Assembly (NCBI GenBank): GCA_019636345.1
Contig: JAHBXQ010000003.1
Span: forward strand, 62,001 to 126,000
Origin: Pirellulales bacterium
GTDB taxonomy: Bacteria; Planctomycetota; Planctomycetia; Pirellulales; Lacipirellulaceae
DNA: 64,000 nt
Direction: 5' to 3'
Of the stretch, positions 1-64,000 are shown in pieces; positions within the stretch are counted from its first letter, which is position 1; every line of letters begins with the position of its first letter. The notes beneath the pieces are model-generated. The model saw only the letters and a list, made by a program, of their open reading frames with translations, was not told the origin of the DNA and did no database searches. Made by a program: the position numbers and the translations under genes.

Positions 1-521
1 TGCATGCGAATCTGCTCCTCGTCGAGCACGCCGTCGCGGTGCGTGCCCGGCAGCACGCGCAAGGGTCCCGCGTCGTGATCGCAGGGATCGAGATGGATTC
101 GCACGGCAACCATTTCGGCGAGAACTTCAACTGGCGGCTTCACGTGAGGCACGCCGGCTTTGACCGACCACGCGGAGAACCCGGGCGCTTCGTGACGCTC
201 GGCCACGGCAATCATCAGGTCTTGATGCCAAGCGACCTGCCAATTCGCCGCGGGACGCTTGTCGAACCACAAGGCCTTGACGCAGCGGGCCGGTCGCCCC
301 AAGGCCGTCGCGACGCACTCGCGCACAGGAAGCGACTGAGCGACGCGGCGAACCGCCTCGCAGCGACGCAGCAAGTCGCGGGCGCCCGCGGCGTACGGAT
401 CGGCTTCTTTCTCGGTCAGAATCTGCAGAGCGTCGGCGAGCGCGTCGCACTGGTCGGCGTCGACCACCTGCGGCAGGCACGCGTAGCCGTCGCGTTGAAA
501 TCGCTCAATCTCGTGCTCCAT
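1..521 (-). CDS. PhyH-family dioxygenase, C-terminus outside the window
   Basis: Partial gene: 173 N-terminal residues are visible, starting at an ATG (MEHEIERFQRDGYACLP), and the 3' end runs off the left edge. The opening 'FQRDGYACLPQVVDADQCDAL' pattern and the WHQD motif around residues 98-101 are typical of Fe(II)/2-oxoglutarate oxygenases of the phytanoyl-CoA dioxygenase (PhyH) family; His99 and Asp101 would be two of the three iron ligands. A 'GPLRVLPGTHRDG' segment at residues 152-164 matches the family's conserved stretch near the distal His. Members hydroxylate diverse small molecules, so the substrate cannot be assigned. No Shine-Dalgarno is seen. The start was chosen because it places the conserved N-terminal helix directly after the Met. 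The family call is firm; the role is unknown. Confidence 0.8.
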   Translation of the reverse strand, partial: MEHEIERFQRDGYACLPQVVDADQCDALADALQILTEKEADPYAAGARDLLRRCEAVRRVAQSLPVRECVATALGRPARCVKALWFDKRPAANWQVAWHQDLMIAVAERHEAPGFSAWSVKAGVPHVKPPVEVLAEMVAVRIHLDPCDHDAGPLRVLPGTHRDGVLDEEQIRM

Positions 522-635
522 GCGCGACGCAATTCCGGGAGTTGAGTTTGCCTCTGGGCGGCGATCAATTCTAAACTGACGGCAGGCGACGACAACATGC
601 CCTGTGCCAAGGCGGCCGCGAAAGGAACTCTGCTT

Positions 636-923
636 ATGGAACGCGTCGGCGTCTCTTTCAAATCGTCGCTCACGGGCGACGAGGTTCGTGAGCGGTACGT
701 GCAGCCGCTCCGCGCCGCGCTCGAGGCCGCCCAGGCCGGGTACTACAGCAATTATTTGCGCCAACCCGACGACGATCCCGACCGGCCGAGCGAACACCTG
801 CTGATGTTCATGGTCCGCGACTTCCAGGTCGGGCTGCGACTCTTGCGGACGGAACTCGAGAAGCTCGAACGCCCGGGGGACGTGCAGTTGCACAATCTCA
901 ATCCGAGCGATCCGATGTATTGA
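636..923 (+). CDS. Conserved-looking small hypothetical protein
   Basis: A 95-residue soluble protein I do not recognise. The reading frame is open from an ATG at 597, but the ATG at 636 (MERVGVSFKSSLTGDEV) is preferred because an AAAGGAA Shine-Dalgarno-like stretch lies about 10 nt upstream of it. The sequence is charged and helical, with a 'Y.SNYLRQPDDDPDRPSEHLLMFMVRDFQVGLRLLRTELEKLE' core and no signal peptide or membrane segment. It is transcribed divergently from the oxygenase to its left and convergently with the rrf2-cysH pair to its right. The regular amphipathic pattern and the good ribosome site favour a real gene. Confidence 0.6.
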   Translation: MERVGVSFKSSLTGDEVRERYVQPLRAALEAAQAGYYSNYLRQPDDDPDRPSEHLLMFMVRDFQVGLRLLRTELEKLERPGDVQLHNLNPSDPMY

Positions 924-1009
924 GGGGGGCGCCTCGGCGCGTCCGCTCACGCGATCGGCGATGTGTGCGACGCGGGGCGCGAGAATTTCGCCCTTAGACC
1001 GCTCGCCCC

Positions 1010-1438
1010 TCAGATGTACCACATCGCTCCCGCCGCGGCCGCGCCCCGTTCGGCAAGATCGGCGAGCGTGACGCTGGTGAGCACCTCGCGCCGAGCCCGC
1101 GCCAAGTCGGCACAGGTTTCGACCAAGGCCGCGGCGAAGGGCGATTCGCCAGCCGCGCATTCGCTCGGCGCATCGTTCGCCTCGAGCAGGTCGACCACGT
1201 CGGCCAACGTCACCTCCTGCGGCGGCTGGCTGAGACGGTAGCCCCCCCCGGGACCGCGGGTGCTGGCGATGATTCCGGACCGCTTGAGTTCATGGAGAAT
1301 TTGCACCAGAAACGTCGCGGGAATGCCATGCCTCTCGGCGATCCGCGCGGCGGAGGCCGGGCGCGCTGCGACGCCCGGTTGCTCCTGGGCGAGCTCCAGC
1401 AGGGCGAGGATCGCGTATTGGGTTTTGGCGGACAGCAT
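1010..1438 (-). CDS. Rrf2-family transcriptional regulator
   Basis: A 142-residue Rrf2-type winged-helix regulator. The N-terminus 'MLSAKTQYAILALLELA' and the wing/recognition part 'IPATFLVQILHELKRSGIIASTRGPGGGYRLS' are diagnostic for the family (IscR, NsrR, CymR, RsrR). The three clustered Cys that hold the Fe-S cluster in IscR/NsrR are not present: only two widely spaced Cys occur in the C-terminal half. A CymR-like, cluster-free mode is therefore more likely. It lies 36 nt downstream of cysH on the same strand, so the two probably form one transcript, and control of sulfur assimilation plus autoregulation is a reasonable inference. A palindrome in the cysH upstream region is a candidate operator. 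Confidence 0.88.
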   Translation of the reverse strand: MLSAKTQYAILALLELAQEQPGVAARPASAARIAERHGIPATFLVQILHELKRSGIIASTRGPGGGYRLSQPPQEVTLADVVDLLEANDAPSECAAGESPFAAALVETCADLARARREVLTSVTLADLAERGAAAAGAMWYI

Positions 1439-1474
1439 CAGGCAACGGGGGCAAGGGGCCGGCGAGGGCGTGAA

Positions 1475-2242
1475 TTAAATGCCGCTCCCCTCGCTCTCCG
1501 CGGGGGTGTGCAATCCGCACTCGGTTTTGCCGCTGCCGCTCCAGCGACCCGCCCGTTCGTCGCCGTCCGGCTCGCCGGGAACGACCGCCCGCGTGCATGG
1601 CCAGCAGCCGATGCTGGGATAGCCGCGGTCATGGAGCGGGTTGTACGGCACGTCCTCCTCGAGGATCCGCTTCCACACGTCCTTCTTGGTCCAGTTGGCC
1701 AGCGGGCTGATCTTCACAAGCTGGAACTTCTTGTCCCACTTCACGATCGGCGTTTCGGCGCGGGTCTCGCTCTGGTCGCGGCGAATGCCGCTCATCCAGG
1801 CGTGCTTGCCGCGGGCCGCTTGCTGCAAGACCTTCACCTTGCGGTCGAAGCAGCACTGATCGGGGTTCGATTTGTAGAGCGGTCCGCCGTGGAGCGCCTC
1901 GTACTCGGGGACCGACAGCTCGGGCTGCAGCATGTCGACTTCGATGCCGTACTTGCGCGCGATGCGATCGCGCAGGTCGAGCGTTTCGAGGAACTGGTAC
2001 CCCGTGTCGAGATTGAACACGTACGTCTGCGGCGCCACCTTGGCCAACATCGACAGGATGACGCACCCCTCAGGGCCGAAGGCCGTGGCCATGGTCAAGT
2101 AGGGGGCGAACCGCTCGTGGGCCCAGGCGATGATCTCCTCGGGAGTCGCCGATTCGAGCCGAGCGTTGGCCTCGGCCAGTTCGGAGAGGAGCTCGGGGGT
2201 CGCCTCAAGCTGCTCGGGCGCGAAGGGGGCGAGTTGGGTCAT
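1475..2242 (-). CDS. cysH: Adenylyl-sulfate (APS/PAPS) reductase
   Basis: Assimilatory sulfonucleotide reductase that reduces activated sulfate (APS or PAPS) to sulfite with thioredoxin, on the cysteine biosynthesis route. Numbered from the ATG at 2242 (255 aa): the substrate-binding 'AFGPEGCVIL' loop lies at 54-63, a CC pair at 130-131 (DQCCFDRKV) and GCWPCTR at 212-218. The CC plus CxxC arrangement is the [4Fe-4S] ligand set of APS-type reductases. The catalytic Cys is in KTECGLH (239-245). These ligands suggest APS is the natural substrate (known of the family; not proven here). The frame stays open upstream through an ATG at 2374 and a TTG at 2404, which would add 44 or 54 low-complexity residues. 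The shorter start fits family length and leaves the promoter-like sequence and palindrome non-coding. Confidence 0.9.
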   Translation of the reverse strand: MTQLAPFAPEQLEATPELLSELAEANARLESATPEEIIAWAHERFAPYLTMATAFGPEGCVILSMLAKVAPQTYVFNLDTGYQFLETLDLRDRIARKYGIEVDMLQPELSVPEYEALHGGPLYKSNPDQCCFDRKVKVLQQAARGKHAWMSGIRRDQSETRAETPIVKWDKKFQLVKISPLANWTKKDVWKRILEEDVPYNPLHDRGYPSIGCWPCTRAVVPGEPDGDERAGRWSGSGKTECGLHTPAESEGSGI

Positions 2243-2332
2243 GGGGAGGATTCTCAGGCGGGGCCCGGCGGCGGGCTGGAACGGTTCGCTTGTGCGCGAC
2301 GCCGCCCCGGGGATCACGGGCAAAACAGGCAG

Positions 2333-2348
2333 GTTTTCCGCGGAAAAC
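2333..2348. promoter_or_regulatory. Perfect 16-bp palindrome, candidate operator for cysH
   Basis: GTTTTCCGCGGAAAAC is its own exact reverse complement. It lies between the promoter-like sequence at 2376-2404 and the preferred cysH ATG at 2242, about 20-35 nt downstream of the predicted transcription start. Since an Rrf2-type regulator is encoded just after cysH, this is a natural candidate binding site. If the longer cysH start at 2374 were used, these bases would instead be codons. Confidence 0.45.
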
Positions 2349-2375
2349 GCACGGGGAGAGCTGGAACTTGCCATA

Positions 2376-2404
2376 ATGTTATCTTTGTTGGTCAGAATAG
2401 TCAA
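2376..2404 (-). promoter_or_regulatory. Sigma-70-type promoter candidate for cysH
   Basis: On the minus strand a TTGACT -35 box (2404-2399) is followed after 17 nt by TAACAT (2381-2376), a 5/6 and 4/6 match to the bacterial consensus with ideal spacing. It lies in an unusually AT-rich patch of this GC-rich window. Transcription would start near 2369, which argues against translation from the ATG at 2374. Confidence 0.45.
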
Positions 2405-2687
2405 CTAAAGACCGCCAGTCCCTGGTATCGGTTCGCGCGGGGCCGATTATTCAGCCTGGATCGGTCGCGCCGGCGCCCTGGAGGAACCGAGCGGAAGTTG
2501 GGCGCCTTCGCCGATCCGTGACAAGCTCCTGCCAAAACCGGGCGGCGGGTTGACCCGATCGCGGGGGGGCCGGACGATGCGGGGCGATCGGCCCGCCGAA
2601 CATGGGGAGGCCGCGCGACCGGGCCGCCAACGGGGCGTTCCGCCGCTTTGACCTCCGCCTCCTCTCATCCTCACTCCTGCCTTCGCC

Positions 2688-4172
2688 ATGCCTTGCTATC
2701 TGGCTGTTGATTTGGGCGCCTCGAGCGGGCGCGTCGTTGCAGGGCTGTTCGACGGCGAGCGGCTCGTTCTGGAAGAGGTGCACCGCTTCGCCAACGGTCC
2801 GGTTCGGTGCGGGGCGCGGCTTCACTGGCGGACCTTCCAACTCTGGCAGGACATCCTCGACGGGCTGCGTCTTGCAGGGCAGAAGTACGGCCGCGAGGTG
2901 GCGAGCGTCGGGGTCGACACCTGGGGAGTCGACTTCGCCTTGCTCGACGCCAACGACGAATTGCTCGGAGCGCCGGTGGCGTATCGCGACTCGCGCACCG
3001 AGGGCGCCTTCGAACGCGCGTTCGCCCGCGTGCCCCGCGAGGAGATCTTCGCCGAGACGGGCCTGCAGTTCATGGAGCTCAACACGCTCTACCAACTGCT
3101 GGCGCTGCAGGAGGCCGGTTCGCCGGCGCTCGTCGCGGCACGGCGGATGCTGCTCATGCCGGACCTGTTTCACTGGATGCTATGCGGCGAGAAGGCGAAC
3201 GAAGAGACCGACGCCTCGACGACGCAACTGTTCAACCCCCGCACGCGGGACTGGTCGCACGCGCTCATCCAGCGGTTCGGGCTCCCCGCGGAACTGTTCG
3301 GCCCGATCTCTCCCCCGGGGACGACGCTCGGGCCGTTGCTCGAGCATGTGGCGGCCGAGACGGGGCTTGCCGGGGTGAAGGTCGTGTTGCCGGGGTCGCA
3401 CGACACGGCCAGCGCGGTGATGGCGGCGCCGGGCGCGAAGCCGCAAGCGAGCGGCGGGCCGGTCGAGTGGGGCTACATCAGCTCGGGCACGTGGTCGCTG
3501 ATGGGGCTCGAACTCCCGGCGCCGGTGATCACCGACGACTGCGCCCGGTGGAACTTCACCAACGAAGCGGGGGTCGCCGAAACGACGCGGCTGCTGAAGA
3601 ACATCCCGGGGTTGTGGCTGGTGCAGGAGTGCCAACGCATCTGGCGCTCCAAGGGCGAGGACTACACCTGGAACGACCTTACCCGACTGGCCGCCGAGGC
3701 GCCGCCGCTGGCCGCGGTGATCGACCCCGACGACGCGCGGCTGGTCGCCCCGCGCGACATGACCAAGGCGCTCGCCGAACTGTGCCGCGAGACCCACCAG
3801 CCGACGCCCGAGTCCCCGGGGCAAATGTTCCGGTTGGCGCTCGAGAGCCTGGCGATGCGTTATCGGCAGGTGCTTGCAATGTTGAACGCGCTGAACGGGA
3901 CCCCCCTGGCGCGGCTGCACGTCGTCGGGGGCGGAACGCAGAATCGACTCTTGTGCCAAATGACCGCCGACGCTTGCGGGCTGCCGGTGACCGCCGGGCC
4001 GGTCGAAGCGACGGCGATCGGCAACGTGCTGATGCAGGCGATCGCCGCCGGCGACGTGGCGGACATCCCCCAGGCCCGCGAGGTCGTCCGACGCAGCTTC
4101 GACGTCATCGAGTACGAACCGCAGAGCCGCGCGAAATGGGACGACGCGGCGGCGAAGTTCAACGAGCAGTGA
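2688..4172 (+). CDS. rhaB: Rhamnulokinase
   Basis: A 494-residue FGGY-family sugar kinase that matches rhamnulokinase, which phosphorylates L-rhamnulose with ATP in rhamnose catabolism. Visible marks are the N-terminal phosphate loop 'LAVDLGASSGRVV', the 'VDTWGVDFALLD' segment near residue 82, the 'GSHDTASAV' ATP-binding motif near 237, 'YISSGTWSLMG', the RhaB-like stretch 'NEAGVAETTRLLKNIPGLWL', and the C-terminal 'VVGGGTQNRLLCQMTAD' adenosine motif. Length fits the family. The ATG directly precedes the first beta strand; there is no Shine-Dalgarno, but a pyrimidine-rich leader (about 2650-2687) is present. No rhaA, rhaD or fucose genes adjoin it, so the pathway partners lie elsewhere. Planctomycetes of this kind commonly degrade rhamnose- and fucose-containing algal sugars. 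Confidence 0.93.
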   Translation: MPCYLAVDLGASSGRVVAGLFDGERLVLEEVHRFANGPVRCGARLHWRTFQLWQDILDGLRLAGQKYGREVASVGVDTWGVDFALLDANDELLGAPVAYRDSRTEGAFERAFARVPREEIFAETGLQFMELNTLYQLLALQEAGSPALVAARRMLLMPDLFHWMLCGEKANEETDASTTQLFNPRTRDWSHALIQRFGLPAELFGPISPPGTTLGPLLEHVAAETGLAGVKVVLPGSHDTASAVMAAPGAKPQASGGPVEWGYISSGTWSLMGLELPAPVITDDCARWNFTNEAGVAETTRLLKNIPGLWLVQECQRIWRSKGEDYTWNDLTRLAAEAPPLAAVIDPDDARLVAPRDMTKALAELCRETHQPTPESPGQMFRLALESLAMRYRQVLAMLNALNGTPLARLHVVGGGTQNRLLCQMTADACGLPVTAGPVEATAIGNVLMQAIAAGDVADIPQAREVVRRSFDVIEYEPQSRAKWDDAAAKFNEQ

Positions 4173-4220
4173 AGCGAACTCGCTTCGGCTTCGCGCCCGC
4201 AATCTGCCTGCGTCCAAGCG

Positions 4221-4598
4221 CTAGAGCGGCGCCGCTTTTCGTGCGGCGACGAAGGCGCAGATCAACCACGCGGCCGAGACGACCTCGATCGTTGCGAACA
4301 GGTAGGTCAGCTTCGCAACCGAGAAGGCCGCCAGCGTCGGCACGCGGAACAACACCAGCGAAGTCGAGAAGATCGCGGCAAACGCCAACCCGCCCAGTCG
4401 AAGCGAAGGGGTCAGCCCGCACAGGATCATCGCGGCGCCGAGTCCCGCTTGCAGACCGCCGTAGACGGTGATCCACTCGCTGCGGCCCGAGCCGCCGGTG
4501 AGCGAAAAGCCGACCGAGGCGGCCGTCGAATCGGGAGCCGCGGCGCACCACGCCCCCAAGGCCAAGTAACACGCCCCCAGCGTCGTCAGCGGAATCAC
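4221..4598 (-). CDS. Small integral membrane protein (DUF4345-like)
   Basis: A 125-residue protein with about four predicted membrane helices (for example 'LGACYLALGAWCAAA', 'GLQAGLGAAMILCGL', 'LGGLAFAAIFSTSLVLF', 'FATIEVVSAAWLICAFVA'). The layout, a short loop with 'RSEWITVYGGLQAGLG' followed by helix pairs, resembles the DUF4345 family of uncharacterised membrane proteins, but that assignment is from memory of the pattern. The start is a GTG at 4598 with a GGGAGG Shine-Dalgarno 6 nt upstream, one of the better ribosome sites in the window. It sits tail to tail with rhaB. Function unknown. Confidence 0.65.
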   Translation of the reverse strand: MIPLTTLGACYLALGAWCAAAPDSTAASVGFSLTGGSGRSEWITVYGGLQAGLGAAMILCGLTPSLRLGGLAFAAIFSTSLVLFRVPTLAAFSVAKLTYLFATIEVVSAAWLICAFVAARKAAPL

Positions 4599-4726
4599 GT
4601 CCGTCCTCCCTTGCCTGATCGTCGGCGAGGCCCGCGGGGCGAGCCACGAGTGCGCCTGGCGAATGCCTGGACCCCGTGCAGCGCCAACCGCAAAGACGAC
4701 GGGAGACTCACCAGCCCTGCGGGGGA

Positions 4727-6076
4727 CTACTCGAACGGATTCTCGCTGAGCGGCTCGTCGGCCCCTGCGTCGTCGAACATCCCCTCGTCCTCGTCGAAGT
4801 CGGCCGGTTCGTCGGCCGGGAAGGCCTCGTCCTCTTCGACCATCGGCTCGTCCTCGTCCAGGGGTTCGTCGTCCGCGGCGAAGGGGTTCTCCTCCGTCTC
4901 TTCAGCCGGCGCGACGGGCTGGGCGGCGCCAGGGGTCGGCGGGACGCGATGCATGACGACCGCCTCTGCACCGACCTCGTGCAGACACTGAAGCAAGCCC
5001 AGCTCGTCGGCCAAGAAGACGCGGTCGGTCTGCTCGTTGACCAGCGCGTGGACGCCGTCAACGCCGGTCAGTCCGTTGACGGTTCGCCCCGTCTTGGCGT
5101 CGATGACGTAGAAGTTGCCGAACGCGTCGCCGGCGTAAACGCGGTCCTTGCCGCGAGCGGCGAAGCGATCGAGCCCCCGCACTCGCCACAACTCGGCCCC
5201 GGTCTTCACGTCGACGGCGTACAGCGCGGGCTCGCGCGAGGCGACGTACGCCGTATCGCCGATGACGACCGGCTGGCTTTCGATCGCGTCGCCGGCGGAG
5301 AACCGCCACTTCTCGGCGCCGGTGATTTCATGGACGCAGTACAGGTACCCGTCTCGCGACGCCGCAAACAAGTAGGGAGACTGTTCGGCCGGCGGGGCGA
5401 CGATTTCGTCGTTCGTCTGCAATCGGAACAGCACGTTCGGCTTGTTGGCGCTGCAGACGTACAGCCGGCCGGTGGTGGTCGGCCAACAGATGACGTCGCC
5501 GGAGTGGGTCGGTCGCTGAAAGGTGCGCCCCTCGGACTGATAGTACCACGGTTGCGCCGCGGAGTCGTTCAGCGAGAAGGCCTCGACCCGACCGTTCACT
5601 AACGAAACGTAAGCGTACTCGTCGCTGAGCGCGGGCCCGGCGGCGGGAGCGCTCCCCAGATCGCGCTGCCAGATGACGTGCCCGTCGTTTCGATCGATCA
5701 GGTAGAGTCGCGAGGCGCTGACGACGGCCAGATAATCCAAATTCGCCCCGGGACCGAACGCCGCCGCCCCCGCGGCGCCGATCGAGGTCGTCCACAACGT
5801 TTCGCCCGTCTCGGCGTCGAACGCCGCGAGCAGACCCGACGTGGTCACGGCGTAGGCGCGATCGTACTGAAGCTTCCACTGCGACACCCGGCTGCGAGTC
5901 GTGTCGACCGGCGCCTGGGCGTACCAACTCCGCACCAATCCGCACCGCGTGGCGTCCTCGTACGAGACGAGCCGACCCCCGGCCTGCACCGCGGCCGCGG
6001 AAACGAGCACGACCGCCGACGCCCCCCACAGGGTCGACACGGCACGCGAAGCAACCAAGCGAACAAACATCGTCAT
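4727..6076 (-). CDS. Secreted PQQ-type beta-propeller protein with acidic tail
   Basis: A 449-residue protein that starts with a signal peptide (hydrophobic core 'LWGASAVVLVSAAAVQAGG') and then carries repeated PQQ-like blades: 'GLLAAFDAETGETLWTTSIG', 'RLYLIDRNDGHVIWQRDLG', 'YLYCVHEITGAEKWRFSAG', 'ALYAVDVKTGAELWRVRGL', 'NFYVIDAKTGRTVNGL'. These (A/F)xDxxTGxxxW units form a WD/PQQ propeller related to BamB-like proteins. The last 60 or so residues are almost purely acidic, with two NPF triplets. It probably acts in the periplasm or at the envelope as a binding scaffold; no enzyme motif is seen. The ATG at 6076 (or a second at 6070) is preferred to an upstream in-frame start at 6184 because it puts the signal peptide at the N-terminus. 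Confidence 0.8.
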   Translation of the reverse strand: MTMFVRLVASRAVSTLWGASAVVLVSAAAVQAGGRLVSYEDATRCGLVRSWYAQAPVDTTRSRVSQWKLQYDRAYAVTTSGLLAAFDAETGETLWTTSIGAAGAAAFGPGANLDYLAVVSASRLYLIDRNDGHVIWQRDLGSAPAAGPALSDEYAYVSLVNGRVEAFSLNDSAAQPWYYQSEGRTFQRPTHSGDVICWPTTTGRLYVCSANKPNVLFRLQTNDEIVAPPAEQSPYLFAASRDGYLYCVHEITGAEKWRFSAGDAIESQPVVIGDTAYVASREPALYAVDVKTGAELWRVRGLDRFAARGKDRVYAGDAFGNFYVIDAKTGRTVNGLTGVDGVHALVNEQTDRVFLADELGLLQCLHEVGAEAVVMHRVPPTPGAAQPVAPAEETEENPFAADDEPLDEDEPMVEEDEAFPADEPADFDEDEGMFDDAGADEPLSENPFE

Positions 6077-6354
6077 CACGCCGGGGGCGAGGAGGTGATT
6101 CGAGACAGGCCTGACGGACGCCGAACGCCCACGGCCGCAGCCTTCCAGTGTAGTCACCGCCGGCGCAACCGGCAAAACAGGCAAAACGGGCTGAGCGCGG
6201 CGAGTCGCCCGGGGGGTCGCAGCGTACGGGGCGCCATGGCCCGCATTCCGTCGGCGCTTGCCTCTTGCGGGTCCGCGGGCGTAGGTTGAACCGCGGCCGG
6301 ACGGAACGCCGGGCCCGCATTCCCCTCGCTTCGCTCCACTCGAGGATCTCTCCC

Positions 6355-7371
6355 ATGAACCCCGCCGAGCCGTTCCCTTGCATCATGATCCGTCGCGGCG
6401 AGGGCGGGGCGGCTCGATTCGGCGTCGAGCGGATCCGCATCGACGATCTCCCTCCCGGCGAGGTGCTGATCCAGGTCGCCTGCTCGTCGCTCAACTACAA
6501 GGATGCGCTCGCGTGTCAGGCCCATCCGGGAGTGGTGCGAACGCTCCCCCATGTGCCGGGGATCGACTGCGCCGGGCATGTCGTCGCGGTTCCCGCCGAA
6601 AGCGACTTTCTGCCCGGCGAGCCCGTGCTCGTCACGGGATACGACCTGGGCGCCCCCGCGTGGGGCGGGCTGGCTGAGTTCGTCCGCGTCCCCGCCGCGT
6701 GGGTCGTCTCGCTCCCCGGCGGACTCACGCTCGAGGAGGCGATGACCTACGGCACGGCCGGGTTCACCGCCGCGCAGTGCGTCACCGCGATCGTCGACCG
6801 GGGCATCGGCCCGGATCGGGGCGACGTGGTCGTCACCGGCGCCACGGGGGGAGTCGGCAGCGTCGCCGTGGCGATTCTTGCGAAGCTCGGTTACCGGGTC
6901 GCCGCCGTCACCGGCAAGCCGGAGCAGGCCGAGTGGCTCCACGGGCTGGGGGCCGCCGAACTCCTCTCCCGCGAGCAAGCGGCCGACGCCTCCGATCGCC
7001 CGTTGCTCGGCGAGCGCTGGGCCGCGGCGGTCGACACCGTCGGCGGGGTCACGCTCGCCGCGCTCGTGCGGAATATGAAGCACCGCGGAGTCGTCACGGC
7101 TTGCGGACTCGTGGGAGGGGTCGACGTGCCGCTGACGGTCTACCCGTTCATCCTCCGCGGCGTGACGCTGGCCGGGATCGACTCGGCGAAATGCCCCCGC
7201 GAGCCGCGGCTGGAAATGTGGAGCAAGCTCGCCGGGCCGTGGAAGGTCGACCAATTGGCCGCGCTGCGGCGCGAGATCACGCTCGACGAAGTCCCCGCCG
7301 AGATCGCCCGCATGCTCGCCGGCCAATCTCACGGTCGGGTCGTCGTCCGGCCGACGAGCTTGGCCACGTGA
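6355..7371 (+). CDS. YhdH/YhfP-family (acrylyl-CoA reductase-like) oxidoreductase
   Basis: A 338-residue zinc-independent medium-chain dehydrogenase/reductase. The N-terminal GroES-like domain contains 'SSLNYKDALACQAHPGVVRTLPHVPGIDCAGHVV', characteristic of the YhdH/AcuI/YhfP group, and the Rossmann domain opens with 'VVTGATGGVGSVAVAILAKLG' near residue 160. The group includes NADPH-dependent acrylyl-CoA reductase AcuI. The segment 'GVTLAGIDSAKCPREPRLEMW' near the C-terminus is also typical. The start at 6355 (MNPAEPFPC) is preferred over an upstream in-frame start at 6265, as it has a GAGG sequence upstream and matches family length. The gene diverges from the beta-propeller gene. The physiological substrate in this organism is unknown. 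Confidence 0.88.
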   Translation: MNPAEPFPCIMIRRGEGGAARFGVERIRIDDLPPGEVLIQVACSSLNYKDALACQAHPGVVRTLPHVPGIDCAGHVVAVPAESDFLPGEPVLVTGYDLGAPAWGGLAEFVRVPAAWVVSLPGGLTLEEAMTYGTAGFTAAQCVTAIVDRGIGPDRGDVVVTGATGGVGSVAVAILAKLGYRVAAVTGKPEQAEWLHGLGAAELLSREQAADASDRPLLGERWAAAVDTVGGVTLAALVRNMKHRGVVTACGLVGGVDVPLTVYPFILRGVTLAGIDSAKCPREPRLEMWSKLAGPWKVDQLAALRREITLDEVPAEIARMLAGQSHGRVVVRPTSLAT

Positions 7372-7404
7372 ACGCCCACCGCCCGGCACGATCCGGGGCG
7401 GCGG

Positions 7405-7902
7405 TTACTGCGAGTCCCCCTCGGCGTCCAGTCGCTTTACCGCGCCGAACAGGTGCCCCGCGTGGCCGGCGCCCGCCCAGTAGCCGGCGTAGTGACCCTG
7501 GTAGATCATCACCCGGGCGTCGAACGTCCCCAGCCCCGGCACCGCGAACTTGTCGAGCGAGATGACCGGCGTGTCCCCCGCCCAGCGGATCGGCAAAGTC
7601 AGCGGCAGCACGAGGTCCTTTCCCCCGTAGCTGAACCGCGATTGCACCAGCCAGTCGTCCCCCTGCAGGTGCTTCACCAGCACCAGTTCGTACCGGTCGT
7701 CGCGCAGCTCGCGGGGGGGCTTGTTGCTGTCGGTCGAGAAGCCGACGAGCGCCACGCCGCTGAGCGATTTCTCGAGCGCCACAAAGCGCGCGGTTTGCTC
7801 GGATCGGGGTTCAGAGCCGGGCTCGGCGCCGCAGGCCCCGGGACGTGCGACGGCGATCAGCGCGCAGGCCAGTCCAGCGGCGCGCAGCGTGCGAACAACC
7901 AT
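7405..7902 (-). CDS. Secreted hypothetical protein
   Basis: A 165-residue protein with a signal peptide ('MVVRTLRAAGLACALIAVARPGACGAEP'-type start) and no domain I recognise. The mature part is a likely all-beta single domain ('SGVALVGFSTDSN', 'RYELVLVKHLQGDDWLVQSRF', 'DLVLPLTLPIRWAGDTPVISL', 'DARVMIYQGHYAGYWAG'). The ATG at 7902 has an AAGGAG Shine-Dalgarno 8 nt upstream, which fixes the start against an open extension to 7971. The product probably lies in the periplasm or outside the cell. It is convergent with the oxidoreductase gene on its left. Function unknown. Confidence 0.75.
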   Translation of the reverse strand: MVVRTLRAAGLACALIAVARPGACGAEPGSEPRSEQTARFVALEKSLSGVALVGFSTDSNKPPRELRDDRYELVLVKHLQGDDWLVQSRFSYGGKDLVLPLTLPIRWAGDTPVISLDKFAVPGLGTFDARVMIYQGHYAGYWAGAGHAGHLFGAVKRLDAEGDSQ

Positions 7903-8062
7903 GGCGGCGACTCCTTGGATCTCGCGCCCGGGGCGCCGCGCCGCGGCGGCGATTCTCCCGACGCGGACCAAGCTTACCGCGCCGCGGCCGGTTGCGGGGT
8001 CGGCCGGCCCGCCGTTCGGTGAACCGGGTCACCTCGGCCAAGAAAGGGGCGCGACCAAGGCG

Positions 8063-8635
8063 CTACTTGGTCGTCGTCGGGTAATACCCGCCCATGTTGA
8101 AGTACTGCGTGCTGTGCCCCGTCGTGGGGAGCCCGCCGTTCACGCCGCGGTTGATCGCCCCCGCGGCCGTGGCGCTGCGCAACTGCTGCTGGGTGCGCTG
8201 GTTCTGCATCTGCTGCCTTTGGGCGAACCGCTGCTGCTCGAGCTGCGGCTGGACGAAGGCGTAATAGCTGGGAAGGCCGACGCTGCTCTCCTGGATGTCG
8301 AGGGCCAGATAGGGGCTCAGGTTGGAACCCGCGCGATAGTCGGTGAACGGCTTGCTCGCCGGGGCGGTTTGCACCGCTTGGGACGCGGCGGGGGCGACTG
8401 ATCCCGCTTTGGGGGCGGGACGATACTGCGCTCGGCCGCGGCTGAAATAATCCAGCGCCGGGTTGCTGGCGCCGCTGAGTCGCTGATAGGCGCCGGGTCG
8501 GGGGGCGTGCGTGACGGGCGAAACCCCCGCCGCAGCCGCCGCGCCCGAGGTCTGGGCTCGCGCCGCCGTCGGCCCGCTGGCCAGGACCGCCGCCGCGACG
8601 CACATCGCCCCGCAGGTCGCCCATCGCTTCGTCAT
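8063..8635 (-). CDS. Secreted Gln/Ala-rich hypothetical protein
   Basis: A 190-residue protein starting MTKRWATCGAMCVAAAVL, followed by a signal peptide ending near 'TAARAQT'. The rest is low complexity: an Ala/Pro-rich stretch, then 'NPALDYFSRGRAQYRP', 'NLSPYLALDIQESSVGLPSYYAFVQPQLEQQ', and a Gln/Arg-rich helix ('RFAQRQQMQNQRTQQQL') before a Gly/Tyr-rich tail. The 'NLSPYL.L' and 'YY.FV.PQL' elements look like a conserved core; I cannot name the family. It probably lies in the periplasm or envelope. The start was chosen for the signal peptide; the frame is open upstream to 8755 without a ribosome site. Confidence 0.65.
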   Translation of the reverse strand: MTKRWATCGAMCVAAAVLASGPTAARAQTSGAAAAAGVSPVTHAPRPGAYQRLSGASNPALDYFSRGRAQYRPAPKAGSVAPAASQAVQTAPASKPFTDYRAGSNLSPYLALDIQESSVGLPSYYAFVQPQLEQQRFAQRQQMQNQRTQQQLRSATAAGAINRGVNGGLPTTGHSTQYFNMGGYYPTTTK

Positions 8636-8935
8636 ATTCAGCCCGCTTTCGCCGCAAACCGGAAGAGACATCGAGACCAGCGGCCAAGAGGCTCGCCCCG
8701 CGCGGACCCTCGTCCCCGCGTCGCGACCGCTCGGCACATCTTTCCCAATCGGCAAACGCGCGTCGACGGCGTGAACAGAAAGGCTAAGATAGCGGGCTAG
8801 CGAGGGCGGAGCGGCGAGCGGTCCGAGCCCGGGACGCTGGCAGAGCTAGCGCACTGCCGGCGACCGACCGCGACCTGTCGCCTCGCCGTCCCCCCCTCTG
8901 ACTTCCGGCCACTCGCCCCTAACCCCCCGCATTGC
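8636..8935. other. Intergenic region between divergent genes
   Basis: About 300 bp between two genes transcribed away from each other, so promoters for both should lie here. I see no tRNA-like cloverleaf, no convincing -35/-10 pair and no strong repeat. The last 50 bases before the ATG at 8936 are pyrimidine-rich and lack a Shine-Dalgarno. Confidence 0.4.
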
Positions 8936-9220
8936 ATGATCACCGTCGGCATGAATTACGTCGTCATCGAGGGCAAGCAGGCCGACTTCGAGGAGAAGTT
9001 CGCCGCGGTCATCGACGCCCTGAACGCCGCCCCCGGGCACGCCAGCTCGACGCTGTGGAAAGACGTCGCCAACGGCGCCAGCTACCTGATCACCAGCGAA
9101 TGGAACGACGAACAAGCGTTCCGCGACTTCGTCACCAGCGACGCCTTCCGCGCCGTCACCAACTGGGGCAAGGAACAAATCCTCGCCGGAAGGCCGAGCC
9201 ACAAGGTGTACAAGAGCTGA
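8936..9220 (+). CDS. Antibiotic biosynthesis monooxygenase (ABM) domain protein
   Basis: A 94-residue single-domain protein of the dimeric alpha/beta-barrel ABM superfamily. Key signs are the opening strand 'MITVGMNYVVIEGKQADFEEKFAAVIDAL', 'PGHASSTLWKDVANGASYLITSEWNDEQAFRDFVTSDAFRAV' and the C-terminal strand 'EQILAGRPSHKVYK'. The 'YLI.SEWNDE.AF..F..S..F' pattern is the family's hallmark. Members include haem-degrading IsdG-type enzymes and quinol monooxygenases. The Asn/His haem-binding pair of IsdG is not obvious, so a catalytic role is undecided. Length is normal for the family. Confidence 0.82.
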   Translation: MITVGMNYVVIEGKQADFEEKFAAVIDALNAAPGHASSTLWKDVANGASYLITSEWNDEQAFRDFVTSDAFRAVTNWGKEQILAGRPSHKVYKS

Positions 9221-9636
9221 CGCGCTGCAGCGCCGCTGACGCCTCGCCGCGCGAGGTGCAAAACCACTGAAAATTCGGAGCAAAAACTCCCGGCGGGGAT
9301 GCGGTTGGATTGTTCTAACTGCATGCACGCCAACGAGTTGCCGCGAAACCACATGGCCGGCGGGCGCCCATTCTGCAAGCAAAACTCCCCGCGACGAGCA
9401 AAACCCGCCGCGGGCCTCGCCGGCGATCGCAACGCGCGGTCCGGCGCCTTCGTACTCTGCGAAGGCCCGGCTCAATTTCTGCGAACACTTCGGGAGGCTA
9501 CGGGGCAAGCCCGCTAGCTGGAGTACGTCCAGGAACCGAAAACGTGGCTGATCCGGAAACCGCCGCTAGGCCCACCGTGATCGCCCCCAGTATCTTGGGG
9601 GCGAAAACCGGTCTCCAGTATTCCGGCGGCATTTCC
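9221..9636. other. Non-coding gap
   Basis: About 415 bp with no credible gene on either strand; short open frames here show no family features. It contains the hairpin at 9582-9603 and marks the change from about two-thirds GC to the clearly AT-richer stretch that holds the next gene. Confidence 0.4.
9582..9603 (-). terminator. Stem-loop downstream of the 9637-10494 gene
   Basis: CGCCCCCA and TGGGGGCG form a perfect 8-bp stem around a 6-base GTATCT loop, 33 bp beyond the stop codon of the minus-strand gene. No T-run follows on the minus strand, so it may be an mRNA-end stabiliser rather than a complete intrinsic terminator. Confidence 0.4.
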
Positions 9637-10494
9637 CTATCTCAGGGACTTCGCAATCTCGCTGACGGGGGCGTATCCGTCCGACGCAAGCCTAGCCAAG
9701 ACGACAGGCTCGCGGAATTCAGGGTGTCGCCGCATGATTTGGACAACATATAACCGCACCCACCAGTGTTCGTGCGAGCCTAGCTTGCTTAGCTCATTCT
9801 TTGCGTCTGGCAATGCCGCCTGGAATCGTTCTTCATAGCGGTGCTGCTTGAACCAAAGTGCGTTGCTAACAACATGCTCGGCGAGTGTAACATCGTCTCG
9901 CGGCCGTGCTCTACCTGGACGGCCTGAGCCGTCAAGGTTGTCGGCCTTGTTGAATATCAACAAGGCCTCTCCTGGCGACCGCTCGAACATGTATTCAACG
10001 AACGGGGTCGGGACGTTTTGGTTTGCAACCGTTCGCTCGCGAACGTACTCGAAATAGTCCCCGTAGTTCACCGGCCCGTTTTGCGAACTGGTGGGCCCGG
10101 CGTTGTCGTGACCTTGAAACCAGTCGCGAACAAATGAGCGAAGGTTTTTGTTCTCGGCATCAAGATACGGAGCAAGCATGCGAATCACCACGCTTGGCGG
10201 TATTTCGAGCGTTTGAAGAAGTCCCAACGCGATGAGCGGCTGCCCTTCGCCGGGGGCCGCCGCGTAAATGGCTATCTGCTTTACGATTTCATTCTTATCG
10301 GCGATTGCATCGTGTAGGCTCGCAACCCGTTCCCGCAAAGATGGATTCGACGGGGCCATTGCTTCGGCGACAAGTTGCAATTGTTCCTGAATAGGTTCTT
10401 CGGCCTGACTCACCAGAACATCAACGCTCGCATCCTGAGCGAGACTTGCCGAACACGATGCAACTATTATTGCGGCCGCTGCAAGTGAACGCAT
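9637..10494 (-). CDS. Secreted hypothetical protein, atypical base composition
   Basis: A 285-residue protein with a signal peptide (MRSLAAAAIIVASCSASLAQDAS) and a mature, mostly helical body. The C-terminal part ('HEHWWVRLYVVQIMRRHPEFREPVVLARLASDGYAPVSEIAKSLR') looks like HEAT-type helix pairs, and similar pairs recur ('NEIVKQIAIYAAAPGEGQPLIALGLLQTLEIPPSVVIRMLAPYL'). No catalytic motif is seen. A GTG at 10503 adds three residues; the ATG at 10494 is preferred. Codon use is visibly AT-richer than that of neighbours (many AAT, GTT, ATT and TTT codons), which suggests recent acquisition. It lies next to gyrB in the same direction. Function unknown. Confidence 0.72.
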   Translation of the reverse strand: MRSLAAAAIIVASCSASLAQDASVDVLVSQAEEPIQEQLQLVAEAMAPSNPSLRERVASLHDAIADKNEIVKQIAIYAAAPGEGQPLIALGLLQTLEIPPSVVIRMLAPYLDAENKNLRSFVRDWFQGHDNAGPTSSQNGPVNYGDYFEYVRERTVANQNVPTPFVEYMFERSPGEALLIFNKADNLDGSGRPGRARPRDDVTLAEHVVSNALWFKQHRYEERFQAALPDAKNELSKLGSHEHWWVRLYVVQIMRRHPEFREPVVLARLASDGYAPVSEIAKSLR

Positions 10495-10626
10495 GGCAGA
10501 CACCTATCTGTCTTGTAGTTGATTCAGTCTAGTAATAATCGTGTTCAGGACTGTTAAGTCATCGTCGATCGTGAAGTGAGTGAGTGCCGCAAGCACCGGG
10601 TCTGCTTGTGCTGTAAGTTCGCCCGT

Positions 10627-13242
<2,616 letters not shown>

Positions 13243-13327
13243 TTAAACTGACAAAGAGCGAGCCAAACGCAGATCGATCTGCGTCCGTCCTGTGCGCCTC
13301 AGCACGAGAGCGTCTGAGGAGCGTGAA

Positions 13328-13717
13328 TCACGTTGCCGTCGGTCCCACGCGGCCGACCTTGAATTTCAGGTTTTTGATCCCGGAATCGGGAAGGGCCGCT
13401 TGCAGGGCGGCGAGCAGGCGTTCCTTTTCGAAGCCGAGTTCTTGCATCAAGAGCGAGCTCGCGACGATCACCTCGAGCGTCCCTCGTTTCACGGCGCCCG
13501 GTTCGGTCAACGGGGCGAACCGTTCCCCGACCGCGGCCCGCCACGCCTCGGTGCACGCCGCGGCCGTGCGAATTTGGGCGTAACCGCGACGCTGCATGAC
13601 CTGGGCGAGCACGTTCTTGAGCGCCTTGGGCTGTTGTTGCCGAAACCAGCGTCCATGCGACTCCCGTCGCTTCGCCACGTCGGCGACGTCGTCGGGATGA
13701 CCGTCGAGCGGATTCAT
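13328..13717 (-). CDS. DUF721 protein (DciA-like)
   Basis: A 129-residue protein with the DUF721 fold. The motif 'LKNVLAQVMQRRGYAQIRTAAACTEAWRAAVGERFAPLTEPGAVKRGTLEVIVASSLLMQELGFEKERLLAALQ' is typical: the 'W...VG......T.P..+++GTL.V.V.SS...QEL......+L..+' pattern defines the family. DciA, its best-known member, loads or activates the replicative helicase in bacteria lacking DnaC. Its position between dnaN and gyrB, where many bacteria carry recF followed by a DUF721 gene, supports a replication role. The N-terminal 30 residues are hydrophilic and variable. ATG start; 67-bp gap to dnaN. Confidence 0.85.
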   Translation of the reverse strand: MNPLDGHPDDVADVAKRRESHGRWFRQQQPKALKNVLAQVMQRRGYAQIRTAAACTEAWRAAVGERFAPLTEPGAVKRGTLEVIVASSLLMQELGFEKERLLAALQAALPDSGIKNLKFKVGRVGPTAT

Positions 13718-13783
13718 GACAACAAGCCCATTGCGTAAGTGAGCGACGGGGCGCCGGCCCGCGGCGATTCCGATCTCGCTCGT

Positions 13784-14896
13784 CTACCGATCTCGCGCCA
13801 ACGGCATGATCACGTAACCGTAGCCGTCGTCGGTCGTGCAAACCGCCGCTGCGTCGGAGTCTTTCATTTCGAGCGTGAACGTCTTCTCGGCGTCGAGAAC
13901 TTTGAGGAAATCGATCGCAAACTTGGGATCGAGCGTCGTGACGATCGGAGCGCCGTCGTAGCCGATCGGCAATTCGACCCGCGACTCGCCCACCTCGGCC
14001 GCACGACCCGACAGGACGAGCATGCCGTCGCCGAAGGCGAAGTCGACTCCGCGGCTCTCCTCGCTGGTGACGATCGCCGCTTGGCGAACGGCCGCATGCG
14101 TAGGGCCGACCGACAGTTCGATCCGATGGCCCGACCCGAGTTCGGGAAACACCCGCCGCCAGTCGGGAAACCGACCTTCCAGCAGCCGGGCCGAAATCGT
14201 CGCCCGGGCGCTCTTCACCAGAAACTCGTTGCCGCGGACCGCCAGTTGCACCTCGGCGTCGGACGGAGCGACGGCGCGTTCGATGAGGTTCATCGCTCGG
14301 GTCGGCACGATCGTGGTCGGGCCCATGTCAGCGCCCCCGTGCACGCCCACCGGGCCGGACATCTTGGCAAGTCTTCGGCCGTCGGTGCCGATCGCCGTGA
14401 GCACGCCGTCGGTCGCCTCCAGCTTCACCCCGCCCAGGGCGTACCGGCTGCTTTCGTTGTCGGTGGCGAACGCGGTGCGGCGGATCAGTTCCCGCAACAG
14501 CCGCGCGGGGATCTCGAAGTACGCCTCGGCGGTGAATTCGGCCACGGGGGGGAAGTCGCCCGGGTTCTCGGCCGGCAGACTGAACTGGCTCCGCTGGCCG
14601 CGAATGGTCGTGTTGCCCCCTTCCGATTCGATCTGCAGCGTTTCGTCGGCGCTTTCCCGGAGGATGCTGCCGAACCGCGTGACCGACAGCACGATCGCCC
14701 CGGGGGCGTGCACCTCGACCCCTTGCACCGCGTGGCGAATGCCGACCTCCAGGTCGGTCGCCGTGAGAGTCGTTCCCTCGCGGGTCGCTTCGAGTTTGAC
14801 GTTCTGCAGGATCGGCTTGGGGCTGCGCGCCGGCGCCACTGCGGCGGCCGTTTGGAACGCTTGGAGCAACTGCTCGCGATCGCAAGAGATTTTCAT
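13784..14896 (-). CDS. dnaN: DNA polymerase III beta clamp
   Basis: A 370-residue sliding clamp that encircles DNA and tethers polymerase III. The N-terminus 'MKISCDREQLLQAFQTAAAVAPARSPKPILQNVKLEA' and the domain patterns 'LTATDLEVGIRHAV', 'FEIPARLLRELIRRTAFATDNESSRYALGGVKLEA', 'LTAIGTDGRRLAKM' and 'NLIERAV' are canonical, as is the C-terminal 'YVIMPLARDR', which matches the M-P-[MLI] ending that contacts clamp-binding peptides. Full length with three clamp domains. Start at ATG 14896 with no Shine-Dalgarno. It lies downstream of dnaA, separated by the 370-bp candidate origin. Confidence 0.98.
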   Translation of the reverse strand: MKISCDREQLLQAFQTAAAVAPARSPKPILQNVKLEATREGTTLTATDLEVGIRHAVQGVEVHAPGAIVLSVTRFGSILRESADETLQIESEGGNTTIRGQRSQFSLPAENPGDFPPVAEFTAEAYFEIPARLLRELIRRTAFATDNESSRYALGGVKLEATDGVLTAIGTDGRRLAKMSGPVGVHGGADMGPTTIVPTRAMNLIERAVAPSDAEVQLAVRGNEFLVKSARATISARLLEGRFPDWRRVFPELGSGHRIELSVGPTHAAVRQAAIVTSEESRGVDFAFGDGMLVLSGRAAEVGESRVELPIGYDGAPIVTTLDPKFAIDFLKVLDAEKTFTLEMKDSDAAAVCTTDDGYGYVIMPLARDR

Positions 14897-15064
14897 GGGG
14901 AGTTGGTCTTTCCTTCGCTGCGGACAACGGAAGCCGTCAGGCTTCTTCCCGACACATGTCTTCTAGGTAACAGCAGTTATAGAGCGGGGCCGAATCGAGT
15001 CGACAACCGCCGGCTCAGATGGATTTGCCTCGGGATTTGCCGAGAGGCGCCGATTTGTCGACGT

Positions 15065-15073
15065 TGGGGAAAA
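15065..15073 (-). promoter_or_regulatory. DnaA-box-like site
   Basis: TTTTCCCCA on the minus strand, two changes from the consensus TTATCCACA and one from the site at 15199-15207. It lies inside the dnaA-dnaN gap. Confidence 0.35.
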
Positions 15074-15198
15074 CCGGGCGAGAACCTGTCGCCAAGCTGT
15101 TGCGCGAGCGTCGACAACCGGCGTCTGGACGACGGCAAGCGAGGCACGTCGTCGAAACCCGACAAGTCGGCGGCAGTTGGCGACAAGCAGTCAACAAG

Positions 15199-15207
15199 TT
15201 ATCCCCA
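15199..15207 (+). promoter_or_regulatory. DnaA box
   Basis: TTATCCCCA, one mismatch to the consensus TTATCCACA, immediately preceded by GTCAACAAG and about 60 bp from the dnaA stop codon. It is the best DnaA-box match I can find in the gap. Confidence 0.5.
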
Positions 15208-15266
15208 GGGGCGATTGAATTTCGAAGTTGGCTGACGGTCGGTTCAGGCGGCTTGGTCGAACTCGA

Positions 15267-16385
15267 TTACGCGGATTGCAGGATTCGCCCCAGGTGATCG
15301 ATCGCTTCGGCCGTCGCAGCGTCGTGAACCAGCAGGTCTTGGATTCGGCTCTCGGCATGGATGATCGTCGTGTGGTCGCGGCCTCCCAGGGCCCGGCCGA
15401 TTTCGGCGTAGCTGCACTCGGTCAGTCGCCGGGCCAAGTACGCGACGACGCAACGGGCGTGGACCAGCGACTTGCGTCGCGAGGGGCTCGCCAGCGCTGT
15501 TTGCGTGATGCGGAAATACCGGCACGCCACGGCGACGATCTGCTTGAGCGACGGGGCGCCGGCGGCGACGAGGGCGTGCGACTCGCCGTTGTCGGCGAGC
15601 CGGGCCATGGGGGTCGCATCGAGCCGGGCGAGCGCCCCGAGCGCCTTCGTCGCGGGGCCGTCGTGCTTGCGGGCGAGCTGGTCGAGCGTCTCGGCGGGGA
15701 GTCGCAGGCCGCGACGGGCCGCTTCGCCGGCCAGAATCGCGCGGCGGGCCGACTCGCCCGGCCAATTGAGCCCAATCGTCAGTCCCGCGGCGAGCCGGTC
15801 GCGCAACCCCGGCTCCAACTGCGGCAGACAGGCGAGCGGTTGCCGGGCGGTCGCCACGACGCACCCCCCGACGGCGACGATTGCATCGACCAGAGCCCGC
15901 AATTCCCACTGGGCGGGGTGACGGGGGCGCAGCCGATCAAGCCCCTCGACCACCAGCAGCGCCGTGCGACGCAAGCGGGCGAGCCACTCGCCGCTGCGGC
16001 CGTCGGCGCCCGCTTCGTGCAGGTCGCGGCAGAAGTCGGCGGCGGTGAAGTAGTGCGCCCGCTCGACCCCGTAGCAGCGGGCGAAGTGCCGCGCGGCGGC
16101 CTGGACGACGAGCGTCTTCCCCGCGCCTGAGGGCCCCGTGAGCACGAGCGGATTGAACCCCTCGGCCGCCGCGGGAAGCGGCTCCGGCGCCAAGAGGCGC
16201 ACGAGCGCCGGCGCCAGCAGTTCGTTCTCCGGCCCGACGATGCAACTGCTCGCGCCGGGTTCGCCGGGCGAGGCAGGGAGTTCGATGGGAAACGCGGCGT
16301 CGATCACGCGCAGGGTCCGTCCAACGAAGGCTGAACTAACAGGGGAGAGCGACCACGCAGCAGCGGAGACGGGGCGGACGCTCAT
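15267..16385 (-). CDS. dnaA: Chromosomal replication initiator DnaA (short form)
   Basis: A 372-residue replication initiator. The AAA+ part begins with 'CIVGPENELLAPALV' and Walker A GPSGAGKT near residue 85. Sensor I is 'VVATARQPLACLPQLEPGLRDRLAAGLTIGL'. Domain IV carries the DNA-binding signature 'SYAEIGRALGGRDHTTIIHAESRI' near residue 330. The protein is shorter than the usual 440-500 residues: only about 48 residues precede the AAA+ core, so the helicase-contacting domain I and the linker are essentially missing. Walker B reads LLVVEGLDRL where E. coli has a DD pair. It heads the minus-strand replication block, and the candidate origin follows its stop codon. Confidence 0.93.
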   Translation of the reverse strand: MSVRPVSAAAWSLSPVSSAFVGRTLRVIDAAFPIELPASPGEPGASSCIVGPENELLAPALVRLLAPEPLPAAAEGFNPLVLTGPSGAGKTLVVQAAARHFARCYGVERAHYFTAADFCRDLHEAGADGRSGEWLARLRRTALLVVEGLDRLRPRHPAQWELRALVDAIVAVGGCVVATARQPLACLPQLEPGLRDRLAAGLTIGLNWPGESARRAILAGEAARRGLRLPAETLDQLARKHDGPATKALGALARLDATPMARLADNGESHALVAAGAPSLKQIVAVACRYFRITQTALASPSRRKSLVHARCVVAYLARRLTECSYAEIGRALGGRDHTTIIHAESRIQDLLVHDAATAEAIDHLGRILQSA

Positions 16386-16530
16386 CGGGAGCGAGGGCTC
16401 CGCTGGGACGTCCTCGGGGCCTCGGCGGTATCAGCGCAGAGGGGCTGAGTCCGCCGGCGGCAAATCAAGCGGTGCATGATACCCGATTCGGGGGCCGGTC
16501 GTTAGCGGCGAGCGGCAAAAAAAGCCCGGT

Positions 16531-17715
16531 TTAGCGACGCCGTAACCGATTGACGCACAACGAGATGCGGCGAGCCGCCTCGACCATTTCGGCGGGCTCG
16601 GTCGCGGCCCCCCAACTGAGCCGAATCGCGCTGGAAATCACCCCCTCGGGAAGCCCCATCGCGACCAACACCGGGGACGGTTCGCTGGACCCGCTTGCGC
16701 ATGCCGAGCCCGTCGAGCAGGCGACCCCCGCCATGTCGAGCGCGAGCACCAGCGCCTGCCGGTCCACCCCCGCGAAAGCGACGCAGAGCGTGTGGGGCGC
16801 CCGCTCGGCCGCGGCGCCGACGATCGTCATTCCGTCGAGCGACGACTGAAGCGATTCCACCAGCGTGGCGCCGAGGGCGGCCAGCCGTTCGCGACGGGCC
16901 TGCGCCTCGGCATGCCACGACTCCAACGCCTCGAGCATGCCGAGCACCAGCGCCGGCGACTCGGTTCCCGGACGTTCGCCCCCCTGCTGAAAGCCGCCGA
17001 AAAGCTGCGGGGCGAGCTTGACGCCGTGCCGGACGACCAGCGCCCCGATGCCGCGCGGGCCGTGGAACTTGTGGGGGGCGATTCCCAGGGCGTCGACCCC
17101 CAGCGCGGCGAAATCGACCGCGATCTTGCCGACCGCCTGGACCGCGTCGGTGTGGAACAGAACCCCGCGGCCGCGGCACAACGCCGCCGCCGCGGCCACG
17201 GGCTGGACGACCCCGGTCTCGTTGTTGGCGAGCATGACGCTCGCCAGCCGGGGGCCCCGGTCGAGCAACTGCTCGAGATGCTCCAGCCGAACGACGCCGG
17301 TCGCGTCGACGCCGATCCGAGCGACCGATCGCCCCTCGGCGGCCAGGGCGTCGGCCGCGGCGGCGATGCTGGGGTGCTCGATCGCCGAGACGAGCAGGTC
17401 CAGGTCGTTCGCGTCGGCGCCTCGATCGGCGGCTCGGAGAGCGCCCCCCAAGAGCCCCCGCAGGGCGAGGTTGTTCGCCTCGGTTCCCCCGCTGGTGAAC
17501 ACGACCCGGTCGGCGTCCATCCCCGCGACGCGGGCGCCCACGAGCTCGCCGATCCGCCGCCGGGCGTCTTCCACGGCCCGGCGGGCGTCACGGCCGAGGG
17601 CGTGCTGGCTGGCCGGGTTGCCGGGAAACCGCAACTGGGCCTCGTGCATCGCCGCGGCCACGGCCGGCAGCACGGGGGTGGTCGCATTGTGGTCGAGATT
17701 GATCGGTCCCTGCAT
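16531..17715 (-). CDS. Cysteine desulfurase (NifS/IscS family)
   Basis: A 394-residue pyridoxal-phosphate enzyme that takes sulfur from cysteine for Fe-S clusters and other thio-cofactors. The start 'LDHNATTPVLPAV', 'VFTSGGTEANNLAL', 'SAIEHPSI', 'NNETGVVQPV', 'FHTDAVQAVGKI' and the PLP lysine motif 'GIAPHKFHGPRGIGAL' are all present. The catalytic Cys lies in 'ACSTGSACASGSSEPSPVL', the long flexible loop typical of group I (IscS/NifS-like) enzymes. The ATG at 17715 matches family length. It lies upstream of dnaA in the same direction, 145 bp away. No iscU or iscA adjoins it, so the system it feeds is undetermined. Confidence 0.95.
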   Translation of the reverse strand: MQGPINLDHNATTPVLPAVAAAMHEAQLRFPGNPASQHALGRDARRAVEDARRRIGELVGARVAGMDADRVVFTSGGTEANNLALRGLLGGALRAADRGADANDLDLLVSAIEHPSIAAAADALAAEGRSVARIGVDATGVVRLEHLEQLLDRGPRLASVMLANNETGVVQPVAAAAALCRGRGVLFHTDAVQAVGKIAVDFAALGVDALGIAPHKFHGPRGIGALVVRHGVKLAPQLFGGFQQGGERPGTESPALVLGMLEALESWHAEAQARRERLAALGATLVESLQSSLDGMTIVGAAAERAPHTLCVAFAGVDRQALVLALDMAGVACSTGSACASGSSEPSPVLVAMGLPEGVISSAIRLSWGAATEPAEMVEAARRISLCVNRLRRR

Positions 17716-17836
17716 GCCCCCCAGTATAACGGGGGACGGAGGCGCGCAAGGCGACTGGGGTTGCCGCTAGCAATTGCCGCTGCGTATGATCCGCCCCCGC
17801 CAGTTTTCGAGTCGTCCGGGAGCATCGAGCCATCGC

Positions 17837-18373
17837 ATGGGAACCACGTTCAAAGCCGTCGTCATGTTGGCCGCCGTCGGGGGCGGGGTCGCTGCCTGGG
17901 ACAAGTACGGGCCGCTGCCGCCGGAGACCCGGCGCTACGTCGATCAAGCGCTCGGCGCCGCGAAGGGGTTCCTTGCCAACCACCTGCCGCAGTCGTCGCA
18001 GCGCGACGTTGCGGGGCCGAGGATCGACGCTGGCGAACCGTTCGCGGCGCAGAGCGACTCGACCGCGCCGCCGCTGTTTGGCGTCGAGCCCGCACAGGTT
18101 GCGGCTGCGCGGCCGGCGCCGAGTTCGGGGCCGGCCGCGCAGCCGCTGTTGGACCAGTTGGTGAAGCTGGGGATCGGCGAGTACGAACTGGCCCGGTGGG
18201 GTTCCCGCGGCGATCTGTATCGGTTCCGCTGTGCGGCCCCGTTGGCCGGCAGCATGGACCAGGCCCGGCAGTTCGAGGCGATCGCCCCGACACCGTTGGC
18301 GTCGGTCGAGCAAGTGCTCGGCGAGGTCTCCGCGTGGCGGCTGGCGCGGAGCGGGGGACAGTTCACGCGTTAG
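17837..18373 (+). CDS. Hypothetical membrane-anchored protein
   Basis: A 178-residue protein starting MGTTFKAVVMLAAVGGGVAAWDKYGPLP: a short hydrophobic N-terminal segment (anchor or uncleaved signal) followed by an Ala/Pro/Ser-rich linker and a compact C-terminal domain ('QPLLDQLVKLGIGEYELARWGSRGDLYRFRCAAPL' to 'FEAIAPTPLASVEQVLGEVSAWRLAR'). I do not recognise it. An upstream ATG at 17774 is in frame but would give an unlikely basic extension. It diverges from the cysteine desulfurase and lies upstream of scpB. The regular 'YELARWGSRGDLYRF' pattern argues for a real gene. Confidence 0.65.
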   Translation: MGTTFKAVVMLAAVGGGVAAWDKYGPLPPETRRYVDQALGAAKGFLANHLPQSSQRDVAGPRIDAGEPFAAQSDSTAPPLFGVEPAQVAAARPAPSSGPAAQPLLDQLVKLGIGEYELARWGSRGDLYRFRCAAPLAGSMDQARQFEAIAPTPLASVEQVLGEVSAWRLARSGGQFTR

Positions 18374-18457
18374 TTCGGGCTGCCCTGTTCGCAGCGCCGC
18401 TCAACAGGACTGCCGACATCGGTCCCGCGGTCCCGCGGGGCCGCAAGGGCCGGATCT

Positions 18458-19183
18458 ATGCAAGGTAAGTTCTCGCCTCGCCGATGGGGCTCGCCCGGCG
18501 CCGAGCGATTCGGTTGGCCGGCCGGCTGGACGCGTCCCGCGTGTCGCAAAAAGCGAAGGCGGCGGTCGCAAGGCACATCGCGTGCCGCGGACGAGGGCTC
18601 CCCGGAACCGGGACCGGAACTGGCGCGAGTCGAGGCGGCGCTGTTCCTGAGTCGCGAGCCGCTCACGACAAGAAAACTGGCGGAACTTGCCGGCGTTGCC
18701 GATGGAACGAGGGCCCGCACGCTGGTGGGCCAGTTGGCCGAGCGGTTGCGGCGGCGGGGGGCGGCGATGCAGCCGGTGGAAATCGCCGGCGGCTGGCAAT
18801 TGCTGACCCAGCCGCGGCTGGCCGATTGGCTGGGACGGCTGCTGGGGGGCCCGGAGGACGCCCGGCTGAGCCCGGCGGCCTTGGAAACGCTGGCAGCGGT
18901 CGCCTATCGACAACCCGCGACCCGGGCCGAGATCGAAGCGATTCGCGGGGTCCAGTGCGGGGAATTGTTGCGATTGTTGATGGAACGGGATTTATTGCGT
19001 ATCGTCGGGCGAGCCGATGAGTTAGGGCGGCCGTTTCTGTACGGAACGACGCGGAATTTTTTGCAAGTTTTCGGCCTGCGCCGCTTGGAAGACCTGCCCC
19101 CGATCGATCAAACTCGAACGACCGCCGGCCGTTCGGACGCCGGCGCCAGCCTCATCGCGACGGGCGCGATCGAGTGCGCCTGA
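18458..19183 (+). CDS. scpB: Segregation and condensation protein B
   Basis: A 241-residue ScpB, a winged-helix partner of SMC and ScpA in chromosome condensation and segregation. After a basic, Arg-rich N-terminal extension of about 50 residues comes 'ELARVEAALFLSREPLTTRKLAELAG'. The family hallmark 'LSPAALETLAAVAYRQPATRAEIEAIRGVQ' lies near residues 140-170, followed by 'RADELGRPFLYGTTRNFLQVFGLRRLEDLPPI'. Everything expected is present; only the extension is unusual, and a later start cannot be excluded. No scpA or smc is adjacent. The next gene begins 20 nt after the stop, so the two probably form one transcript that ends at the terminator at 19671-19707. Confidence 0.93.
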   Translation: MQGKFSPRRWGSPGAERFGWPAGWTRPACRKKRRRRSQGTSRAADEGSPEPGPELARVEAALFLSREPLTTRKLAELAGVADGTRARTLVGQLAERLRRRGAAMQPVEIAGGWQLLTQPRLADWLGRLLGGPEDARLSPAALETLAAVAYRQPATRAEIEAIRGVQCGELLRLLMERDLLRIVGRADELGRPFLYGTTRNFLQVFGLRRLEDLPPIDQTRTTAGRSDAGASLIATGAIECA

Positions 19184-19203
19184 GTTGGCGAAGGAGTTGT
19201 AGC

Positions 19204-19620
19204 GTGCAAGCTCAATTGACGACTGCGTTTGACATGACCGCCTCGCGCGAAGAGGAAGACCGGCGCGAATGGCTCGCCGTCGGCGCCCCCGCGATCGTCG
19301 CCGAAGACGACGACGATGACTACGAGTACGAAGACGACGAAGAAGAAGAGGACGGCGACGACGTCGGCGAAGAGTACGAGTACGAAGACGAAGACGCCGA
19401 AGACGAGGAATACGAGTACGAAGACGACGACGAAGAAGAAGCCGAGGAAGCCGAAGAGGACGACCTCGAAGAGGACGAGTGGGAGGAAGTCGACGACGAG
19501 GACGACGACGAAGAAGAGGACGACGAAGAAGACGAGGACTATGACTACGAGGACGACGACGAGGACGACGACGACCTCGGCCTCGAAGAAGACGATGATG
19601 AAGACGAGGAGTGGGATTGA
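19204..19620 (+). CDS. Extremely acidic Asp/Glu/Tyr-rich protein
   Basis: A 138-residue protein that starts at GTG 19204 with a perfect AAGGAG Shine-Dalgarno 7 nt upstream. This beats an open extension that overlaps scpB. After an ordinary 35-residue N-terminus (VQAQLTTAFDMTASREEEDR) the remaining 100 residues are almost only Asp, Glu and Tyr in blocks such as DDDYEYEDDEEEE, without a single basic residue. No membrane segment or signal peptide is seen, and it should be disordered. It lies 20 nt after scpB and is followed by a textbook terminator, so it is expressed as a unit. Possible roles (histone or DNA-mimic buffer, cation binding) are guesses. Families of such acidic proteins are annotated only by composition. 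Confidence 0.78.
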   Translation: MQAQLTTAFDMTASREEEDRREWLAVGAPAIVAEDDDDDYEYEDDEEEEDGDDVGEEYEYEDEDAEDEEYEYEDDDEEEAEEAEEDDLEEDEWEEVDDEDDDEEEDDEEDEDYDYEDDDEDDDDLGLEEDDDEDEEWD

Positions 19621-19670
19621 GATCCCGACGCGGGGCGCTCTCCCGGTTCGTCAACAGGACGACAAATCAC

Positions 19671-19707
19671 AAGCAGCCGTCGACCGACCGTCGACGGCTG
19701 CTTTTTT
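19671..19707 (+). terminator. Rho-independent terminator after the scpB/acidic-protein unit
   Basis: A perfect 14-bp stem (AAGCAGCCGTCGAC at 19671-19684 pairing with 19690-19703) closes a 5-base loop and is followed by a run of six T (19702-19707). This is the strongest intrinsic terminator in the window. It lies 51 bp beyond the stop of the acidic protein and also separates it from the convergent hemA. Confidence 0.92.
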
Positions 19708-19802
19708 GTTCGTTGTCCCGATGCGCACGCCCCGCCGATGTCCGTCGCGGAGCGCCGCGTACGCTGTGGGACGGGCGGCGCGACAAGCAAGAAGCTTGCC
19801 GC

Positions 19803-21080
19803 TCAGTCCTCGATGCGGAACAGCCGCCGGAGCGCTTCCAAGAGCCCCAGCGGCGGGCCTTCCTGCGAGGCGTCGCGAAGGCTTTCGAGCGGCGGGTGGA
19901 GCAGCTTGTTGACGAGCCGATCGGCGAACTGCTCGATCTCGGTTCGCTGGGCTTCGTCGAGTTGCGGCAGCTTGCCGAACAGCCGCTTCAGTTCGGCCTG
20001 CTTGGGTCCCTCCATCCCGCGACGCAAGCCGGAGATCACCGGCGCCGCGACGCGGTGATGGGCCGCGGCCAGATAGCGGTTCGCTTCGAGCCGCACGATC
20101 TTCTCCGCCGCGGGCAGTTCTTGGGCCCGGGCCTGACGGTTTTGCTCGCAAGCGGCCTGCAGGTCGTCGAGCGAGTAGAGATAGACCGCCAATGCATCTC
20201 CCACCTCCGGGGCGAAGTTTCGCGGCACGGCCAGATCGAGCATGAACAGCGGGCGTTGCCGCCGTCCGCGGGCGACGTAGCGGTCGTAGTCTTCGACCGT
20301 GACGACCGGTTCCTCCGCCGAGGTGGCCCCGATCGCCAGATCGGCCGCGATGAGCTGCTCCCACCGGTCGGGCCAATCGTGGTACTCCCCCTCCCACGCC
20401 TCGGCCAGCAGGCGGCCGCGCTCGGGGTTGCGATTGACGACGTGGATATGCCGGGCTCCCGCGTCGCGGAGGTAGCGGAGGGTCTCCTCGGCCATGTCGC
20501 CGGCGCCGAGCACCAGGACCCGCTTGTCGTCGAATTGTTCGAACACGCGGCTGGCGAAGTCGGCGATCGCCACGCTGGGAATGCTGACCCGGTGGCGATG
20601 GAGCCCCGTTTCGTTATGGACCCGCCGGGCCGCGTGGAGCGCCGACTGGAACAAGTCGTGAAGCACCGGGCCGGCGGTCCCCAGTTCGTGGGCCGTCTGG
20701 TAGGCGTCTTTCACCTGGGCCAAGATCTGCGGCTCGCCGACGACCATGCTGTCGAGACTGGCCGCGACTCGGAACAGGTGGTCGACGACCTCGCGATTGG
20801 CCAGCGACACGAGTTGCCCGTTGACGCTCGCGGGGGTCAGGCCATGGTAGCCCAATAGGGCGCGGGCCAACCGCTCGCTCGCCTCGGCGGCCCGTTTTTC
20901 GGTCGTCGCAGCATACAGCTCGACCCGGTTGCAGGTCGAGACGAGCACCAGTTCGGTGTCGGGGAGCTCCTCCTGCCACCGGTCGAGGGCCTCGCCCGCT
21001 TGGCTGGCGTTGAACGCAAGCCGCTCGCGAATCTCAAGCCCGCTGACGCGATGGGTGCAGCCGACCATACGGAGGTTCAT
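19803..21080 (-). CDS. hemA: Glutamyl-tRNA reductase
   Basis: A 425-residue enzyme that makes glutamate-1-semialdehyde from Glu-tRNA with NADPH, the first committed step of C5-pathway haem synthesis. The nucleophilic Cys lies in 'VSTCNRVELYA' (residue 50), followed by 'SLDSMVVGEPQILAQVKDAY' and the Rossmann motif 'VLVLGAGDMAEETLRYL' near residue 190. 'HVVNRNPERGRLLAEAW' and 'FMLDLAVPRNFAPEVG' also fit. The C-terminal dimerisation helices are present. The start at 21080 is fixed by an ATGA overlap with the stop of the upstream membrane gene, which indicates translational coupling; an ATG two codons earlier is less likely. Confidence 0.96.
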   Translation of the reverse strand: MNLRMVGCTHRVSGLEIRERLAFNASQAGEALDRWQEELPDTELVLVSTCNRVELYAATTEKRAAEASERLARALLGYHGLTPASVNGQLVSLANREVVDHLFRVAASLDSMVVGEPQILAQVKDAYQTAHELGTAGPVLHDLFQSALHAARRVHNETGLHRHRVSIPSVAIADFASRVFEQFDDKRVLVLGAGDMAEETLRYLRDAGARHIHVVNRNPERGRLLAEAWEGEYHDWPDRWEQLIAADLAIGATSAEEPVVTVEDYDRYVARGRRQRPLFMLDLAVPRNFAPEVGDALAVYLYSLDDLQAACEQNRQARAQELPAAEKIVRLEANRYLAAAHHRVAAPVISGLRRGMEGPKQAELKRLFGKLPQLDEAQRTEIEQFADRLVNKLLHPPLESLRDASQEGPPLGLLEALRRLFRIED

Positions 21081-22024
21081 GCGCAACCTCCGCAGCGCTC
21101 AATCGAGTTGGCGGCAAACTCGCGCCGTGGCCGTTGCGTGAAGGCTGACCCTGCCGGTCGCAGATTCGCCGAGGGGAGGGGGGGGTTCTTCTTGGACGCC
21201 GGTTTGCCGTGCAGCGCGTCGCCGCCCACGGTAAACGTGGCCAGCGTGAACAACAGAAAGGCGAATGCGGCGACCGTCAGGTAGGCGACCTTCCGGCCTC
21301 GTGCGGCGGGGTAGAGCTGGCGAAACCCTTCGGCGACGATCAGCCAGGCGAGCATCGCCAGCAGGCTCATCACGACCGGGTCGGTCCAGGGAACGCCCCG
21401 GCGCGCGTCGGGCTGCGACCAGCGGGCGACCACCCCGGTGAAGAACCCCAGGCCCACGAGCACCGCTGCGGCGCCGAGCATGCGGTTGTTGACCCGCTCG
21501 AGCCATTCGAGGCTGGGGAGCCGCAGTTCGCCCAAGGGGTGGGCCTTCCGCTTGAGCCGCCAACTTTGCAGCAGGTACATCAGCCCGGCGATAAATCCCA
21601 ACAGCACGGCGACGCTTCCCAGCATGAGAAGCACCCCGTGGGTGCGGCCCCAGAAACGGGACGCCGCGAACGAGGCGAGCGGCTCGGCGTCGGCGACGAG
21701 CGAGGCGCCGATCAAGCTCAGCGTGGCGGGGAGCAGGAACAGGGCGAGCGATCGCTGAGGATAGTAAAACCCCGCGGCCAGCGTGATGCCGGCCAGCAGC
21801 CACGCGGCGGCGAGATACCAGTCGTGGGGGCTGGCAAGGGGTCGGACCGGCGCGTCGGCGACCCGCTGGCCCAGGTACCAGGTATGAGCGACCCACCCGG
21901 CGGCGGTCGCCAACAGCAACCCGACTCGGCGCCCTGGCACGACGCGCCACGCCCCGGCCCCCTCGATCGCCAGCGCGACCGCGTAACTGGCCGAGAAGCA
22001 AAGCATGTTGACGCCGGATGTCAT
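21077..22024 (-). CDS. HemX/CcsA-like cytochrome c assembly membrane protein
   Basis: A 315-residue protein with about eight membrane helices of the CcsA/HemX superfamily. 'FWGRTHGVLLMLGSVAVLLGFIAGLMYLLQSWRLKRK', 'RVNNRMLGAAAVLVGLGFFTGVVAR' and 'WTDPVVMSLLAMLAWLIVAEGFRQLYPAARGRKVAYLTVAAFAFLLFTLATF' fit the family. The strictly conserved Trp-rich WWD motif of cytochrome c synthases is not visible, so a HemX-type role (membrane partner of HemA that influences its level) is preferred over direct haem ligation. Its TGA overlaps the hemA ATG by the ATGA arrangement, reinforcing the HemX reading. The ATG at 22024 was chosen because the upstream extension to 22147 is Arg/Ser-rich and unlikely. Confidence 0.82.
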   Translation of the reverse strand: MTSGVNMLCFSASYAVALAIEGAGAWRVVPGRRVGLLLATAAGWVAHTWYLGQRVADAPVRPLASPHDWYLAAAWLLAGITLAAGFYYPQRSLALFLLPATLSLIGASLVADAEPLASFAASRFWGRTHGVLLMLGSVAVLLGFIAGLMYLLQSWRLKRKAHPLGELRLPSLEWLERVNNRMLGAAAVLVGLGFFTGVVARWSQPDARRGVPWTDPVVMSLLAMLAWLIVAEGFRQLYPAARGRKVAYLTVAAFAFLLFTLATFTVGGDALHGKPASKKNPPLPSANLRPAGSAFTQRPRREFAANSIERCGGCA

Positions 22025-22153
22025 GATGGCGAAGCGTTCGGCTTCGTTGCGGAGAGATGGGGTCGCAAGAGCCGGCAGCCGCGTGGGCGAAACGGGTCTT
22101 GCTGGCGACGACCGACGACGGTCCGCGAGCAAGTCCCGGTGTTCCAAGGGCCG

Positions 22154-23218
22154 CTAGACGCCGTCCTCTCCGTCCAGTCCGTACTGTTTCAGTTTCTTGT
22201 GAAGCGTGTTGCGGTTGATCCCTAACCGTGCGGCGGCCTTGATCTGCACATTGTCGCACGCCGCCATCACTTGGGCGATGACCTCCCGCTCGACCCGGTC
22301 GACGATCTGGGCGTGGACGTCCTCGGCCGCGTCAGGGGCGTCGGCCAGCCCGCGACTGACCAATTCCTCGGTCAATTCGGCGAGATTCATCACCCGCGGG
22401 CCGACGCTGCGGGGCTGCTTTCCGCTGATCACCGCCTCGGGCAGCAGGTCGCATGTCAGCTCGTCCCCCGCGGCCATGACGACCGCCCGCTCGACGTAGT
22501 TCTGCAGCTCGCGCACGTTCCCCGGCCAGGCGTACCGCTGCATCGCCTCGAGGGCCTTGGGATCGATGTGGGTCACGTAGCGGTCGTTCTTCTCATTGTA
22601 GAAGTTCAGGAAGTAGCTCACCAACAGCGGGATGTCTTCGGTCCGTTGCCGCAGCGGCGGCAGATAGATCGGCACGACGTTGAGCCGGTAGAACAAGTCC
22701 TCGCGAAATTGGCCGTCGGCGGCCAGATCGAGCAAGTCGCGGTTGCTGGCGGCGATGACCCGGGTGTCGACTCGCACGGTCTTCGTGTCGCCGACCCGTT
22801 CGAACTCTCGCTCTTGGAGCACTCGCAAGAGCTTCACTTGCAGGTGCAGCGTGGTCGAGTTGATCTCGTCGAGAAAGATCGTCCCCTGGTGGGCCGCCTC
22901 GAACCGTCCGGTGCGGTTGTCGATGGCCCCGGTGAAGGCGCCCCGCACGTGGCCGAACAGCTCGCTTTCGAGCAAGCTCTCGCTGAGGGCCCCGCAGTTG
23001 ACGCGGACGAAGGGGCGATCGCGGCGCCGGCTGTGAGCGTGGATCGCGTGGGCGATCAGCTCCTTGCCGGTTCCCGTTTCGCCCAACAGCAACACCGAGG
23101 CGCTGGAGCGGGCGACTTGCCGGGTGATGCGGTAGACCTGCTTCATCGCCTCGCCGCCGCCGATGATCCCCGGCAGCGGGGCGTCTGCATCGACGGCAGG
23201 CAACGGGGCGAGGGCCAT
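22154..23218 (-). CDS. Sigma-54-dependent transcriptional activator
   Basis: A 354-residue NtrC-type activator without a receiver domain. After about 25 variable residues the AAA+ domain starts with 'GIIGGGEAMKQVYRITRQVA' and Walker A 'LLLGETGTGKELIAHAIH'. It then has 'NCGALSESLLESELFGHVRGAFTGA', which contains the GAFTGA loop that contacts sigma-54, then 'GTIFLDEINST' (Walker B) and 'REDLFYRLNVVPIYLPPLRQR'. The C-terminus is a Fis-type helix-turn-helix ('QIKAAARLGINRNTLHKKLKQYGL'). With no sensor domain, activity must be set by expression, a partner protein or an unseen ligand. ATG at 23218 (MALAPLPAV); the frame is open to 23299. It lies upstream of the hemX-hemA pair, in the same direction. 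Confidence 0.93.
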   Translation of the reverse strand: MALAPLPAVDADAPLPGIIGGGEAMKQVYRITRQVARSSASVLLLGETGTGKELIAHAIHAHSRRRDRPFVRVNCGALSESLLESELFGHVRGAFTGAIDNRTGRFEAAHQGTIFLDEINSTTLHLQVKLLRVLQEREFERVGDTKTVRVDTRVIAASNRDLLDLAADGQFREDLFYRLNVVPIYLPPLRQRTEDIPLLVSYFLNFYNEKNDRYVTHIDPKALEAMQRYAWPGNVRELQNYVERAVVMAAGDELTCDLLPEAVISGKQPRSVGPRVMNLAELTEELVSRGLADAPDAAEDVHAQIVDRVEREVIAQVMAACDNVQIKAAARLGINRNTLHKKLKQYGLDGEDGV

Positions 23219-23355
23219 AGGACGCAACGAAATCGGAAAGGGCGGGGCGGGATCGTTCCGCGAGCCGGGGCGTCCTCGCTCCCGGCGCTTGGCGGTCAAC
23301 TCCGCGGGCTTACGCCGCGCGGCTCGAGTCAGGGTTCAACCTTGGCGACTGCTCG

Positions 23356-25593
23356 CTACTTGCGTTCGATCAAATCCAGGATGCGGCCGAGAATTTCCTG
23401 CGTCTCGGGCTCGGCTGTTTCGCTGGCGTTGTAGCGGTCGTACTGCAGCAGGACCTGGGCGCGGTTCAATTGGAGCGGGTGAGCCGCGAGGTTCTTCGCC
23501 AGGGCGTCGACCGCCGCGGTGCGGGCGGCGCTCGGCAACGCGGCGTTGCTGGCCGCCTCGACAAGAGCTGCCTGCGAATCGCGCGTGCCGATCCGTTCCA
23601 ACACCAAGAGCGCCGGGGCGGTCAGGTCGGTCGTCAACAGCAGCCGTTCGGCGATCTTCGCCTCGCGAGCCAATTCGCCGTAGGGAACGCCGGCGGCCAG
23701 CCGCTCGGCGAGCCACTTCAGGGCCTGGGCCGCCTGGGCTTCTCGCTGCTCCTCGGGGGGAAGCGGCTCGGCCATTTCGCTCGCCTCGTCGGCGATCGCC
23801 TTCATCCCCGCCGCATCCACGGGGCGCAGGATCGCCAGGGCGCGCCCGTCGGCAGCAGCCCACCGTTCGGCATCGGCGAGTCGGTAAATGCTCGACAGCA
23901 CCGCGACCGGCACGTGCCGCGCCGACGGATGGGTGCGAAGTTGATACATCAGCTCGCCCACGCCCGGGGAGCCGAGGTCGCTGTCGAACACGACCAAGGC
24001 TAAGCGGCCCGCGAAACGCGGTTCGATCGCCAGCCGCACCGCGTCGAGTCCCGTCTGCAGCGGTTCGGCGTCGTATCCGGCCCCGCGGAGTTGCCCGGCC
24101 CAGATTGTGGCGAGTCCCAGCCTTGACGAGGCGACGATCGCCGCCGGTCGCCCGCCTCCCGCGGCGAATTGCCACAGCGCCTCGCTCACGTAGCTGGCCC
24201 CGGCAAAAGAAGCGGGAGGGTTGATCGCCATGATCGCTTCGAGCGCCGCATATCGCAGCGCCCGCCGCGGACTGGCGGCCGCCGCGGCCAGGGGACTCGG
24301 CCGTCCGTCGGCAGTCACCAGCGCCGCGAAATCTTTCCGCCGTCCGAGTTCGGCCGCGATCTGAATCGCCGCGGCGTAGTGTTCGCGGTGGACCGCCTCG
24401 GCCAACAGCTCGCTGGCCTCGGCCGTCGACAGGCGTTCGATCGCCCGCAGCGTTGCCGCGGGCGGCTTCTCGCCGAGCAGTGCGGCCCGTTCGAGTCGGC
24501 AACTGGCGAGCTGTCGCTTCAGTTCGGGATCGAGCGCCTCGGCTGCCTCCGCGGCCTCGAGCAGCCGCGCCCCGGCGAGCACTTTGAGCTCGTCGGCCGA
24601 AGCCTGCCGGCTGGCGAGCTGCTTGGTCTGGCGGTTCCACGACCACCAAGTCGTTCGTCCCTCGGCGTCGAGCGACGCGAGCGGTGCGCCGGCGTGGAGC
24701 TCGGCAAGCCGGCGACGCACGGCCGCGGCCACCTCGGCGGGGGTTGACGGGGCGAGCCCGCGACGAGCGATCATTGCCCGCACGGCGGCGCCGGCCGCGG
24801 TCGGCGGTTCCGCAGCGCTGAGCGCGGCCAGCCACAACGCGGCCTCGCTGACGTTCAGTTGCACGGCCAGATCCGCCAGATCGCGTTGGAATTGCCCGCT
24901 CCCCTCGGCCAGCCCGGCGACCAACGGGCCATCGAGCGCCGGGCGCATTTCGCCCAGGGTCTGCAGGATCGAGCGTCGGATCGACTCGTCCTCGGTCTCT
25001 GCGAGCGTCGTCAGCAAGGCGGCGATTGCCGCCTCGCCCCGGCCGCGGAGGTCGATCATCGCAGCGCTGCGGGTCGCTTGGTCGTTTGATTTGAGTTCCG
25101 TGACGAGTTCGGCGATCCGTCGCGGGTCGCGCGCCTGTTCGGCTGCATCGTCGAGGCATCCCTGGGCGAAATTCCGCGCCCCGGCGAACGCGGAGTCTCC
25201 CGGGCGATCAAGCCGGATCAACTTCAGAAACGGGGCGAGGCCGAACTCGCGGACCAGCTCCGCCCGGGCGTCGGCGTCCAGATTCTCCTGGAGCAGTTCG
25301 GGCAGCACCTGGGCCGCCGCGGCCGGGGCTCCCAGATCGAGCAGCGTGATCACGGCCCGCAGCTTGCCCGCGGCGGTCGAGCGATCGAGGTCCAATGCCG
25401 CCGCCACGGCCGGGCTCGCGTCGGCCATTTCAGCGAGCGACGGCGACGCGGGAGGGGTTTGGGCGCGAGCGGCTGGGGTCGCGGCCAAGACGATCGCGAG
25501 GGAAAGAAGCACGAAATTCACGACGCAGCGACCCCTGTCGCAAATTCGTTTTGGTGCGTCGAATTTCGGAATTCGAATCTTGAGTTTTATCAT
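23356..25593 (-). CDS. Secreted or membrane-anchored HEAT-repeat protein with receiver-like domain
   Basis: A 745-residue protein with an N-terminal hydrophobic signal ('VNFVLLSLAIVLAATPAARAQ') and long arrays of helical HEAT-like repeats: 'AAQVLPELLQENLDADARAELVREFG', 'RSAAMIDLRGRGEAAIAALLTTLAETEDESIRRSILQTLGEMRP', and a final set near the C-terminus. Around residue 530 is a response-regulator-like stretch, 'RLALVVFDSDLGSPGVGELMYQLRTHPSARHVPVAVLSS', followed by 'AILRPVD', which resembles beta3 to beta5 of a receiver. The conserved Lys of beta5 is replaced by Arg, so it is probably not phosphorylated normally. A receiver in an exported protein would be odd. ATG 25593 is used; a GTG 24 codons later is an alternative. 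Function unknown. Confidence 0.75.
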   Translation of the reverse strand: MIKLKIRIPKFDAPKRICDRGRCVVNFVLLSLAIVLAATPAARAQTPPASPSLAEMADASPAVAAALDLDRSTAAGKLRAVITLLDLGAPAAAAQVLPELLQENLDADARAELVREFGLAPFLKLIRLDRPGDSAFAGARNFAQGCLDDAAEQARDPRRIAELVTELKSNDQATRSAAMIDLRGRGEAAIAALLTTLAETEDESIRRSILQTLGEMRPALDGPLVAGLAEGSGQFQRDLADLAVQLNVSEAALWLAALSAAEPPTAAGAAVRAMIARRGLAPSTPAEVAAAVRRRLAELHAGAPLASLDAEGRTTWWSWNRQTKQLASRQASADELKVLAGARLLEAAEAAEALDPELKRQLASCRLERAALLGEKPPAATLRAIERLSTAEASELLAEAVHREHYAAAIQIAAELGRRKDFAALVTADGRPSPLAAAAASPRRALRYAALEAIMAINPPASFAGASYVSEALWQFAAGGGRPAAIVASSRLGLATIWAGQLRGAGYDAEPLQTGLDAVRLAIEPRFAGRLALVVFDSDLGSPGVGELMYQLRTHPSARHVPVAVLSSIYRLADAERWAAADGRALAILRPVDAAGMKAIADEASEMAEPLPPEEQREAQAAQALKWLAERLAAGVPYGELAREAKIAERLLLTTDLTAPALLVLERIGTRDSQAALVEAASNAALPSAARTAAVDALAKNLAAHPLQLNRAQVLLQYDRYNASETAEPETQEILGRILDLIERK

Positions 25594-25640
25594 CACCGCC
25601 CCCAGAAACTGCTCCGCCGCCGCCCGCCCTCTCGGCCGCG

Positions 25641-27035
25641 TCAATCCAATTCCAAGCGTTGCCGCCAGGCGGCGACCTGCTCGGCGACGAGCTTCGGGGC
25701 CGTCGAGCCTTCGCTCACGAACGCGGCGATCGCCCGTTCGCAGCCCAGCACGTCCGTCACGCTCGCGTCGAGCGCCGGGTGAGCCGCGGCGAACTCCTCA
25801 GCCGGCAATTCGGCCAGCGGCACGCCCCGCTTCATCGCGATTCCGACCAGCTTGCCGATGATCTCGTGGGCGGTCCGTTGCGGCACGTCGCGGGCGATGA
25901 GCAGCTCCATGAGCGTCGTGGCGTCGAGGTACCCCAGTTCGAGCCGGTCGGCGATCGCCTCGCGGTTCAGCTCGGCCCCGGCCGCCACCGCGGCAGCCAG
26001 CGTCAAGCACGCCTCGACCGTGTCGGCCGAATCGAACACCCGCTGCTTGTCTTCTTGCAGGTCGCGGTTGTAGGCCAAGGGAAGGCCCTTGACCAGCACC
26101 AAGAGGGCCTGCAGATTGCCCACCACCCGGGCCGTCTTGCCCCGGATCAGCTCGAGTACGTCGGGGTTGATTTTCTGCGGCATGATCGACGAGCCGGTGC
26201 AAAACGCCTGCGGAAGCCGCAGGAACCGGAACTCGACGGTCGACCACAGGATCCATTCTTCAGCCAGGGTGCTGAGGTGCTCGGCGACCAGCGTCAGGAC
26301 GAAGGCGAACTCGATCGCGAAGTCGCGGTCGCTGGAACTGTCGATGCTGTTGGCCACAAGTCCCTCGAAGCCCAGGGCCTCGGCCACTTGCCGGCGGTCG
26401 ATCGGCACGGTGGTGCCGGCCAGGGCGGCGGTTCCCAGGGGGAGCAGGTTCACGCGGCGGCGGCAGTCGGCCAATCGCTGGCGGTCCCGCTCGAACTTCT
26501 CCGCGTAGGCGAGCCAGTAGTGGTTGGCCAGCACCGGCTGGGCCCGTTGCAGATGGGTGTAGCCCGGCAGAATGACCCCGGCGTCGTGCTCGCATCGCCC
26601 GACGAACGCTCGTTGCAGGTTGGCCAGCAGGCGGTCAGTCCGGTCGATCGCCTCGCGGATCCAAAGCCGGAAGTCGGTCGAGACCTGATCGTTGCGGCTG
26701 CGGCCGGTGTGGAGCTTGCGGCCGACGTCGCCGATCCGCTCGACGAGCGCCCGCTCGATGTTCATGTGGACGTCTTCCAGCTCCTGGCGGAAGACGAAGG
26801 CGCCGGCTTCGATGTCGTCGTGGATCGCGGTCAGGCCGGCGACGATCTGCTCGACCTCGTCGGCTGACAGGACCCCGACCGACGCGAGCATCTGGGCGTG
26901 GGCGATCGAGCCGGCGACGTCCTGGGCGTACAGCCGGGCGTCAAAGCTCACGCTCTCGGTGAACTTCTCGACGAGTTTTACGGCGGCGGGGTCCGAATCC
27001 CCATCGAACACGCCGCCCCATGGTTTCTTGGACAC
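25641..27035 (-). CDS. argH: Argininosuccinate lyase
   Basis: A 464-residue fumarase/aspartase-superfamily enzyme that splits argininosuccinate to arginine and fumarate, the last step of arginine synthesis. Visible features: the N-terminal 'KKPWGGVFDGDSDPAAVKLVEKFTESVSFDARL', 'EDVHMNIERALVERIGDVGRKLHTGRSRNDQVSTDFRLW', 'TVEFRFLRLPQAFCTGSSIMPQKINPD' (the GSSxMPxKxNP signature) and 'LQEDKQRVFDSADTV'. The start is a GTG at 27035 (VSKKPWGG). The upstream in-frame extension would begin at a TTG (27113) and has no family similarity. The gene diverges from the two small membrane genes to its right. Confidence 0.96.
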   Translation of the reverse strand: MSKKPWGGVFDGDSDPAAVKLVEKFTESVSFDARLYAQDVAGSIAHAQMLASVGVLSADEVEQIVAGLTAIHDDIEAGAFVFRQELEDVHMNIERALVERIGDVGRKLHTGRSRNDQVSTDFRLWIREAIDRTDRLLANLQRAFVGRCEHDAGVILPGYTHLQRAQPVLANHYWLAYAEKFERDRQRLADCRRRVNLLPLGTAALAGTTVPIDRRQVAEALGFEGLVANSIDSSSDRDFAIEFAFVLTLVAEHLSTLAEEWILWSTVEFRFLRLPQAFCTGSSIMPQKINPDVLELIRGKTARVVGNLQALLVLVKGLPLAYNRDLQEDKQRVFDSADTVEACLTLAAAVAAGAELNREAIADRLELGYLDATTLMELLIARDVPQRTAHEIIGKLVGIAMKRGVPLAELPAEEFAAAHPALDASVTDVLGCERAIAAFVSEGSTAPKLVAEQVAAWRQRLELD

Positions 27036-27305
27036 GCTCGCTCTTGCGCCTGTGGGCAAATGTGCAGAAATCGGCAACCCCTTTACGGTAAACAGCTTAC
27101 GGCTGGGGGTCAATGAGCAGCGGGCAGGAGACGCTTAAGAAATAGGCAGCCCGCAACCTCGCCCGGCCGGCGTGGATGGGGTCGCGACAAAGAGGGGACC
27201 CAGCCACGCTCCGTTCGCCAAAGATTCCCCGCGCAGAAGCGAATACAATGCCAGCAGCGACTTCGCCCCCAGGCGAACAACCCACGGCTCCGGGAGGGCC
27301 GAACC

Positions 27306-27572
27306 ATGGATTCCATTTTCGCCCTGCCGTCCCCGTTCACCATGGTCGTGCTGATCGTGGCCGTGGTGATGGGCGCGCAGGTGATCTCCGCGGCGGTCGC
27401 CCAGATTCGTCGCGGGTTGGGTCACTACCTCGACCTGCAGTTCAAGCGCGAGATGATCGAACGGGGTTTGTCGATCGACGAGATCGAACGGCTGGTGCAG
27501 GTCCGCAGCCACTCGCTGCGCGAATCCACGGCGACCGACGAATTCGCCCCGCAGCCTCGTCACGGGAGCTAA
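27306..27572 (+). CDS. Small single-span membrane protein, paralogue 1
   Basis: An 88-residue protein with one N-terminal membrane helix ('FTMVVLIVAVVMGAQVISAAVAQI') and a cytoplasmic tail containing 'LQFKREMIERGLSIDEIERLVQVR'. A GGGAGGG Shine-Dalgarno-like sequence lies 7 nt upstream of the ATG. The next gene, 7 nt downstream, encodes a second protein with the same layout and the same tail motif, so the two are tandem paralogues in one operon. Similar helix-plus-'K+E+++RG+S..E+' proteins occur in other planctomycetes, usually without a name. A role as membrane-tethered regulator or anchor is a guess. Confidence 0.7.
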   Translation: MDSIFALPSPFTMVVLIVAVVMGAQVISAAVAQIRRGLGHYLDLQFKREMIERGLSIDEIERLVQVRSHSLRESTATDEFAPQPRHGS

Positions 27573-27579
27573 GTCGACC

Positions 27580-27906
27580 ATGATCACGCAGTCGCTGCTC
27601 TTGGCCCAGGAGGCGTACGACGCCGCCGCGGTCGGGGGTTGGTTCACCGACATTGACGCTTCGCAGCGGTTCGTCCTGACGATCGTCGCCCTGGGGTGCG
27701 CCACCGGGGTGCTGATCACCCTGGGGTGCGTCGCCGCGGCGATGTGGAACTCAGCCCATCGCCGGCGGATCGAGGTCGATCTCAAACGCGAGCTGCTCGA
27801 CCGGGGCATGTCGGCCGACGAGCTTGCCAAGGTCATCGAAGCCGCTCCGCCGCCGGAAGACGGCCTTGGCCGTTGGCTGGCGAGCTGCAGCAAGAACAAG
27901 AAGTAA
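27580..27906 (+). CDS. Small single-span membrane protein, paralogue 2
   Basis: A 108-residue protein: a 28-residue N-terminal segment, one membrane helix ('FVLTIVALGCATGVLITLGCVAAAMW') and a tail 'VDLKRELLDRGMSADELAKVIEAAPPPEDGLGRWLAS'. The tail motif lines up with paralogue 1 (KREM-IERGLSIDEIERL versus KREL-LDRGMSADELAKV). A GGGAG sequence lies about 11 nt upstream of the ATG, overlapping the end of the first gene. The C-terminus ends in a short Lys-rich tail. The two are probably co-transcribed and may form a hetero-complex; no enzyme motif is seen. Confidence 0.7.
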   Translation: MITQSLLLAQEAYDAAAVGGWFTDIDASQRFVLTIVALGCATGVLITLGCVAAAMWNSAHRRRIEVDLKRELLDRGMSADELAKVIEAAPPPEDGLGRWLASCSKNKK

Positions 27907-27948
27907 GCAGATCGAGCAGGTTCCGCGCTGATCCAGGAGCTCGCAGCG

Positions 27949-29046
27949 TTAGGTGAACAGCCGCTGCTGCCGCGTCGGGCGCCACTCGGGGAGCCAGTCG
28001 AGCGGCGGGAGGGTCGGCTCCTCGGCCTCGATCGCCAGGCGTACGCGGTCGAACACTCGGCACGGCCAAGCGTTCAGCCGGCGCTCGACCAACTCGGCGG
28101 GCGCCGCCAGTTGGGTTGCCAGCCGATTGCGGATCTCGCGCAAGGCGAGTTCCAACGCGGAGACGCCCCGCGCCGCGACGAGGTCGCGATACGCTTGCTC
28201 GGCCGCGGCGCTGACCGCCCGACTGGGGAGCAGCATCGCCAGGGCGAACTGCTCGCAGGGGCGTCGCGAGCCCTCGGCTCGTGCAAGCTCGGCGGCCTCG
28301 ATCAGAGTGTCGGCAAGCGCCGCGGGGGCGACGGTGGCGGCCAAGAGCAAGCGGTACTGCGCCGCCGGGCGGACGTCGGCCGGGATGCGGTCGACGACCA
28401 GGGCGAGCCCGCCTCCCGCGCGGCGCACCGCACACGCCCCGACGCTGAACCGCGGCAAGAGCCCCGGCACGACGATGATCTGCCAGCCGAAGTCTTCGAG
28501 CGCCGCCTCGACGTCGACCGGCTCGACCCCCGCAGCGTGCCCGCGACGACCGAGCGTGCGACGGGCGCGCCACTCGATCGACAATTCGGTGAGCGGCAGC
28601 GGGTCGAGCGCCTCGTGAGTCTCGTCCCGGGCGCACTCCCCTTCGCCCATCTTGGCGTCGGCGGCGACGCCGAGGAACCGCCGCAAGTCGTCGACGTCCC
28701 CTTCCTCGAGCGGCGCTTCGGCCGCAGAGTTCCACCACAACAGGGCGTCGTCGTGCGCGAGCGCCGGACCGCTCGCGTCAGCGTCGCGACGACGACCGGC
28801 TCGGGCCTTGGAACGGCGCTCGTCGTCGGCCGCGTCGAGCAGTTGCTCGTACTCTGGGGCGTCGCACGGCACGCCGAGCGCTCGGGCCACGCGGGCCAGG
28901 ATCGCCGGATCGCGCCACGGCCCCCGCTGGCCGTTCTCGATTGCGCTGACGACCGAGGTGCGCTGATCGATCAAGGTCGCAAACGTGCGCAACCCCAGCC
29001 CCGCGCCGCGACGCCAACGACAAAGCTGGAGGCCGAAATCGGACAT
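27949..29046 (-). CDS. XRE-family regulator with degenerate ImmA/IrrE-like domain
   Basis: A 365-residue protein. Residues 1-60 form an XRE helix-turn-helix ('FGLQLCRWRRGAGLGLRTFATLIDQRTSVVSAIENGQRGPW'). A variable linker follows, then a region from about residue 140 whose order of elements resembles the ImmA/IrrE metallopeptidase found fused to XRE domains: 'VEAALEDFGWQIIVVPGLLPRFSVGACAVRR', 'LALVVDRIPADVRPAAQYRLLLAATVAPA' and 'CEQFALAMLLPSRAVSAAAE'. At the place of the zinc-binding HExxH helix the sequence reads QYRLLLAATVAPA, so no metal site is visible and proteolysis is unlikely. ATG at 29046 (MSDFGLQL); the open extension to 29172 includes repeat sequence. It may be a regulator that kept only the sensing fold. 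Confidence 0.72.
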   Translation of the reverse strand: MSDFGLQLCRWRRGAGLGLRTFATLIDQRTSVVSAIENGQRGPWRDPAILARVARALGVPCDAPEYEQLLDAADDERRSKARAGRRRDADASGPALAHDDALLWWNSAAEAPLEEGDVDDLRRFLGVAADAKMGEGECARDETHEALDPLPLTELSIEWRARRTLGRRGHAAGVEPVDVEAALEDFGWQIIVVPGLLPRFSVGACAVRRAGGGLALVVDRIPADVRPAAQYRLLLAATVAPAALADTLIEAAELARAEGSRRPCEQFALAMLLPSRAVSAAAEQAYRDLVAARGVSALELALREIRNRLATQLAAPAELVERRLNAWPCRVFDRVRLAIEAEEPTLPPLDWLPEWRPTRQQRLFT

Positions 29047-29141
29047 GACGATGACAGGAGAGCGAGTAGCCCGCAGCCGGGGAGTCCCCCGCGGCAGGCC
29101 CGCCATGATACCCGACGTCGCGGCGAAAAAGGATCCGCTCT

Positions 29142-29211
29142 CGAGCCGGGAAGCGTCAGCTCCCGGAGTCAACGTTGTCGCGCGCTCCGGGAGCTGACGC
29201 TTCCCGGCTCG
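29142..29211. repeat. Perfect 27-bp inverted repeat (palindromic element)
   Basis: Two perfect 27-bp arms (29142-29168 and 29185-29211), with the sequence CGAGCCGGGAAGCGTCAGCT... and its complement, enclose a 16-bp spacer. The element lies 24 bp beyond the stop codon of the SNF2 gene and upstream of the XRE gene on the same strand. It could act as a terminator or mRNA stabiliser, but perfect arms of this length suggest a REP-like mobile palindrome. There is no T-run. Confidence 0.85.
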
Positions 29212-29234
29212 GGGGGGCCTCGAATCGATCGCCG

Positions 29235-32200
29235 CTAGCTGAGCAGCAGGCGCAGGTCGTCGGCGGTGAGGGCGGACAGCAGGCTCTTGTCGCCCGACAC
29301 GATTGCGTCAGCCAATTCGCGTTTGTGTTCCTGGAGTTGCAGGATCTTTTCCTCGACCGTGTCGCGGGCGATCAGCCGATAGGCGAAGACGGGCCGCTGC
29401 TGACCGATACGATGAGCCCGATCGATCGCCTGGGCCTCGACCGCCGGGTTCCACCACGGGTCGAGCAGGAACACGTAGTCTGCAGCCGTGAGATTGAGCC
29501 CGCAGCCGCCAGCCTTGAGGCTGATGAGAAACAACGGGCACGCGGGGTCGTTCTGGAATCGATCGACCCGTTCTTGCCGATTGCGCGTGCGACCGTCGAG
29601 GTATTCGTAGGGAGTCCCGTCGGCGTCGAGTCGCTGGCGGACGATCGCCAACAAGCTGGTGAACTGCGAGAAGACGAGCGCCTTGTGTCCTTCGTCGGCG
29701 ATCTCGGCGAGTTGTTCGTGAAGGGCGTCGAGCTTGGCGCTCGGCTTGGCGACGAGCTTCTTGTCGACGAGCCCGGCGTGGCACGCCGTTTGTCGCAGAC
29801 GAAGCAGGGCTTCGAGGACCTGCATCTTGGACTGGTTGAGACCCTTGTCTTCGATCCGGTTCAAGAGTGCGCCGCGGTAGTAGTCTCGCAGTTCGTCGTA
29901 CCGTTTGCGGTCGGCGGGGAGCAGGTCGCAATAGAGGGTCTGTTCGGTCTTCTCGGGCAGGTCCTTGAGCACCTGTTGCTTGGTGCGGCGGAGGATAAAC
30001 GGGGCGAGCCCGCGCCGCAGCGGTTCGAGGGCGTCGGCCGTGTCGGCTTGCCGACGGGCCAAGTCTTTGAACGCGCCCGCGCGCCCCAGCATGCCGGGGT
30101 TGAGGAACTCGAACAACGACCACAACTCGCCCAAGTGATTTTCGACGGGGGTGCCGGTGAGCGCCAGCCGATGATTGGCCCGCAGCAGGCGAACCGACTT
30201 GGCCGTGATCGAGGAGTCGTTTTTGATCGCCTGGGCCTCGTCGAGCACGACATAGTCGAACGGCTGGCGTTGGAGATCCTCGATGTCGCGTCGCAGCGTG
30301 CCGTAGGTCGTCACCACCAGGTCGACGTCGGCGAGCGTTTCGGTCGCGTCGCGTCGTTCTTTGCCGACGTAGGCGAGCGTTTTGAGCCGGGGGGTGAAGC
30401 GTTTGGCCTCGAGCAGCCAGTTGAACACCAGGGTCTTGGGCGCCACGACCAGCGCGGGGAGCTTGTTCTTGTTCGCCGCGGGCGAGGTTTTGCGGGCTTG
30501 GAGATGGGCGAGCAGTTGGATCGTTTTGCCGAGCCCCATATCGTCGGCCAAGCAGCCCCCCAGCCCGAAGTCGGCCAGGAACTTGAGCCACCCGATCCCT
30601 TCTTGCTGGTACGGGCGCAGCTCTCCCTGAAAGCCGCGCGGGGCGACGGCCGGCGCGATGCCGCGGAAGGTCGCCAACCGGTCGCGAACTTTGCGGAACT
30701 GCGCGTCGAGGGCCAGCTCGATTTCCCCGGCCCGCTCTTCCAGCAGCGTATCGAGGATGAGGGCCTGCGAGGCTCGGAACCGCAGTTGGTCGCCCTCGAT
30801 CTGCGCCAGCTCGGCCAGCGGGGCGAACCGCTTCAGCCACTCTTCCGGCAACAGCCCGTGCGTGCCGTCGTCGAGCCGGACGAAGCGATCCTGATTTCGC
30901 GCCGCCGCCAACAGCGCGGGGAGCGTCGCGGAGACGCCGTCGAAGTCGACCCGGGCGTCGACGTCGAACCAGTCGACGCCGCTGGCGACCGACAGCTTGA
31001 ACTGGCCGGCTTGGCGGATTCGCACGCCTTGGGCCTCGATGTGCCAGCCTTCGCCGGCGAGAGTCTGGACGAGCGAACTGAAATGCTTCCTGGGGAACGC
31101 AAACGGCGCGGGGGGGCCCGGGTAGTAATTCTTCGGGGCGAGGCCGAATCCCCAATCGTCGAGTCGCGTCAGGGCTTGGACCTCGCTGCGGCGATCGCGG
31201 AGATGCACCGACTCGGCGTTCTCGCCGAGCAGAACGCTGGTCGGGTCGTCGAGGGCCAGTACGTTGTCGCCGTATTGAAACGCAACGTCGGCGAACAAGC
31301 GACTGTCGTCTTTGCGGGGGTTGCGGCGACTGTCGGAATCGGGTTCCACGATGCGCAGCACGGGTCGAGGGGCAAGCTCCTCGCAGGGGACCTGAAGATT
31401 GGGCGGCAGCAGCGCCGTCGCGGCGGCGCCGTAGCCCCAGAGATTGCCGATTAGCGACTCACGATCCTTGTACGGGACTTCGACCGGGCCGATCTTGCGG
31501 AGCATGGTCAGCCAGCGCCAGTCGCAGCCTTCCTGCAGGCGGGCCAGCGTGTCCGGCCAGACGACGATTCCCGACGAGAGCAGAAGCACAGGGTCGTCGA
31601 TCGTGCGGGTCTCCTCGTCGCGGATGAACTCGCCCCGGACGAGCCATTGTTTTTTCTTCGGCCGGTCGTCGACGACCAGCCGGAACTGCCACGCCGGGCC
31701 GGGCTCCCATGCCAACGGACGCGGCGGATCGGCCTGGGACGCGTCGCTCAAGACCCAGCCGAAACGACCAGTCGCGCACAACTCGGGGAGCAGCACCTCG
31801 TGCAACGCAGGAATGATTTCAATTTGCGACGCGGCGTCGTTGAGGAGGGCGTGGAGCGGAATCGAATAGGAGCCGTAGCCGTAGGACGTTCCGGCGTAGT
31901 TGCCGAGCGCCAGCGCGAGCAGTCGCTGGTCCTCGGGGGAGAATGCCGGATCAGGGCGGCGGCCGGCCTTGAGCTGCCTCGGCTTGCTCCACTGGCTGTT
32001 CTTTTTTCGATCTTGCTGATAGAGATGGACGACCAACGCCCCGGCCGTGTGCGACTGCCCGACGTCGAGTACGAACAGGGCTTGGCGCGGTTTGGACAAG
32101 GCGCGATCGCCCTGCACCGGAGCGAGCGATGCGGGGACCGGAAACGAAGCGAGTTGCACGTCCCACGAACGGGACGAGGCGGCTTTCGCGGGACGTCTTG

Positions 32201-32603
32201 CCGACTTCGTTCGCGAGTCGCCCTGAGACCGGGCGAATTCCAACGCGGAATCGAATGCGTCCTCAACATCGTCGTCGTCAAAGTCGTGAAGCAAGCCGCC
32301 GCGTATGCGGAACTCCCCGGTCTCCCAGCCTTCTCGTTCCAGCGTCAGCAGCGTCGCCCAAATGTGTTTGCAGAACGAGCCTTCCCTGTAATGGGGGCAA
32401 GTGCACGAGGCGTTCACCCCGTCCTGTCCATCGGAGCAATCGAAGTCGACCTGATACGGCCGGCTGCGAGATCCCTTCACGTTGGCCGTGAAGCCCAGGG
32501 GATCGGCGTCGAGGATTTGAACGGCTTCCCGGCGGAAATAGCTTTCCCCATTGCTCCGGGTGGCCGCGGCGAACTGAGACGAGAATTGCTTGGCGACATG
32601 CAT
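29235..32603 (-). CDS. SWIM zinc-finger SNF2-family helicase
   Basis: A 1122-residue DNA-dependent ATPase of the SWI2/SNF2 group. Near the N-terminus is a SWIM zinc finger ('ASCTCPHYREGSFCKHIWATLL'; C-x-C then C-x-H). The C-terminal half holds the helicase: 'LRPYQQEGIGWLKFLADFGLGGCLADDMGLGKTIQLLAHL' (motifs Q/I), 'VVTTYGTLRRDIEDLQRQPFDYVVLDEAQAIKN' (motif II, DEAQ), 'RLALTGTPVENHLGELWSLFEFLNPGMLG', then 'KALVFSQFTSLLAIV', 'FLISLKAGGCGLNLTAADYVFLLDPWWNPAVEAQAIDRAHRIGQ'. This matches the bacterial SWIM/SNF2 HelZ-like or YwqA-like families. Role in transcription, repair or defence is undecided. ATG at 32603; the frame is open to 32762. It diverges from carB. Confidence 0.93.
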   Translation of the reverse strand: MHVAKQFSSQFAAATRSNGESYFRREAVQILDADPLGFTANVKGSRSRPYQVDFDCSDGQDGVNASCTCPHYREGSFCKHIWATLLTLEREGWETGEFRIRGGLLHDFDDDDVEDAFDSALEFARSQGDSRTKSARRPAKAASSRSWDVQLASFPVPASLAPVQGDRALSKPRQALFVLDVGQSHTAGALVVHLYQQDRKKNSQWSKPRQLKAGRRPDPAFSPEDQRLLALALGNYAGTSYGYGSYSIPLHALLNDAASQIEIIPALHEVLLPELCATGRFGWVLSDASQADPPRPLAWEPGPAWQFRLVVDDRPKKKQWLVRGEFIRDEETRTIDDPVLLLSSGIVVWPDTLARLQEGCDWRWLTMLRKIGPVEVPYKDRESLIGNLWGYGAAATALLPPNLQVPCEELAPRPVLRIVEPDSDSRRNPRKDDSRLFADVAFQYGDNVLALDDPTSVLLGENAESVHLRDRRSEVQALTRLDDWGFGLAPKNYYPGPPAPFAFPRKHFSSLVQTLAGEGWHIEAQGVRIRQAGQFKLSVASGVDWFDVDARVDFDGVSATLPALLAAARNQDRFVRLDDGTHGLLPEEWLKRFAPLAELAQIEGDQLRFRASQALILDTLLEERAGEIELALDAQFRKVRDRLATFRGIAPAVAPRGFQGELRPYQQEGIGWLKFLADFGLGGCLADDMGLGKTIQLLAHLQARKTSPAANKNKLPALVVAPKTLVFNWLLEAKRFTPRLKTLAYVGKERRDATETLADVDLVVTTYGTLRRDIEDLQRQPFDYVVLDEAQAIKNDSSITAKSVRLLRANHRLALTGTPVENHLGELWSLFEFLNPGMLGRAGAFKDLARRQADTADALEPLRRGLAPFILRRTKQQVLKDLPEKTEQTLYCDLLPADRKRYDELRDYYRGALLNRIEDKGLNQSKMQVLEALLRLRQTACHAGLVDKKLVAKPSAKLDALHEQLAEIADEGHKALVFSQFTSLLAIVRQRLDADGTPYEYLDGRTRNRQERVDRFQNDPACPLFLISLKAGGCGLNLTAADYVFLLDPWWNPAVEAQAIDRAHRIGQQRPVFAYRLIARDTVEEKILQLQEHKRELADAIVSGDKSLLSALTADDLRLLLS

Positions 32604-32929
32604 CGGGAGGATGTCCTTGCCACGGGCGTGTTGCACGTCGGGGGTGGAGCACGCGATCAGTATGGGGGCGACGTCGGCGTCTGCCAACGCCGAACGGGGC
32701 GCCGCCGTGAGCGCTCCGCGGGCGATTCGAAGCTTCTTCGCCCCTTGATAACGATTGCGCAAGGGGGGTACGATGGAGCGATTTTACTCGCTGAAATTGC
32801 GATCGGAAGGCAGGCGGTTCGGCGCCCCGGGACCGGGGACGCCGGTTCGCGTGACGGTTGGTTGCCGGCGCCTGCACGACTCTCCCCCCTCGCCTCCGAC
32901 CTCTCCCCTCTCACCCCTTAAGAATTGCC
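32604..32929. promoter_or_regulatory. Divergent promoter region between the SNF2 gene and carB
   Basis: About 325 bp between two divergent genes, so both promoters must lie here. I do not see a convincing -35/-10 pair. The last 50 bases before the carB GTG (32881-32929) are almost pure pyrimidine on the coding strand (CT-rich blocks with CCCCCCT and CTCCGACCTCTCC), with no Shine-Dalgarno. Confidence 0.45.
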
Positions 32930-35900
32930 GTGCCGCGTCGCGACGACATCAAGAAGATCCTGCTCATCGGTTCCGGTCCGATCGTCATCGGGCAGGCGTG
33001 CGAGTTCGACTACTCCGGCACGCAGGCCTGCAAGGCGCTGCGCGAGGAGGGGTACGAAGTCGTGCTGGTGAACAGCAACCCCGCGACGATCATGACCGAC
33101 CCGGCCACGGCCGAGCGGACCTATATCGAGCCGCTCACGTGGGAGATCGTCGAGAAGGTGATCGCCAAGGAGCGGCCCGACGCGCTGCTTCCCACGCTCG
33201 GCGGGCAGACGGGGCTCAACGTGGCGATGGACCTCGAGCGCCACGGCGTGCTTGCCAAGTACGGCGTCGAAATGATCGGCGCCAAGGCCGACGTCATCGA
33301 CAAGGCCGAGAGCCGCGAGCGATTCAAGCAGGCAATGGCCAAGATCGGTTTGGACGTGTGCCGGGGAAAGACGGTCAACTCGATGGCCGAGGCGCGGGCG
33401 TGGATCGAGGAGATCAGTCTGCCGGCGATCATTCGCCCCAGCTTCACGATGGGGGGGGCGGGGTCGGGGATCGCCTACAACCGGCACGAGTTCGACGAGA
33501 TGGTCCTCCGCGGGCTCGACCTGTCGCCCGTCAATCAGGTGCTGGTCGAGGAGTCGATCATCGGCTGGAAAGAGTACGAGATGGAGGTGGTGCGCGACGT
33601 CGACGACAACGTCGTGATCATTTGCTCGATCGAAAACTTCGATCCGATGGGGGTCCATACGGGCGATTCGATCACCGTGGCCCCGGCGCAAACGCTCACC
33701 GACAAGGAATACCAGCGGATGCGCGACGCGAGTCTCGCGGTGATTCGCGAGATCGGCGTCGAGACCGGCGGGTCGAACATCCAATTCGCGATCAATCCCG
33801 ACAACGGCCGAATGATCGTCATCGAGATGAATCCGCGGGTGAGTCGCTCGAGCGCCCTGGCGTCGAAGGCCACGGGCTTTCCGATCGCCAAAATCGCCGC
33901 GAAGCTGGCCGTGGGATATCGGCTGCACGAGTTGCCCAACGACATTACGCGCGAAACGAAGGCCTGCTTCGAGCCGACGATCGACTACGTCGTGACGAAG
34001 ATGCCGCGGTTCGCGTTTGAGAAGTTCCCCGAGGCCGACGATACGCTGATGACGCAAATGAAAAGCGTCGGCGAGACGATGGCGATCGGCAGCACGTTCA
34101 AAGAGTCGTTCCAGAAGGCGCTGCGGGGGTTGGAGATCGGCTGCTTCGGCTTCGGGAGCGACGGCACGGACCTGTGGGGAACCGACCGCCAGCCGACGCG
34201 CGAGGAGATCGACGCCAAGCTGTCGCGCCCCTGTCCCGAGCGCATTCACTATCTGCGCTACGCCTTCAAGGACGGAATGACGGTCGACGAGGCGTTCGAC
34301 CTGACGAAGATCGATCGTTGGTTCCTCGACAATCTTCACGAGATCGTCGAGATGGAGGAAGAGATTCGCGCCGCGGGGAGCCTCGCGGCGACGACCCCCG
34401 AATTGTTGCGCACGGCCAAGCGGTTCGGCTTCTCCGATCGGCAGCTCGCGGTCATGCTCGGCTCGAGCGACATGGAGGTCCGCGCAAAGCGAATCGAGTG
34501 GGGGATTCTTGCCGCGTTCAAGTCGGTCGACACGTGCGCCGCCGAGTTCGAGGCGTACACGCCGTACTACTATTCGACCTACGAAACTGAGGACGAGGTG
34601 CCGCCGAAGGAAGAGCGGCTGGCCGCGCTGGACGCGAGGCGCGAGGCGCGAGGCGAGAGCAACGACCAACTCGCGCCCCGCGCCTCGCAACCCGAAACTT
34701 CTCTCCGCACCGTCATGATCCTCGGCGGGGGGCCCAATCGGATCGGGCAGGGGATCGAGTTCGACTACTGCTGCTGCCACGCCAGCTTCGCCCTGCGCGA
34801 GTTGGGGATCGAGTCGGTCATGGTCAACTCGAACCCCGAGACCGTGAGCACCGACTATGACACGAGCGACCTGCTGTTCTTCGAGCCGCTGACCGTCGAG
34901 GACGTGCTGAACATCTGCGACCGCGTCGAGCCGGACGGCGTGATCGTGCAGTTCGGCGGGCAAACGCCGCTCAATCTGGCCCGAGCGCTCCAGGACGCCG
35001 GCGTGCCGATCATCGGCACCAGCGTCGAGGCGATCGAGGCGGCCGAGGATCGCGAGAAGTTCCACGCGATGATCGAGCGTCTCGGCTTGCGGCAGCCGCC
35101 GGGAGGAATCGCCCGCACCACGGCCGAGGCGAAGGCGATCGCCGAGCGGATCGGCTACCCGCTCCTCGTGCGGCCCAGCTTCGTTCTGGGAGGGCGGGCG
35201 ATGGAGATCTGTTACGACAACGCCCAGCTCGAGCAATTCGTCGCCGCGGCGTTCGTCGTCGCCCAGGGGCAGCCGGTGCTGTTGGACAGCTTCCTCGAAA
35301 GCGCCACCGAGGTCGACGTCGACGCAATCGGCGACGGGACCGACGTGATCGTCCCCGGGATCATGGAGCACATCGAGGAGGCGGGGGTCCACTCGGGGGA
35401 CTCGGCCTGCGCGATTCCCCCTTACAGTTTGCCGGGCCCGGTGGTGCAGGAGATCCGCGCCGCGGCCGTGGCCCTCGCCAAGGATCTCGACGTTCGCGGA
35501 CTGATGAACGTGCAGTTCGCGGTGAGGTGGGAGCGGAGGGAAAAGGGCGCCGAGGTCGGAGGTCGGGGGCTCGAGACGGGCGCCCCGGCTGCCGCAGGTT
35601 CTGAGCTTCGACCTCTGGTCTCCGATCCCCACCCCGTGGTCTACGTCATCGAAGTCAACCCGCGGGCCAGTCGCACGGCGCCGTTCGTGGCCAAGGCGAC
35701 GGGGATGCCAGTCGCGCGGATCGCGGCCAAGGTCATGGCCGGGGTGAGTCTGGTCGAGCAGGGTTGCACCCAGGACCCGGTGCCGGCTTACGTTTCGGTG
35801 AAGGAGAGCGTGTTTCCGTTCATCAAGTTCGTCGGGGTCGACATCGTGCTGGGGCCCGAGATGCGTTCGACCGGCGAGGTGATGGGCACGAGCGAACGGT

Positions 35901-36352
35901 TCAGCATGGCGTTCGCCAAGAGCCAACTGGCCGCCGGGACCGTGCTTCCCAATACCGGCAACGTGTTTCTCAGCATGAACGATCGCGGCAAAGGGGCCGT
36001 CGTCGAGCATGCTCAAAAGCTTCACGCGATGGGTTTCGGCCTGTTGGCGACCGACGGCACGGCCAAGGTCATCGAGGACGCGGGGCTGCCGGTGCGACGC
36101 GTGAAAAAGCTCAGCCAAGGGAAGCCGAACCTGATCGACTTTCTGGCCGACGGCGACGTGGCGCTGGTGATGAACACCCCCCGCGGCAAGGGCGCCCGAA
36201 CCGACGAAGGGATTATCCGCGCCGCGGCGGTGCAGGCCCGCGTGCCGTGCCTGACGACGATGGAAGCGGTCTCGGCGGCTGTGCTCGCGATGGAATCGCT
36301 GCAGAGCGAGGAGATGGACGTGCTCGCGCTGCAGGATCGGTTTGCGGAGTAG
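32930..36352 (+). CDS. carB: Carbamoyl-phosphate synthase large subunit
   Basis: A 1140-residue synthetase that makes carbamoyl phosphate from bicarbonate, ammonia and two ATP, for arginine and pyrimidines. Both ATP-grasp halves are clear: '[29 protein letters not shown]', '[11 protein letters not shown]', '[13 protein letters not shown]', then '[30 protein letters not shown]', '[17 protein letters not shown]', '[10 protein letters not shown]' and '[22 protein letters not shown]', plus the C-terminal MGS-like allosteric domain. The start is a GTG at 32930 (VPRRDDIKK). The family norm is about 1075-1080 residues; the surplus is explained by two in-frame insertions, at about residues 567-594 (linker between halves) and 867-902 (inside the second ATP-grasp). 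No carA is adjacent. Confidence 0.97.
34630..34710 (+). repeat. In-frame repeat-like insertion 1 in carB
   Basis: A low-complexity, purine-rich stretch built of GCGAGGC units whose right part (GCCCCGCGCCTCGC) is the near-complement of its left part, giving an imperfect inverted repeat. It encodes about 27 residues ([18 protein letters not shown]...) not expected in CarB and keeps the frame. It falls in the flexible linker between the two synthetase halves. Confidence 0.6.
35527..35633 (+). repeat. In-frame repeat-like insertion 2 in carB
   Basis: Between 'LMNVQFAV' and '[13 protein letters not shown]', where CarB normally has only three or four residues, about 36 extra codons are present ([19 protein letters not shown]...). 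The DNA contains GAGGTCGGAGGTCGG and, further on, CGACCTCTGGTCTCCGATCC, an imperfect inverted repeat. The same CGACCTCT pattern occurs in the leader just upstream of carB (near 32898). Confidence 0.65.
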
Positions 36353-36426
36353 GGCCGAACGGACGCTGGTGCATGAGGCGTGCGAATTCGCTTTGGCCCG
36401 CTGCGCTGAGGCTGTAGAATGCGGTT

Positions 36427-37026
36427 ATGAGCGTCGCGCCATCCAATACGTCTGTGGTTCAGGGGTTTACTCCAATTTCGACCCGTGGTGCGCACCGTCT
36501 CGCCGACTATTGGGCGCTTCCGGAAGGCGCCCCATACGAGCTTCTTGGCGGAGAATTGGTCATGTCCCCCGCGCCGAAGACTCGTCATCAGATCATCGTC
36601 GGCGAAATCTATTTGAACGCCCGGGGATTCGAAGCGGCCGGGGGCGGACTCGCGCTGGCGTCGCCGATCGACGTCGTGCTCTCCGACGACACCGTGTTGC
36701 AGCCTGACGTCATCTATATCTGTCAGGCTCGACGGCATATCATTGGCGATTGCGTTTCTGGCCCCCCGGACCTGGTGATAGAAGTTCTCTCCGAAGGGCA
36801 TGAACGGCGCGATACGGTCGAAAAACTGGCGCTTTACGCCCGGTTCGGCGTCCCGGAGTATTGGATCATCGATCCGCGGACCGAGACGATTCAATTCCTC
36901 ATTCTCGATTCGGGGCGCTACGTCCACCACACGGGTCTCGACAACCAGTATCAGTCGCCGCGGCTGTCGGAAGTTCGCATCGATTTGGCGCAGTTCTGGC
37001 GAGAGATTCGGCGACGGCTGCCGTAA
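36427..37026 (+). CDS. Uma2-family (DUF820) nuclease-like protein
   Basis: A 199-residue protein of the Uma2 family, a PD-(D/E)xK nuclease-like fold common in cyanobacteria and planctomycetes. Signature parts: 'YELLGGELVMSPAPKTRHQIIVGEIYLNARGF', 'VLQPDVIYICQARRHI' (the PD of the active site) and 'GPPDLVIEVLSEGHERRDTVEKLALYARFGVPEYWIIDPRTETIQFLIL', which holds the catalytic E-x-L/K-type cluster. Its natural target and role are unknown in the whole family. The ATG at 36427 begins a typical N-terminus. It lies 74 bp after carB in the same direction. The composition is slightly less GC-rich than carB. Confidence 0.88.
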   Translation: MSVAPSNTSVVQGFTPISTRGAHRLADYWALPEGAPYELLGGELVMSPAPKTRHQIIVGEIYLNARGFEAAGGGLALASPIDVVLSDDTVLQPDVIYICQARRHIIGDCVSGPPDLVIEVLSEGHERRDTVEKLALYARFGVPEYWIIDPRTETIQFLILDSGRYVHHTGLDNQYQSPRLSEVRIDLAQFWREIRRRLP

Positions 37027-37147
37027 TGTCGCATGCAGGCCATGGTTGACGGGCCCGCCGCTGAAATCGACGTAGCGCCATCGAGTTGGCGTTTGTGCAT
37101 GTGGCATTTCTTCGCCTCCCCTCGTCTCTTTCTCCTTGGAGCCTGTC

Positions 37148-37681
37148 ATGCGAAGACGCGTCGACTCGCGAGACGAGGGCGGGTTTTCGCTGCTGCGCCA
37201 TCCCGGCGAGGCGTTCTTGGGACAATACCTGCTGTGCGCTTTCGCGGTGATCATCGCCATGGTCTGCTTCCATCGCAATCGCTACGAGTTGATGGGCGCG
37301 CTCGTTTGGGCAATGGGGATTAGCGGCGTCTTGGGGTTGATCCTGTTTCTTTATGCCGTTCGGCGGGTCGAGGAGGATTACTGGCGACGGGCGTTGTACG
37401 TCGCCATCGCCGTGAATTTGTGGACGACGGCGGAATTTCTCACTTGGAAAGTGCTGAATCTGCCTCCCATTCCGCTTGCGGGCAAGATCACAACGGGCGC
37501 CTACTACGTCCTCCATTACACCGCGTGGACTATGGCGATCGCCGCCGTCGTGCGCGATCGCCGTTGGGGGCAGTCGCGCTCGATGGCCCATTGGCTTGGC
37601 GTGGCGATCTACTTCATTGCCGGATTGGCGCCCGTGCTGAGCGCGCTCGTGCGTTGGTGTCGCCAAGCGATTGCCGCTTGA
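37148..37681 (+). CDS. Multi-pass membrane protein of unknown function
   Basis: A 177-residue protein with about five membrane helices: 'YLLCAFAVIIAMVCFH', 'LMGALVWAMGISGVLGLILFLYAV', 'ALYVAIAVNLWTTAEFL', 'YYVLHYTAWTMAIAAVV', 'WLGVAIYFIAGLAPVLSALV'. No catalytic motif or family is recognised. The ATG at 37148 (MRRRVDSRDEGGFSLL) has a GGAG Shine-Dalgarno 6 nt upstream, which rules out a TTG four codons earlier. It follows the Uma2 gene in the same direction after 121 bp. Confidence 0.65.
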   Translation: MRRRVDSRDEGGFSLLRHPGEAFLGQYLLCAFAVIIAMVCFHRNRYELMGALVWAMGISGVLGLILFLYAVRRVEEDYWRRALYVAIAVNLWTTAEFLTWKVLNLPPIPLAGKITTGAYYVLHYTAWTMAIAAVVRDRRWGQSRSMAHWLGVAIYFIAGLAPVLSALVRWCRQAIAA

Positions 37682-37795
37682 GCTTGCCGAGAGCCTTTTT
37701 TGAGAGTGCGTTGCGGCCAGATTGCGCCTGCTGAGCGCCGGACGGGAAGCTGCAGAACGCAGTCATGCGCGTGCTAGCACGCGCGGTTGCGGGCA

Positions 37796-38182
37796 CTACA
37801 TCTTTGGTCTTGTCGCAGGCGCTTCCCCCAGCGAATGCGACAGCGTTTCGCGTGGTGCGGGAACCGGCGCCGGCGCGAGTTTTGGCGCCGCGAGGGCTTC
37901 GCGCAGCGCGTCGAAAAACTTTTTCAGAACATCGGCGAAGTGCTGTTGACCCACTCGTGCGATCCTCCTATTCTCCGCCCCACACGACGGGGGACATGAC
38001 TCCGACGTGGAAACGACGAACGCCGCTTGGCAACGCTCCTCGACGACGGCTTGCGAACTTTGAATCAAACGCTGCTTCAACGTTTCGCTCGTCTCGCTGA
38101 AAGTGCTCTTGCGGCAGATTCGACAGGCCCCTACAAATCGCACCCGTCGCCGACGTAACGGATTACGCAACTCGGCGACCAC
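37796..38182 (-). CDS. Possible Cys-containing hypothetical protein
   Basis: A 128-residue frame starting at a GTG (VVAELRNPLRRRRVRFVGACRICRKSTF), with two Cys pairs (ACRIC near 20-23; ESCPPSC near 63-67) that could bind zinc, then a helix 'QQHFADVLKKFFDALREAL' and a Pro/Ala-rich tail. The frame stays open upstream to 38449 but contains no ATG before its far end and no ribosome site. The patterned Cys pairs and amphipathic helix make it better than random, but base composition and the missing start signal leave it doubtful. I cannot name a family. Confidence 0.33.
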   Translation of the reverse strand: MVAELRNPLRRRRVRFVGACRICRKSTFSETSETLKQRLIQSSQAVVEERCQAAFVVSTSESCPPSCGAENRRIARVGQQHFADVLKKFFDALREALAAPKLAPAPVPAPRETLSHSLGEAPATRPKM

Positions 38183-38350
38183 GCGGATTGCCGGCGGGGG
38201 CTTGTTCCTCCGCTGCCAATCCTCGCAGCGGTCGAGCAAGCACGGACGCGAGCACGCCGCTACGACATAATCGACGCTGAAATCACGCAGTGGTTTTGCA
38301 GCGTCCGCTTCGCAAGCGTGAATGCGACCAATCGCTCCCGGAAAAGATTG

Positions 38351-38384
38351 CACGTCCTTTGCCCCCCTGGGACGTGTGCTTTTT
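38351..38384 (+). terminator. Terminator-like hairpin
   Basis: CACGTCC (38351-38357) pairs with GGACGTG (38370-38376) around a 12-base C-rich loop, followed by TGC and a run of five T (38380-38384). No plus-strand gene ends directly before it; the nearest ends at 37681, so it may close an unseen RNA or be a long-distance terminator. Confidence 0.5.
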
Positions 38385-38563
38385 CGGGAGCTTTTTTTAT
38401 GCGCGGCTGCGACGCGGGCTCGAGGCTTTGAGTTGTCCGCTGTCGGCAAACAAGATTCGCAGTTTCATCCCCCGCGCGCCTCGCATTGCTCGCTCGCGGG
38501 GGCGTCGCTACAATCCGCTCCCCACTGTTACCTCTCTCTACGCACGTCACGGAAGACGGTTCG

Positions 38564-39730
38564 ATGAGCAGGGATGCGGCCGCGCGGATGCGGCAATTTG
38601 AGCCGGCGTCGCCGCGGGCCGCCGGTCTCGCGGCGGTTGGCGCCGACGAGATCCTCGCCTACGGCCGCGAGGTCGTCGAAACCGAGGCCGCCGCCCTGGA
38701 AGGGCTTGCCCTGCGGCTCGACGGAGCGTTCGTCGACGCCGTGCGGCTGCTTTGCGATCTGCGCGGCAATCTGCTGGTCGCCGGCATCGGCAAGGCGGGG
38801 CACATCGCCCAGAAACTGGCCGCCACGTTCGCGTCGGTCGGCACGCGGGCCCATTTTCTCCACCCGGCCGAGGCGTTTCACGGCGATCTGGGCCGGGTCC
38901 AAGCCGACGACGCGGTGCTGATCTTGTCGCAGAGCGGCGAGACGAGCGAGGTGTTGCAACTCCTCCCCGCTTTACGCTCTCAAGGAGCGAGGATCGTCGC
39001 AATGACATCCCATCACGGCAGCACGCTGGCCCGAGCGGCCGACTTGGTGCTGCCGCTGGGGAAGCTCGTCGAGGCGTGCTCGCTCGGCCTGGCGCCGAGC
39101 ACGAGCACGGCGGCGATGCTTGCCCTGGGGGACGCGCTGGCGCTGACAACCAGCCGGCTGCGGGGGTTTCGGGCCGAGGATTTCGCCCGCTACCATCCCG
39201 GCGGGGCCCTGGGACTGAAGCTCAGCTCCGTCGACGACCACATGCGAACCCTGGCCGAGTGCCGCGTGTCGCAAGAGGATCGGACCATCCGCGAGGTGCT
39301 GGCGAGCTGCACCCGCCCGGGCCGCCGCAGCGGGGCGATCATGCTGGTCGACCGCCAAGGCCGGCTCAGCGGGTTGTTCACCGACAGCGACCTCGCGCGA
39401 TTGATCGAGCGGCGGCAGGATCCGGCGCTCGACGGCCCCATTTCGGCCGTGATGATTCACGCGCCGACGACCATCGTCTCCGGCGAGCGGATGTCCGCGG
39501 CGCTGGAGATCCTATCCACTCGTAAATTCAGCGAACTCCCGGTCGTCGACCGGGACCGGAGACCCCTTGGCATGATCGACGTGACCGACGTGGTGGGCAT
39601 GTTGCCCGAGACCCCGCAAGAGGACCATCGCTTTCAGGACGAAGTGACCGACCCCGGGCCGACGATCGTGCGGCTGTTCCCCGGACTCGACGAGTTCGAA
39701 TGGGGGGCGGAGTTGCCGGAGACGGATTGA
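38564..39730 (+). CDS. kdsD: D-arabinose 5-phosphate isomerase (KpsF/GutQ family)
   Basis: A 388-residue enzyme that converts ribulose 5-phosphate to arabinose 5-phosphate, the first step of Kdo synthesis for lipopolysaccharide. The SIS isomerase domain has 'GNLLVAGIGKAGHIAQKLAATFASVGTRAHFLHPAEAFHGDLG' and 'VLILSQSGETSEVLQLLPAL', then 'GLAPSTSTAAMLALGDALAL' and 'FARYHPGGALG'. Two CBS domains follow ('GLFTDSDLARLIER', 'FSELPVVDRDRRPLGMIDVTDVVG'), as in KdsD. The C-terminal 35 residues are an acidic extension not usual in KdsD. The ATG at 38564 (MSRDAAAR) is preferred over an open frame from 38486. It is the first gene of a kdsD-kdsC-LptC-like series. Confidence 0.94.
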   Translation: MSRDAAARMRQFEPASPRAAGLAAVGADEILAYGREVVETEAAALEGLALRLDGAFVDAVRLLCDLRGNLLVAGIGKAGHIAQKLAATFASVGTRAHFLHPAEAFHGDLGRVQADDAVLILSQSGETSEVLQLLPALRSQGARIVAMTSHHGSTLARAADLVLPLGKLVEACSLGLAPSTSTAAMLALGDALALTTSRLRGFRAEDFARYHPGGALGLKLSSVDDHMRTLAECRVSQEDRTIREVLASCTRPGRRSGAIMLVDRQGRLSGLFTDSDLARLIERRQDPALDGPISAVMIHAPTTIVSGERMSAALEILSTRKFSELPVVDRDRRPLGMIDVTDVVGMLPETPQEDHRFQDEVTDPGPTIVRLFPGLDEFEWGAELPETD

Positions 39731-39838
39731 GGCGACGGGCGGGACGCTAAGCCGCCAGCGTTCGGCGGGGCGGGGGCGAGGGTTTTTTCCGGCGCGTGTG
39801 CGCCGGAGTCGGTTCGTCATCCGCATTCCGCAATCGCC

Positions 39839-40366
39839 ATGAATCTTGCCGCCCGGTGCGCTTCGATCCGCTTGATTCTCACCGACGTCGACGGCGTGCT
39901 CACGGACGGCGGGGTGATCGTCGACGATCAGGGCGTGCATGCGCTGCGGTTCAACATTCGCGACGGGCTGGGGGTGCGGCTCTGGCAGCGGGCCGGGGGA
40001 CGCGTGGGGATCGTCACGGGGCGAATCACCGACGTCGTCGCGCGCCGGGCGGCGGACCTCGACATCGACCCGCTGCGGCAAGGGATCGCCGACAAACTGC
40101 CCGTCGTCAAGGAAATCTGCCAGGAACTGGGCCTCGCCGCCGAGCAGGTGGCGTACCTGGGGGACGACCTGCCCGACGTGCTGCCGATCCGGTTCGCGGG
40201 GCTGGGGATCGCCGTCGCCGACGCCGCGGCCGAAGCGATCGCCGCGGCCGACTATGTGACGAGCGTCCCGGGGGGCCGCGGGGCCCTGCGCGAGACGGTC
40301 GAACTGATCCTGCGAAACACCGATCGCTGGGAGACGACGATCGCGCGGTTCACCGACTCCGCGTAA
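39839..40366 (+). CDS. kdsC: Kdo-8-phosphate phosphatase
   Basis: A 175-residue HAD-superfamily (type IIIA) phosphatase that removes the phosphate from Kdo-8-phosphate. Motif I 'LILTDVDGVLTDGGV' (DxDGVxTD), motif II 'VGIVTGRITDVVARRAADL', and 'AYLGDDLPDVLPIRFAGLGIAVADA' (DD motif IV) are all present, and the length is typical of tetrameric KdsC. It lies 108 bp after kdsD in the same direction, as in many Gram-negative genomes, and is followed by a perfect stem-loop at 40392-40412. Confidence 0.95.
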   Translation: MNLAARCASIRLILTDVDGVLTDGGVIVDDQGVHALRFNIRDGLGVRLWQRAGGRVGIVTGRITDVVARRAADLDIDPLRQGIADKLPVVKEICQELGLAAEQVAYLGDDLPDVLPIRFAGLGIAVADAAAEAIAAADYVTSVPGGRGALRETVELILRNTDRWETTIARFTDSA

Positions 40367-40391
40367 CGGCTTTGCTGCGGCATAAAACAAC

Positions 40392-40412
40392 GCGAGTTTC
40401 GGAGAAACTCGC
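40392..40412 (+). terminator. Stem-loop after kdsC
   Basis: GCGAGTTT and AAACTCGC form a perfect 8-bp stem around a CGGAG loop, 26 bp beyond the kdsC stop. No T-run follows, so it may attenuate or stabilise rather than fully terminate before the small gene at 40450. Confidence 0.5.
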
Positions 40413-40449
40413 CCATGCAAAATAACCGCTCCATGGAAGGAGACTTGTC

Positions 40450-40779
40450 ATGAACGCTCTGGCCTATCTGGGAACGCTCGGGTTTGCGCTGATCAATGCG
40501 CCGGTGGTGAGCCAGTCGGAATCGGCTGAGCCGGTCCTGTTGACCGCGACATGCGGCGTGCCGTTCTTTCAAGAGGGACAGTCGATCGTCGTCGGCGTCG
40601 ATCAGCCCCAGTGGCTTGATCTTGATGTCACGGACTCCCAATCCCGCGCGGCCACGTTCGTCGAGACGATGATCGAGCGGGGATTTCCTGAGACTGATTG
40701 CGTCGCTGAATCGCTGCGCGAGCCGGTCTGCTTCGACTACCTCCTTGGCGCCGAGGACGGAGTGCGGCTGATGCGTTAG
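40450..40779 (+). CDS. Small hypothetical protein in the kds-lpt locus
   Basis: A 109-residue protein starting MNALAYLGTLGFALINAPVV, which may be a weak signal or membrane segment, followed by 'EPVLLTATCGVPFFQEGQSIVVGVDQPQWLDLDVTDSQSRAATFVETMIERGF'. It has a strong AAGGAGA Shine-Dalgarno 7 nt upstream of the ATG, much better than its neighbours. Codon use is noticeably less GC-rich than kdsC and the following gene. No family is recognised. Its position between kdsC and the LptC-like gene is unusual and suggests later insertion. Confidence 0.68.
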   Translation: MNALAYLGTLGFALINAPVVSQSESAEPVLLTATCGVPFFQEGQSIVVGVDQPQWLDLDVTDSQSRAATFVETMIERGFPETDCVAESLREPVCFDYLLGAEDGVRLMR

Positions 40780-40829
40780 AGCGCCTCCCGCCGCCGTCCT
40801 CCTCGCTTCTCCCTTCGGCCCCCCTCGCC

Positions 40830-43800
40830 ATGCTTCCTCGTCTGGTCCACGCCGCGATCGCGTTTGTCGTCACCGCGGCGATGTACTGGGGGTACGTTGC
40901 GACGGTCGTTCCGGTGGTCGAGCCGCCGGCGACGATTCGCGAGGTCCAGACCCCCGACGCCGGGCAAGTGACGCGCGGGCAGGAATCGGTGGCCGAGTAT
41001 CAACGGCTGCTGGCCGCGTACTTCAAGCCAGGGCATTGGACGAGTCGCACGCCCCCCAAGGTGTTCGAAAATCGGCAAGCGATGCTGGTGATCTCCGACT
41101 TCGAGGAGACCGACCGCGGGCAGATCATCGCTCGCAACTGCGCGATGCTGATGTTCCCCTCGCCGCGCGATCGGGGCGGGGCCCCGCCGCGCGACGCGAT
41201 CATCATCGAGCCTCTGGAGGGGGCGGTGCTCGAGGGGCGATCGAGCCCCGGCAGTCCCGCGGCGTTCAGCAAGCTCGACCGGGCGTGGCTTCGCGGCGAG
41301 GTGAGGATCACCAGCGACATGCGCGAACCGGGCCCCGCCGACGATCTCGAGCTCACGACCCGCGAGATCTACATTCGCGAGGACCTGATCCGCACCGATC
41401 AGCGGGTCGAAATGCGGCTAGGTCCCCACTTCGGCGGCGGGCGGGGGCTCGAAATCAAGTTGCTGGCCACCGAGAACATTTCCGGCGAGGCCAAGACCGA
41501 CGCGATCGCGGGGCGGTTCGAGTCGCTGGAAATCAGCGACGAGGTGATGATCGAGATCGTCCCCGGCGAGCTGTCGCTGCCCGGGGACGAGAAATCTCCG
41601 AAGTCGGCCGGCGCCCCCGAGCCCCCGATCACGATCAAGAGTCAGGGGCCCTTTCGCATCGATTTCGGCAACTACGTCGCGTCGTTTCTCGAAAAGGTTC
41701 ACGTGCGGCAGGTCCATTCTGACGGCGTGCTCGACGCGATCGACGCCGACGAAGTGAACTTGTACTTCGCCCGGGCGAAGGCGAACAAGAAAACCGCCGC
41801 CCGCGCGTCGAGCAGCCCGCTGGGCGCCGGGTTCGAACTGGCGACGATCGAGGCGAAGGGTTCCAAGGTCGTCGTCAACGCCCCCGGGCGCAACGCCGCG
41901 GCGGAGTGCAAGCGGATGCGGATCGAACTGCGGCAGCGCCGAGTCACGGTCGAGGGAGACGACGAGGCGGTGACGCTCGCCTACCGCGGGGCCGAGATCC
42001 ACGCCCCCCTGGTTCAGTACGTCCACCCGGCGGAAGGGTCCGAGCAAGCGATCGGGCAGCTTGTCGCTTCGGGGGGCGGGTTCCTCAAGGCGATTCTCGA
42101 CAAACGCCGCCCGCTCGAACCGCTCGAAGTCCGCTGGACCGAGTCGCTGCGAATCGATCGCGTCGAAGGGGCCCCCGTGCTGAAGATTCGCGGCCGGCCG
42201 CGGCTCACTTTCGGCAACACGGGAAGGATGTGGGCCGACGCGCTCGAACTGACGCTGCGCGAACGACCGGCCGATCCCGCGGCCGCGGCGACCAGCCCGC
42301 TGCCGTGGGCCGTCGCGCCGGAGCGACTTCGCGCCGCGGGGAACGTGGCGATCGATTCGCCCGAGCTTGAGGCCCGCGTCGATCAACTGCACATGCAGGT
42401 GAACTACCCGTCCGGTTCGCCGCAGGAACTGGGGCTTCACGGCGCCGACGGCTCGGGGCGCGGGACCGCGGGCGGGCAGGCCAATCCGCTGGCGCAGCTA
42501 GGCGGCGCGGGGAACCGAACTTATCGGGCGGAGGGCCGGTCGCTCGAACTGACGGCGAACGTCCGCGCCGGGAAGACCGAGTTGGCCGGCGTTGCGCTCG
42601 AGGGGAACGTGCGATTCGAGGAGGCTCCTGACCCGACCGCCAAAGAGGCCCCGTTGCGGATCGAGGCGCAGCGGGTCGTCGTCGTCGAGGCCGACACGCC
42701 CCACGCCAAGATCGACATCGTCGGCCGGCCGGCGGCCGCGGGCGTCGAGTCGCAGTTGGCGCAAGTCACCGCCCGGGGGGCGACGTTGCGGGCGCCGCAG
42801 ATCAGCATGATACGCGGCCGCAGCAAGTTGCAGATCGAGTCGCCCGGCGAGGTGCTGCTGGCGACCGATCGCGACTTGACCGGCCAGCCGCTTGCCCGCC
42901 CCGAACCGATGTCGATCACCTGGCAGCAGTGGATGCGGCTCGATCGCAATCGGCTTACGTTTCGGGGCGGGGTCGTCTGCCGCAACGCGTCGGGATGGCT
43001 TAGCACGCGGCAGTTGGGGGTGAATCTCTCGCAAGAAGTTTCGTTCGACGGCGCCGCCGGGGCCGCCAAAGCCGAGGTCGTGCAGCTCGACTGCAGCGAC
43101 GGGGTCGTCGCCGAGTTCGACCAGCGCGACGAAGCGGGGATCACTTCGCATCAGCACGTCGAGTTGGCGTCGATCCTCGCCAATCAACAGACGGGCGCCA
43201 TCCGCGGCGAGGGGCCCGGCTGGATCGAGTCGGTCCATCTGGCCACCGGCAAAGGGATACTCGCGCTGGCCGCCCCGGGCGTGGCGCCCCCGTCAGCGGG
43301 GCCGTCGCCCAATGAACCGGGGCAGCGGCTGCGCCACCTGCGAGTCGACTTCGCCCGCGGGGTCGAAGGAAGTTTGCGCGACCGCTCGATCACGCTCGTG
43401 GGCGACGTCCGGGCGACGTACGGGCCGGTCGACTCATGGGAGCAGCGATTGCAGCGGGCCGTCGGCGCCGGGCCGGGGCCCAACGTCGTGTGGCTGGCCA
43501 GCGATCGGCTGACCGTCGCCGAGAGCCCGCTCGCCCGAGTCAATCGTCCGCCGGGGGCGACGGGGCTGGCCGAGTTGGAACTGACCGCCGTCGGCCGCGT
43601 GAAGATCGACGGCGAGGCGCCGGGTCGCGGCCTGTTTGCCGCGACCGCCGGCCGGGCCAGCTACGACTCGTACAAAGGAATGTTCCTGCTGGAAGGCGAC
43701 GGGGCGGTCCCCGCGACGATACACCAGCAGGACTTCATCGGCGCCCCCCCCAACGAAACGGTCGCTCAGAAACTGACCTACAATCTCCGCACGGGACAGG

Positions 43801-43877
43801 TGGGGGGACAGTTCAACAAGATCGAGTGGAACCAATTCGACGTCAGCCGCCCCCCCGCGACGACGCAGCAGCGGTGA
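40830..43877 (+). CDS. Giant LptC/LptA-like (OstA-fold) LPS transport protein
   Basis: A 1015-residue protein with one N-terminal membrane helix ('AAIAFVVTAAMYWGYVATVV') and a very long extracytoplasmic part rich in short beta-strands in the OstA/LptA style: 'GPFRIDFGNYVASFLEKVHVRQV', 'ECKRMRIELRQRRVTVEGDDEAVTLAYRGAEIHAP', 'ALEGNVRFEEAPD', 'FNKIEWNQFDV'. It directly follows kdsD-kdsC, the place of lptC (then lptA, lptB) in E. coli. Classical LptC and LptA are under 200 residues each; here one polypeptide may replace LptC plus the LptA bridge. This is inferred from context and fold-like repeats. The next gene is rsmE on the other strand, so no lptB is adjacent. Confidence 0.75.
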   Translation: MLPRLVHAAIAFVVTAAMYWGYVATVVPVVEPPATIREVQTPDAGQVTRGQESVAEYQRLLAAYFKPGHWTSRTPPKVFENRQAMLVISDFEETDRGQIIARNCAMLMFPSPRDRGGAPPRDAIIIEPLEGAVLEGRSSPGSPAAFSKLDRAWLRGEVRITSDMREPGPADDLELTTREIYIREDLIRTDQRVEMRLGPHFGGGRGLEIKLLATENISGEAKTDAIAGRFESLEISDEVMIEIVPGELSLPGDEKSPKSAGAPEPPITIKSQGPFRIDFGNYVASFLEKVHVRQVHSDGVLDAIDADEVNLYFARAKANKKTAARASSSPLGAGFELATIEAKGSKVVVNAPGRNAAAECKRMRIELRQRRVTVEGDDEAVTLAYRGAEIHAPLVQYVHPAEGSEQAIGQLVASGGGFLKAILDKRRPLEPLEVRWTESLRIDRVEGAPVLKIRGRPRLTFGNTGRMWADALELTLRERPADPAAAATSPLPWAVAPERLRAAGNVAIDSPELEARVDQLHMQVNYPSGSPQELGLHGADGSGRGTAGGQANPLAQLGGAGNRTYRAEGRSLELTANVRAGKTELAGVALEGNVRFEEAPDPTAKEAPLRIEAQRVVVVEADTPHAKIDIVGRPAAAGVESQLAQVTARGATLRAPQISMIRGRSKLQIESPGEVLLATDRDLTGQPLARPEPMSITWQQWMRLDRNRLTFRGGVVCRNASGWLSTRQLGVNLSQEVSFDGAAGAAKAEVVQLDCSDGVVAEFDQRDEAGITSHQHVELASILANQQTGAIRGEGPGWIESVHLATGKGILALAAPGVAPPSAGPSPNEPGQRLRHLRVDFARGVEGSLRDRSITLVGDVRATYGPVDSWEQRLQRAVGAGPGPNVVWLASDRLTVAESPLARVNRPPGATGLAELELTAVGRVKIDGEAPGRGLFAATAGRASYDSYKGMFLLEGDGAVPATIHQQDFIGAPPNETVAQKLTYNLRTGQVGGQFNKIEWNQFDVSRPPATTQQR

Positions 43878-43923
43878 GGCGGCTTCGACTTATCTCGATA
43901 GCCCGCGTCTTGCCACGTCCGGT

Positions 43924-44658
43924 TCACGGCCGCCGCGCCAGCAGCGTGGCGGCCGTGACGAGCGCCGCGGCAGCGGTTTCGATGCGGAGGATCCGCTCGC
44001 CTAAGTCGACGATCTGCCATCCGGCGGTCCGGGCGTCGGCGATTTCCTCGTCGGCGAAGCCTCCTTCCGGTCCGACGGCGAGCCAGGCCCTGGCGTGCGT
44101 CGGCCGGGCGGCCTCGGCGAGCGGAGCGCCGCCGGGGTGGGCGATCCACCGCACCGCGTCCGGCGTCGCGTCGACGCCGTCATCGCCGGGGCCCGCGGCG
44201 AGCCACTCCCGCCAGCTGCGCACAGGGGCGAGCTCCATCAATCGGTTCCGCCCGCACTGCTTGCTCGCCTCGATCACGTAGCGGTCAAGCTTCTCGCCCC
44301 CTTTGCTCGGGGCCTCGCTGCGGGCGGTCGCCAAGGGGACGAGCCGCGCGACTCCCAGTTCGACGGCCTTCTCGACGAGCCACCGCGTGCGGTCCCCCTT
44401 GGGAAGCGGCGCCGCCAGGACCAGTTCGCCGACAAGCTCGCGTTCAATCGCCAGCCGCGGGCCGACGCGCACTTCGACCTCGCGGCGTGAGACGCCGACG
44501 ACCTCGCCGCGGAATTCCCCCCCGCGCCCGTCGAACAGCGTAAGTTCGTCCCCCGCACGGACCCGCAGCACGTGCAGCAGGTGATGCGCCTCGGCGTCGC
44601 CGATCCTCGCGATTCCATCGGGGGCGATCGGCTCGGCAGAGTAGACGCGACGTGACAT
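43924..44658 (-). CDS. rsmE: 16S rRNA (uracil-1498-N3)-methyltransferase
   Basis: A 244-residue SPOUT methyltransferase that methylates U1498 of 16S rRNA. The N-terminal PUA-like domain ('ARIGDAEAHHLLHVLRVRAGDELTLFDGRGGEFRGEV') and the C-terminal knot motifs 'LAAPLPKGDRTRWLVEKAVELGVARLVPL', 'SKQCGRNRLMELAPV', 'LAVGPEGGFADEEI' and 'LGERILRIETAAAALVTA' are the family standard. The ATG at 44658 gives the usual length. It is convergent with the LptC-like gene and has no obvious operon partner. Confidence 0.95.
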   Translation of the reverse strand: MSRRVYSAEPIAPDGIARIGDAEAHHLLHVLRVRAGDELTLFDGRGGEFRGEVVGVSRREVEVRVGPRLAIERELVGELVLAAPLPKGDRTRWLVEKAVELGVARLVPLATARSEAPSKGGEKLDRYVIEASKQCGRNRLMELAPVRSWREWLAAGPGDDGVDATPDAVRWIAHPGGAPLAEAARPTHARAWLAVGPEGGFADEEIADARTAGWQIVDLGERILRIETAAAALVTAATLLARRP

Positions 44659-44788
44659 GCGGCGAGCTCAACGCGCGGGAACGTCTTGAAATCGGCGACG
44701 CCGAAGAGAGTCGCGGTTAGCATAGGACCCGCTCGGCCGGGAGCCAAGCCGTTGCCGGCTGCCCCCGACCAGGGTGTTCAGGTCGCGC

Positions 44789-47700
44789 TCACCACGCGGT
44801 CGCGTCCCACAGCAGGGTGCGGCCGTCGCGTCCGGCCGAGAGGATGGTGCGCCCGTCGGGGGCGAACTCGACGGCGGTCACCTCGTCGTCGTGGGCGCCG
44901 AGGGTGAGGATCTCTTTGCCGGTCTCGGCGTCCCACAGTTTCACCGTGCTGTCCTCGCTGCCAGTGACGGCGCGGCGGCCGTCGGGCGAGAGGGCAACCG
45001 CGGTCACGGCGCCGGTATGGCCGGCGAGCTTGGCGACCCTCTGGCCGTCGGCTGCGTTCCAGACGATCGCCGCGTTGTCGTCGCCGCCGGTGGCGATGCG
45101 TCGGCCCGCTGCGTCGAACGCGCCGCACCGAACGGTCCAGGCGTGGCCGCGCAGGATCATGAGCTCGGCCCCGTCGACGGCGTTCCACACGCGGGCGGTC
45201 TTGTCGCTTCCGCAGGTCAGGATGCTGGCCCCGTCGGGAGCGTAGCAGGCGGCGCGGATCCGCCCCTTGTGCCCGCGGATCACCAGCGGCAGCGGCTCGC
45301 CCGTCGCGGCGTTCCACTGCCGGGCCGTGCCGTCGTCGCTGGCGGTGAGGACCCAGGCGCCGTCGGGCGAGAACGCCGCCGCGTTCACGTAACCTTCGTG
45401 GGCGCCTTCGAGCTTGGCGACGACGCGTCCCGTGGCCGCGTCCCAAATTTTGGCCGTGCGATCCCAACTGCCGGTGACGACGCGGCTGCCGTCGGGCGAG
45501 AGGTCGGCCGAGGCGACGACTCCGTGGGAGCTGAACCGCGTGCGGAGCGTGCGATCGGCCAAGTCGTACAACCGGGCGTCGTTGCCGCCGATGGCGAGTA
45601 CGCCGCGACCGTCGGGCGCAAACCGCGCCGCCCACACAACCCCGCCGCGCCGCCCGGCGCTGAGCCATGCCTGGCGCGACCCCCCGGCGTCGTCGGCGGA
45701 GAGTTCCGACCCGGTCGTCAGGTTCCACAATCGTACGGTCCCCTCGGCGGCGCAGACGGCCAGAGCCAGATCGCCGTCGGGCGAGAGATCGACGGCCGTG
45801 ATTGCCGCTTCGCTGCGGGGCGGGGCGACGGTGCGCAGCAGCTTGCCATCGGCGAGCGACCAGAGTCGCAGTGCGCCGTCGTCGCAGCCGGTCAAGGCGA
45901 CGGCGCCATCGGCGCTGACGACCATATCGCTCACCCACCCCGGATGCTTGAGGGCCAGCTCGCGCAGTTCCTGACGGGTCGCCACGTTCCACACGCCGCA
46001 CGTATTGTCGCCGCTGGCGGTCGCCAGCCGCCGGCCGGCGTCGTAAAACGCCATGGCCGTGATTGTGCGGCTATGCCCGCGGAGCCAACCGGCGGATTGC
46101 CACCGACCGGTCGCGGGGTCGAGACGCCACAACTGCGCGTGGCCCCGTTCGTCGCCGGCGGCTAGCGTCAGGCCGTCGGGGCTGAACGCGACGGCGGTCA
46201 CCTCGGCGTCGTGGCCGGGGAGTTCGGCAAGTCGCTTGCCGGTGCGGGCGTCCCACACCAATGCGGACCCGGCGGGGCTGCCGGTGGCGACGAGTGCGCC
46301 GTCGTCGGTCGCCGCCAAGGCGGCGGTGCGCCCGGCGCCTTTCAGGGCGCTTGTTTCGGCGCCGGTGCCCACGTCCCACAGGCGCACGGTGCCGTCGCCG
46401 GCGCCGGTGGCCAGTTGCGCTCCTCCCGCGAAGAAGGTCGCCGACGAGGCGAGGAAGTCGTGTCCCTCGGCGAACTGTCGCACGCGGGCCAGCGATTTCG
46501 CGTCCCACAACTCGGCCTTGCGATCGCGCCCCGCGGTGACGATCTGCCGACCGTCGGTCGAGAACCGAGCGGCGAGCACCGCGTCGCGCTGGGCCGGGTC
46601 GGCCGCGGCGACGAGCCGGGCCTCGGCGTAGGTCGCGGGGTTCCAGAGCATGACCTCGTGCCCGCGGCCTCCCGACAACAACAGCCCGCCGTCGGGCGCG
46701 AAGGCGAGCGCCCGCACGTGGCTCGAGTGGCCGCGAAGCCGCTTGAGCTCCGTGCCGCCGGCGAGGTCCCACAGCACGATCGTATTGTCTTGTCCCCCGG
46801 AGGCGAGTTGCGTTCCGTCGGGCGCGAACGCCAACGCACGGACCGGGCCGCGATGGCCAGTCAGTTCGACGAACGGCGCGGCGGGGTCGGGCAAGCGGTC
46901 GATCCGCCGCGCAACGTCGACGGCTTCGACTTCGTCGGGCGACCACGACAGCACTCGACCGTCGTACCCCGCCGTAGCGATTCGCCGGCCGTCGGGGGCG
47001 AACTTTGCCGCGTAAACGGCGCCCCGGTGTTTGGTGAACTCGGTCAGCGGCGTGAACAGGTCGGTCGCGGCGTCGCGGCGCCAGACGATCGCCTTGCCGT
47101 CCTGGCCGGCAGTGACCAATCGGAGCCCGTCGGGCGAGAACTCGGCGGCCCAGATCCACCAGCTATGGCCGCGGAGCGTTTGCAGTTCCTTGCCAGTCGC
47201 CGCGTCCCAGAGGCGGACCGTGTCGTCGTAGCCTCCGGTCGCCAATTGGGAACCGTCGGGGGAGAAGCGAACGCAGAGGACCGCCTCCTCGTGTCCGACG
47301 AGCCGGGCGACGAGCTTGCCGTCGGCGGTACGGTAGACGTTGACGGCGCCATCGCTGCTGGCGGCGGCGAGCCGTTCGCCCGAGGGGTCGTAGGCGACGG
47401 CGTGGACGTACTGCCCTTGGGGCAATCGCACGAGCGGCTCGGCGTCGTCCGTCGACCAGATCGTCGCCGCTCCGTCCCAACCCCCGGCGGCAAAATGGCG
47501 TCCGTCGGGGGCGAAGTCGACCGCGTCGACCGGCGCCTGCAGGTCCCAGGCCCGCATGGCGAGTCGGCACAACCGATTCAGCCGACCCCACTCGAAGCCG
47601 CGCAGGTCCTCCGGGCACTGAGCGAGCAGCTCCTTGGCCCGGGCGAACGCGTTTTCCTCGATCTTGGCGCTCGCCAGTCCGATCCGGGCGACGTAGGCGG

Positions 47701-49783
47701 CGTACTCCTCCTGCTCGCGGGCGTCGACGGCGTCGGCCTCGGCGGCGACGGCCCGATCGCGCTCGGCGTCGGCCCGCACCTTCTCTGCTTCGGCCCGCTC
47801 TTTTTCCGTCTCGGCGCGTTCCCGTTCGGTGTTCGCCCGATCGCGCTCCGATTCGGCGGTCGCCTGGGCCTTCTCGGCCCGCTGGCGTTGCTCGGATTCT
47901 TTGCCGCGAGCTTCTTCGGCGGCCAGGTAGTTTTGTTTGGCCTCGCCCTCGGCCTTGACGGCCCGATCGCGCTGGACGAACGCCTCGTTCCGTTCCCGGC
48001 GGACCGCGACGTACGCTCCGGAGCCGATGACGACGACCGCCGCCGCGAGCGCCGCGACGGCGCCCTTGAGGAGCTTGATCCGCCGCTTGCGCGACTCCCG
48101 CTCGGCGCGGGCGTGCTGCAACTTTTCGACGACCGGGGCGTGCCGCGCCTCGGAGGTCGAGACCAGCGACAACCCGAGGTCGAGGTCCCCCTTGGCGAGC
48201 GCCAGCTCGGCGTACTGTTGCCGCGCGGCGACCAGCAGGTGTTCGGCGCGGCGGTTGTCGCGCCACAGCTCCAGCGCCTCTTCGAGCGCGTACATGCTGC
48301 GGGCGAACGGCTCGTAGTCGCTGGCTCCTTCGGCTGCGGCCAGCGTCTTGGCCGCGCTGTCGGTCAGCACGATGCTTTCGCTGTGCGATTGGTAGGTGCG
48401 GATCGCGTCCTGCATCGCCCGGACCGATGCGTAACGATCTTCGGGCTTCGTGGCCATTGCGTGCCGGGCGATCTCCATGAGCTCGCCGCCGGCGTCGACC
48501 GCCACGATTTTGTTCTTGGCCGCGGCCAGCAGGCAGTCCATGACCGTCTTGCCCGTGTGCGGCGGCCGACCGGAGACGATCTCGAACAGGATGGCGCCCA
48601 GCAGGTAGACGTCGCTGGAGGCGGTGACCGAGTCGATCGGCCCGCTGGCCATTTCGGGCGCCATGTACGCCGGGGTTCCTCCCATGGCGTTCGACTGGCT
48701 CACCGAGCCGGCGCCGGGAAACTCGGGGCTGATCCGCGCGAGGCCCCAGTCCATGACCAGCACCTCGCCGTAGTCGCCGAGCATGATGTTCTCGGGCTTC
48801 AGGTCGCGGTGAATCACCCCGTTGGCGTGGGCGAAGGCCACCGCGTCGGCGACGCGCAGCAGGATGTTCAGGTTGTCGTCCAGCGACTGCTCGGCGATCA
48901 CCTTGTTCCAGGGGGTCCCTTTGACCTTCTTCATCGAGTAGAAGAGGGCCCCGTCCTTGTTCGACCCCAGGTCGTAGATCGGGACGATGTTCGGGTGATC
49001 GAGCTCGCCGGTGACGACCGCTTCGGAGATGAACTTGTCGCGCTGCTCGTCGGACTTTTCGCCGGCGCCCTTGAGCATCTTCACCGCGACGGTTCGGGCG
49101 ATCGACGACTGACGAGCCGAGTAGACGACCCCCATTCCCCCCTCGCCCAACACGTCGAGCAGTTCGTAGTCGGGGGCGTCGTCCGGCGAGGCGATCGTCA
49201 CGTTGTATTTCTTTTCGCCCGGAGCTGCGAGCGATCGCGACTTGACGACGATCGACGATCGCGAGGCCATTTTGCCGACGATCGTGTCTTTCTGCCGAAT
49301 CGTGACGCCCGAGTTGCCGCCCCCCTGGGCGACGGCCGCTTCCCACTGCGAGGTGAGCATCGTCGCGGCGTCGGTCTCGACGTCGTGCGTCGAGGAGAAC
49401 TCGATCGTCGCGTCGGCCCGCAATTCGATCGTCCCCGGCTTGCCTGCGGGGGTCGAGTCGGAGAGTTCCAGCGTATGGAGCGAGTCGTGTTCTGCCGACG
49501 CGCCGACGTCTTCGCCGGGAACCGAGGCGGCGATCGAGTCGAGATCGACCGTGAACTCGATCGTCTTCTCGCCGGCTCCTTGGATCGTGCGCCCCGGATC
49601 GTCCGCAGAGAGAGCCCCCCCGTCGATCGTGCCTTGCGAGGCGGCGAGCTCTTCCTCGGCGATCGTGCGATCGGCGACCCGACGCTGCGGCACGACCGGC
49701 AGCCGCGCGCCGCACGACCCGCACCGACCGGCGAGGCGAGACGCTTCATCAAGTTCAGTCTGGCAAGAGGGGCAGACGAGCAT
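44789..49783 (-). CDS. Transmembrane Ser/Thr protein kinase with 21 WD40 repeats
   Basis: A 1664-residue receptor-like kinase. Residues 1-30 form a zinc-ribbon-like CxxC pair ('CPSCQTELDEASRLAGRCGSCG'). The kinase domain (about 205-480) has 'LGEGGMGVVYSA', 'TVAVKMLKG', 'HRDLKPENIML', 'VLVMDWGLARI' (DWG in place of DFG) and 'GTPAYMAPEMA'. A membrane helix near 575-595 is followed by a long coiled coil of RA/ERE repeats and then 21 WD40-type blades (from about 745 to the end), with classic 'FSPDG..+.TG..D.T.+LWD..TG' repeats. Twenty-one blades would make three seven-bladed propellers. Such WD40 kinases are typical of planctomycetes. ATG start with a pyrimidine-rich leader. Confidence 0.93.
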   Translation of the reverse strand: MLVCPSCQTELDEASRLAGRCGSCGARLPVVPQRRVADRTIAEEELAASQGTIDGGALSADDPGRTIQGAGEKTIEFTVDLDSIAASVPGEDVGASAEHDSLHTLELSDSTPAGKPGTIELRADATIEFSSTHDVETDAATMLTSQWEAAVAQGGGNSGVTIRQKDTIVGKMASRSSIVVKSRSLAAPGEKKYNVTIASPDDAPDYELLDVLGEGGMGVVYSARQSSIARTVAVKMLKGAGEKSDEQRDKFISEAVVTGELDHPNIVPIYDLGSNKDGALFYSMKKVKGTPWNKVIAEQSLDDNLNILLRVADAVAFAHANGVIHRDLKPENIMLGDYGEVLVMDWGLARISPEFPGAGSVSQSNAMGGTPAYMAPEMASGPIDSVTASSDVYLLGAILFEIVSGRPPHTGKTVMDCLLAAAKNKIVAVDAGGELMEIARHAMATKPEDRYASVRAMQDAIRTYQSHSESIVLTDSAAKTLAAAEGASDYEPFARSMYALEEALELWRDNRRAEHLLVAARQQYAELALAKGDLDLGLSLVSTSEARHAPVVEKLQHARAERESRKRRIKLLKGAVAALAAAVVVIGSGAYVAVRRERNEAFVQRDRAVKAEGEAKQNYLAAEEARGKESEQRQRAEKAQATAESERDRANTERERAETEKERAEAEKVRADAERDRAVAAEADAVDAREQEEYAAYVARIGLASAKIEENAFARAKELLAQCPEDLRGFEWGRLNRLCRLAMRAWDLQAPVDAVDFAPDGRHFAAGGWDGAATIWSTDDAEPLVRLPQGQYVHAVAYDPSGERLAAASSDGAVNVYRTADGKLVARLVGHEEAVLCVRFSPDGSQLATGGYDDTVRLWDAATGKELQTLRGHSWWIWAAEFSPDGLRLVTAGQDGKAIVWRRDAATDLFTPLTEFTKHRGAVYAAKFAPDGRRIATAGYDGRVLSWSPDEVEAVDVARRIDRLPDPAAPFVELTGHRGPVRALAFAPDGTQLASGGQDNTIVLWDLAGGTELKRLRGHSSHVRALAFAPDGGLLLSGGRGHEVMLWNPATYAEARLVAAADPAQRDAVLAARFSTDGRQIVTAGRDRKAELWDAKSLARVRQFAEGHDFLASSATFFAGGAQLATGAGDGTVRLWDVGTGAETSALKGAGRTAALAATDDGALVATGSPAGSALVWDARTGKRLAELPGHDAEVTAVAFSPDGLTLAAGDERGHAQLWRLDPATGRWQSAGWLRGHSRTITAMAFYDAGRRLATASGDNTCGVWNVATRQELRELALKHPGWVSDMVVSADGAVALTGCDDGALRLWSLADGKLLRTVAPPRSEAAITAVDLSPDGDLALAVCAAEGTVRLWNLTTGSELSADDAGGSRQAWLSAGRRGGVVWAARFAPDGRGVLAIGGNDARLYDLADRTLRTRFSSHGVVASADLSPDGSRVVTGSWDRTAKIWDAATGRVVAKLEGAHEGYVNAAAFSPDGAWVLTASDDGTARQWNAATGEPLPLVIRGHKGRIRAACYAPDGASILTCGSDKTARVWNAVDGAELMILRGHAWTVRCGAFDAAGRRIATGGDDNAAIVWNAADGQRVAKLAGHTGAVTAVALSPDGRRAVTGSEDSTVKLWDAETGKEILTLGAHDDEVTAVEFAPDGRTILSAGRDGRTLLWDATAW

Positions 49784-49833
49784 AGGAGGAGCGAGGGGTG
49801 AGAGGCGAGGCTTGAGGCGTGAATATCGAGACG

Positions 49834-52800
49834 TCAGCGCGGTCGGCGGCGACCGCCGTCTCCGCCGCGGGCTGCATTCAAATACCGCTTCCGTCGCGAG
49901 GCGTCGGCTGTCTTGGCATCCTTGCCGAACGTCTCGGCCGCGCGGCTGGTCAGCGCCAATCCTGCAGCGGTCAGCAGCCAGCGGTGCGACAAGCGCGGTG
50001 CGATCGCGCGTTGGTTGCCTGCCGACTCGGCGTCGGCGATGGGATCCGCGGAGGACGCCGCCGCCATCGAAGCGGGCTCGGCGGCGCGGCGCTCGACGGT
50101 TTCGTCCGTCGGAGGCAACGGCTCGGCGTGCGGCTTTGCCGCGTCGTCGGTCGGCGGCCGGTCGCGGGCGCCCTCGGTGTCGTCGCCGGGATCGATGAGT
50201 TTGCCGTTCCGCACGAACACTTCGATCACTAACCGCCGCGAACCGGTTTGCGGCTGGACGAGGTAGATCGCGTAGCGGTTGTCGGGCAGATTGCGGAACA
50301 GCCCGGGCAGGTCGCTGATCGCGTCGTTGGGGAGCCGGTAGCCCGCGCTCTGCGAGCCGTCGGGTTCGATGACTCGCAGCTCGAAGTATCGCTCGTCGCC
50401 GACCTTGGCCTCACCCGCGGCTCCGCGCTGGTCGAACGCCGTGCGCGATTGCACCGGGGGGACCGACTCGGTCGGCGCCGCCCCGCTGTCGGTGCGCGGC
50501 GGAAACTGGATCGCCGGCGGGCGGGCGGTCAGCTCGACGAAAAAGAACTCCTGCCCCGTTCCCGGGTTTGAGATGACGACGAACTGGACGTTGCTCTCGC
50601 CCTGCTGGATCACCCCCGGCGTGTGGAAATCGTCGTCGCGGATCTTGACCGTGATCGTGATGTCGGCCGCGGGGTTGAGCGGATCCGGGGGGCCCTGATA
50701 TTGGTGCACCAGGACGAACGTCTCGGGGGTCGGCCCCGCGTAGACCGTCGCGACGACGAACCGGTCCGCCGGCGGCAGGTGGAGCTTGTCCCCCCAGTCG
50801 ACCAGCACCTCGAACGAGTCGGCCCCCGGGTCGACGAACGACAAGGTCAGCGTGGTGGTCCCCGCCGACGTGACGTCGGTCGCCGCGAGCGGGTCGAGCG
50901 TCGGGTTGACGTTCAGCACGGTGACTTCGATCGTCTTCACGTCGACCCCGCCGTCGTCGTCGTACAGCGTGACGGTGATCGTGTACTTGTTGTCGGCGTC
51001 GTTGTCGGCGTAAAAGTGGCTCCCCGCAAAGCTGCCGGCGGTCAGCACGCCGGGCGAGCCGCTCGTGCGTACGTCGGGGGCCGCGAAGAACTCCAAGGGG
51101 GTCCCGTCTCCCCAGTCGATCGTGTAGGTGAACAACTCGGCCGTCTCGCCGCCGTTGGCCGCGTTGCCGGCGTTGAGCGGGTTGTCGAATCCAGGGTCGG
51201 TGAACGCGGCCAAATCGGGGATGACGAGCGTCTGCCCCTCGTTGATCACGTACTCGACGGTCGTCAGCGTGAGCGTCGGGGCGACGTTGTTCACCTGGAT
51301 CTGGAAGGTGCGGCTCACGACCGGCCCGTCGTCGTCCGACAACTGCACCGTGACGGTGTACAGCCCGTTGTCGGCGTAGGTGTGGGGAGCATGGACCAAT
51401 CCGGCGGTCGTGGGGACGCCGGGCGAGCCGCTCACCCGCGGGAAGACAGTCACCGGCACGATCGGCGTGCCGTCGCCCCAATCGATCGACACGCCGGTAA
51501 AAGTCTCCTCGACTTCGCCGCCGTTGGCCGCGTTGCCGGCGTTGAGCGGGTTGTCGAACCCGGGATCGGTCACCCCGACCCCCAAGCCGGCGAGCGTGAA
51601 CGCCTGACCCTCGTCGACCGTCAGCGGCGCGTCGACGCCGGTGAGCGTCGGATCGACGTTCGTGACGGTCACCACGAAGGTCTGCAGCGCGACCCCGCCA
51701 TCGTCGTCGAAGACCCGCACTTCGACCGTGTAGACGCCGTTGTCGGCGTAGATATGTTCCCCGCCGAACGAGCCGGCCGTGAGGACGCCGACCCCGCCGA
51801 CCTGATCGATCGTCGGGACGCCCGCGTCCAGCGGCGTGCCGTCGCCCCAGTTGATCGTGTAGGTGAAGGTCTCCGCGACTTCGCCCCCGTTGGCCGGGTC
51901 GATCGTGTTGAGCGGGTTGTCGAACCCGGGGTCGGTGAACATGCCGATCACGGCGAGCGACAGCAGGCTCCCTTCGGCGATGGTCTGATCGCCGACGACC
52001 GCCAGGGCCGGGGCGACGTTGCTCACCACGACCGGGGCCGAGCCGAGGCCGATCCCCGTGTCGTCGTCGACGACCCGGGCTTGAACCGTGTACGTGCCGT
52101 TGTCGGCATAGACGTGAGTGGCGACGAAGGTGCGCCCCGTCGCGGGCCCGACGACCGTCGCCGTGCCGTCGCCCCAGTCGATTTCGACCGTGTGCGTGTC
52201 GAGCGACCCCGGGTCGACGAAGTCGACCTGCGCGATGAAGACGCTCCCCTCGTTTCCCGGGGCGATTGCGACCGTCACCGCCGAGGGGGCGACGTTACGG
52301 ACCTCGACGGTCGTCATGGCGGACGTCTGCCCGCCGTCGTCGTCGCGGAGGGTGACGTTGATCTGGTAGACGTCGGTCGGGGTGCCGGTCGGGTTGTCGT
52401 CGAGATACTGGTGCGTGATGGTGAGCGTCCGCTCTCCGACGGCGAGCGTGACCGTCTCCAGCGGCGAACCGTCGCCCCAGTCGATCTCGACCGTGTGGAC
52501 GTCGAGCGAACCGGGATCGTCGAACGACAGTTGCAGCGTGGCGACGCCGTTCTCGTCGATCGTCGCCGGGGGGACGAGCACCAGATTCGAGGGGGCGACG
52601 TTACGGACCTCGACGGTCGTCATGGCGGCAGCCTGCCCGCTGTCGTCGTCGCGGACGGTGACGTTGACTTGGTACACGTCGGCCGGGGTGCCGGTCGGGT
52701 TGTCGTCGAGATACTGGTGCGTGATGGCGAGCGTACGGGCTCCGACGGCGAGCGTGACCGTCTCCAACGGCGAGCCGTCCCCCCAGTCGATTTCGACCGT

Positions 52801-54741
52801 GTGGACGTCCAGCGAACCGGGATCGTCGAACGACAGGTTCAGCGTGGCGACGCCGTTTTCGTCGATCGTCGCGACCGGCTGCAGCACCAAGTTCGAGGGG
52901 GCGACGTTGCGGACCTCGACGGTCGTCATGGCGGACGTCTGCCCGCCGTCGTCGTCGCGGAGGGTAACGTTGATCTGGTAGACGTCGGTCGGGGTGCCGG
53001 TCGGGTTGTCATCGAGATACTGGTGCGTGATGGCGAGCGTACGGGCTCCGACGGCGAGCGTGACCGTCTCCAGCGGCGAACCGTCCCCCCAGTCGATCTC
53101 GACCGTGTGGACGTCGAGCGAACCGGGATCGTCGAACGAAAGTTGCAGCGTGGCGACGCCGTTCTCGTCGATCGTCGCGACCGGCTGCAGGATCAAGTTC
53201 GAGGGGGCGACGTTGCGGACCACGACCGACGCGCCGCCGGTGACCTCGCCCCCGTCGTCGTCGAGCACGCGGACCTGTACCGCGTACGTGTCTTGCGACG
53301 TGCCCGTGGGGTTGTCGTCGAGATACTGGTGTGCGGCTGTCAGCGTGCGGGCTCCCGGCGCCACGGCGATGACCTGCAGCGGCGAACCGTCCCCCCAGTC
53401 GATTTCGACCGTGTGCGTGTCGAGCGATCCCGGGTCGACGAACGACAGGTTCAATGTCGCCGCGCCGTTTTCGTCGATCGCTGCGATCGGGTCGATCACG
53501 AGATTCGACGGCGGCACGTTATTGACGCGGATCACCCCGGTCGCGACGGCCTCCCCGCCGTCGTCGTCGATGACGCGGACCGTGACGGTGTTGAGATCAA
53601 ACGGCGTGCCGGTCGGATTGTCGTCGAGGTACTGGTGGGTCGTATTGAAATCCCGAGTTCCGAGCGTCAGGGCGAACGTCTCGATCGGCGAGCCGTCTCC
53701 CCAGTCGATCTCGATCGTGTGGGTGTCAAGCGTCCCGGGATCGGAGAACGTCAGCTCGAGCGTCGCGAGGTTGTTCTCGTTGATGACCGACTGCAATTGG
53801 AGTTGCAGATTCGAGGGCGGCACGTTGTTGACGAGGATCGTTCCCGTCGCGACGCCCACTCCGCCGTCGTCGTCGATGACGCGGACCGTGACGGTGTTGA
53901 GATCGAACGGCGTGCCGGTCGGATTGTCGTCGAGGTACTGATAGGTCGTGTTGAAGTCCCGGGTCCCGGGCGTCAAGGCGAACGTCTCGATCGGCGAGCC
54001 GTCTCCCCAATCGATCTCGATCGTGTGGGTGTCAAGCGTTCCGGGATCGGAGAACGTCAGCTCGAGCGTCGCGAGGTTGTTCTCGTTGATGACAGACTGC
54101 AATTGGAGTTGCAGGTTGGACGGGGCGACGTTCGACACCTGGATCGTCGCGGTCCCCTCGACCGACTCGCCGGAGCCGTCGATCACCTTCACGCCGATCG
54201 TGTTGAGGTCCAGCGGAGTCGCGGTCGGGTTGTCGTCGAGGTACTGGTGCGTCGTCCCGAAGAATCGGCTTCCCGCGACGAGCGAGAACGACTCGACCGG
54301 CGAGCCGTCGCCCCAGTCGATTTCGACTGTGTGCGAATCGGTCGCGTCAGGGTCGGTGAACTCGAACAGCAGTTCGGCGACTTGCCCCTCGTTGATTGGC
54401 GCCAGGGGCGCGATCACTAAGTTCGAGGGCGCCGTGTTGCCGGGGCTTCCTGCGGCGGGGACCGAGTCGGCAGTTGCGCCGCCGCCGCCGGCGGGCGCCA
54501 GCGGCGCCGCTTGCACGTGGTCGCCGGACGTCATGAGCGCGTCGAGCGCGAGCCCCGGACCGGCCGCGTCGAGCAGCCGGCGCGGTTCGAGCACTCGCGG
54601 CGCCAGCATCGGCTCCAACCGCGTCGCCGGCGTCGGCAAGCCGAGCAGTTCGCTCCAACTGCGCCGCCAGGCGCGCCACCGTCGCCGCGCGGATCGCTGC
54701 ACCGAGGACGGAGCGTTCGAACGAGAGGAGCGGCTGTGCAT
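49834..54741 (-). CDS. LEPR-leader surface protein with PKD repeats
   Basis: A 1635-residue extracellular protein. The N-terminus carries a twin-Arg/basic stretch and the planctomycete LEPR motif ('RVLEPRRLLDAAG', residues 49-61), a leader type known from large surface proteins of this phylum. Twelve DWGDG-type PKD or cadherin-like domains follow; the first seven are near-identical 102-residue units with 'TVEIDWGDGSPLETVTLAVG' and 'HQYLDDNPTGTP', the later ones divergent. The C-terminus has an acidic region with a hydrophobic stretch 'HRWLLTAAGLALTS' and a basic tail, perhaps a sorting signal. It is likely an adhesin or cell-surface scaffold. The ATG at 54741 is preferred; the open frame upstream to 55356 is antisense to the next gene. 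Confidence 0.88.
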   Translation of the reverse strand: MHSRSSRSNAPSSVQRSARRRWRAWRRSWSELLGLPTPATRLEPMLAPRVLEPRRLLDAAGPGLALDALMTSGDHVQAAPLAPAGGGGATADSVPAAGSPGNTAPSNLVIAPLAPINEGQVAELLFEFTDPDATDSHTVEIDWGDGSPVESFSLVAGSRFFGTTHQYLDDNPTATPLDLNTIGVKVIDGSGESVEGTATIQVSNVAPSNLQLQLQSVINENNLATLELTFSDPGTLDTHTIEIDWGDGSPIETFALTPGTRDFNTTYQYLDDNPTGTPFDLNTVTVRVIDDDGGVGVATGTILVNNVPPSNLQLQLQSVINENNLATLELTFSDPGTLDTHTIEIDWGDGSPIETFALTLGTRDFNTTHQYLDDNPTGTPFDLNTVTVRVIDDDGGEAVATGVIRVNNVPPSNLVIDPIAAIDENGAATLNLSFVDPGSLDTHTVEIDWGDGSPLQVIAVAPGARTLTAAHQYLDDNPTGTSQDTYAVQVRVLDDDGGEVTGGASVVVRNVAPSNLILQPVATIDENGVATLQLSFDDPGSLDVHTVEIDWGDGSPLETVTLAVGARTLAITHQYLDDNPTGTPTDVYQINVTLRDDDGGQTSAMTTVEVRNVAPSNLVLQPVATIDENGVATLNLSFDDPGSLDVHTVEIDWGDGSPLETVTLAVGARTLAITHQYLDDNPTGTPADVYQVNVTVRDDDSGQAAAMTTVEVRNVAPSNLVLVPPATIDENGVATLQLSFDDPGSLDVHTVEIDWGDGSPLETVTLAVGERTLTITHQYLDDNPTGTPTDVYQINVTLRDDDGGQTSAMTTVEVRNVAPSAVTVAIAPGNEGSVFIAQVDFVDPGSLDTHTVEIDWGDGTATVVGPATGRTFVATHVYADNGTYTVQARVVDDDTGIGLGSAPVVVSNVAPALAVVGDQTIAEGSLLSLAVIGMFTDPGFDNPLNTIDPANGGEVAETFTYTINWGDGTPLDAGVPTIDQVGGVGVLTAGSFGGEHIYADNGVYTVEVRVFDDDGGVALQTFVVTVTNVDPTLTGVDAPLTVDEGQAFTLAGLGVGVTDPGFDNPLNAGNAANGGEVEETFTGVSIDWGDGTPIVPVTVFPRVSGSPGVPTTAGLVHAPHTYADNGLYTVTVQLSDDDGPVVSRTFQIQVNNVAPTLTLTTVEYVINEGQTLVIPDLAAFTDPGFDNPLNAGNAANGGETAELFTYTIDWGDGTPLEFFAAPDVRTSGSPGVLTAGSFAGSHFYADNDADNKYTITVTLYDDDGGVDVKTIEVTVLNVNPTLDPLAATDVTSAGTTTLTLSFVDPGADSFEVLVDWGDKLHLPPADRFVVATVYAGPTPETFVLVHQYQGPPDPLNPAADITITVKIRDDDFHTPGVIQQGESNVQFVVISNPGTGQEFFFVELTARPPAIQFPPRTDSGAAPTESVPPVQSRTAFDQRGAAGEAKVGDERYFELRVIEPDGSQSAGYRLPNDAISDLPGLFRNLPDNRYAIYLVQPQTGSRRLVIEVFVRNGKLIDPGDDTEGARDRPPTDDAAKPHAEPLPPTDETVERRAAEPASMAAASSADPIADAESAGNQRAIAPRLSHRWLLTAAGLALTSRAAETFGKDAKTADASRRKRYLNAARGGDGGRRRPR
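52280..54420 (-). repeat. 306-bp tandem repeats encoding PKD units
   Basis: The CCCCAGTCGAT motif (the DWGDG codons) recurs at a strict 306-bp spacing (near 52470, 52776, 53082, 53388, 53694, 54000 and 54306). The three units at about 52300-53210 are nearly identical at DNA level, which points to recent duplication or gene conversion within the surface-protein gene. Confidence 0.85.
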
Positions 54742-55003
54742 GAAGAGCCCTGACGTCGGTTCGAGGGCGCGGCGTGACCCTGCTCGCGATGCCGCGAGCC
54801 GCACGCGCCCAATCCCTCGATTATCCGAAGGAAGCGTGAAACGTGTCAAACAAGTGGCGCTGGGCAAATTGTACGGGTCGTCGCGGTCGCCTCGGTTTTG
54901 CCGGCGGCGCCGCCAGGAGTGCAGATTCCGGTTGTAACGCGTCGATGCCCGGGGAAGTGCGAGCGGCTCGGACGCTTGCGAGCACGCCGCGAGGAGAACC
55001 CCC

Positions 55004-55807
55004 ATGCAACGAAGTGGCACGACGACCCGGCGATCGGAGTCCCGCTGGGCCGGATCCGCCCCCAGGCGGCGGCTGGCGATCCTGACGGCCCTGGCGTTGG
55101 GGGCCTTGGCCCCGGGGGCGTCGGCCGAGGACCTGATGTCCCCGCTGTCGGCCGCGGCGTGTCCGACCGGCGCCCCGCGCAAGCCGCTCAAAGTGGCCGC
55201 CCTCATGTCGCTGGTCGACCAGCGCGATGCGCCCGTGGCGCCTCGGCAATCGGGCGCGGCTGACGCGACCCTCCCTGCGCCCGACTCTGCCGTCGAGCCC
55301 GGCGAACCCATCATGCCGGCCGAGGCGACGCCGCTCGCCCGTCCGTTTCGCCCCATCGGCCAAGTGACGCTCGACGCGGCTCTCCCGCCGGGCCTGACCC
55401 CCGGGGCCGCGGCCGACGCGCAAGCGTCAGCGGCCGAAACGGTCCCCGTGTTCGACGACGAACGCCGGCTGGGCGTGTGGGCTCACGTGAACAAACAGTG
55501 GGCCGCGACGAATATGCATCACCGACCGCTGTACTTCGAGGAGGTCAACCTCGAGCGCTACGGCTACACCCCGAGCCGCTGCTTGCAACCCGTCCTCTCG
55601 GGGGCCCGATTCTTCGTCACCGTGCCGGCGCTGCCGTACATGATTGCGGCTCAACCGCAGCACTGCACGTGCATCTACACGCTGGGTCACTATCGCCCGG
55701 GGAGCTGCGTCCCGCGCCGCCCTCATTGCCCGCTGGCCGGCCGGCACGGCGCCGGCATCGCCATGGAAACCGTGGTCGCGGTCGGGCTGGTGTTCTTGAT
55801 TCCGTAG
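55004..55807 (+). CDS. Secreted protein with conserved Cys-containing C-terminus
   Basis: A 267-residue protein with a signal peptide ('RRRLAILTALALGALAPGASAEDL'), a long Ala/Pro-rich disordered middle, and a compact C-terminal domain: 'ATNMHHRPLYFEEVNLERYG', 'LSGARFFVTVPALPYMIAAQP', 'CTCIYTLGHYRPGSCVPRRPHCP' and a final hydrophobic helix 'GIAMETVVAVGLVFLIP'. The order LYFEE-NLERYG, PYxM, CxYxLGHYRPGxCxPxxxxCP looks like a conserved domain that I associate with other planctomycete proteins, but no function is known to me. GAGGAG Shine-Dalgarno 6-7 nt upstream of the ATG. It diverges from the PKD surface gene and may be functionally linked to the export cluster downstream. Confidence 0.78.
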   Translation: MQRSGTTTRRSESRWAGSAPRRRLAILTALALGALAPGASAEDLMSPLSAAACPTGAPRKPLKVAALMSLVDQRDAPVAPRQSGAADATLPAPDSAVEPGEPIMPAEATPLARPFRPIGQVTLDAALPPGLTPGAAADAQASAAETVPVFDDERRLGVWAHVNKQWAATNMHHRPLYFEEVNLERYGYTPSRCLQPVLSGARFFVTVPALPYMIAAQPQHCTCIYTLGHYRPGSCVPRRPHCPLAGRHGAGIAMETVVAVGLVFLIP

Positions 55808-55934
55808 CGACGTGCGCCGGCTGAGTCCGTTTGAACTCTCGCGCATCGGCGCAATGCTCGCGGAGGAACTCGGAGCGGTCGACGATGCTCTGCGTGAGAC
55901 GCTCGTCCCAGAGTCCCTGGCTTGCCGCTCCGCG

Positions 55935-58136
55935 TCACCACGGCAAGCGGAACAACTGCGCCAACTCGCGGCGAATGATCGCGCCGAGGGTTGAGCGCTC
56001 GATCTCGATCTTGGCCGTCCCGCGGGCTGAGGGGGCGAGAGGCAGTTCGTCGCCGTCGATGGAGATCTCGGCGACGTAAGCGGTCTGCGAACCGCGCGTC
56101 GGCGTGGCGGCGGTCGTTGACCGCTCGGGGGACTCCCCCTCGTTGCGTATGCGGCGCGTCACGCGGCGGACTTCGCCCGTGACGATCTTCAGCGGCGCTT
56201 GATCGAAGACGAGCCGCACCTGCTGGCCTGGGGCGACGGCGACGACGTCGGCCGGCTCGAGCGCCGCCCAAGCGAGCGACTCCCCGGCGGGGACGATCAC
56301 CGCCAGCGGCGTGCCCGGTTCGACCCACGCGCCGGCGTTGCGCGGTTCCAGCGCCGTACCGGTCCACGTCGGCAAGCGGTCGGCGGCGAGATGGTGCGAC
56401 GAGCGCCGCGGCGGAGCCACGACGCGACCGGCTGTCGGGGCGCGGAGTTCGAGCTCCGCGACCCGGCGGCGACGCTCGGCGAGTTGAGCTTCCGCATCGG
56501 CGAGTTCCGCCATGGCGAGCGGCAGTTCCGTGCCGGCGGCGGCGCCGGCGGAGCGCAGGGTGCGGAGCTGCTCGACCCGCGTGCGGCACAGGGCGACCTG
56601 GCCTTCCTGTGCGGCGAGCGCCAGTTCCAGCTCGGGGTTGTCGAGCGCGGCGAGCACGTCCCCGGCCGCGACCTCGTCGCCCGGTTGAACACGGGCTCGC
56701 ACGGCGCCGGCGGTCGTCACGAACACGGGCCGGGTCTCGGCCGCGGCCGACACGATCGGCGCTTCAACGCGGCGCACGACGGGATAGCGCCACACGCCCC
56801 ACGCTGCGGCGAACGTCAACATCGCGGCGAGCGCCGCGCGTGGCCAGCGCAAGCGGCGGCGCAGGCTGGGGTCGCACAGCACGCGGCCGATCGCCCGCAG
56901 CGGCCCCAGGGCGATCCCCAGCGCAGCAACGCCGGCCACGGCGTAGACGAGTCCCTCGGCCCGATACGGCGCGGCCAGCACAAGGAGCGCCGCGATCACC
57001 AGAGCCAGCACGACGAGCCCGTAAACCATCGACGCCGTCGCGTAGCCGACCAGCACGCGCCGCTTGCCGGGGGCCAACAGCGGTTCGTCGACCGTGCGTT
57101 CTCCCAAGAGCCACCGGCGCAGGAATCCGCCGGCGAGTCGTCGCGAGCGCGCCCCGAGATTGGGAACCTCGAGCCAATCGGACAACAAGTAGTACCCGTC
57201 GTACCGCAACAGCGGGTTTGCGTTGATCGCCAGCGTGTTCACCGAGGCGACGACCGCCACGGCCAGCGCCAGCAGGTTCACCGCCCCGGGCTGCGTGAAT
57301 TGCCATACCAGCAGCGCGGTCGCGGCTAGGGCGAGTTCCACGAGCATCCCTGCGGCGCTCACCAGCATGCGACGCCCCTTGGCCGGCAGTTGCCAGGCGT
57401 CGCTGGCGTCGCAGTACAACGACGGCACGCCGGCCAGCAGCATCACGCCGATTTCGCGGCACTCGCCGCCGTAGCGTCGCAGAGTCACGGCGTGCCCCAG
57501 TTCATGCAGCACCTTCACCGCGGCGACGGTCGCCAGCCACAGGGGGAGCCGCCGCGGGGCGAACAACTCGCCGAGCGTCGGCAGCCGGGCCGCCAAGTCG
57601 TCGCCGCGCATCGCGAGCAGCGCCGCCGCCGCGCCGACGAGGATCGCGTACGCCGCGACGCCGACGGGGGAAAACAGCGGACGCGTCCAGCGAGCGAGCC
57701 GATCGACGACGGGCCCGGCGTCGATCGCTCCCAGCCGCAGCGCCAGCAGCGACAACGCCCCGTGCCAGCGAACGGCTCGCCGCCGCTCGGTCTCGCGTCG
57801 CTGGAGCTCGGGCCCTTGCCCTGGCCGGTCTCCGACGAGCAATCCCTGCTGGTGCAGCGTTGCGAGGAACTGATGCAACTGGGCGTGCGTCACTCGCCGC
57901 GGGGCGAACTCGCGCTCGAACGCCCGCCGCAGCGCGGCCAACGACGTCTCGGTGCGCAACTCCTCGAACAGGAAGCGCTCCTCGGCCGACAACTGCACGG
58001 TGGTCAAGGCGAGCGGGTCGCGGACCACGAACGTCGGTTGCCCGGCGAACTCGACGCGCACGATCGTCACGTCCCCGCGCGCCGCAAGCGCGAGCGGTCG
58101 ATCGGCGGTCGAGAGTGCGAGCGGATGGACAGGCAT
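55935..58136 (-). CDS. Membrane M50 metalloprotease fused to PqqD/RRE-like and HlyD-like domains
   Basis: A 733-residue membrane protein with three parts. Residues 40-105 form a winged helix resembling PqqD/RiPP-recognition domains ('VQLSAEERFLFEELRTETSLAALRRAF' to 'FLATLHQQGLLVG'). Residues 150-440 are a polytopic site-2-protease-like M50 domain with HELGH at 211-215 and the second metal-ligand motif 'NPLLRYDGYYLLSD' at 307-320. After further membrane helices, residues 460-733 are a periplasmic HlyD/lipoyl adaptor ('VRARVQPGDEVAAGDVLAALDNPELELALAAQEGQV', 'LRAPTAGRVVAP'). It lies 71 bp after the HlyD gene with a perfect hairpin between. Likely an inner-membrane platform of an export or processing machine; whether it cleaves peptides is unproven. 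Confidence 0.87.
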   Translation of the reverse strand: MPVHPLALSTADRPLALAARGDVTIVRVEFAGQPTFVVRDPLALTTVQLSAEERFLFEELRTETSLAALRRAFEREFAPRRVTHAQLHQFLATLHQQGLLVGDRPGQGPELQRRETERRRAVRWHGALSLLALRLGAIDAGPVVDRLARWTRPLFSPVGVAAYAILVGAAAALLAMRGDDLAARLPTLGELFAPRRLPLWLATVAAVKVLHELGHAVTLRRYGGECREIGVMLLAGVPSLYCDASDAWQLPAKGRRMLVSAAGMLVELALAATALLVWQFTQPGAVNLLALAVAVVASVNTLAINANPLLRYDGYYLLSDWLEVPNLGARSRRLAGGFLRRWLLGERTVDEPLLAPGKRRVLVGYATASMVYGLVVLALVIAALLVLAAPYRAEGLVYAVAGVAALGIALGPLRAIGRVLCDPSLRRRLRWPRAALAAMLTFAAAWGVWRYPVVRRVEAPIVSAAAETRPVFVTTAGAVRARVQPGDEVAAGDVLAALDNPELELALAAQEGQVALCRTRVEQLRTLRSAGAAAGTELPLAMAELADAEAQLAERRRRVAELELRAPTAGRVVAPPRRSSHHLAADRLPTWTGTALEPRNAGAWVEPGTPLAVIVPAGESLAWAALEPADVVAVAPGQQVRLVFDQAPLKIVTGEVRRVTRRIRNEGESPERSTTAATPTRGSQTAYVAEISIDGDELPLAPSARGTAKIEIERSTLGAIIRRELAQLFRLPW

Positions 58137-58156
58137 CGTGCGTGAAGCAAGAAATC

Positions 58157-58180
58157 AACCTCGCGGCTTTACGCGAGGTT
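58157..58180 (-). promoter_or_regulatory. Perfect stem-loop between the HlyD and M50 genes
   Basis: AACCTCGCG and CGCGAGGTT form a perfect 9-bp stem around a 6-base loop, 27 bp after the HlyD stop and about 20 bp before the M50 start. No T-run. It may adjust relative expression of the two genes within one operon. Confidence 0.5.
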
Positions 58181-58207
58181 CTAGCTGGCGGAAGGCAGTT
58201 CGTTCGT

Positions 58208-59101
58208 TCAGGACTCGCCGTCGTCGGGGACGACCAGCCGCCCTTGCTGGCCGGGCCTGAGGGCGCCGGCGGGGTTATCCAGTTCGGCCCACACGCGGAC
58301 CTGCCGGGTGACGGGGTCGATCTCGGGGCTTACGAAATGGAGTCGGCCGCCGTAGCTGCTCTCCGGCGCCGCGGAGCCCGCGTCTCCCGGCACGAACTGC
58401 ACCGGGGCGCCGACGGCGGCCCGAGCGTCGGCCGCGTCGACGAAGCCCTCGGCCCGCAGTTTGTCGACCGCGATCAGCCGCAGCACGGCGGCGCCCGGCT
58501 CGACCCATTCCCCTTGCCGCGCGCGGACCAGCGTCACGACCCCCGCGAACGGGGCCCGCACGGCGTGCAGTTCCAGCTCGCGACGAACGACCGCCAGCGC
58601 CGCATCCTTCGCCTGCCAATCGAATTTGGCGAGCCGCAGGTCGTGCTCGGCTTGGCGGCGCTCCAACAGCAGCTTCTCGACGGTGAGCCGCTCGACGTCG
58701 AGTTGCGAGCGGCTGATGCTCTTGGCGAACTTGGCGATCGACTCCTCGCTCCGGGCCAGTTCGGCTCGGGCCACCTCGAGCGCCTTGTCGGCGTAGTCGA
58801 CCGGCAGCGTGTTTTCGGCCTTCGCCCGGGCTTGGTCGCGTTCCGACTCGGTCCGCTCGACGACGAGCGCGGCGCTGATTGCGTCGAGCTGCACGAGCAA
58901 ATCCCCCGCAGCGACCCGTTGCCCCTCGGCGACCGCAATCTTTTGGACGACGCCGAGTTGTCGCGCGGGGACCTCGGCCTCGGCCAACGGGCGAAGCACG
59001 ACTGCCTCGACCACAAGCGGAGGCGCCGCCTTGGACGACGGCATGCCGCCGACCAGATTGCAGGTCGTCGCGATCAGCGTCAGAAGAAGCGGGGAACGCA
59101 T
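58208..59101 (-). CDS. HlyD-family periplasmic adaptor
   Basis: A 297-residue adaptor (membrane-fusion) protein. It starts with a signal peptide ('MRSPLLLTLIATTCNLVGGM'), then the first lipoyl half 'LGVVQKIAVAEGQRVAAGDLLVQLDAI', a long helical hairpin (about residues 80-165: 'RTESERDQARAKAENTLPVDYADKALEVARAELARSEESI'), the second lipoyl half 'LHAVRAPFAGVVTLVRARQGEWVEPGAAVLRLI' and a beta-barrel ('GGRLHFVSPEIDPVTRQVRVWAELDNPAGALRPGQQGRL'). The start is the ATG at 59101, whose A is shared with the TGA of the upstream GAF-HlyD gene (TGATG), so the two are translationally coupled. Confidence 0.92.
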   Translation of the reverse strand: MRSPLLLTLIATTCNLVGGMPSSKAAPPLVVEAVVLRPLAEAEVPARQLGVVQKIAVAEGQRVAAGDLLVQLDAISAALVVERTESERDQARAKAENTLPVDYADKALEVARAELARSEESIAKFAKSISRSQLDVERLTVEKLLLERRQAEHDLRLAKFDWQAKDAALAVVRRELELHAVRAPFAGVVTLVRARQGEWVEPGAAVLRLIAVDKLRAEGFVDAADARAAVGAPVQFVPGDAGSAAPESSYGGRLHFVSPEIDPVTRQVRVWAELDNPAGALRPGQQGRLVVPDDGES

Positions 59102-61107
59102 CAGAACATCCACCATCGGTAAACGGTCGCGGCCAGATCATGGAGCCAGACGTACCCCAGCGAGCGGCGGCCGCAGTGGATCCGCACCGTGGCGGCCGTG
59201 CCGGCACGGGGCTCGGCAAGCTGGTCGGCGTCGACCGCCACGTGCACCGGCGCCGGCGGGGCGGGGGCGGAGAGGTCCTCGACGTCGAGCGTCGCCGCGA
59301 CGGCCAGCCGATCCACGCGACCGGTGCGAATCTCGTCGACGTCTCCCGCCAAGCGGAAGCGGACCGGCGGCGCGGGGAGTTGTGCCACGACATGCCCCAC
59401 GTCGCGCTGGTCGACCTCGGCGATCAGCTCCCACGCGGCGGTCGTGTCGGCAATGGTCAATAGCGCCTGCCCCCGCTCGACGGGGCGGCTCGCCAGCAGC
59501 GATTCGACGTCGCGGGTGAGGACCTGCCCCGCCACGGGGCTGACGAGCGTCAGCTCGGTGCGGCGGCGGGCGAGCAATTCCCGTTGCCGGCGGAGGCTGG
59601 CCCGCTTCTCGATCAGTTGCTGCTGCTCGGCGCCGGGGGGGAGTGCGGCGGGGTCGGCCGACTCGCGCACCGTGCGGTCGGTGCGGGCCACGGCCAAGGC
59701 GTCGATCCGTCGTTCGACGGCGGCCAGCTCGCCGGCGACCTGTTCTCGCTGCAGCTGCAACTGCGGGTCGTCGAGCACCACGAGCACGTCTCCCGCGGCG
59801 ACCGTTTGGCCGTGAACGACGCGGACCTCGGCGACGCGGCCGGTCGTCGTCGCGAAGATTTCGTGCCGGGCCACGGGCATCAACACCGCCGGGGCCTCGA
59901 CCTCGAAGTCGGTTTCGACGAAAGTCAGCGCGGCGGCGCCGGCGAGCACCGCCACGGCGACGAGCAGCCCGCGCGGCACGACCAGCGGTCGACTGGCGCG
60001 GGCGAGGGCCCGGCGCACGATCCGTCTGGCAAGCGGGCCGTCAAGAGCCTGCGCGCGAGCGAGGCTCGGGGCGCACAACTCGGCCAACTCGGCGGCGAGC
60101 GCAGCGGCCCCGGCGGGACCGGCGGCGTGGAACCACTCGGCGACCACCAGCGCGTCGTGCCGTGCGCGACCGTGCTGCGGACGTTCGGTCGGTTCCGGAG
60201 AAACAGCGTCTGACAGCGGCGGGAACGCCGCCGGAGCAGCGGCCAGCGTGCGGGCGTGGCTGTGATCGAGATACGCGGCCAGCGCCTCGGCCAGCGGCGG
60301 GGGGAGTTCGTCGCGCGGATCGTCGTCGTTCGCCTTCGCGGCGCCGACGGCCAGCGGTTCTCCCCAATCGGCCGCCCGCGGGGCGAACCGTTCGATTCGC
60401 TGGGCGAAGGCGCTCTTCGGCTCGACATGGTCGACGCCGCTGGCGGCCAGCACGCGCCACTGACGTCCGCGGCGAACGAGCAGCGTCAGCCGCTCGCAGC
60501 CGAGCACGCGCCGCCCTTCGTTGGCGATCGCGTAGCCGAGCGACGCCAAGTCAGGCGCCGCCTGGAGCCGCCGCAGCAGATCGACGGCTTGCCGCTCGAT
60601 CGTCGCGGCCCCGGCGAGCCGGCGCAGCTCGGCGAAGGCGTGAAAATCGGCCGCCGCTGCGGCCAGCGCTCCGGCGACGTCGGGCAATTCCTCGCGGATC
60701 GCGCTCGGAGCGTCGGGGGTCAGAGCGAGCTCGATGACCGCGGCAGGTTCGGCGGTCGCGGCGTTCACCACCGGTTGCCACAGCGTATCGCCGCTGCGGC
60801 GAACTTCCGCGTCGGCGAACATGGCGAGGGCTTGAGCACGTCGGTCGGCCATCGCATCCGGGTCGGCGTCCGCCGAGGCGGCGTTGCGGGCGAGGAGTTC
60901 CGCGCCGCGCCCCGACGGCACGGCTCCCCAAACGGCGATCCGAACCTCCGGCAGCGCGGCAGCGAGCTCGCGGATCGCGGCGTCGTAAAACTCGCGCGGG
61001 CTCGCCTTGCGTCGGGCGGCGTCGTGGAGCCGCGCAAGCGCCTCCTCGAGCCGTTCCCAGCGGGCTGGGACCTCGTCGAGATGGGGAACGGAAGGCATGA
61101 CGAGCAT
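59101..61107 (-). CDS. GAF-domain protein fused to an HlyD-type adaptor
   Basis: A 668-residue protein with a cytoplasmic N-terminal half that holds a GAF-like sensor region ('QAVDLLRRLQAAPDLASLGYAIANEGRRVLGCERLTLLVRRGRQWRVLAASGV', about residues 160-300). A single membrane helix 'LLVAVAVLAGAAALTFV' follows near residue 400. The periplasmic HlyD part has 'IFATTTGRVAEVRVVHGQTVAAGDVLVVLDDPQLQLQREQVAGELAAVERRI', the matching half 'LTLVSPVAGQVLTRDVESLLASRPVERGQALLTIADT' and a C-terminal barrel. A GAF sensor joined to a fusion protein is unusual. It is first in the minus-strand operon GAF-HlyD, HlyD, M50-RRE, and coupled to the next gene by TGATG. The ATG at 61107 is used; 61098 is also possible. 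Confidence 0.87.
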   Translation of the reverse strand: MLVMPSVPHLDEVPARWERLEEALARLHDAARRKASPREFYDAAIRELAAALPEVRIAVWGAVPSGRGAELLARNAASADADPDAMADRRAQALAMFADAEVRRSGDTLWQPVVNAATAEPAAVIELALTPDAPSAIREELPDVAGALAAAAADFHAFAELRRLAGAATIERQAVDLLRRLQAAPDLASLGYAIANEGRRVLGCERLTLLVRRGRQWRVLAASGVDHVEPKSAFAQRIERFAPRAADWGEPLAVGAAKANDDDPRDELPPPLAEALAAYLDHSHARTLAAAPAAFPPLSDAVSPEPTERPQHGRARHDALVVAEWFHAAGPAGAAALAAELAELCAPSLARAQALDGPLARRIVRRALARASRPLVVPRGLLVAVAVLAGAAALTFVETDFEVEAPAVLMPVARHEIFATTTGRVAEVRVVHGQTVAAGDVLVVLDDPQLQLQREQVAGELAAVERRIDALAVARTDRTVRESADPAALPPGAEQQQLIEKRASLRRQRELLARRRTELTLVSPVAGQVLTRDVESLLASRPVERGQALLTIADTTAAWELIAEVDQRDVGHVVAQLPAPPVRFRLAGDVDEIRTGRVDRLAVAATLDVEDLSAPAPPAPVHVAVDADQLAEPRAGTAATVRIHCGRRSLGYVWLHDLAATVYRWWMF

Positions 61108-61517
61108 TCGCTGCGACAATGCTAGCAACGGTCATGCTAGCAGCGGTTGACAAGGGGACAGGCGCCCCGTCGCGAGCCGTTCAGAGGGCATTGGCAATGG
61201 CTCGCGAGCCAGTCCCCTTTTCAACAGCCTGCTATGCGGCGACGGAGCGGCAGGTTTCAGTATACGCATGCTCGGCGCCGGAACCGCTCGGGCGCGTCTC
61301 GCGAATTGTCCGCGGGGGCGTCGCTGGCGCCGCCAGCGGCGCCGGTTCTGGCAGTCGGCGAATTTTTGCCAGTCGAAACGGAATTGGTGGTTGTAGCGGT
61401 CATTGCGGGTCGAAAACGACTCCGTGCAGCGCTGCGCCGGGTGCGGTGCGCCAGCATTGCATCCAATGCCGACATTCGAGGCCGCGTGTGCAGTCTCCGC
61501 CACCAATTTCGCAGCCG
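61108..61517. promoter_or_regulatory. Divergent promoter region of the export cluster
   Basis: About 410 bp between the GAF-HlyD operon and the divergent TolC gene. It holds a duplicated ATGCTAGCA motif (61119, 61134) and the large inverted repeat 61139-61233 (listed separately). No other gene is credible here. Both transcription units should start inside it, so coordinated control is plausible. Confidence 0.45.
61139..61233. repeat. Imperfect 35-40-bp inverted repeat
   Basis: The left arm (61139-61178) and the right arm (61199-61233) are near-complements: both contain AAGGGGAC and CGCGAGCC, separated by a 20-bp spacer. The arms differ by small gaps, as expected of an aged palindromic element. 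The GTTGA(A/C)AAGGGGAC core looks like a dispersed planctomycete intergenic repeat, from memory only. It could also form an mRNA leader structure for the divergent genes. Confidence 0.6.
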
Positions 61518-63665
61518 ATGCTCCTGACCCGCCTTTCCACCCCTGCCTGCCGCTGGTTCGCGGCGACGACGCTCCTGGCGGGGATGGTCCCGGGGTGCTC
61601 GACGCGCAAGAGCCAGCCGTTCAAGCCGGGCGAGTGCGGAGACTGCATCTCGGCCGTCGCGACGAGCGTCGAGTATCCCGACGTCAACCAGTGTTGCAGC
61701 CTCGATTCTGACTGGGGCGCGGTCGCCCCGGTGACGATCGCCAATCCGACGCAGGTCGACTATTGGAATCTCACGCTCGAGGAGACGATCCAACTCGCTC
61801 TGGCCGAGTCGGAGGTGATTCGCGATCTGGGGGGGGCCGTGGTCCGCTCACCGCAGACGGCGACGACGACGCTCGACCCGGCCCTCCGCGAGACCGACCC
61901 CCGTTTCGGCGTCGACGCGGCGTTATCAGCGTTTGACGCCCAGTTCAGCACCAGCGTCTTTGGCGAAAAGAACGACCGAGCCCTCAACAACCAGTTCTTC
62001 GGCGGCGGCACCCGGTTGTTGCAGCAGGACCTCATGGTCTGGCAGACGGCGCTGACCAAGCGGGCCGCCGCCGGCACGCAATACACCGTGCGACAGTATG
62101 TCGATTACGACGCGAACAACGCCCCCGGCAACGAGTTCCCCAGCGCGTGGAACGCGAACATCGAGGGCGAGTTTCGGCATCCATTGCTGCAGGGAAGCGG
62201 CATCGACTACAACCGGATCGCCGGGCCGACCAATGTTCCCGGCGTCTACAACGGCGTGCTCGTGGCGCGGGTCAACACGGACGTGCAGATCGCCGATTTC
62301 GAACTGGCGATCCGCGACCTCGTGAGCAACGTCGAAAACGCCTACTGGGACTTGTACTTCGCATATCGCGATCTCGACGCCAAAATCGCGGCCCGGGACG
62401 CGAGCCTGGAAACCTGGCGACGGATTCACGCCCTGTACGAATCGGGTCGTCGCGGCGGCGAGGCCGAGAAAGAGGCTCAAGCTCGCGAGCAGTTCTTTCT
62501 GTTCCAGGAGGAAGTGCAGAACGCGCTGTCGGGCCGGTTGATCGACGGCACGCGGACCGGCAACGGCTCGAGCGGCGGCACCTTCCGAGCTCAGGGCGGC
62601 GTCCATGTCGCGGAACGGCGGCTGCGGATGCTGCTGGGGCTGCCCCCCAGCGACGGGCGACTCATTCGCCCCGCCGACGAGCCGATCACCGCGCCGATGG
62701 CGTTCGACTGGAGCGAAGTCACCGGCGAGTCGCTCGTCCGGCGGGTCGAGCTCCGCCGGCAACGGTGGGTCGCCCGACGGTACGAACTCGAGTGGATCGC
62801 CAGCAAGAATCACTTGCTCCCGCAGTTGGACGCGGTCGGGCGGTATCGATGGCGCGGATACGGCAAGGATCTGCTCCCCACCGGGGTCGACCAGGGCCGA
62901 TTTGAGAGCGCCTACGGCACGCTGGCCGACGGCGACTTTCAGGAATGGCAGGTCGGCATGGAATTGACCGTGCCGCTGGGATATCGCCAAGCCTTCGCCG
63001 GCGTGCGGAACGCCGAATTGCAGCTCGCCCGGCAGCGAGCCATCCTCCGCGAGCAGGAACGACAGGTGTTGCACGACGTGGCGGCGTCGGTCGCCGATTT
63101 GGACCGGGCCCGCGTCGTCTCCGAGACGACCGCGAACCGGCTCGCCGCGGCCCAGCAGCAGTTGGCGGCGGTCACCGCGGCGTATGAAGCGGACAAGGCG
63201 CCGCTCGATCTTCTGCTCGAGGCCCAACGGACCGTCGCCGACGCCGAGAGCCGGCACTATCGCGCGCTGGCCGAATATGCGATCGCGATGAAGAACGTCC
63301 ACTTCGCCAAGGGGACGCTGCTGGCGTACGACGGGGTTCACCTGAACGAAGGCCCCTGGAATTCGCAGGCCTACTCCGACGCGGCGGCGCTCGAGGCCCG
63401 TCGCGGCAAGGCGCGCCATCTGAACTACGCCTCGGCGATCTCGCCGCGGGTGAGTCGCGGGGGGTACGACCAGGACCCGGCCATGGCCGAGGCGCTGCCG
63501 TTGGACGCCCCGACAGCCCGGGGACCGGAGTTGCAGGAGGAGCCGGAGTCGGACGAGACGGCAAGCGCCGCGAGCCCGACGGTCGCCCCGACGAGCGAGA
63601 TCTTGCCCAAACTCCATGCCGCCGAACCGGCGCAACACGGCGTCGAACGGATGTGGGTGAAGTAA
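61518..63665 (+). CDS. TolC-family outer-membrane channel protein
   Basis: A 715-residue TolC/OEP-family outer-membrane factor. The N-terminus is signal-like with a lipobox-like Cys ('LLAGMVPGCSTRK', Cys27; the VPGC box is suboptimal). It is followed by 'ETIQLALAESEVIRDLGGAVV', helical repeats 'IRDLVSNVENAYWDLYFAYRDLDAKIAARDASLETWRRIHALYESGRRGGEAEKEAQAREQFF', 'GVHVAERRLRMLLGLPPSDGRLIRPADEP' and 'RQRWVARRYELEWIASKNHLLPQLDAVGRYRWRG', and the second-half copy 'DVAASVADLDRARVVSETTANRLAAAQQQLAAVTAAYEADKAPLDLLLEAQRTVADAESRHYRALAEYAIAMKNV'. It is longer than E. coli TolC. It is divergent from the HlyD/M50 operon and is its natural outer-membrane partner. Confidence 0.92.
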   Translation: MLLTRLSTPACRWFAATTLLAGMVPGCSTRKSQPFKPGECGDCISAVATSVEYPDVNQCCSLDSDWGAVAPVTIANPTQVDYWNLTLEETIQLALAESEVIRDLGGAVVRSPQTATTTLDPALRETDPRFGVDAALSAFDAQFSTSVFGEKNDRALNNQFFGGGTRLLQQDLMVWQTALTKRAAAGTQYTVRQYVDYDANNAPGNEFPSAWNANIEGEFRHPLLQGSGIDYNRIAGPTNVPGVYNGVLVARVNTDVQIADFELAIRDLVSNVENAYWDLYFAYRDLDAKIAARDASLETWRRIHALYESGRRGGEAEKEAQAREQFFLFQEEVQNALSGRLIDGTRTGNGSSGGTFRAQGGVHVAERRLRMLLGLPPSDGRLIRPADEPITAPMAFDWSEVTGESLVRRVELRRQRWVARRYELEWIASKNHLLPQLDAVGRYRWRGYGKDLLPTGVDQGRFESAYGTLADGDFQEWQVGMELTVPLGYRQAFAGVRNAELQLARQRAILREQERQVLHDVAASVADLDRARVVSETTANRLAAAQQQLAAVTAAYEADKAPLDLLLEAQRTVADAESRHYRALAEYAIAMKNVHFAKGTLLAYDGVHLNEGPWNSQAYSDAAALEARRGKARHLNYASAISPRVSRGGYDQDPAMAEALPLDAPTARGPELQEEPESDETASAASPTVAPTSEILPKLHAAEPAQHGVERMWVK

Positions 63666-63702
63666 CGACCGCCGTGCAGCGAGACGCCGAAGCGCTCGAG
63701 CC

Positions 63703-64000
63703 TCACGCCGGCGCGGGGGTCGTTTGGATTTGCTCGGCCAGATAACGGCCCATCGAGGCGGGAGTGGGGAACTCCATGGCCATGATCGGGGGGAGCCGTA
63801 CGCCGAACGCCTCCTCGATCGCCACGCCCAGTTCAAGCGCCGTCAGCGAATCGACCCCCAGCTCGGCGAAGGTCGCCTCGGGGACGAGCTGACCCGCCCC
63901 TTCGCCCAAGTGTCGGCCGATCCAGGCCAGCAGCCAACGGGCGATCTCCTCGGCCAGTCGTTCGACCGACAGCGACTCGGCCTGGTCCAGAAACGCCGGC
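63703..64000 (-). CDS. C-terminal acyl-carrier domain of a larger protein (partial)
   Basis: The frame enters from the right edge and ends at 63703; 98 residues are visible. They form a carrier (ACP/PCP) domain: 'SVERLAEEIARWLLAWIGRHLG', then 'VPEATFAELGVDSLTALELGVAIEEAFGVRLPP', with the phosphopantetheine-accepting Ser in GVDSLTALEL, then 'PTPASMGRYLAEQI'. The helix that precedes the domain and the missing start show it is the end of a longer polypeptide, such as a polyketide synthase, peptide synthetase or acyl-AMP ligase. It is convergent with the TolC gene. The enzyme type and product cannot be decided from this fragment. Confidence 0.85.
   Translation of the reverse strand, partial: PAFLDQAESLSVERLAEEIARWLLAWIGRHLGEGAGQLVPEATFAELGVDSLTALELGVAIEEAFGVRLPPIMAMEFPTPASMGRYLAEQIQTTPAPA

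Follow-up and report, generated by a model that had tools for sequence, protein, structure and literature searches.

The window, by which we mean the whole 64-kb stretch of DNA analysed, contains a carB gene with two long in-frame inserts. The features of this gene and its surroundings are:

32880..32921 (+): pyrimidine-rich run, about 7-periodic by eye, running to about 8 bases ahead of the carB start
32930..36352 (+): carB, carbamoyl-phosphate synthase large subunit, 1140 aa (NCBIfam NF003671, 1638.7 bits; Pfam CPSase domains)
34598..34711 (+): site 1 region, at the junction of the two CarB halves, with a GGCGCGA heptamer array and a foldback
34634..34688 (+): insert 1 hairpin, with a purine-rich heptamer arm (34634-34652) and a pyrimidine-rich arm (34670-34688)
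35525..35638 (+): site 2 region, within the second ATP-grasp beta-hairpin

The likely start is the GTG at 32930, which aligns with residue 1 of E. coli CarB; the reading frame is open upstream of it too. The preliminary description of this DNA held that CarB exceeds the family norm by about 60 residues, that two in-frame stretches make up the excess, and that one of them lies in the second ATP-grasp domain between beta-strands. Alignment to E. coli CarB bore this out: the window protein has 1140 aa vs. 1073, with two extra blocks at query residues 567 to 591 and 870 to 907, or about 554-559 (site 1) and 833-836 (site 2) in E. coli numbering. Compared with empty relatives, the window inserts are about 28 aa (site 1) and 30 aa (site 2) longer.

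The AlphaFold model of the window CarB (28-row alignment; mean pLDDT 81.2, pTM 0.85) presents the CarB fold (Foldseek 1bxr_A, TMq 0.89). The cores of both inserts fall below pLDDT 50 (581-593 and 875-901), as do ten more stretches of the model, and the core of insert 2 lies between strands 860-872 and 905-914. Both insert peptides are thus predicted to be disordered.

At the DNA level, the arms of insert 1 pair at 18 of 19 positions, and no shuffle out of 200 reached the stability of this hairpin (MFE z -4.9); the wider region of 114 nt gives a z of -2.8. Insert 2 contains a short GGTCGGA heptamer run (35552-35569), a purine-rich first half and a pyrimidine-rich second half, and its inverted repeat is weak (z -0.35, with 71 of 200 shuffles at least as stable; z -0.8 for the wider region). 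The imperfect inverted repeats described for both inserts are thus confirmed for the first and not for the second. The trait common to the two inserts is a 7-base period (permutation p 0.002 for insert 1 and 0.004 for insert 2). Only four lag-7 runs in the 64-kb window score at least 8: insert 1 is the top one (34633-34659, score 17.5), insert 2 is the third (35552-35569, score 8.5), and the remaining two are at 49246 (score 9) and 53956 (score 8). The finding of the inserts is real, but the palindrome, which the preliminary description named, is its weaker half, and the main feature, the 7-base period common to both, had been overlooked.

Distribution and repeat pattern of the inserts across the family

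We compared carB among 43 genomes of the family. The gene was missing in two (G014 and G031) and present as a C-terminal fragment only in G001, so 40 genomes entered the comparison (41 rows, with G037 as two fragments). Of 53 rows, 49 gave a readable length for site 1 and 50 for site 2, comprising 38 and 39 family rows and, for each site, 11 of the 12 rows from named planctomycetes outside the family. Counting a site as filled when it exceeded 14 aa, we found site 1 filled in 16 of 38 family rows (22 empty) and site 2 in 16 of 39 (23 empty). None of the 11 readable rows from outside the family was filled at either site. Neither did five further genomes outside the family (G065, G073, G086, G107, and G113) have the site 1 insert, the junction gap being at most 12 nt among the matches listed. 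The closest named relatives by CarB are planctomycete MAGs, with 68-72% identity in the best segment. In one side case, the carB of locus L067, unrelated sequence takes the place of about 25 residues immediately ahead of the junction of the halves, perhaps through a compensated frameshift or an assembly fault.

The CarB tree groups the 41 family rows in a single clade that excludes the named rows (SH-aLRT 99), and on it the two sites changed state at least 7 (site 1) and at least 10 times (site 2); this tree comes from a quick search on columns filled in > 70% of rows, and its gains are not separable from losses. Joint presence at both sites gave a median p of 0.375 in a test on independent pairs. 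In ten of the fourteen genera of the family, the same CarB loops occur filled, empty, or with a rewritten sequence. Length variation also occurs at other loops. The loop after ELRAAG (core column 484) has at least 4 extra residues in 13 of 53 rows, with 24 in G008 and G010, and a fourth site holds one palindrome common to G028 and G038, which belong to different genera, and a 6-residue insert in G023.

The preliminary description had proposed aligning CarB from relatives, and had named a constant sequence across the phylum as the result that would contradict it. We looked for such constancy and did not find it: the inserts vary in sequence and are missing from the named relatives examined. Like RPE-type elements, they are in-frame insertions, lacking in relatives, in a conserved gene.

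The 7-base period is not peculiar to the window. Among the 31 inserts of at least 54 nt (a 51-nt insert at site 1 of G018 was below the limit), 23 had a lag-7 run at p ≤ 0.01 and eight were not 7-periodic; a tandem 7-base unit above chance, as in STRR-like repeats, is thus present in both window inserts and in 23 of 31 overall. With a cut of at most 1 in 100 shuffles, periods 4, 5, 6, 7, 8, 9, and 10 were found in 0, 0, 1, 23, 0, 1, and 0 of the 31 inserts. The pooled match was 0.45 at lag 7 and 0.40 at lag 14, against a shuffle mean of 0.275 and a maximum of 0.295 in 300 shuffles; at lag 3 it was 0.284, the shuffle level. Dropping the eight homologous inserts of the window, G010, G013, and G024 gave a lag-7 value of 0.452 over the remaining 23. 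By eye, the heptamer unit varies by species and by site, and the units at the two sites include GGCGCGA, GGTCGGA, GAGTCGA, GAGTCAA, TTTCGGA, GGAGCGA, GGGGCTA, and GGGGCGA.

Foldback and base order follow a pattern too. Of the 31 inserts plus two at the fourth site, 17 of 33 had an MFE z below -2, compared with 5 of 99 control windows taken from these genes (200 shuffles for each insert, 60 for each control). The first half was the purine-richer one in 27 of 33 inserts vs. 51 of 99 control windows. Neighbouring arrays within carB frames were purine-then-pyrimidine in seven cases, the reverse in none and mixed in two. Outside carB there was no clear order (three purine-then-pyrimidine, two the reverse, and five others). 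The purine/pyrimidine order is unchanged on either DNA strand and is therefore a property of the array.

The 41 carB loci span 702 kb, 28 kb of which come from the window; in them we counted 28 arrays in 128 kb of carB coding sequence and 28 elsewhere, a contrast in density that is biased upward because the loci were picked for carB. All but one of the 28 in carB (27/28) lie in the two sites or in the ELRAAG loop. Of 30 arrays in carB frames, 26 had a stop-free consensus heptamer, vs. 37 of 54 outside (plus strand), or 27 of 31 vs. 36 of 53 once the window's own carB array is moved to its proper side; the carB set of this test spans from stop to stop, including three arrays upstream of the start (L180, L184, and L206), and the stop-free share outside carB equals the random share of 0.687. 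In G025, the third CCCCTAG unit, whose TAG would otherwise be in frame, reads CAG by eye. The stop-free arrays and this CAG fit selection on the reading frame, with modest statistical weight.

Dispersed repeats and the E1 family

The preliminary description also saw a resemblance between the inserts and GA/CT-rich intergenic DNA of the window, and suggested searching the genome for copies. The resemblance proved weak. After masking of the inserts, a match to contig C3 as good as that of insert 1 was reached by 116 of 200 shuffles, and one as good as that of insert 2 by 5 of 200; insert 2 matches best to DNA directly ahead of a gene identified by eye as alaS. Genome-wide, the top non-self hits of the carB inserts were weak too (E 6.6e-4 and 5.3e-4). 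The better ones for insert 1 included a stretch of IleRS before the KMSKS segment (C2:834079, context by eye) and stretches directly upstream of two start codons (by eye). The pyrimidine-rich run ahead of carB (32880-32921) has a periodicity under the lag-7 array threshold used for the window; 2 of 200 shuffles matched contig C3 as well, and its best match there is just ahead of the start of another gene (alaS by eye).

At the strict threshold, contig C3 has five lag-7 runs, carB itself included, and this density (6.7 per Mb) equals that of lag 6 and is below that of lag 9 (14.7 per Mb). We rejected the window inserts as a sequence-defined dispersed family on contig C3, where their matches were at or near chance in the shuffle test. 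For the same reason, the two window inserts lack the trait of RPE-type elements of being a sequence-conserved family with many copies in the genome. Judged from these sequence searches, the pattern of the window inserts appears unlike that of an abundant mobile family.

Some carB inserts of other genomes behave differently. The site 1 inserts of G008 and G010, both non-7-periodic, match repeats at other places: 28 bp of the G010 insert are repeated at a second carB loop and again about 6.5 kb away from the gene, and G008 has the same pair of carB copies. In G025, half of a periodic insert matches repeats elsewhere. There, a stretch of about 95 nt adjoins the heptamer array and has at least 22 further matches at at least 17 places in the 2.8-Mb genome, 78-96% identical (18 of 281 candidates scored), and two more on the carB contig. 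Thus, a minority of carB inserts (G008/G010 and G025) appear to be REP-like elements. Besides, G039 has one unit type at three carB sites and a GGGGCTA array occurs at further places in G042, G015, G028, and G010, which suggests dispersal rather than purely local birth.

A true dispersed palindrome does exist in this genome, and one pair of copies lies in the window:

29142..29211 (no strand assigned): E1 REPIN, a perfect inverted pair of 27-bp REP copies with a 16-nt spacer (hairpin scan)

This pair is the strongest hairpin of the window and lies 3' of, and outside, the adjacent long ORF. E1 occurs at 17 distinct places of the genome (E ≤ 0.001, strands merged), with inverted pairs at C3:91142, C3:457653, and C4:194856; it is a dispersed palindrome of 20-40 bp, present as singlets and inverted pairs, as REPs are. 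Single copies lie in frame in IleRS, ValRS, and CysRS (C2:834226, C2:158663, and C5:191368). Other hairpins of the window include a strong one within a called gene (18101-18146; 21-nt arms, 20 paired) and an inverted repeat at 61146-61225, GTTGACAAGGGGACAGGC / GCCAGTCCCCTTTTCAAC. The 10-mer GGGGACAGGC occurs five times on contig C3, with about seven expected, and four of these five copies share a longer GTTGA..AAGGGGACAGGC-like context by eye.

Four of the 17 E1 places surround the gene at C3:457004-457627, so that copies flank a RAYT-like gene, and one of them is within its called frame, ahead of the first ATG. The protein scores 22.8 bits against Pfam Y1_Tnp, under the cut-off of 23, and 25.3 bits against NCBIfam REP_Tyr_transpos, well under the cut-off of 80; it is one of three Y1 matches in the genome. 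From its sequence, we regard the product as a putative distant Y1/HUH transposase, RAYT-like, which may act on E1. The carB heptamers are absent by eye from the flanks of this gene, where E1 is found instead. The hairpin scan recovered the E1 pair beside it as a positive control. Within 1.5 kb of 12 other Y1-transposase loci of the family, neither 7-periodic runs nor hairpins of the scored size were found.

E1 is present in 7 of the 43 family genomes and absent from G001, which belongs to the same genus. The comparison with relatives rests on IleRS and CysRS because the ValRS loop was measured in 3 of 30 loci only. The CysRS loop of G001 has 32 residues and no E1, vs. 40 residues in this genome, and G008 has E1 in frame at the same IleRS loop. 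At least 6 extra residues are found in the IleRS loop in 12 of the 29 rows that span it, and 5 of the 10 inserts of at least 42 nt are significantly folded. As heptamers, the IleRS inserts are unsupported (pooled lag-7 0.311 vs. lag-3 0.327 and lag-6 0.318). The CysRS loop before KMSKS has 17-55 residues in all 30 family loci (L403-L432), several of which present small palindromes around GCTTCAGC by eye. In the tRNA synthetases examined, the inserts thus appear to be REP-like or other palindromes, unlike the carB heptamers. A palindromic element inserting in frame in essential genes, as the preliminary description proposed, is found in E1, and the carB inserts are of a different class.

These data bear on the possibility that mobile palindromic elements, either REP/REPINs moved by RAYT-type HUH transposases or RPE-like ones, inserted whole in the CarB loops, the 7-base texture coming with the element or growing later. 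The in-frame E1 copies in three synthetases, the shorter CysRS of G001 (8 residues fewer, no E1), the E1 copies around the RAYT-like gene, and the carB inserts of G008/G010, G025, and G028/G038 with repeat matches or a common palindrome all speak for it. However, the window inserts match contig C3 at or near chance, their arms are arrays rather than a conserved element with fixed ends, and the surroundings of the 12 Y1-transposase loci contained neither hairpins nor 7-periodic runs of the kind sought. Transposition of a defined palindromic element thus seems unsupported for the carB inserts here, the dispersed copies being unconvincing, and we consider this explanation possible but doubtful.

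A proposed local origin of the arrays and competing explanations

The explanation we favour, at a probability of roughly 0.52, is that the carB inserts are local in-frame 7-base arrays, a purine set followed by an approximately complementary pyrimidine set, in tolerant loops. The period, the purine-then-pyrimidine order in carB, the reappearance of inserts with changing units at the same loops, and the predicted disorder are shown by the sequence data; slippage, foldback copying and neutrality of the inserts are what we infer. CarB would have a few loops where added residues are harmless, and in-frame repeat DNA arriving or growing there would survive. Replication slippage in steps of 7 bases would create and alter the arrays on the spot, and foldback (hairpin-templated) copying would write the complement of one arm into the other. 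Since 7 is not divisible by 3, successive units of a tandem heptamer run fall in all three frames. Selection would then retain only those arrays with a total length divisible by 3 and no stop in frame, and only at a few surface loops of CarB. Most carB inserts are probably such heptamer foldback arrays, born and rewritten locally. Cyanobacteria, whose heptamer repeats are documented, also speak for this explanation: lag-7 runs reach 79.9 per Mb in the cyanobacterial DNA examined, vs. 3.2 in beta/gamma-proteobacteria and 47.5 in the family carB loci, carB arrays included.

Several observations go against this explanation, among them the eight inserts that are not 7-periodic and the signs of dispersal given above. 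The arms of the G027 site 1 insert have different heptamers, unlike the outcome of simple foldback copying. Moreover, insert 2 of the window is a poor foldback, contig C3 shows no abundance of 7-periodic runs at the strict threshold, and arrays outside carB have no clear order.

Alternatively, a dedicated activity could write 7-base purine/pyrimidine foldback arrays of a kind common to cyanobacteria, with the CarB loops preferred for reasons of DNA or RNA as well as protein tolerance. It could be a polymerase habit, or a primer or terminal-extension enzyme with a 7-base step. If true, the arrays would keep supplying a core enzyme with new disordered peptide, and we regard such an activity as unlikely.

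A plainer alternative is ordinary low-complexity drift of the loops through generic small duplications, with no special repeat process. Sites 1 and 2 are natural junctions that tolerate length variation, and CysRS has a similar variable loop. Nevertheless, the period is 7 and not the 6 or 9 favoured by codon-preserving duplications, lag 3 stays at the shuffle level, and the purine-then-pyrimidine order and the foldback exceed those of same-gene controls, which makes drift improbable as an explanation. An array kept for its function, as an mRNA hairpin or a regulatory linker at the domain junction, would suit the position of site 1 between the CarB halves and its strong hairpin, but with over half of the family rows empty at each site, a sequence that is not conserved, and poor folding at site 2 of the window, it is very unlikely.

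If the local origin of the arrays is right, an essential enzyme holds a natural record of non-coding repeat DNA turning into protein, and carB shows how repeat DNA can enter core proteins without breaking them. The carB arrays are also many natural replicates for asking where the heptamers and their foldback partners come from, why the unit is 7, and how much peptide load is tolerated. In planctomycetes, inserts of this type interfere with gene calling, structure prediction, and phylogenies built on indels.

Relation to known repeats

RPEs (Rickettsia palindromic elements) are sequence families, and R. baltica, whose repeats are mentioned below, is a planctomycete. The carB arrays share a period and an order, not a sequence. 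In the cyanobacterial tRNA-Leu intron, the P6b loop has complementary heptamer arrays in both arms of a hairpin, and these vary between strains; that stem is intron RNA, whereas the carB arrays are protein-coding.

The likeness of RPEs to the carB inserts is that they are in-frame palindromes in conserved genes (in part from PMC3733652). The preliminary description knew such elements from Rickettsia, which is too narrow: PMC3733652 reports REPs within ORFs of several species, tRNA synthetases included, with the most intragenic GTAG repeats in Opitutus terrae (Verrucomicrobia, PVC superphylum), as well as same-site inserts in recB of two Xanthomonas and, in R. baltica, a plethora of tyrosine transposase genes with flanking repeats. 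These REP-decorated proteins resemble the carB case in having short palindromic repeats in frame in conserved genes. However, in that text they are sequence-defined families with GTAG or CGTC ends, whereas the 7-base carB unit changes by species and site. E1 fits the REP-in-gene pattern described there, its end motif left aside, and is a new member within a known phenomenon. A rare class of Y1 transposases is found mainly in Planctomycetes, Acidobacteria, and Proteobacteria, according to PMC6006769.

Tandem units of exactly 7 bases are known from the heptameric simple sequence repeats of Xanthomonas, Nostoc, and Calothrix and the TAACTGA repeats of Beggiatoaceae, as presented in PMC4692102 and PMC4679880. 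A 2007 study cited there has heptanucleotides as the most abundant long-repeat category in most genomes (PMC4692102; PMC4679880), and slippage is cited for heptameric repeats (PMC4679880). The G-rich heptamer set of Xanthomonas and Nostoc is under-represented in coding regions (PMC4692102) and TAACTGA is mainly intergenic, whereas the carB arrays are in frame in an essential gene and, unlike those repeats, often paired as complementary arrays. Borg tandem repeats are fast-evolving, lie in ORFs under strong selection, and commonly give disordered peptide, and one section of their report is titled 'A conserved aaTR hotspot' (PMC9879509); in ORFs they lead to perfect amino-acid repeats, which the 7-base carB unit does not.

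Among the matches listed from open-licence literature, there was no report of in-frame palindromes or heptamer arrays in planctomycete genes. We regard the carB arrays as an apparently new form because heptamer arrays in planctomycete genes were absent from those matches. In-frame REPs and heptameric repeats are each known; what looks like a new form of them is the repeated occurrence of heptamer foldback arrays at fixed loops of an essential enzyme.

Short-period runs are also seen in other planctomycete DNA. In the named planctomycete loci L063-L074 and L081, 7-base runs reach 49.4 per Mb and 8-base runs 39.5 per Mb, vs. 4.4 per Mb for 8-base runs in the family carB loci. Finally, AATGACC/GGTCATT heptamer hairpins lie outside called genes on contig C3 (607344-607428, 512453-512528, and 424216-424299), and the same unit is found in a long array of the cyanobacterial locus L080.
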